Source: a virus
DNA: 20,445 nucleotides
IMG/VR virus record: IMGVR_UViG_3300023210_000287
Location: 1-20,445 of that record
Reading direction: 5' to 3' (one strand)
Shown: positions 1 to 20,445 of the stretch, in pieces
Layout: each line of letters opens with the position of its first letter
Numbering within the stretch: position 1 is the stretch's first letter
Notes under the pieces: generated by a model
Told to the model about the DNA's origin: nothing
Databases searched by the model: none
What the model saw: only the letters and a program-made list of their open reading frames with translations
Program-made: the position numbers and the translations under genes

Positions 1-1
1 A

Positions 2-130
2 AGTAAATACCCAGAAATGAATGGATATACTAAGTGGACAGAAGTTAGTGATTTCCTTGCTTGTGGGTTAGTAGGTGTAAAAGTTAAAACGAAGTTAAAC
101 CTAAAAGATATTAAACCAAAACAAAGTTAA
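2..130 (+). CDS. C-terminal end of an unrecognised protein (5' end outside window)
   Basis: An open frame enters from the left edge and ends at the TAA at 128-130, giving 42 residues that start SKYPEMNGYTKW and end DIKPKQS. No start codon near the edge fits better, so this is probably the tail of a longer gene. The last codons (KPKQS) are encoded by a copy of the leader motif that recurs before the next genes, so the coding end and the leader overlap. I do not recognise the family. The tail is polar, with no membrane segment or cysteine motif. It could instead be a chance open frame, but the codon choice and the fit to the next gene's leader favour a real gene. Confidence 0.55.
   Translation, partial: SKYPEMNGYTKWTEVSDFLACGLVGVKVKTKLNLKDIKPKQS
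115..126 (+). repeat. Leader motif copy 1 (accaaaacaaag)
   Basis: Exact 12-base copy of the motif found before several starts in the first 1.2 kb. Here it lies inside the last codons of the upstream gene and 20 bases before the ATG at 147, farther from its start than the other copies. Confidence 0.6.
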
Positions 131-146
131 TTTAATAAATATAAGA

Positions 147-479
147 ATGGAAATTGATAGAATTAAAATTAATGATTATTTGATGGACTCTATTGTAGAT
201 AGTCTTTTTAATCCGTTAGAATCAGTAGAAGATTTAATAGGGTTTGATTTACCAATATCAAAAGAAAGTATTGATAAATTTATACTTGAATGGAATAAAT
301 TACCAGAACGCATTGGTAGTGAATTACCATACATATCATTTATATCAGACAATTCTAACAACGATTTAAGAGTTTATATACAAGCACATAGTGAGGATTA
401 TAAAGTTAATATAAACAATGTCAGACTAAGAACGATGAGGTATATTAAAATAGGAAACTTTTACAGTTTTGATAATTAA
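147..479 (+). CDS. Hypothetical protein, 110 aa
   Basis: Unrecognised acidic soluble protein. The N-terminal half (about residues 1-55) is predicted by eye to be helical (MEIDRIKINDYLMDSIVDSL, then SKESIDKFILEWNKL). The second half looks like beta strands (SELPYISFISD, DLRVYIQAH, YKVNINNV, MRYIKIGNFYSF). There is no signal peptide, membrane segment or Cys pair. The ATG at 147 is the first in frame after the upstream stop and has an A-rich leader. The next gene follows after 11 bases that consist almost wholly of the repeated leader motif. Arg codons include cgc and aga, a wider mix than in the downstream modules. Small accessory genes of this kind are common in phages; no function is proposed. 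Confidence 0.7.
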   Translation: MEIDRIKINDYLMDSIVDSLFNPLESVEDLIGFDLPISKESIDKFILEWNKLPERIGSELPYISFISDNSNNDLRVYIQAHSEDYKVNINNVRLRTMRYIKIGNFYSFDN

Positions 480-490
480 CCAAAACAAAG
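479..490 (+). repeat. Leader motif copy 2 (accaaaacaaag)
   Basis: Exact 12-base copy that begins on the last base of the preceding stop codon and directly abuts the ATG at 491. With copy 4 it shows the typical arrangement: stop codon, motif, start codon, and nothing else between the genes. Confidence 0.7.
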
Positions 491-901
491 ATGAGTAAAG
501 AAGAATTTATAATAGAGTTACAGAATACCTTAAAAAAATACGAAGGTAAAATTGTGAATGAGGTACTAAAAGATATTAGGTCAGATTTGGATGATGTATT
601 AAATAACTATCTATCGGATAATGTAGTAATGACAGAAGATTTCCCTATTAAGTTTGAAAATGGATTAGGTAAATGGGAGATTCATAAAGATGGGAGAACA
701 TACGTCCAACCCCCAACAGGAAGACAATTCATAGAGTGTAACATAACAATATCACCCACAGGTGAAATAAACCAAAACAAAGAAGATGAAGATGTTAGTA
801 TTCGTAAAATCGTAAGATGTGAAGACCCTATGGTATGCCTTAGAGGTTGTAGTGTACACGAACAGACTTGTAAGCACCCGATTTATGAAAATCAAACTTA
901 A
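491..901 (+). CDS. Hypothetical protein with C-terminal Cys/His cluster, 136 aa
   Basis: Unrecognised. Residues 1-45 are strongly helical (EEFIIELQNTLKKYEGK, VLKDIRSDLDDVLNNYL). Residues 55-92 look like a small beta region (KWEIHKDGRTYVQPPTGR). Residues 110-129 hold Cys110, Cys116, Cys120, His123, Cys127 and His129, which could bind a metal ion. The linker between the two parts (residues 94-97, NQNK) is encoded by an internal copy of the leader motif, raising the possibility that two small genes were joined here. The start at 491 abuts another copy of the motif. There is no signal peptide or membrane segment. GC in 841-900 is about 37% by hand count, against about 23% in 8941-9000. Function unknown. 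Confidence 0.7.
   Translation: MSKEEFIIELQNTLKKYEGKIVNEVLKDIRSDLDDVLNNYLSDNVVMTEDFPIKFENGLGKWEIHKDGRTYVQPPTGRQFIECNITISPTGEINQNKEDEDVSIRKIVRCEDPMVCLRGCSVHEQTCKHPIYENQT
771..782 (+). repeat. Leader motif copy 3, inside a gene
   Basis: Exact copy of accaaaacaaag within the coding frame of the 491-901 gene, where it encodes NQNK. In another frame it is preceded by TAA (768-770) and followed by ATG (786-788), copying the stop-motif-start layout of the true junctions. That alternate ATG opens only nine codons. Confidence 0.5.
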
Positions 902-912
902 ACCAAAACAAA
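902..912 (+). repeat. Leader motif copy 4 (accaaaacaaa)
   Basis: Eleven-base copy directly abutting the ATG at 913 and beginning at the last-but-one base before the Cys-rich gene's downstream junction. It fills the whole gap between the two genes. Confidence 0.65.
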
Positions 913-1122
913 ATGGAACAAAAAAAAATTAGCCGAGAATTTATTGAATTTACAATCATTTGGAAAGACATTCGAAGAAAAAATACTAAACGTTTTCTGG
1001 AATTAAAAGAATTAAGATTAATTAATCAATTCTTTGATTCTGACGAAATGGAGTGCATCGAAATAAGAGTAAAAGAACATTTTGGTACAAAAACAGAATT
1101 TGAACAAATTAATTTTGGATAA
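913..1122 (+). CDS. Hypothetical protein, 69 aa
   Basis: Small charged protein with no recognised family. Most of it is likely helical (REFIEFTIIWKDIRRKN, FLELKELRLINQFFDSDE), with a conserved-looking end EIRVKEHFGTKTEFEQ. It has no cysteine, signal peptide or membrane segment. The start follows the leader motif immediately. It is the last gene of the first block: an 80-base gap with a hairpin follows, the largest space without a gene on the left side of the window. No function can be proposed. Confidence 0.65.
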   Translation: MEQKKISREFIEFTIIWKDIRRKNTKRFLELKELRLINQFFDSDEMECIEIRVKEHFGTKTEFEQINFG

Positions 1123-1152
1123 TTCAATTAAATAAATCAACCAACTCCAACT

Positions 1153-1180
1153 AACTCACATCAGCAACGGTGTGAGTTTT
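1153..1180 (+). terminator. Hairpin, possible transcription terminator at module boundary
   Basis: AACTCACA at 1153-1160 pairs perfectly with TGTGAGTT at 1171-1178 (8 bp, 10-base loop), and the right arm runs into TTTT (1177-1180). It lies in the 80-base gap after the 913-1122 gene and 23 bases before the start at 1203, so it could end transcription of the first block or act in the leader of the next. The U tract is short, so intrinsic termination is plausible but not certain. Confidence 0.5.
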
Positions 1181-1191
1181 GTGGGTTAAAA

Positions 1192-1202
1192 ACTAAAACA
1201 AA
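1192..1202 (+). repeat. Leader motif copy 5 (actaaaacaaa, one change)
   Basis: Matches the leader motif except for T in place of the second C, and abuts the ATG at 1203. It is the last recognisable copy; downstream genes have A-rich leaders without this exact word. Confidence 0.55.
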
Positions 1203-1607
1203 ATGAAACAGATTAAAATTATTTATAAAGACAAAACTTATTTATTATTCTTTATATTATTAGTATTATGTGTTACTAAAAAAATAAATAGTCAAACTTT
1301 AGAAGAAGTTAAAGATTATATTTATAATAAAACTGAAATTAAACATAAAGAAATAGTATATAAACAAGTTATTCAAGAAACTAAATGGTTAAAATGTACT
1401 AAATGTAGTTTAGATTATAATAATTTATTTGGATTTTATTGGAAAAAGAAATATTTAGTATTTAGTTCTTGGGAAGATTCTATTATTTACTATGAAAAAT
1501 GGCAAAAAAGACACTATACTAAAGGAGATTATTATGAATTTCTTAAAAATAGACCTTTTGCAACAGATCCTATGTACATAAGTAAATTAAAACATATAAA
1601 ACTATGA
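1203..1607 (+). CDS. Exported glucosaminidase-domain protein, probable endolysin, 134 aa
   Basis: Probable peptidoglycan hydrolase. Residues 1-31 form an N-terminal signal peptide or signal anchor: basic start, hydrophobic TYLLFFILLVLCV, then KKINSQ. The rest matches the minimal glucosaminidase fold (FlgJ/phage lysozyme type): VIQETKW with Glu59 as the likely catalytic acid, the motif YNNLFGFYW at 72-80, SSWEDSIIYYEKW at 88-100, and the end DYYEFLKNR...ATDPMYISKLK typical of this family. The domain is about 100 residues, near the lower limit. An export signal on the enzyme would allow Sec-dependent rather than strictly holin-dependent release. Two small membrane-protein genes follow with ATGA overlaps, consistent with a lysis cassette. 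Cys64 and Cys67 (CTKC) are unusual for the family. It could also be a wall-remodelling enzyme. Confidence 0.75.
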   Translation: MKQIKIIYKDKTYLLFFILLVLCVTKKINSQTLEEVKDYIYNKTEIKHKEIVYKQVIQETKWLKCTKCSLDYNNLFGFYWKKKYLVFSSWEDSIIYYEKWQKRHYTKGDYYEFLKNRPFATDPMYISKLKHIKL

Positions 1608-1822
1608 ATATATTTAATTATTTTATTCAAGGAGGCCCTCCGTGTCCACCTTTTAGTTATTGCTGGTGTTTAAGACACCCTAATGTTTCTGGATGTAAAG
1701 ATGTTTTAACAAATGTAAATATTCCAATCAGTGATTATATGACTGAAATCATATTTTTAACTCTAAGTATTACTTTTATGGGATATGTAATTTTTTTTAA
1801 CACTAAAAAAATAAAAAGATGA
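1604..1822 (+). CDS. Small Cys/Pro-rich single-pass membrane protein, 72 aa
   Basis: The start overlaps the stop of the glucosaminidase gene (ATGA), so the two are probably translationally coupled. Residues 10-31 are rich in Gly, Pro and Cys (GGPPCPP, then Cys20, Cys22, Cys31). Residues 47-65 form one membrane segment, followed by the basic tail NTKKIKR. Small proteins with a Pro-rich N-terminal part, a 'PI(D)' turn, one C-terminal membrane helix and a Lys/Arg tail are common in flavobacterial genomes and often carry uninformative names. Its position next to the endolysin makes a holin-like or other lysis role possible, but one pass and a Cys-rich outer part are also compatible with an envelope-anchored protein. 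The GGAGG-like bases near 1630 encode Gly-Gly and are not a ribosome site. Confidence 0.65.
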   Translation: MNIFNYFIQGGPPCPPFSYCWCLRHPNVSGCKDVLTNVNIPISDYMTEIIFLTLSITFMGYVIFFNTKKIKR

Positions 1823-2007
1823 AAAATTATATGAAATTAAATGCTATTTCAATTATTATATTAATATTGATATATATGTATTTTAATGCTATTATAACAC
1901 GTAAATATATACTTTTACGAAAAGAATACAAAATTGAATGCAAAGAAAAAATAGATTATTGTAAAAAATATAATAAATTATTAGAAAAAAACAATGAAAA
2001 AAAATAA
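1819..2007 (+). CDS. Single-pass membrane protein with charged helix, spanin-like, 62 aa
   Basis: ATGA overlap with the preceding gene. Residues 8-26 form an N-terminal membrane segment (AISIIILILIYMYF), followed by a highly charged, likely coiled-coil helix (RKEYKIECKEKIDYCKKYNKLLEKNNEKK). This N-in topology with a periplasmic coiled coil is the usual layout of an inner-membrane spanin (Rz type), and the location after the endolysin fits. At 62 residues it is short for an i-spanin, and no partner lipoprotein (o-spanin) was seen nearby or nested within it. Cys41 and Cys48 could form disulphides. Spanins are not recognisable by sequence alone, so the role is inferred from topology and position. 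Confidence 0.6.
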   Translation: MKNYMKLNAISIIILILIYMYFNAIITRKYILLRKEYKIECKEKIDYCKKYNKLLEKNNEKK

Positions 2008-2656
2008 TATTAAAATAAATTTTGCTACAGGATTTGATCAATCAGTAGTAGATATGTTAAATCTAGTTTTTAATGTAGAAGTATGTGACCAATTTGACAC
2101 AGATTCTGATTTATTAATATTTTTAGGCGGAAGTGATGTTGACCCCTATTTTTATAAAGAAGAAGCTAATGAAAGTACTTATTATGATACAGATAGAGAT
2201 TTAATGGAAAGGCAGATATATAAATATCACGATATTAAAAAACCTAAATTAGGTATCTGTAGAGGAGGACAATTTTTAACTGTTATGAATAATGGAAAAT
2301 TAATACAAAATATTGATAACTCTCATTATATGATGCATAATATTAAAACTGAAAAAGGTATTTATGCAATGACTTCTGACCATCATCAAATGATGTACCC
2401 TTTTGAATTGCAAGAAAAAGAATATGAAATGATAGCTGTAGCAGTAGATGAAACTTATAATGAAGGATTAAGTGTTTTTCATCATAATGGTAAAAATGAA
2501 AATATTATCTACCCAAAAAACTTTGTAGAACCTGAAATAATTTATTATCCTAATACAAATTCTTTATGTATACAAGGACACCCTGAATATTCATATTGTC
2601 CAGCAAATACAGTTAGTTATTCTTTAGAATTAATACAAAATAAATTAAAACTATGA
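1994..2656 (+). CDS. Class I glutamine amidotransferase-fold hydrolase (peptidase C26/PuuD-like), 220 aa
   Basis: Probable gamma-glutamyl amide hydrolase or glutaminase. The class I triad is visible: nucleophile Cys89 in the elbow LGICRGGQFL, and His196 and Glu198 in IQGHPEYS. LIFLGGSDVDP (41-51) matches the oxyanion and early strand region of C26 proteins, and SDHHQMM (128-134) matches their substrate-loop motif. The length is near the usual 220-250. In PuuD the family cleaves gamma-glutamyl-GABA; related members cut folate polyglutamates or supply ammonia. It overlaps the spanin-like gene by 14 bases and the next gene by ATGA. Its functional partners are probably the amidoligase cluster beginning 4.6 kb downstream, because GS-fold ligase plus C26 hydrolase is the logic of the PuuA/PuuD pathway. 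Substrate unknown. Confidence 0.85.
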   Translation: MKKNNIKINFATGFDQSVVDMLNLVFNVEVCDQFDTDSDLLIFLGGSDVDPYFYKEEANESTYYDTDRDLMERQIYKYHDIKKPKLGICRGGQFLTVMNNGKLIQNIDNSHYMMHNIKTEKGIYAMTSDHHQMMYPFELQEKEYEMIAVAVDETYNEGLSVFHHNGKNENIIYPKNFVEPEIIYYPNTNSLCIQGHPEYSYCPANTVSYSLELIQNKLKL

Positions 2657-3537
2657 AAAAAATTTTAACCCTATTTTTAATATTTCCAATAATTATTTTT
2701 TCTCAATCATCTGAAAAACTAACATTAAACTATCCCTATGCAATTAATGTTACAAAAGCAGGTAGTTGTGGTTCTCCAGACGGCCCAATAAATGAAATAG
2801 GAAGTCCCCCAATTGATTATCAGTTTTTAGAAGATAATGGGTATTGTAATTATACTTATTTTACTACAAGTGGTTTTACTGCTTGTTTTACACTTATTTC
2901 TCCAGGAACAGATATAAGTTTTAATGCTGGATTTTCTAGTTCTTGTGGAAACTTACAATTTAATAATTTTAATTTATATGACGCAAGTTGTACTTTAATT
3001 GGTGCGGGATTGTCTTTTTCAGGACTCACTCCAGGATCAACATATACTTGGTGTTTAGATATGAGAGCTTTTGGAGGGCCTTTCTGTAATGGTTTTGATA
3101 ATTTCTGTCCTTATTATATTGACAATACTGTAGGATTACCTGTGACTTTAATAGGATTTAAAAGTAAATGTGGAATAGTAGAATGGACTACAGAATCAGA
3201 GATTAATAATGACTACTTCTTACTTGAGTATAGTTTATTTGGTACAGAATGGTATTTATTAGATACTATACAGGGAGCAGGAAATAGTAATGAAATTAGA
3301 AATTATTATTACTTTGATAATCAAATAGATACTGTAAAATATTATAGACTTGCACAAGTAAATTATGATGGAGAAAAAACATATTATTCTCCTATAATAA
3401 TGAACTGTCACCCTAAAATAAAATATATAATATCAATATATGATATATTAGGAAGGCCCGCTAACTTAAAATCTAAAGGTATTTTAATTATTAAATATAA
3501 TAACGGAGAAATTAAAAAAATAATAAGAAATGAATAG
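2653..3537 (+). CDS. Secreted protein with type IX secretion-type C-terminal region, 294 aa
   Basis: Residues 1-18 form a flavobacterial signal peptide (MKKILTLFLIFPIIIFSQ). Residues about 30-155 form a Cys-rich beta-sandwich-like domain (CGSPDGP, NLYDASCTLIGAG, GLTPGSTYTWCL), a style common in Bacteroidetes surface proteins. From 162 (LPVTLIGF) the sequence follows the well-known linker and domain preceding type IX sorting signals: WTTESEINNDYFLLEYS (178-194), QGAGNS (207-212), YYRLAQVNYDG (230-240). The end, YDILGR (263-268), GILIIKYNNG (276-285), KKIIRNE, resembles a short type A sorting domain. The mature protein is therefore predicted to cross the outer membrane through the host's type IX system. 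The gene overlaps its neighbours by 4 and 8 bases with phage-like packing. Role unknown; adhesion or surface masking is speculation. Confidence 0.8.
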   Translation: MKKILTLFLIFPIIIFSQSSEKLTLNYPYAINVTKAGSCGSPDGPINEIGSPPIDYQFLEDNGYCNYTYFTTSGFTACFTLISPGTDISFNAGFSSSCGNLQFNNFNLYDASCTLIGAGLSFSGLTPGSTYTWCLDMRAFGGPFCNGFDNFCPYYIDNTVGLPVTLIGFKSKCGIVEWTTESEINNDYFLLEYSLFGTEWYLLDTIQGAGNSNEIRNYYYFDNQIDTVKYYRLAQVNYDGEKTYYSPIIMNCHPKIKYIISIYDILGRPANLKSKGILIIKYNNGEIKKIIRNE

Positions 3538-3877
3538 ACTAGTTAAAATAAAATTAGATAATTGTAATGATATATTAGAATTTCTTATTTGGGCAGATAA
3601 TCAAAAATTACCTTATTTATATGCAGAAAAATGTCTTTCTTTGTTGAAATTTACATCTATATTTAAACAAGCATTCATAAAAAATGAAGGAGAATTATAT
3701 CTTATCTATAATAAAAGAGGGGTAGGTATAGATTATTCCAATAGAACTAGAAAATATAAACATATAATTATTCCTTATAGTTATTTTAAATCTTTATATA
3801 ATATTGAACAAGAAGTATTAAACATAACTCAACAAAATAATAAATATTTTAATTTTATAATTAATGAAAGTAGATAA
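3530..3877 (+). CDS. Hypothetical protein, 115 aa
   Basis: Unrecognised basic protein. Residues 1-50 look mostly helical (DILEFLIWADNQKLPYLYAE, CLSLLKFTSIFKQAF). The second half is beta-like (GELYLIYNKRGVGIDYS, YKHIIIPYSYF) and ends in a short helix. There is no signal peptide or metal motif. The start overlaps the previous stop by 8 bases, and the next start sits on its TAATG junction, so it belongs to the same transcript. Nothing in the context suggests a function. Confidence 0.65.
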   Translation: MNRLVKIKLDNCNDILEFLIWADNQKLPYLYAEKCLSLLKFTSIFKQAFIKNEGELYLIYNKRGVGIDYSNRTRKYKHIIIPYSYFKSLYNIEQEVLNITQQNNKYFNFIINESR

Positions 3878-4110
3878 TGGCTAAAAATAAAAATAAAAGA
3901 AAAAATGGGGTAATTAAAGACGGCTCTTATAATACACACACAAAAAAAGATATTTATAATATAAATACTTCTTATTATAAAAAATTAGAAGAGTATGAAA
4001 AAATGTCTTTAGAAGAATTAGAAAAACTAGGTAAAAAAACAAAATTAGGCGGTTCTTATAGATTAGCTTATTTACAAACACTTGCTAAAAAAAAACAAAA
4101 TAATGAGTAA
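3877..4110 (+). CDS. Hypothetical small basic protein, 77 aa
   Basis: Very Lys-rich protein (MAKNKNKRKNGVIKDGSY at the N-terminus) with a likely helical second half (SYYKKLEEYEKMSLEELEKLGKKTKL, RLAYLQTLAKKKQNNE). The start shares the A of the previous TAA (TAATG). High net positive charge suggests nucleic acid contact or simply a small phage protein rich in Lys; no family is recognised. Confidence 0.6.
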   Translation: MAKNKNKRKNGVIKDGSYNTHTKKDIYNINTSYYKKLEEYEKMSLEELEKLGKKTKLGGSYRLAYLQTLAKKKQNNE

Positions 4111-4384
4111 AAAATACAAAGATATGTTAAGTAGTATTACTATACGATATATTAAAGATATGGTTAATTCTGAAAAAATAACTCATATTAATTTTATACA
4201 TTGGGCACTACATATTGAGAAATTATTTTATAGGAATGCTATTGCAATTCAAATTATTGATAATGATCCTTTTATAGAATTAGAGTTAAAAAAAGAAAAA
4301 ATTCGTAAAGTAATAGGAAGATTTGTAGAAGAATGTAATATGGTAGTAGATTGGGCAGAAAAAAACGATAAACAATTAAAATAA
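4103..4384 (+). CDS. Hypothetical helical protein, 93 aa
   Basis: Unrecognised, mostly helical protein (YKDMLSSITIRYIKDMVNSEK, FIHWALHIEKLFYRNAIAIQ, IRKVIGRFVEECNMVVDWAEKN). I chose the ATG at 4103, which overlaps the upstream stop by 8 bases and has the A-rich leader aaaacaaaata. An in-frame TTG at 4082 would add seven residues but needs a rare start and a 29-base overlap. No motif points to a function. The next gene starts right at the stop codon. Confidence 0.6.
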   Translation: MSKKYKDMLSSITIRYIKDMVNSEKITHINFIHWALHIEKLFYRNAIAIQIIDNDPFIELELKKEKIRKVIGRFVEECNMVVDWAEKNDKQLK

Positions 4385-4627
4385 ATGAAAAAAATTACAG
4401 ATAAAATAAATATATCTAATAAAAGATTAAAAGACGAAGCTTTTGAAGATTATAAAAAAAGAAGATTATTGGTAAAACAAATAATAAAAAAATATTTAAG
4501 TGGATTTGTAATATGGCAGCCTAAATTACCTATTGGCTCTACAGGAAAAGTAGCTGGCCCTTATATTAAAAAACTACACGGAGAATTAAATTATAAAAAT
4601 AGTGAAGCTGAAAATAATGCAAGTTAA
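4385..4627 (+). CDS. Hypothetical basic protein, 80 aa
   Basis: Starts directly after the preceding stop. The N-terminal part is a charged helix (RLKDEAFEDYKKRRLLVKQIIKKYL), and the C-terminal part has WQPKLPIGSTGKVAGPYIKKLHGEL, which looks like an extended or loop region with Gly and Pro turns. The combination of a basic helix and short tail is seen in many small phage proteins and allows no assignment. Its end overlaps a further small gene at 4617 by 11 bases. Confidence 0.6.
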   Translation: MKKITDKINISNKRLKDEAFEDYKKRRLLVKQIIKKYLSGFVIWQPKLPIGSTGKVAGPYIKKLHGELNYKNSEAENNAS

Positions 4628-4772
4628 AAAAAGAAGTAAATTTAATTATTATAAATTAGGAAATAATTATCGTAAATTATACACAAGTAAAATTAAAGTG
4701 TATATGTTTAGATACATTCCTATATATACTTATAAAACACAAGTAATTGATTTCACTAATTTAAAAAAATAA
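4617..4772 (+). CDS. Very small basic protein, 51 aa
   Basis: ATG at 4617 to TAA at 4770-4772, filling what would otherwise be a 148-base gap between genes. The product begins MQVKKRSKFNYYKLGNNY and ends VIDFTNLKK; it is basic and rich in Tyr (YRKLYTSKIKVYMFRYIPIYTY), with alternating hydrophobics suggesting a small beta protein. The 11-base overlap with the upstream gene, the fill of the gap and codon use like the neighbours support it. No family is recognised. Confidence 0.5.
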   Translation: MQVKKRSKFNYYKLGNNYRKLYTSKIKVYMFRYIPIYTYKTQVIDFTNLKK

Positions 4773-4775
4773 ATT

Positions 4776-5252
4776 ATGATTAAAGTTAATGTTAAACAAT
4801 CAATAGGATATCCAAATGCAATAAAATATTTATGGCAAAATGAAATTGCGTTAATTACTGAAAATTATAAAAAAGAAACTTTTATATATTGTGATTCTTA
4901 TTATATACATAACAACGGAAAAACAATAAAGACTAGTGATTCTTCAAAAAGTATATACGAGAGTATTATATCAGAGCAAAAAAATGTACATAAATATGAA
5001 GAACCTCATTATGTAGAATATAAAAAAAATTGTTTTATAAATATAAAAAAAATAGATAAAATAGTATTAGCAGATTCTTTAAATACTTCTTTTCTTGTTA
5101 TACTACGTAATAAAAAATGTATTTTTATTAATAATGATAGCTATAATTTAATATTAAAAAAAATAAATATATTAGGAGATAAGGACTTTTTATATATCTT
5201 TAGAAGAAACAGAATTAATTCTGAATTATGTCTTTTCCCTATTAATTATTAA
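4776..5252 (+). CDS. Hypothetical protein, 158 aa
   Basis: Unrecognised. The first half has alternating strands and loops (IALITENYKKETFIYCDSYYI). The second half (about 85-135) has the pattern CFINIKKIDKIVLAD, FLVILRNKKCIFINND, YNLILKKIN, which resembles the small beta-barrel layout of FlbD/LytTR-like phage proteins, but the similarity is too weak for a call. It starts three bases after the preceding stop with leader ataaattATG and ends six bases before the polymerase gene. It may be expressed with the polymerase. Confidence 0.6.
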   Translation: MIKVNVKQSIGYPNAIKYLWQNEIALITENYKKETFIYCDSYYIHNNGKTIKTSDSSKSIYESIISEQKNVHKYEEPHYVEYKKNCFINIKKIDKIVLADSLNTSFLVILRNKKCIFINNDSYNLILKKINILGDKDFLYIFRRNRINSELCLFPINY

Positions 5253-5258
5253 TTATTT

Positions 5259-7229
5259 ATGGTACACTACATTAGTAAACAAACTTCTAATACTTTTATA
5301 AAAGAATATACTTCTGCTAATATAGAAACAACTAGTATATTAAAAGTAATAGAATATTGTAAAAAACAATCAATTTTATCTATTGATACAGAAACAGAAG
5401 GCTTATTTAATCATAAAAATAAAATTATTATGTTTCAAATAGGAGATGACAAACATCAATTTGTAATTGACACTAGAGGAATAAGTTTAAAATCTTTTAA
5501 AATTATTTTAGAAAATCCTAATATAATTAAAGTACTTCAAAATGCTTCTTTTGATTATAAATTTTTAAGAAAAGAAGGTATTATGTTAAATAATATTTGG
5601 GACACTCAAATAGCAGAAATGATTTTAACTACAGGACTAAATAAAAGAAATGTATCTTTACAGGCCTTATGTTTGAAGTATTTAAATATAGAATTAGATA
5701 AAACAGTTAGAAATCAATTTATAAATTTAAATGGACTACCTTTTACTGAGAAGCAAATTACTTATGGAGCTAAAGATGTTAAATATTTGTTACAAATAAG
5801 AAAACAACAATTAATAGAACTTGAAAATTATGATTTATTAAATTGTATGAAACTTGAAAATAAATTTGTAGATGTTTTAGCAGATATTGAGTATAATGGT
5901 TTTTATGTAGATACTAATATGTGGTTAAAATTAGGAGAACAAAATAATTCAAAACTTATTGCAGCTAAAAAAGAGTTAGATAATTATATTATTGACAATG
6001 ATTATAATTCTTTTATTGACTATCAATTAGATATGTTTAGTGAAGATAAAAAATGTTTAATAAGTTGGGACTCGCCTATGCAAGTAGTTAAATTTTTAAA
6101 AGTATTAGGTGTAGAAACATCTATTAAAGATAAAAAAACAGGAAAAATAAAAGATACTTGTGAAGAAAAAAATATAAGTAAATATAAAAAGAAATTTCCA
6201 TTTTTAAAACTATATTTTAAATATAAAGCAATTGCTAAAGAAGTGAGTACTTATGGTGTTAATTTCTTATCCAATGTAAATAAAACAACAGGAAGGATTC
6301 ATTCTAATTATTGGCAAATAATCTCTACAGGAAGAATTAGTAGTCATAATCCTAATCTTCAAAATATACCAGCAAAAGTAGAAAAAGATGGAACTCAGCC
6401 TTTTAGAGAATGTTTTAGAGGTTATAAAGATAATATATTACTTGTAGCTGATTATTCTCAACAAGAACCTAGAGTTACTGCAGATAAATGTAAAGACCCT
6501 GCTTTAATTGATTTTTATTTAACTGGAGATGGAGATACTCATTCTATGGTAAGTAGTAAAATGTTTTCAGTAATAGAAGGAAAAGAAGTTATAATTAAAA
6601 AAGGAGACCCTAGAAGACAAATAGGAAAAGTTTTAAATTTAAAATTAGACTATGGAGGTTCTGCATATACTGTAAAAGATGATTTAAATACTACAGAAGA
6701 AGAGGCACAAGTATTTATAAATGCTTTAATAAAAGCTTTTCCTGAAAAAAGAAAATATTTTGATAATGCTTTTAAAAAATCTTTACAACAAGGGTATATA
6801 TTGATTGATGAAGTAACAAAAAGAAAATCTTTTAGTGAAGATTTTGAAACTTTAAAAAATTATACAGACGCTTTAGACAAATTAAATAAGAATAAAGCAG
6901 ATAAAGCAGGATTTAATTGGAGTGAATTTTATAAATTAAAAGGAAAAATACAAAGAAATAGTCAGAATTATCCTATACAAGGAACTTCAGGATCTATGAC
7001 AAAATTAGCAGCTATTTATTTAAAACAAGAATTATTAAAAAAAGAAATTTATGATAAAGTATGGATAGTTAATTTAGTACATGATGAAATTGTAGTAGAA
7101 ACTTCTAATGATTATAGTGAAGAAGTTAGTAAATTAATTACATTATGCATGGAAAAAGCAGGAAAAGTTTTTTGTAAAACCATTCCTATGATAGCAGAAA
7201 CAGTAAAAAGTAAATATTGGACACATTAA
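5259..7229 (+). CDS. Family A DNA polymerase with 3'-5' exonuclease, 656 aa
   Basis: Replicative DNA polymerase I type enzyme without a 5'-3' exonuclease domain. The DEDD exonuclease occupies about 30-190: SIDTETEG with Asp43 and Glu45, NASFDYKF with Asp99, YGAKDVKYL with Asp173. The polymerase domain shows the template motif GRISSHNPNLQNIP (358-371), motif A VADYSQQEPR with Asp398, the O-helix RQIGKVLNLKLDYGG (453-467, Arg453, Lys457, Tyr465) and motif C LVHDEIVVE with Asp609. The position equal to Klenow Phe762 is Leu461, the Leu type reported in many environmental phage polymerases. The length is typical of phage PolA. It sits between the small-gene block and the amidoligase cluster, away from the other replication genes; the 5' nuclease function is probably supplied by the separate gene at the right edge. 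Confidence 0.95.
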   Translation: MVHYISKQTSNTFIKEYTSANIETTSILKVIEYCKKQSILSIDTETEGLFNHKNKIIMFQIGDDKHQFVIDTRGISLKSFKIILENPNIIKVLQNASFDYKFLRKEGIMLNNIWDTQIAEMILTTGLNKRNVSLQALCLKYLNIELDKTVRNQFINLNGLPFTEKQITYGAKDVKYLLQIRKQQLIELENYDLLNCMKLENKFVDVLADIEYNGFYVDTNMWLKLGEQNNSKLIAAKKELDNYIIDNDYNSFIDYQLDMFSEDKKCLISWDSPMQVVKFLKVLGVETSIKDKKTGKIKDTCEEKNISKYKKKFPFLKLYFKYKAIAKEVSTYGVNFLSNVNKTTGRIHSNYWQIISTGRISSHNPNLQNIPAKVEKDGTQPFRECFRGYKDNILLVADYSQQEPRVTADKCKDPALIDFYLTGDGDTHSMVSSKMFSVIEGKEVIIKKGDPRRQIGKVLNLKLDYGGSAYTVKDDLNTTEEEAQVFINALIKAFPEKRKYFDNAFKKSLQQGYILIDEVTKRKSFSEDFETLKNYTDALDKLNKNKADKAGFNWSEFYKLKGKIQRNSQNYPIQGTSGSMTKLAAIYLKQELLKKEIYDKVWIVNLVHDEIVVETSNDYSEEVSKLITLCMEKAGKVFCKTIPMIAETVKSKYWTH

Positions 7230-7238
7230 TATAGTAAA

Positions 7239-8057
7239 ATGAATAAAAAAATAAATAATATAACTTTAGGGTGTGATCCTGAAGTTTTTTTGCGTAATAA
7301 GCAAGGGGAATTTATAGCGTCTTGTGGAAAGTTTGGTGGAACTAAGCAATCACCTTTAAAATTAACAGATGTTGGACATTATATGCAAGAAGACAATGTT
7401 GCATTAGAGTTTAATATTCCTCCAGTTATTGATAAAAAATCTTTTAATAGAGAGATAAATATTGCTTTGAATTTAATACAAGAAAAAGCTAATAATTTAA
7501 ATTTAAATTTGGCAATAGAATCTTCAGGAATATTTAAAGAGGAAGAATTACAACACCCGGCAGCAAAAGCTTTTGGATGTAGCTCTGATTATAATGCCTG
7601 GACAAAAAGAATAAATAAAAAACCTTCTCCTAATACTAATCTAAGAACTTGTGGTGGTCATATACATATTGGTTATGATAATCCTACATTAAATACTAAT
7701 TTAGAAATAATTAAAACTATGGATTTATTTTTAGGACTTCCTAGTTTATTTATAGATGATGATGTAGAAAGAAGAACAATGTATGGAAAAGCAGGATGTT
7801 TTAGAAATAAAAGTTTTGGTGTAGAATATAGAGTTTTATCTAATTTTTGGTTAAAATCAAATGAATTAATTAATTGGGCTTATGATAATACTTTAGAAGC
7901 TATTAATTTTATAAATAATAATACAGAAATTAATACTTATTCTAAAGATATTCAAAAAGTAATTAATACTAATGATAAATCATCTGCAGTAGATATTTTA
8001 AAATATTACAACATTCATTTGCCAATTTTAAAAAAAGTTAAAAATTATAAAAATTAA
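7239..8057 (+). CDS. Amidoligase, phiEco32 type-2-like (GS/COOH-NH2 ligase fold), 272 aa
   Basis: Predicted ATP-dependent carboxylate-amine ligase. Features match the phiEco32-like amidoligase type 2 family: an early acidic metal motif TLGCDPEVF (9-17, Asp13, Glu15), QEDNVALEFNIPP with Glu51 and Glu57, a His-rich strand CGGHIHIGY (138-146), and EYRVLSNFW (196-204, Glu196, Arg198). These are the expected acidic and basic positions for Mg-ATP and substrate binding in the glutamine-synthetase-like fold. It is the first gene of an eight-gene run of amide-bond enzymes. The family was placed among amidoligases by comparative genomics (Iyer and colleagues, 2009); I know of no certain substrate. The partner ligases are the ATP-grasp at 9462 and the second amidoligase at 12613. 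Confidence 0.85.
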   Translation: MNKKINNITLGCDPEVFLRNKQGEFIASCGKFGGTKQSPLKLTDVGHYMQEDNVALEFNIPPVIDKKSFNREINIALNLIQEKANNLNLNLAIESSGIFKEEELQHPAAKAFGCSSDYNAWTKRINKKPSPNTNLRTCGGHIHIGYDNPTLNTNLEIIKTMDLFLGLPSLFIDDDVERRTMYGKAGCFRNKSFGVEYRVLSNFWLKSNELINWAYDNTLEAINFINNNTEINTYSKDIQKVINTNDKSSAVDILKYYNIHLPILKKVKNYKN

Positions 8058-8062
8058 TAGTA

Positions 8063-9451
8063 ATGAGTCAAGAAAAATATGAAACAATAGACCCTCCTAT
8101 AATTAAAAAGGTACGTTGTAAAAGTTTACATAAATACACAGGTAATGTATTAAAATATAAAGAAATTTATAAAGTACTAAAAGAAAAAAAAGATTCAAAA
8201 GGTAATGTATACGCATATAAATTAATGGATTTAGAAGGGAATATATTAAAATCTTATTATTTTAAATGGAGATTTTATGATATTGATTTAATTTCTGATA
8301 GCTCTTTAATTAAATCCAAAATAGCCACTGTGCATGAAAATATGGGACTTCATTTTTATTTATATTCTTTAAATGATTCTATAGCAGCTTTTTCTTTTAT
8401 TTATAAAAAAGAAGTTATAAGTTATTTTTTAAATAGTACTTCGAACAATATGCTAACAGAAGATACTTATGTAGAAATGTTAAATATTCCTGCAATAACA
8501 GAAACTATAACTTTTTTAAATGTAGAAGAAATTACAAATAGAATAAATTTTCTTATATCTAAAAATATTATAGTTAAAGATAATGATAGTATAAGATTAA
8601 CTTCTAATGCTATTTATATTTTAGAACTGTGTGTAGGGGAAAAACTTGATGGTAACAAACATTTTCTCGATAAAGAAATACTTTTAAATGATTTATATAA
8701 ACTACAATCAAGTTGTTTTAAACCATTTATAGAGCCTATGAATTCATTACAAGGGATTAATCCTTATAATAATTATTTTTTAGCAACTAATAATATTCCT
8801 GCATTTGTTTTTATATTTTTTAAAAAAGTAAATGAATATACTAATGCTAATACTATTGCAAATTTTAAAACTACATTACATGACTATATATGTAATAAAT
8901 TTTCTTTTTATTATAAAAAAGATAATGAATTTATAAATAATCAAACCTATGTAAAGTTAACTAAAGAAATTCATAATTTTACTTATGGAAAGCCTTATTT
9001 AGTATTAAATTCAGAAAAAATAAGAAATACTTTAGAAATAATTAAATTAGAAACAGATAATGCTAATGTATTTAAATATATAGATAAAAGATATTTAAAA
9101 ATCATAGAAGAAGAAGATACTATCCCTTTATTTATGTTTCATAAGTTTACAAAAAGTCTTTCTTCGGATACACTTTTAAATTATATAGATATAACTGTTC
9201 ATAAACTTTGTGCTATTTTCCTTTTATCTCAATATAAATTCAAAAAGAATATAGTTATAAAAAATGAAGATAAAAATATTATAAAGGAGCAAATATTAAA
9301 ACAAATAATTTCCTGTTTAGGAAGTACGCCTTTATATAATACTAAGTCGTGGTTTCATAGAAGCGTAATTGAAACTGAAGAACCTTTTGAAATAAATTCT
9401 AAAAAATTAGAACTTCAAATAAAAGCTGAAAATGGCTTTAATATTTTTTAA
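8063..9451 (+). CDS. Unrecognised 462-aa protein inside the amidoligase cluster
   Basis: No family recognised. Residues 15-75 look like a small beta-rich domain (VYAYKLMDLEGNILKSYYF). Residues 153-187 (NVEEITNRINFLISKNIIV, then IRLTSNAIYIL) have the helix-turn-helix plus wing pattern of a winged helix. Residues about 200-440 are mostly helical and Lys/Asn rich. There is no catalytic motif, signal peptide or membrane segment. It lies five bases after the first amidoligase and ten before the ATP-grasp gene, so it is almost certainly co-expressed with them. It could be a carrier or substrate protein, a scaffold, a regulator or an unrelated replication protein. Confidence 0.8.
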   Translation: MSQEKYETIDPPIIKKVRCKSLHKYTGNVLKYKEIYKVLKEKKDSKGNVYAYKLMDLEGNILKSYYFKWRFYDIDLISDSSLIKSKIATVHENMGLHFYLYSLNDSIAAFSFIYKKEVISYFLNSTSNNMLTEDTYVEMLNIPAITETITFLNVEEITNRINFLISKNIIVKDNDSIRLTSNAIYILELCVGEKLDGNKHFLDKEILLNDLYKLQSSCFKPFIEPMNSLQGINPYNNYFLATNNIPAFVFIFFKKVNEYTNANTIANFKTTLHDYICNKFSFYYKKDNEFINNQTYVKLTKEIHNFTYGKPYLVLNSEKIRNTLEIIKLETDNANVFKYIDKRYLKIIEEEDTIPLFMFHKFTKSLSSDTLLNYIDITVHKLCAIFLLSQYKFKKNIVIKNEDKNIIKEQILKQIISCLGSTPLYNTKSWFHRSVIETEEPFEINSKKLELQIKAENGFNIF

Positions 9452-9461
9452 ATAAAAAATT

Positions 9462-10256
9462 ATGTTAAAATATCTAAGAGTACGTAGTCGTCATCCTAGT
9501 CATGACATACTTAGAAAACCTACCTTTATTTATCCTGAAAGAAAAGGTATTTTATTACCAGTATTTGCCTGTATTAGATTAGGTAGCACTTCTAAAATAA
9601 ATCCTAAATTTTTAGAAATTAATACTATTAATGCAATTAAAACTTCTTCTAATAAACTTTTAATGAAGAATGCTTTTAAAAAAAATAATATTAATTCTCC
9701 TAAATTTTGGGAAACAAAAGAAGATTTGTTAAATGAAAATGAAATCCCTTATCCTTTAGTAGCTAAAAAAATATATGGATCTAGAGGTTACGGGATTACA
9801 AAAATAAAAAATCCTCCTGAATTAAATGAATTTTTAGAAAATGAATATAATGATTCTTATTATTTTGAAAAGTATTATAAATATCTAAGAGAATATAGAA
9901 TACATGTTACAGAATTAGGTGCTTTTTATACTTGTAGAAAAATGCTAAAAACAAATACTCCTGAAAATTTAAAATTTGTAAGAAATAATAATAATTGTGT
10001 ATGGTTTTTAGAAAGTAATCCTAAATTTAATAAACCTATTAATTGGGACATAATAGAAAAACAATGTGTTAATGCATTAAAAGCTGTAGGATTAGATATA
10101 GGGGCATGTGATGTTAGAGTAGCTGCATATCCTGATGAAGATGGGTATCATTATTTTAAAATTATAGAAATAAATTCAGCTCCTAGTTTTGGAGAAAATA
10201 CAGCAAAAGAGTATTTAAAAATAATTCCGCTAATAATAAAAAATAAACTGAAATAA
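9462..10256 (+). CDS. ATP-grasp ligase (RimK/YheC-like), 264 aa
   Basis: Predicted ATP-dependent carboxylate-amine or peptide ligase. Residues 47-70 hold the start of the fold (INPKFLEINT, then NKLLMKNAFKKNNI, the usual 'K...K..l...gIp.P' segment). PLVAKKIYGSRGYGI (98-112) supplies the ATP-binding Lys and the flexible glycine loop. YYFEKYYK (133-140, Glu136) is the adenine-side acidic strand, and REYRIHV follows. CDVRVAA (216-222) and KIIEINSAPSFG (233-244, Glu236, Asn238) are the metal-binding end. The N-terminal pre-ATP-grasp region is short. It is embedded in the amidoligase cluster, with a two-gene step to the cyclotransferase, and resembles ligases that add single amino acids to a protein or peptide end. 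Substrate unknown. Confidence 0.88.
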   Translation: MLKYLRVRSRHPSHDILRKPTFIYPERKGILLPVFACIRLGSTSKINPKFLEINTINAIKTSSNKLLMKNAFKKNNINSPKFWETKEDLLNENEIPYPLVAKKIYGSRGYGITKIKNPPELNEFLENEYNDSYYFEKYYKYLREYRIHVTELGAFYTCRKMLKTNTPENLKFVRNNNNCVWFLESNPKFNKPINWDIIEKQCVNALKAVGLDIGACDVRVAAYPDEDGYHYFKIIEINSAPSFGENTAKEYLKIIPLIIKNKLK

Positions 10257-10257
10257 A

Positions 10258-10866
10258 ATGACTAGAAATGAATTTCTTACAGAGTATGACCAAAATTTAA
10301 GTGAATTTTGTGAAAATGCATCTAATATATGGGAGGCTTTAAAATTTAGTAATAATAAAATTAAAAAATCAGATATAGTTTCTATTGAATTTAATAATTT
10401 AGAAGATGATACTGATATCCCTGGATTATTCAGAAATTCTGACTATCCAAGTATAGAAGTGACTGTAAATACAAAAAAATGTTCCGATAGTAATTCTGTA
10501 TATAGATTTTTAATATTATGTTATCCTAATTGTTGTGGAATAGCTATATTATATGGGGTAGAATTTGTATATTCGGGAGAAAAGTATGGTAAACAGGAAA
10601 ATACAACAGCAGTTTTATGTCTTTTAAAAGAAATATGCAGTTTATTAGGTTATGGGTCTTGTCAATATGTATGTACATCTTATCAGGATAGTGTAATTGC
10701 TTCTTTAGAAGATCTAGACTTTAAAAAAGTTCATGAGTCTCTCCCAAGAGTAAATTATGAAAGAGTTTATGAAGATGACGATGACTATGATTCGGAATAT
10801 GAATGGGAAGAAGTAGAAGAACATGAAAAAAAAATATATACTTATCAATTAAATTTAAATAATTAA
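10258..10866 (+). CDS. Unrecognised 202-aa protein with acidic tail, in cluster
   Basis: Begins one base after the ATP-grasp stop. The N-terminal part is helical (RNEFLTEYDQNLSEFCENASNIW). The middle (60-105) is beta-like (PSIEVTV, YRFLILCYPNCCGIAILYG). Residues 113-157 (NTTAVLCLLKEICSLLGY, then SYQDSVIASLEDLDFKKV) faintly recall the second half of GNAT acetyltransferases ('..a..lye.lGF..v'), but the acyl-CoA loop is not clear. Residues 171-190 are strongly acidic (EDDDDYDSEYEWEEVEEHE). With Cys75, 88, 92, 93, 121, 127, 135 and 139 it is Cys-rich for a cytosolic protein. Tight position between ligase and cyclotransferase implies a role in the same pathway; which role is unknown. Confidence 0.75.
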   Translation: MTRNEFLTEYDQNLSEFCENASNIWEALKFSNNKIKKSDIVSIEFNNLEDDTDIPGLFRNSDYPSIEVTVNTKKCSDSNSVYRFLILCYPNCCGIAILYGVEFVYSGEKYGKQENTTAVLCLLKEICSLLGYGSCQYVCTSYQDSVIASLEDLDFKKVHESLPRVNYERVYEDDDDYDSEYEWEEVEEHEKKIYTYQLNLNN

Positions 10867-10870
10867 GATT

Positions 10871-11287
10871 ATGAATAAAATGTTATTAATGGTTTATGGA
10901 ACACTAATGAATGATTTCCATAATAATGGTTTACTAAAAGAACAAAAGTATTTAGGTAAATGTGAAACAAAAGAAAAATATACTATGTATGTCAATGGTA
11001 TTCCTTATGTTTTTCCAGATAAAGAAACTTCTACAATAAAAGGTGAATTATGGGAAGTATCAGGGGAAGATTACATACAAGATTTAGATTCTTTAGAGGG
11101 ACATCCTGATTGGTATGAAAGAAAAGAAATAGAAGTTGATTTTAATGGAAAAAGTATAACTGTATGGCTATATTTTATGCCCGATAGTTCAGTAACTTTA
11201 TCTACAATGACTATAATAAAAAATGGAGATTTTGCTAATCCTGAATATGCAAAAAATAATAATTTAATAGAAACAATTAATAATTAA
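10871..11287 (+). CDS. Gamma-glutamyl cyclotransferase-like (AIG2/GGCT) protein, 138 aa
   Basis: Predicted to release an amine from a gamma-glutamyl amide as the glutamyl part cyclises to 5-oxoproline. The family signature VYGTLM is at 8-13 (canonical YGTL). A second block, GELWEVSGEDYIQDLDSLEG (58-77), contains Glu76, the expected catalytic acid, followed by HPDWYERKEIEV, a typical GGCT strand. The length fits the compact AIG2 form. It lies four bases after the 202-aa gene and four before the class II amidotransferase. In butirosin biosynthesis a cyclotransferase (BtrG) removes a protective gamma-glutamyl group added by an ATP-grasp ligase (BtrJ); the same ligase/cyclotransferase pairing is seen here, although the substrate is not known. 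Confidence 0.85.
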   Translation: MNKMLLMVYGTLMNDFHNNGLLKEQKYLGKCETKEKYTMYVNGIPYVFPDKETSTIKGELWEVSGEDYIQDLDSLEGHPDWYERKEIEVDFNGKSITVWLYFMPDSSVTLSTMTIIKNGDFANPEYAKNNNLIETINN

Positions 11288-11291
11288 TAAT

Positions 11292-12635
11292 ATGTGTGGT
11301 ATAATAACAGCGAGTGGATCAATTCCTTTTAGTGTAGATAAATTAAATCTTTTATTTGCGTATAATGAGTCTAGAGGAAAAGATTCTGTAGGATTTTATA
11401 ATGAAAAAGATGATATTCCTTTTGAAAAAAGACTTTATAAAAAAATGGGGCGTGCTTCTTCAGAATTAATTCCAAACCATAGATGGAAAGAAACTAATTT
11501 ATTTTTAGGTCATGTAAGAGCTGCTACAAAAGGTATAGTTAATATAGAAAATTGTCATCCTTTTTTATTTGATAATATTATAGGATGTCATAATGGTACT
11601 CTTAATAATTGGGGAATTCTTAAAAAAGAATACTATTTATCAGAAGAAGTAGACATGGATAGTAAAGTATTTTTTGACTATTTAAATACTTATGATGATT
11701 ATAAAATTTTAGAAGAATTTGATGGGGCTGCAAATGTTTTGTGGGTAGATAAAAGACAACCTAAAAAATTATTTGTATTTAAACATTCAGAACGTAGTCT
11801 ATATAGAGGCGTAATTGAAACTGAAGAAGGAAAAATGATGTATATTTCATCAGTAGAAACTGGATTAGAAGCTATTGGATGTACGAATATTAAAACATTT
11901 AAAGATCAGTATTTATATGAAATAGTAGAAGGGGTAATTATTAAAACAATTAAAATTAAAGCTTCTCCAAGAAAAAGTCTAAGTATAGAGAGGCAAAAAG
12001 AGCTTAATATTTATAAAGAACCTAATAAAATAAAAGAAACGACATTAAAAAATGATCATAGTACTATATTTGAATTAGGGGAATCTATCTCTAAACTAAA
12101 AACTAGCTATGATAGTCCTAAAAGTATGGGCAGAGAAAATGATACATGGGTAACTAATAAACAAAGTGATAAAACAGAATATTATTTCCCAGAGTTTATA
12201 GGTTGTGAAAATATGTTAGTAGAAAAAGTTAATCACCCTGAAATATCACACAAAGAAATAGTATATAGTGATGTTTGCAATTCTTTTATACTTAATTTAT
12301 ATTTTGATTCAGGAGCTTTCTATGAATTTCGTTTAGGATTACCAAGTATTCATTATGATGCTACTAACGGAAAAAAGATTTCAAGTTTATTAAGTCAAGA
12401 ATCTGAAGTTACAGAAGAATTAGTTGATTCTATTATTATGGGTAGTAATATGCAACAAGATATTTCTGAAGCTTTAAAAAATATCGCAAAAGACTTAATA
12501 CCTATTATAGGGGAAAATTCTATTATTTATAATAAATTAACAACACTAATAGAAGAAACAGAAGATTATGCTTCTGATAATGAATTATTAATAGCTAAAA
12601 TTATAGACGAGAATGCAAGAACAGAATTTGAATGA
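11292..12635 (+). CDS. Class II glutamine amidotransferase (Ntn hydrolase) with C-terminal extension, 447 aa
   Basis: Glutaminase domain in residues 1-200: Cys2 as N-terminal nucleophile (MCGIITASGS), RGKDSVGFY (28-36), GHVRAAT (73-79, Arg76), NCHPF (87-91), CHNGTLNNWG (99-108) and MDSKVFFDY (122-130), the order seen in GlmS/AsnB N-terminal domains. It should free ammonia from glutamine. No synthetase or isomerase domain follows; residues 200-447 are an unrecognised extension with SPRKSLSIERQKEL, a beta part (FILNLYFDSGAFYEFRLG, 326-343) and a helical end. The start is fixed by the need for Met-Cys. Ammonia or the glutamyl group might go to one of the cluster ligases. The Ntn fold also includes peptidases, so amide hydrolysis is an alternative. 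Confidence 0.88.
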   Translation: MCGIITASGSIPFSVDKLNLLFAYNESRGKDSVGFYNEKDDIPFEKRLYKKMGRASSELIPNHRWKETNLFLGHVRAATKGIVNIENCHPFLFDNIIGCHNGTLNNWGILKKEYYLSEEVDMDSKVFFDYLNTYDDYKILEEFDGAANVLWVDKRQPKKLFVFKHSERSLYRGVIETEEGKMMYISSVETGLEAIGCTNIKTFKDQYLYEIVEGVIIKTIKIKASPRKSLSIERQKELNIYKEPNKIKETTLKNDHSTIFELGESISKLKTSYDSPKSMGRENDTWVTNKQSDKTEYYFPEFIGCENMLVEKVNHPEISHKEIVYSDVCNSFILNLYFDSGAFYEFRLGLPSIHYDATNGKKISSLLSQESEVTEELVDSIIMGSNMQQDISEALKNIAKDLIPIIGENSIIYNKLTTLIEETEDYASDNELLIAKIIDENARTEFE

Positions 12636-14184
12636 CAAATATATAATAACTAAATCAAATAAAAAAGTACTTCGAAAAAAAGTAGTAGATATAGATGGAG
12701 AATTCTATACTATAACAGGTAAAAATCCAGAAGCTATTTTTTATAATGATGAATATGTTGTAAATACTAAAGAATATGTTTTATTAACATGTGAAAATAG
12801 ATATGAATTAAAAAGAAATACATACGTATTTTTAAGTCTAAAATCCGATAAAACTATTAAGATTAATTATTATTTAAATAGAAATAATATTTATGACTAT
12901 TTAGATATATTAGAAGAAGACCTTAATAAAATACATCCTACAGGTTTTTTTAGTAAATATAAACAACATAGAGGAATCTTATTTTTTGATTATCAAATTA
13001 TTACTAAATTTAAGTTATTTTATAATAACTCTATTAACTCTTTTAGTATTAAAACTATTGATAATATAAATCAAAACCGTAAATATTTAAAAAATGCAGA
13101 GTATGTAGCTCCATGGAAAAAAGTTGGATATATAACCTATTTTAATCATTGGAATTCAGAGAATAGTAAGAAAGAACAAAGAAAAAGAAAAATACTATTA
13201 GGAGAATTTTCACCTACTTTTTTATTATCAGAAGGATTAAAGTATACTTTTGGAGTAGAAATAGAAACTTCTTCAGGACGCATACATAAATTAGAATATA
13301 ATGCAAATAATTTAAATATGAATTGTGACCATGATGGTTCTATTAAAGGAGGAGAATATGTAACTAATGTTTTAACAGGAGATGCTGGTTTTAAACAACT
13401 TCATAAAATAACTTCTTTTTTACAAAGTAGGTGTAAAATAGATAGAAGTTGTGGAATTCATGTTCATATTGGAGGAACTGTATTTAATAAATCATTTTCA
13501 GTATTTTCATATTTATTAGGAGTAAAACTACAAAATGATTTATTTAAAATGCTACCTAAAAGTAGAAGACATAATAAATTTTGTGGAGATTTACCTAATT
13601 TTAATTTTAATGAAATACTTAAAGAATATGGTTATAATTATGGGGTAGAAATAGCTTATGATTATTTATTTAGAGAGCTTTCCAGCGGTACAAAGTTAAG
13701 TAGAAATGCAAATAAAAAGTTTAATCATCCTTATGGTAGATATTGTGGACAGTATCACGATGTTGAATTTGATACTATTCTAAGATATAAATGGTTAAAT
13801 TTAGTACCATGTAATTTTAATGTAAGGCATTTTGATTTTTATAATTTAACAAAAAAAGAAAGGTCAATAGCAAGAACTGATTTACCTTTCACTATTGAAT
13901 TTAGAAATCATTCTGCAAGTTTAAATTATGTTAAAATTAAAAACTGGGTACTTATTTGTATGGCATTTGTTAATTATGTTGAAAATCATAAGGAAGAAAT
14001 CTTAAAAAAAGAGTTTATTACTATTGAAGACATAATTAAAAAAGTATATAAAAAGAATTCTAAATATCTTTTAGACTATATTGAAAGTAGAAAAAATCAT
14101 TTTAATAATATTAACGAAGAAGTAGAAGTAAATAATTTTAAAGCTCCTGATTCAATTAACTTTAATCAACTATTATGTGTATAA
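12613..14184 (+). CDS. Putative amidoligase (PF12224-like) with N-terminal extension, 523 aa
   Basis: Second, distinct GS-fold amidoligase. The ligase domain is residues about 205-465: KYTFGVEIETSSG (210-222, Glu216, Glu218), CDHDGSIKGGEYV (238-250), CGIHVHIGG (280-288, His283, His285) and FTIEFRNHSASLN (426-438, Glu429, Arg431), then the helix VLICMAFVNYVEN. These are the acidic and His/Arg positions conserved in putative amidoligases. Residues 1-200 are an unrecognised extension, beginning with beta-like segments (KYIITKSNKKVL, YVVNTKEYVLLTCENRYEL). The gene overlaps the upstream amidotransferase by 23 bases and the downstream one by 10, so all three are probably made together, suggesting a ligase supplied by one or both glutaminases. 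Substrate unknown. Confidence 0.85.
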   Translation: MQEQNLNDKYIITKSNKKVLRKKVVDIDGEFYTITGKNPEAIFYNDEYVVNTKEYVLLTCENRYELKRNTYVFLSLKSDKTIKINYYLNRNNIYDYLDILEEDLNKIHPTGFFSKYKQHRGILFFDYQIITKFKLFYNNSINSFSIKTIDNINQNRKYLKNAEYVAPWKKVGYITYFNHWNSENSKKEQRKRKILLGEFSPTFLLSEGLKYTFGVEIETSSGRIHKLEYNANNLNMNCDHDGSIKGGEYVTNVLTGDAGFKQLHKITSFLQSRCKIDRSCGIHVHIGGTVFNKSFSVFSYLLGVKLQNDLFKMLPKSRRHNKFCGDLPNFNFNEILKEYGYNYGVEIAYDYLFRELSSGTKLSRNANKKFNHPYGRYCGQYHDVEFDTILRYKWLNLVPCNFNVRHFDFYNLTKKERSIARTDLPFTIEFRNHSASLNYVKIKNWVLICMAFVNYVENHKEEILKKEFITIEDIIKKVYKKNSKYLLDYIESRKNHFNNINEEVEVNNFKAPDSINFNQLLCV

Positions 14185-14873
14185 TTATAGCAAAAAAACA
14201 AGGTGTAGAATTTAATATGGATACAATCACAAAAGCTGTTGAATGTGCTATCCAAAGAAATAATGATGGAGCAGGTTTTGCACTTAAAAGAAAAAATCCT
14301 TTAGATAAAAAACGTAATATTTTAATTTCTAAAGGATTTATGGAAAAAGATCCATCTAAATTATTAACTAATATTTATAATCAAAATATAAAGAAAGAAG
14401 ATGAATTGATTATTCATTTAAGGTATACTACTTCTGGAGAAGTAAATGTAAATAATTGCCATCCTTTTGGAATACCTAGTAAAGAAAATCAAGGATTAAT
14501 AGAAGTAAATAATCATGATATTAATTTTCCAGTAGTAGCACATAATGGTACTTTTTATGATTTTATATCTGATAAAAATTTAACAGGATGGAATCATTTT
14601 TATGCAGATAAACAAAAAAAGTCAGATTCTTATAAATTTGTTGAAGAACTTTTGGTAAATAAGAATTTATTGCCTATCTTTGTAGAGAGAGCAAAAAGTA
14701 AAGACTTTTTCTTTGATTCTTATATTCTTAATAATAAACTTTCCTTTCTATTTCCAGATAGAGAGATGTTATTAATAGGAGATTTTATAGAAGAAACGGA
14801 TGGAATGATGTATTCTAATGAATACTATAAAAATCCTTATAAAAAGGTAGATTACTCGAATCTTACCTATTAA
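14175..14873 (+). CDS. Second class II glutamine amidotransferase (Ntn hydrolase), 232 aa
   Basis: Compact glutaminase or Ntn amidohydrolase. Cys2 is the predicted nucleophile (MCIIIAKKQG), with NNDGAGFAL (29-37), IHLRYTTSG (80-88, Arg83), NCHPFG (94-99), VAHNGTF (121-127) and KSDSYKFVEELL (149-160). The third residue is Ile, not the Gly of MCGI, and the order otherwise follows class II enzymes. The C-terminal part, LLIGDFIEETDGMMYSNEYYK, completes a four-layer Ntn core with no further domain. The start lies 10 bases inside the preceding amidoligase gene and is fixed by the Met-Cys requirement. It differs clearly from the 447-aa enzyme, so the two are not recent duplicates. It is the last gene of the amide-bond cluster. 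Confidence 0.85.
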   Translation: MCIIIAKKQGVEFNMDTITKAVECAIQRNNDGAGFALKRKNPLDKKRNILISKGFMEKDPSKLLTNIYNQNIKKEDELIIHLRYTTSGEVNVNNCHPFGIPSKENQGLIEVNNHDINFPVVAHNGTFYDFISDKNLTGWNHFYADKQKKSDSYKFVEELLVNKNLLPIFVERAKSKDFFFDSYILNNKLSFLFPDREMLLIGDFIEETDGMMYSNEYYKNPYKKVDYSNLTY

Positions 14874-14892
14874 TCTTCTATAAAACATACTT

Positions 14893-15216
14893 ATGATATC
14901 AGAATATAATGAAAAATTAGGAGTAGATAATAGTTTTTTATATGATGCAATTAACATTGTAGAAGAATATTATTTATACCCGAAAACATATAAAGATTTA
15001 GCACATATAATTAGTATAGAATTCAATTGCGTATGCAAAGAGAATGACATTTCTAATTATTTTAATACAGGAAATATAGTGAAAAGTAATAATATATTTA
15101 ATAAACAAGTAACAGTAGAAAATGTAGATACTCACATTAATTGTAATATCTGCTTTGATACTAAACAAGTATATGACGGGATTAAATATGTAAAATGTAG
15201 GAATTGTAAACCATGA
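14893..15216 (+). CDS. Small zinc-ribbon protein, 107 aa
   Basis: Unrecognised family with two readable parts. Residues 14-60 look like helices (FLYDAINIVEEYYLYPKTYKD, LAHIISIEFN, KENDISNYFN) that could form a helix-turn-helix, since 'TYKDLAHIIS' has the spacing of an HTH. Residues 84-105 hold Cys84, Cys87, Cys102 and Cys105 (CNIC, 14 residues, CRNC), a standard zinc ribbon at the C-terminus. The pair suggests a DNA-binding or transcription-related protein. It is the first gene after the amidoligase cluster and overlaps the next gene by ATGA, linking it to replication. Confidence 0.65.
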   Translation: MISEYNEKLGVDNSFLYDAINIVEEYYLYPKTYKDLAHIISIEFNCVCKENDISNYFNTGNIVKSNNIFNKQVTVENVDTHINCNICFDTKQVYDGIKYVKCRNCKP

Positions 15217-15824
15217 AAATTGAAATTAAATTTGATTTATTAAAAATTAACAAAATAAGTCCTAATGAATATTTATTATTAAATTTAGTCTCCTTAAATA
15301 GAGGAGACTTAATTAATAAAATATTAGAAGTGGATTATTTCACATATAGTAATGTTTTATTTATACTTTCAAAAAATAAATACATTATTAATAATACACC
15401 TTTGTTACCTACAGGTAAAAAAATAAGTGGATATCAATTTGAAGCTACTAAAAAGGGAGTAGAAATAATAGAACCTAAATCAGTTAAAGCAAGTTTTATA
15501 GGTGAATCTAAAATAGAAAGTTGGATAGATGATTGGAGAAACATATTTCCTAAAGGAAAAACAAGAAATGGAAATCCAATTAAAGGTAGTAGATTAAATT
15601 GTATTAAAAAAATGAATTTATTTATTAAAACTTATAAATTTTCAAAAGATACTATTTTTAAAGCTACTGAAGTATATATAAAAGGTCTAAAAGGAGATTT
15701 TGATTATATACAAACAGCCCAAAATTTTATTGAAAAAAATAAAACAAGTAATTTAGCAGGATTTTGTGAGTTAATAGTAAATGGATATGAAGAAACAGAA
15801 ATAGATAATAAAATAAATATTTAA
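15213..15824 (+). CDS. Possible replication initiator or helicase loader with winged helix, 203 aa
   Basis: Residues 1-86 look like a winged-helix domain: helices at NEYLLLNLVSL and GDLINKILEVDYFTYSNVLF, a hydrophobic LSKNKYI turn and a wing ending FEATKKGVEII. Residues 100-190 (SWIDDWRNIFPKG, then a long helical part ending GFCELIV) resemble C-terminal regions of phage replisome organisers that bind and load DnaB-type helicase. The DnaB-like gene follows after nine bases, the usual order for loader and helicase. There is no AAA+ ATPase motif, so it is not a DnaC-type loader. I call the function from layout and fold pattern only. Confidence 0.55.
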   Translation: MKIEIKFDLLKINKISPNEYLLLNLVSLNRGDLINKILEVDYFTYSNVLFILSKNKYIINNTPLLPTGKKISGYQFEATKKGVEIIEPKSVKASFIGESKIESWIDDWRNIFPKGKTRNGNPIKGSRLNCIKKMNLFIKTYKFSKDTIFKATEVYIKGLKGDFDYIQTAQNFIEKNKTSNLAGFCELIVNGYEETEIDNKINI

Positions 15825-15833
15825 AATGAAAAA

Positions 15834-16889
15834 ATGACAGATTTTGGCCAATTATTAAAACAGGTAGAAGATGGGATTGAGGGGAAAAGTAAATGGATAC
15901 CTATTGGGTATGATAAATTAGGTAGCCACATAGGAATAGGTCAAAAAATATACACATTAATAGGTGGGAATTCTGGCACAGGTAAAACTGGCTTTACAGA
16001 TTGTACTTATGTTTTAAATCCTTATAAATGGTATAAGGAAAATAAAGATAATACAGATATTAAATTTAAAATTATTTATAGGTCTATGGAAAGATCTAAA
16101 AGTTTTAAACTTGGTAAGTGGGTTTGTTCTAAATTATATGAAGATTATAGAATAATGCTGGATGTTCCAACTATTTTTGGCTGGGGAAGTAAAAAAAATC
16201 ATATTCCCCAAGAAGTATATGAAAAGATTAGAGGTTGTAGAGATTATTTTGAAGAAATGTTAGATGTAGTAGAAATAATTGACGGTGCTGAAAATCCAAC
16301 GGGAGTAAGAAATCATTTAATAAAATACGCTCTTGAAAACGGTAAATTGATAGAAAAATCAGAATTTGTAAAAGAATATAAACCAACAAATCCAAATCTT
16401 ATTACTGCTGTTGTTATAGACCATATTGGTAAACTTAAAAATGAAAGGGGTTATAGTAAAAAAGAAAGAATAGATAAAATGTCAGAATATTTAGGAGAAG
16501 TTAGAGATAGATATGGGTTAAGTCCTATAGTTGTTTCTCAATTTAATAGAAATTTATCAGACTCTCAAAGAGCAAAAAATAAAGAACTAACTCCTGATCC
16601 TGATGACTTTAAAGATACTGGCAATCTTTATGAAGATTGTGATGTAGCTTTAGCTTTATTTAATCCTTATAAATTAAAAGAATATGAACATATGGGATAT
16701 GATATTAAAAAGTTTGTAAATCATAAAGGATATAATAGATTTAGGTCTATAACTGCTTTAAAAAATACTTATGGTATTGATGATTTTAGAGTTGGATTTG
16801 CCTTTATTGGGGAAAATGGATTATTTGGGGAATTGCCAAAAGCAGATGAAATGGAATTAAAAGACTATGATAGAATCAGAACAATATAA
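15834..16889 (+). CDS. DnaB-type replicative helicase, RecA domain only, 351 aa
   Basis: Predicted hexameric 5'-3' helicase motor. Walker A is GGNSGTGKT (44-52, Lys51). YRSMER (82-87) holds the likely catalytic Glu86 in the position of DnaB motif H1a. Walker B is AVVIDHIGK (192-200, Asp196), and PIVVSQFNR (231-239, Gln236) is motif H3. FKDTGNLYEDCDVALALFNP (259-278) follows DnaB motif H4, and FRSITALKNTYG is near the arginine-finger region. The DnaB N-terminal domain is missing, so the protein is shorter than the usual 450 residues and may depend on a separate protein for loading; the upstream winged-helix protein is the candidate. It overlaps the next gene by 23 bases. Confidence 0.88.
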   Translation: MTDFGQLLKQVEDGIEGKSKWIPIGYDKLGSHIGIGQKIYTLIGGNSGTGKTGFTDCTYVLNPYKWYKENKDNTDIKFKIIYRSMERSKSFKLGKWVCSKLYEDYRIMLDVPTIFGWGSKKNHIPQEVYEKIRGCRDYFEEMLDVVEIIDGAENPTGVRNHLIKYALENGKLIEKSEFVKEYKPTNPNLITAVVIDHIGKLKNERGYSKKERIDKMSEYLGEVRDRYGLSPIVVSQFNRNLSDSQRAKNKELTPDPDDFKDTGNLYEDCDVALALFNPYKLKEYEHMGYDIKKFVNHKGYNRFRSITALKNTYGIDDFRVGFAFIGENGLFGELPKADEMELKDYDRIRTI

Positions 16890-17145
16890 TTATGTTAAAC
16901 CATCTCATTATGAGTTATGGGAAGGTTGTGAAGTGTTTGATATTTTAAAAAACGTTTTAACTAAAGAAGAATTTGTTGGTTTTTGTAAGGGCAATATTCT
17001 TAAATATCAACTTAGATTAGGCAAAAAACCTAAAGAACCTGTAGAAAGAGATAAAAGAAAAATAGAGATATATGAAAAAGAATTAAAAAAAATAAAATTA
17101 TATGAGTATAGTATTACCAAAGAAAAAAGTAAAAGTAACAAATAA
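16867..17145 (+). CDS. DUF3310-family protein, 92 aa
   Basis: Matches the pattern of DUF3310 phage proteins: PSHYELWEGCEVFDILKNVL (12-31), FVGFCKGNILKYQLRLGKK (36-54) and a following charged helix. The conserved 'HY....EvfDil...l' and 'FckGNilKY.lR.gkK' elements are visible. Small phage proteins of this family are found among replication and nucleotide metabolism genes, but their role is not established to my knowledge. The start overlaps the helicase end by 23 bases, and the end overlaps the Sak4-like gene by 44 bases, so this gene is wedged between two ATPases. Confidence 0.8.
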   Translation: MIESEQYNYVKPSHYELWEGCEVFDILKNVLTKEEFVGFCKGNILKYQLRLGKKPKEPVERDKRKIEIYEKELKKIKLYEYSITKEKSKSNK

Positions 17146-17797
17146 AAATCCAAGAAAATTTATATTGTATTCTCAACCTAAAATGGGAAAGACTACAGTA
17201 TTATCTCAGTTAGATAATTGTTTAATAATAGATTTAGAAAATGGAAGTGATTTTGTGGATGCGTTAAAAGTAAAAGCTAATAATTTAAAAGAATTTTATG
17301 AAATAGGAGAAAGTATTAAAGAAGAAGGAAAACCTTATAAATATGTAGCAATTGATACTATTACTAAATTAGAAAATTGGTGCGAAGAAACTGCTAAAAA
17401 TATGTATAAAAAAACTCCTATGGGTAAAAAGTTTAACGGAGAATCTGTTTTAACTTTGCCTAATGGCGGTGGATATTTATATTTAAGGTTAGCTTTTGAA
17501 CAATGGTTAGATTATGCAAGTTCTTTAGCTGAACATGTTATATTTGTAGGCCATTTAAAAAATAGATTAATAGAACAAAAAGGTAAAGAAGTAAATGCAA
17601 AAGATTTAGATTTAACAGGTAAAATTGCATCTATTACTGCTGCAAATGCAGATGCTATTGGGTATTTATATAGAACCCCTGAAAATGATTTAAAAATAAA
17701 TTTTCAAGCAAAAGATGAATTAATTGCAGGTAGCAGATGCGAACATTTAAAAGGAAAAGATATAAACTTTGATTGGTCTAAAATTTATATTGATTAA
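17102..17797 (+). CDS. Sak4-like RecA-fold ATPase, 231 aa
   Basis: Predicted single-strand annealing or recombination ATPase. FILYSQPKMGKTT (20-32) contains the Walker A motif (Lys30). LIIDLENGSD (41-50) is a conserved strand of this family, YVAIDTITKLENW (81-93, Asp85) is Walker B, and EHVIFVGHLKN fits the sensor strand with a His. The length fits Sak4, and an SSB-like gene follows 25 bases later, the pairing known for Sak4-type recombinases. The start overlaps the DUF3310 gene by 44 bases; the ATG after taaaattat is the best A-rich context. The 25-base gap behind it is almost only A and T. Confidence 0.82.
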   Translation: MSIVLPKKKVKVTNKNPRKFILYSQPKMGKTTVLSQLDNCLIIDLENGSDFVDALKVKANNLKEFYEIGESIKEEGKPYKYVAIDTITKLENWCEETAKNMYKKTPMGKKFNGESVLTLPNGGGYLYLRLAFEQWLDYASSLAEHVIFVGHLKNRLIEQKGKEVNAKDLDLTGKIASITAANADAIGYLYRTPENDLKINFQAKDELIAGSRCEHLKGKDINFDWSKIYID

Positions 17798-17822
17798 TAA
17801 AAAAAAATAAAATAAATAAAAT

Positions 17823-18395
17823 ATGGAATTTTCAACAGAAGGATTTGAGAGAACGGAAAAAATAGGCGAATACATTAAGCCTGGTGTAGTGGAAATGCAA
17901 ATAACAAAAATAGAGTATTTTGAAAGCTCTTTAAAGAAAACTCCTGGTATGAGATTTTCTTTTGAAGGAATGCCTCAAGAAGCTTTAAGTGGTAATGGAC
18001 AAAAAATGACTTGTGAATTTTGGCTAAGTGAAAAAGCATGGCCTTACACTCAAGGAAGTCTTTGTGATATTGCAGATGCTTTAGGAAATAGAGAACAGCT
18101 TGATAAAATTAAAGTAAGTGGAGCTAAAGAATATATTTTAGCTATTTCAGATATATTTACAGGTAAATTTGCAAGGTATTTAGTGCAGGGAGAAGAGATT
18201 GAAGGTTCAGACGGTAAAGAAAATTGGGTAAAAGCAACTTTACCTCTATACCCAAAAGTAGAATCAATGGAAATTAAAGATACTAAATTATTTTTTGATG
18301 CTGATAAGCATATTAGTAAATTAGTGGTTCCAGATGTAGAAGCTATGTCAAAAGAGAGTGCTACTGCTGATGGAAATGATGGATTGCCATTTTAA
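17823..18395 (+). CDS. Single-stranded DNA-binding-like protein with acidic tip, 190 aa
   Basis: The C-terminus ends DGNDGLPF, the acidic tail plus Leu-Pro-Phe tip typical of SSB proteins that recruit partners. The body is beta-rich (VVEMQITKIEYFESS, PGMRFSFEG, KMTCEFWLSEKAWPY, KEYILAISDIFTGKFARYLV) in the style of phage OB-fold proteins. Residues 62-90 include a helix (QGSLCDIADALGNREQ) like DUF669-type proteins. The gene follows the Sak4-like ATPase. A hairpin lies directly behind it, which may control how much of this protein, usually needed in large amounts, is made relative to the primase. The exact SSB family is not fixed. Confidence 0.72.
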   Translation: MEFSTEGFERTEKIGEYIKPGVVEMQITKIEYFESSLKKTPGMRFSFEGMPQEALSGNGQKMTCEFWLSEKAWPYTQGSLCDIADALGNREQLDKIKVSGAKEYILAISDIFTGKFARYLVQGEEIEGSDGKENWVKATLPLYPKVESMEIKDTKLFFDADKHISKLVVPDVEAMSKESATADGNDGLPF

Positions 18396-18414
18396 TAAGT
18401 AATAATTAAATACA

Positions 18415-18442
18415 AATAGGGGGTATTAATTTATCCCCTATT
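18415..18442 (+). terminator. Strong hairpin between SSB-like and primase genes
   Basis: AATAGGGGGTA at 18415-18425 pairs with TATCCCCTATT at 18432-18442 over 11 positions, with a single G-T wobble and a 6-base loop TTAATT. The GC core stands out in this AT-rich sequence. It ends nine bases before the ATG at 18452 and is not followed by a T run, so on the + strand it may attenuate, process or regulate rather than simply terminate. Confidence 0.55.
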
Positions 18443-18451
18443 ATTTAAACT

Positions 18452-19429
18452 ATGTATACAACTAAAGGATATAGTAAATTAACAAAAGAAGAAATATTAA
18501 TAAGAATATCTGCAATAGATATATTTAATTACTATATAACTAATTTTACAAGTGACAAAAAAAGTTTTTGTAGTGAATTAAGAAAAGATAATCACCCATC
18601 TTGTAGAATAAAAATATATAGTAATGGAAAAGCAATTTATAAAGATTTTGGAAATAAAGATTCTTTTGATTGTTTTTCTTATGTACAAGCCAAATATGGT
18701 GTAAGCTATTTAGACGCATTAAAAATAATAAATAGCGATTTTAATTTAGGATTAGACGGAAGTAATTCTACAATTCCCTCTCCTATTTTATTAGGATTAA
18801 AAGATAAAAAAGAAATAAAAGTTGAAAAAACAGTTATTCAACTTAAAAAAAGAAAATGGAATACTAACATAGATAAAGAGTATTGGGGACAGTATTATTT
18901 ATCTTGCAATATATTAAATTATTTTAATGTAATTCCATGTTCACATATTTGGATTAAAAAACGAATGTTTAAAATATCTAACCATAATCCTGCTTATGCG
19001 TATAAAATAAATAAAAATACTTATAAAATATTATCTCCTTATGCAGATAAAAAATTTAAATGGTTAAGTAATTCTACTGAATATGATTTACAGGGATATG
19101 AACAATTACCAGAACAAGGAGATATATTAATCATTACAAAATCATTAAAAGATGTAATGGTTTTACATTTATTAGGTTATAATGCTATTGCCCCACAAAG
19201 CGAGCAAATAAATATTCCTAATGAAATTATGAAAAAGTTAGAGAGTAGATTTGATAATATTATACTATTTTATGATAATGACCCTGCTGGAAATATGGGT
19301 AGAGAATTAATATGTGATACTTATAGCCTTTCTTCTATTATATTGGAAGGAGATGAAAAAGATATTTCAGATTATATAAAGAAACATGGAATAGAAGCTA
19401 CTAAAATGCTCTTAAAAACATTAATATGA
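18452..19429 (+). CDS. DNA primase, TOPRIM type with degenerate zinc domain, 325 aa
   Basis: Phage primase. The N-terminal part (about 20-95) follows the CHC2 fold (FCSELRKDNHPSCRI 39-53, FGNKDSFDCFSYVQAKYG 66-83), but the usual Cys-His-Cys-Cys set is not complete (Cys40, Cys51 and Cys74 only, no second Cys of the ribbon), so zinc binding is doubtful. TOPRIM lies at about 222-300: ILIITKSLKDVMVL (225-238), GYNAIAPQSEQ and ILFYDNDPAGNMG (271-283, Asp276, Asp278). Lys230 stands where most TOPRIM proteins have the first Glu. There is no helicase domain; the DnaB-type gene provides it. The start is nine bases after the hairpin. Confidence 0.85.
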   Translation: MYTTKGYSKLTKEEILIRISAIDIFNYYITNFTSDKKSFCSELRKDNHPSCRIKIYSNGKAIYKDFGNKDSFDCFSYVQAKYGVSYLDALKIINSDFNLGLDGSNSTIPSPILLGLKDKKEIKVEKTVIQLKKRKWNTNIDKEYWGQYYLSCNILNYFNVIPCSHIWIKKRMFKISNHNPAYAYKINKNTYKILSPYADKKFKWLSNSTEYDLQGYEQLPEQGDILIITKSLKDVMVLHLLGYNAIAPQSEQINIPNEIMKKLESRFDNIILFYDNDPAGNMGRELICDTYSLSSIILEGDEKDISDYIKKHGIEATKMLLKTLI

Positions 19430-19869
19430 GATTAAAAAGACGGAAATCCTCAAAAGGAAAAATAAGAAATGCAACTAAAATTGAAAAAGACGGGATAGTA
19501 TTTAGAAGTAAATTAGAATTATATACTTATAGTAAATTAAAAGAAAATAAAATTTCTTTTGAATATGAATCTACTAGGTTTGTATTAATTGATAAATTTA
19601 CTTATCCTAAAGATAGTTATGAATCTTATAAAAGTACTAAAGGAAAAAAGTTTGAAAAAAGAAGTGATAAAATAAGGCCTATGACTTATTTACCTGATTT
19701 TATAAATAAAAAAGATAGTTGGGTAATAGAAGTTAAAGGGTTTGCAAATGATTCATTTCCTCTTAGGTGGAAGTTATTTAAATATATAACAAAAGATAAT
19801 CCTTATACTTTATATTTACCATCCACTAGAAAAGAAGTAGACGAAGTAATATCACTTTTAAAAAAATAA
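19426..19869 (+). CDS. PD-(D/E)xK nuclease (DUF1064/endonuclease I-like), 147 aa
   Basis: Predicted Holliday-junction or branched-DNA nuclease. FRSKLELYTYSKLKENKI (26-43, Glu31) begins the fold. The active core is YLPDF (88-92, Asp91) and WVIEVKG (99-105, Glu102, Lys104), followed by LRWKLFKYI, a helix typical of endonuclease I-like proteins (rrK.k.f...). The N-terminus is very basic (MRLKRRKSSKGKIR), useful for DNA binding. It overlaps the primase by four bases (ATGA). Resolution of recombination intermediates would fit the Sak4-like ATPase and SSB genes upstream. Confidence 0.82.
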   Translation: MRLKRRKSSKGKIRNATKIEKDGIVFRSKLELYTYSKLKENKISFEYESTRFVLIDKFTYPKDSYESYKSTKGKKFEKRSDKIRPMTYLPDFINKKDSWVIEVKGFANDSFPLRWKLFKYITKDNPYTLYLPSTRKEVDEVISLLKK

Positions 19870-19880
19870 ATTATGAATAA

Positions 19881-20186
19881 ATGGAATACACTAATGATTT
19901 TAAAACAAAAGCTTTTAGAATTTTTAGGTTTACAGGCAATTTACTTAAAATAATAAAAGCAATAGAAAATAATAGACATAATGAAGTTAGAATTTTACTA
20001 GAAAATATAATTGATGACCCCAAATTATATGAAACAACTTTAAATAAAATGGGAGTTCCTTATATAGTAAAAAAAGATAAAAAATATTCACACAAAGAAA
20101 GAGAATCTCTTTATAGTGAATTTATGGATAATTATACATTATATCTAGATAGAAAAAATAAATATGAAAAAATACTTACTAATTGA
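19881..20186 (+). CDS. Hypothetical helical protein, 101 aa
   Basis: Unrecognised. The segments FKTKAFRIFRFTGNLLKIIKAIE and HNEVRILLENIIDDPKLYETTLNKMG are helical, and the end is charged (RESLYSEFMDNYTLYLDRKNKYEK). No metal or catalytic motif is visible. The start at 19881 is the second ATG after the previous stop; an earlier ATG (19873) is in another frame. The end overlaps the following gene by 23 bases, so it probably belongs to the replication operon. Confidence 0.65.
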   Translation: MEYTNDFKTKAFRIFRFTGNLLKIIKAIENNRHNEVRILLENIIDDPKLYETTLNKMGVPYIVKKDKKYSHKERESLYSEFMDNYTLYLDRKNKYEKILTN

Positions 20187-20445
20187 CGGAGATTCCTTAG
20201 CTTATTTAGCTATGGGTAGTGATACCCTTGAAGAAGGAATGGCTGTTATTGATAATATAATTATAGATATGTTATATGCTAATAAATGTAGTAAATATCA
20301 TATTTATCTAAGTAGAAATTCTTTTAGAAAAGACATCTCTACTATTAGAGCCTATAAAGGAAATAGGTCAAAATTAGAAAATATACTCTTACCATCTTTA
20401 CTGAAATATATTGAGGTAGATCATGGAGAGTATCAGAATATAAAT
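20164..20445 (+). CDS. 5'-3' exonuclease / FEN-like protein, N-terminal part (runs off window)
   Basis: Ninety-four codons are present, with the 3' end cut by the window edge. The product starts MKKYLLIDGDSLAYLAMG, the first acidic strand of the FEN/T7 gp6 family (Asp8, Asp10). FRKDISTIRAYKGNRSK at about 62-78 corresponds to the 'R.....YK.nR' block that contacts the 5' phosphate and helical arch. The second acidic cluster (EADD) is expected just beyond the edge and cannot be checked. This fits as the missing 5' nuclease of the family A polymerase, which lacks that domain. The start overlaps the preceding gene by 23 bases, as other genes here do. Confidence 0.78.
   Translation, partial: MKKYLLIDGDSLAYLAMGSDTLEEGMAVIDNIIIDMLYANKCSKYHIYLSRNSFRKDISTIRAYKGNRSKLENILLPSLLKYIEVDHGEYQNIN

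Follow-up and report, generated by a model that had tools for sequence, protein, structure and literature searches.

A 20,445-nt stretch of viral DNA (the window) encodes a crAss-lineage variant of a known phage amidoligase cassette, not a new kind of system. What is new in the window is a second class II glutamine amidotransferase (GAT-II), a protein with a predicted GNAT-like fold (from a low-confidence model), and a displaced PuuD-like hydrolase, all in a crAss-related phage. We propose that this variant works by gamma-glutamyl ligation, amidation, and removal, which we consider somewhat more probable than the alternatives taken together. Gamma-glutamyl chemistry is the best-supported mechanism because the structural model of one ligase resembles ligases that act on gamma-carboxylates and because two other members of the set, a gamma-glutamylamine cyclotransferase (GGACT) and the PuuD-like hydrolase, belong to families that cut gamma-glutamyl bonds.

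Eight intact open reading frames lie on the plus strand at 7239-14873, as a sequence-only reading of this DNA had described. The gaps between them are, in order, 5, 10, 1, 4, and 4 nt, and the last two junctions overlap by 23 and 10 nt. The order is COOH-NH2 ligase, a 462-aa protein, ATP-grasp, a 202-aa protein, GGACT, GAT-II, Amidoligase_2, and the second GAT-II. The families that the sequence-only reading had assigned to both ligases, the ATP-grasp, the cyclotransferase, and the two GAT-II proteins are confirmed by Pfam, PHROG, or alignment. That reading had also raised the loss of catalytic residues as a point against it; in sequence alignments, the expected positions are invariant among relatives. 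The cluster is larger than first described: a class I enzyme encoded upstream at 1994-2656 (plus strand) is also part of the set.

The first ligase (7239-8057) is a phiEco32-type COOH-NH2 ligase with the glutamine synthetase/GCS fold (PF14395, E = 2.3e-13, above the Pfam cut-off). The nearest structures to its AF2 model (pLDDT 93.9) span VIA Z 13.8-14.7 and include YbdK (14.7), GshF (14.5), PafA (14.2), glutamine synthetase (about 14), and plant GCL; the model is also similar to Dop. PafA is the Pup ligase, and the characterised enzymes in this group activate the gamma-carboxylate of glutamate. The shared GS fold does not prove that glutamate is the substrate of the modelled phage ligase. The ATP-grasp protein (9462-10256) is a RimK-like peptide ligase, with weak Pfam matches to ATP-grasp/RimK and a strong match to phrog_2599 (1.6e-25). 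It is 42-46% identical to the cassette ATP-grasps of cr108_1, phi14:2, and Lbo-JY46, and its profile matches in PDB include cyanophycin synthase, D-Ala-D-Ala ligase, and L-amino acid ligase. K65, K102, E144, R146, and E236 (window numbering) are conserved among its relatives; K102 is conserved in at least 90% of them and the others are invariant. E144 and R146 form the ExR motif, which has been assigned to the ATP-grasp peptide-ligase assemblage (PMC4431377).

The second GS-fold ligase belongs to another family, Amidoligase_2 (12613-14184; PF12224, 3.1e-12). Its E216, E218, D241, E248, H283, H285, E429, and R431 are invariant across 17 sequences. It is flanked by the two GAT-II genes, and both of their products have an intact N-terminal cysteine. 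The first GAT-II (11292-12635) matches GATase_6 (PF13522, 1.1e-12), and its C2, R76, N101, G102, and D123 (window numbering) are invariant among relatives. The second and shorter GAT-II (14175-14873) matches GATase_4 only weakly (0.0014, below the Pfam cut-off), and its assignment draws on an alignment with relatives, in which C2, R83, N124, G125, and D151 are invariant across nine sequences. An identical copy is present in a 4,096-nt contig (L087). A sequence search of PDB gave no match for the second GAT-II or for either GS-fold ligase.

The GGACT/AIG2 protein (10871-11287; PF06094, 1.6e-22) retains the catalytic E76, which is invariant among its relatives, and its profile matches in PDB include YtfP (1xhs) and the AIG2-like/GGACT structures 3jub and 3juc. 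The class I enzyme (1994-2656) has the glutamine amidotransferase fold (PF07722, 8.1e-17; phrog_7218, 5e-28). Its sequence places it with the peptidase C26 (PuuD/SpuA) enzymes and not with the ammonia donors: its C89, H196, and E198 triad and HHQ (130-132) are invariant across 31 sequences, as is its GGxD motif (G45, G46, and D48), and the best profile matches in PDB are 3fij (Lin1909), 7d4r, and PuuD 6vtv (1.6e-14). Enzymes of the GGACT and PuuD types cleave gamma-glutamyl amides and are active on small gamma-glutamyl amines.

Two proteins had been left unrecognised by the sequence-only reading. This still holds for the 462-aa protein. The 202-aa protein (10258-10866) has no Pfam or PHROG family either, with homologues in two survey contigs (L088 and L094), but it now has a predicted fold. 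Nearly all of the top Foldseek matches for its low-confidence AF2 model (pLDDT 64.7) are GNAT proteins (best 1.6e-4), with VIA Z of up to 9.6 against GNAT chains, and SpeG spermidine acetyltransferases are among them. By eye, the acyl-CoA motif [QR]xxGx[GA] is absent from the window and L088 sequences, so we describe the protein only as having a GNAT-like fold.

A survey shows that the set travels together. We gathered loci with a COOH-NH2 ligase from IMG/VR, phage records, genome contigs, and annotated regions, called their open reading frames, scored these with family profiles, and dereplicated the loci at 60% ligase identity, which left 60 groups. Amidoligase_2 is found in 56 of these, GAT-II in 55, ATP-grasp in 52, the class I enzyme in 43, and GGACT in 25. 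The four-enzyme core is complete in 51 of the 60, and several of the incomplete loci are truncated contigs, fragments of metagenome-assembled genomes (MAGs), or a large-phage-like contig (L129). GAT-II adjoins Amidoligase_2 near-invariably, with a median gap of 1 nt, and in about 9 of the 60 loci the second GAT-II is beside Amidoligase_2 as well. Similarly, the class I family adjoins the COOH-NH2 ligase, with no cassette enzyme between them, in about 40 of the 60 groups. (The window's copies are separated by PolA, among other genes.) Of 50 whole records, 45 encode GGACT, the PuuD-like enzyme, or both; the remaining five have neither, and in four of these the cassette is at the edge of the contig. 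The PuuD-like enzyme and GGACT might seem to exclude each other (raw odds ratio 0.26, p = 0.04), but this effect is gone once relatedness is considered.

The cassette comes in two layouts: one is found in LUZ24, phiEco32, and most other loci, and the other in the window, crAss-like phages, and Leptolyngbya phages. Members of the second layout cluster in the ligase tree, with weak support. The window's layout is the rarer of the two, yet it is replicated: its enzyme order, including the second GAT-II, recurs in six other IMG/VR contigs (L094, L095, L097, L098, which is the same contig as L007, L099, and L100). These differ from the window in that the slots of the two unrecognised proteins are filled by other proteins or are missing. 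Also, their class I enzyme lies 0-1 genes 5' of the ligase (immediately 5' in L007, L095, L097, and L100), except that it was not found in L094. Scans for promoters and terminators gave results at chance level. The COOH-NH2 ligase is matched by 312 records of the phage collection, including LUZ24-like and phiEco32-like phages, and the named hosts of the sampled records are Gram-negative. A scan of all bacterial genome contigs found only nine loci, all on MAG contigs and partly phage-like.

The sequence-only reading had linked these genes to the comparative genomics of Iyer and colleagues (2009), with no settled pathway product, and the literature agrees. However, it had also considered the combination of two ligase families, an ATP-grasp, and glutaminases to be unusually elaborate, but a podovirus "peptidoglycan modification cassette" with these enzymes as its usual complement has already been published (PMC5498523, PMC3890496, PMC11945000). 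Only the placing of a second GAT-II next to Amidoligase_2 is less usual. The cassette goes back to Iyer et al. 2009 and Hardies et al. 2013 (phiRIO-1), as later papers that cite them relate, and PSA-HP1 carries one too (PMC5498523). The cassette is conserved in podoviruses, and a role in blocking superinfection or in preparing for lysis has been suggested (PMC5498523, PMC11945000). The podovirus cassette and the window share a COOH-NH2 ligase, a second amidoligase, an ATP-grasp, a glutamine amidotransferase, and a gamma-glutamyl cyclotransferase, set amid replication or transcription genes. The window differs in its gene order and in having the second GAT-II, the GNAT-like protein, the 462-aa protein, and the displaced PuuD-like hydrolase. 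More specifically, LUZ24, PaP3, UFV-P2, tf, and the phiEco32-type phages (Kuravirus) have the same core enzymes as the window, but in the order COOH-NH2 ligase, another gene, Amidoligase_2, GAT-II, ATP-grasp, and GGACT, with a single GAT-II and with a protein of about 200 aa (phrog_4877) for which we found no counterpart in the window. The Crassvirales phage cr108_1 and Cellulophaga phage phi14:2 are like the window in having the order COOH-NH2 ligase, GAT-II, Amidoligase_2 and a crAss-type primase; unlike the window, they lack the second GAT-II, and UDG comes next. cr108_1 has the class I amidotransferase, as does the window, but lacks GGACT, while phi14:2 lacks the class I amidotransferase. 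Leptolyngbya phages also carry the cassette enzymes. In the literature that we searched, we found no paper on crAss-like phages with amidoligases.

The nearest relatives of the window's primase and PolA indicate that the window probably comes from a crAss-related phage that infects Bacteroidota. The primase is closest to those of Flavobacterium phages and crAss-like phages, with 36-39% identity shared with the best of the crAss-like records, and PolA (5259-7229), which is directly 5' of the COOH-NH2 ligase, is closest to those of Leptolyngbya phage Lbo-JY46 and crAss-like phages. Genes for a helicase-like ATPase, a Sak4-like protein, and primase are 3' of the cassette, and these are common to the crAss-like loci. 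No structural genes were recognised in the 20,445 nt.

We propose that the COOH-NH2 ligase, given its fold, would spend ATP on activating a glutamate unit at its gamma-carboxylate, which it would join to an amine. The ATP-grasp, as its family suggests, would form one more amino-acyl or peptide bond. GAT-II and Amidoligase_2, which are adjacent nearly everywhere, may amidate a carboxylate of the product, drawing on an amine or on ammonia from glutamine. Removal of gamma-glutamyl groups, for deprotection or recycling, would fall to GGACT and the PuuD-like hydrolase, again as their families suggest. These steps probably take place in the cytoplasm, early in infection, and probably serve to change some molecule of the host or the phage. 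The GAT-II/Amidoligase_2 pair occurs without the other two ligases in L102-L108, L110, and L111 (some of which are short fragments), and a subset with the ligase, the PuuD-like enzyme, and GGACT occurs in L126 and L129, which suggests two sub-modules, one for gamma-glutamylation and deglutamylation and the other for glutamine-dependent amidation. A multistep amide or gamma-glutamyl system, as envisaged from the sequence alone, is supported by the conserved and non-random composition of the cassette and its recurring order. The Puu pathway and BtrJ/BtrG of butirosin biosynthesis use gamma-glutamyl protection followed by deprotection. Like the window, the Puu/Spu polyamine pathways and the butirosin enzymes combine gamma-glutamyl ligation (by a GS-fold or ATP-grasp enzyme) with PuuD- or GGACT-type removal. 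However, the window's cassette lacks an oxidase, a dehydrogenase, and a carrier protein, and the ligase families differ.

What receives the gamma-glutamyl group? The most likely candidate is a peptidoglycan precursor peptide, although we hold this tentatively. The Gram-negative hosts, the 44 cassette-bearing records in which we found neither tail sheath nor PhageMin_Tail, and the expression of the PSA-HP1 cassette, which is transcribed immediately upon infection and ahead of the takeover genes (PMC7082346), are in line with the peptidoglycan reading of the podovirus cassette. However, the cassette contains no peptidoglycan-specific enzyme (Mur, flippase, or FemX), which counts against this target. 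And because the cassette sits among DNA replication genes, other targets fit equally well. This setting, which is seen in the window, cr108_1, phi14:2, PaP3, and Kuravirus, also raises hypermodification of DNA or nucleotides, with the ligases amidating or aminoacylating a modified base and so shielding phage DNA from restriction. Kuravirus relatives do resist restriction-modification with no known modification pathway (PMC11990801), and PncB and PrsA genes are near the Leptolyngbya phage cassette. However, DNA of the cassette phage tf is cut by RsaI, HpaI, EcoRV, SmaI, and HaeIII (PMC3517423), and DNA of the LUZ24-like phage U17 is sensitive to 11 of 16 enzymes (PMC11945000). Since so many enzymes cut these DNAs, bulk DNA modification, which the sequence-only reading had listed as an option, is disfavored. 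We saw no gene annotated for a hydroxymethylase, a base kinase, or deazaguanine in the loci that we read, and overall we consider hypermodification improbable.

We also considered that the enzymes might place gamma-glutamyl or peptide tags on host proteins or on the phage's virion or ejection proteins. The RimK-like ATP-grasp and the similarity of the ligase model to PafA and Dop would fit, and the adjacent fast-evolving proteins might be substrates. Furthermore, the published members are podoviruses, which together with the absence of sheath and PhageMin_Tail makes a target specific to short tails possible; this distribution may merely mirror shared replication modules. The activity of the GGACT and PuuD families on small gamma-glutamyl amines counts against a protein target, and so does transcription of the PSA-HP1 cassette ahead of takeover. 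We regard protein modification as unlikely. A more specific form, in which a host or virion protein receives an amidated gamma-glutamyl peptide, made on it by the two GS-fold ligases and the ATP-grasp, and enzymes of the PuuD and GGACT types act as erasers, as a counterpart to Pup or polyglutamylation found only in short-tailed phages of Gram-negative hosts, is quite doubtful. The PuuD/SpuA-like and GGACT families would suit a pathway to a polyamine- or antibiotic-like gamma-glutamyl amine or peptide metabolite with gamma-glutamyl protection and deprotection. ATP-grasp and GGACT are neighbors in 16 dereplicated loci, the low-confidence model of the 202-aa protein matches spermidine acetyltransferases among other GNATs, and Aeromonas phage LAh_8 also has glutathionylspermidine synthase genes. 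However, we found no carrier protein, oxidase, decarboxylase, or export gene, and a phage infection leaves little time for secondary metabolism, so a metabolite too is an unlikely product. Finally, two slots with unrelated and fast-evolving proteins might hint at a chance neighborhood of unrelated metabolic genes. This idea, to which we give practically no credence, is refuted by the conserved set and order in the survey, and the overlapping frames also argue against it.

Many short-tailed phages carry the cassette, among them LUZ24-like and phiEco32-like phages that are kept in laboratories. Its near-always complete set, the resemblance to gamma-carboxylate ligases, the two types of gamma-glutamyl-cutting enzymes, and the unlikelihood of bulk DNA modification leave a short list of masses to seek.

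The 462-aa protein (8063-9451) occupies a variable slot between the COOH-NH2 ligase and the ATP-grasp. It has no Pfam or PHROG family and no relative in the viral contigs. A profile comparison with the slot protein of L007 gave 42% over 26 columns, and we rejected kinship. Profile comparison also did not support a single family for the proteins of about 300 aa that are 5' of the ligase in PaP3, Kuravirus, cr108_1, and LAh_8. In L007, L094, and L097, the slot between the ligase and the ATP-grasp holds different proteins, roughly 290-375 aa long.

Nine of the surveyed loci (L102-L108, L110 and L111) carry a paired class II glutamine amidotransferase (GAT-II) and Amidoligase_2, as at L107:8562-10846, and within the available stretch of each locus we found neither the COOH-NH2 ligase nor the ATP-grasp. 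Within these stretches, they are an amidation-only subset of the cassette. In several of them, a gamma-glutamylamine cyclotransferase (GGACT) lies about 6-8 kb downstream of the pair. At two other loci (L129:5174-10066 and L126:953-4571), the COOH-NH2 ligase is found alongside GGACT and one or more PuuD-like class I amidotransferases, with no Amidoligase_2, GAT-II or ATP-grasp. L129 is probably a large phage inside a MAG, because it also has a large RNA-polymerase-like ORF (12556-15927).

In most cassettes with the gene order of LUZ24 and phiEco32, the gene immediately 3' to the COOH-NH2 ligase gene (at L015:3551-4231 and at 62 loci like it) encodes a protein of about 200 amino acids with a conserved RxPxRQWxKg-like motif. 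These proteins form two sequence clusters (hhalign, 98%). PaP3 and Kuravirus instead have a phrog_4877 protein in this slot. We did not find the motif protein in the window.

Pairs of fast-evolving proteins of about 270-400 amino acids lie beside the cassette at L005:5908-7838, L093:31547-33722, L001:9460-11361 and L090:5002-6767. Several of them have a C[FY]G motif, and profile comparison did not unite them into one family. L090 is Aeromonas phage LAh_8, which also has glutathionylspermidine synthase genes (21694-22902), separate from its cassette.

In the window, a 294-amino-acid protein (2653-3537), encoded after the class I amidotransferase and before PolA, has a signal peptide-like start and, by eye, resembles secreted Bacteroidota proteins. 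Downstream of the primase, a 147-amino-acid ORF (19426-19869) resembles small nucleases, also by eye.
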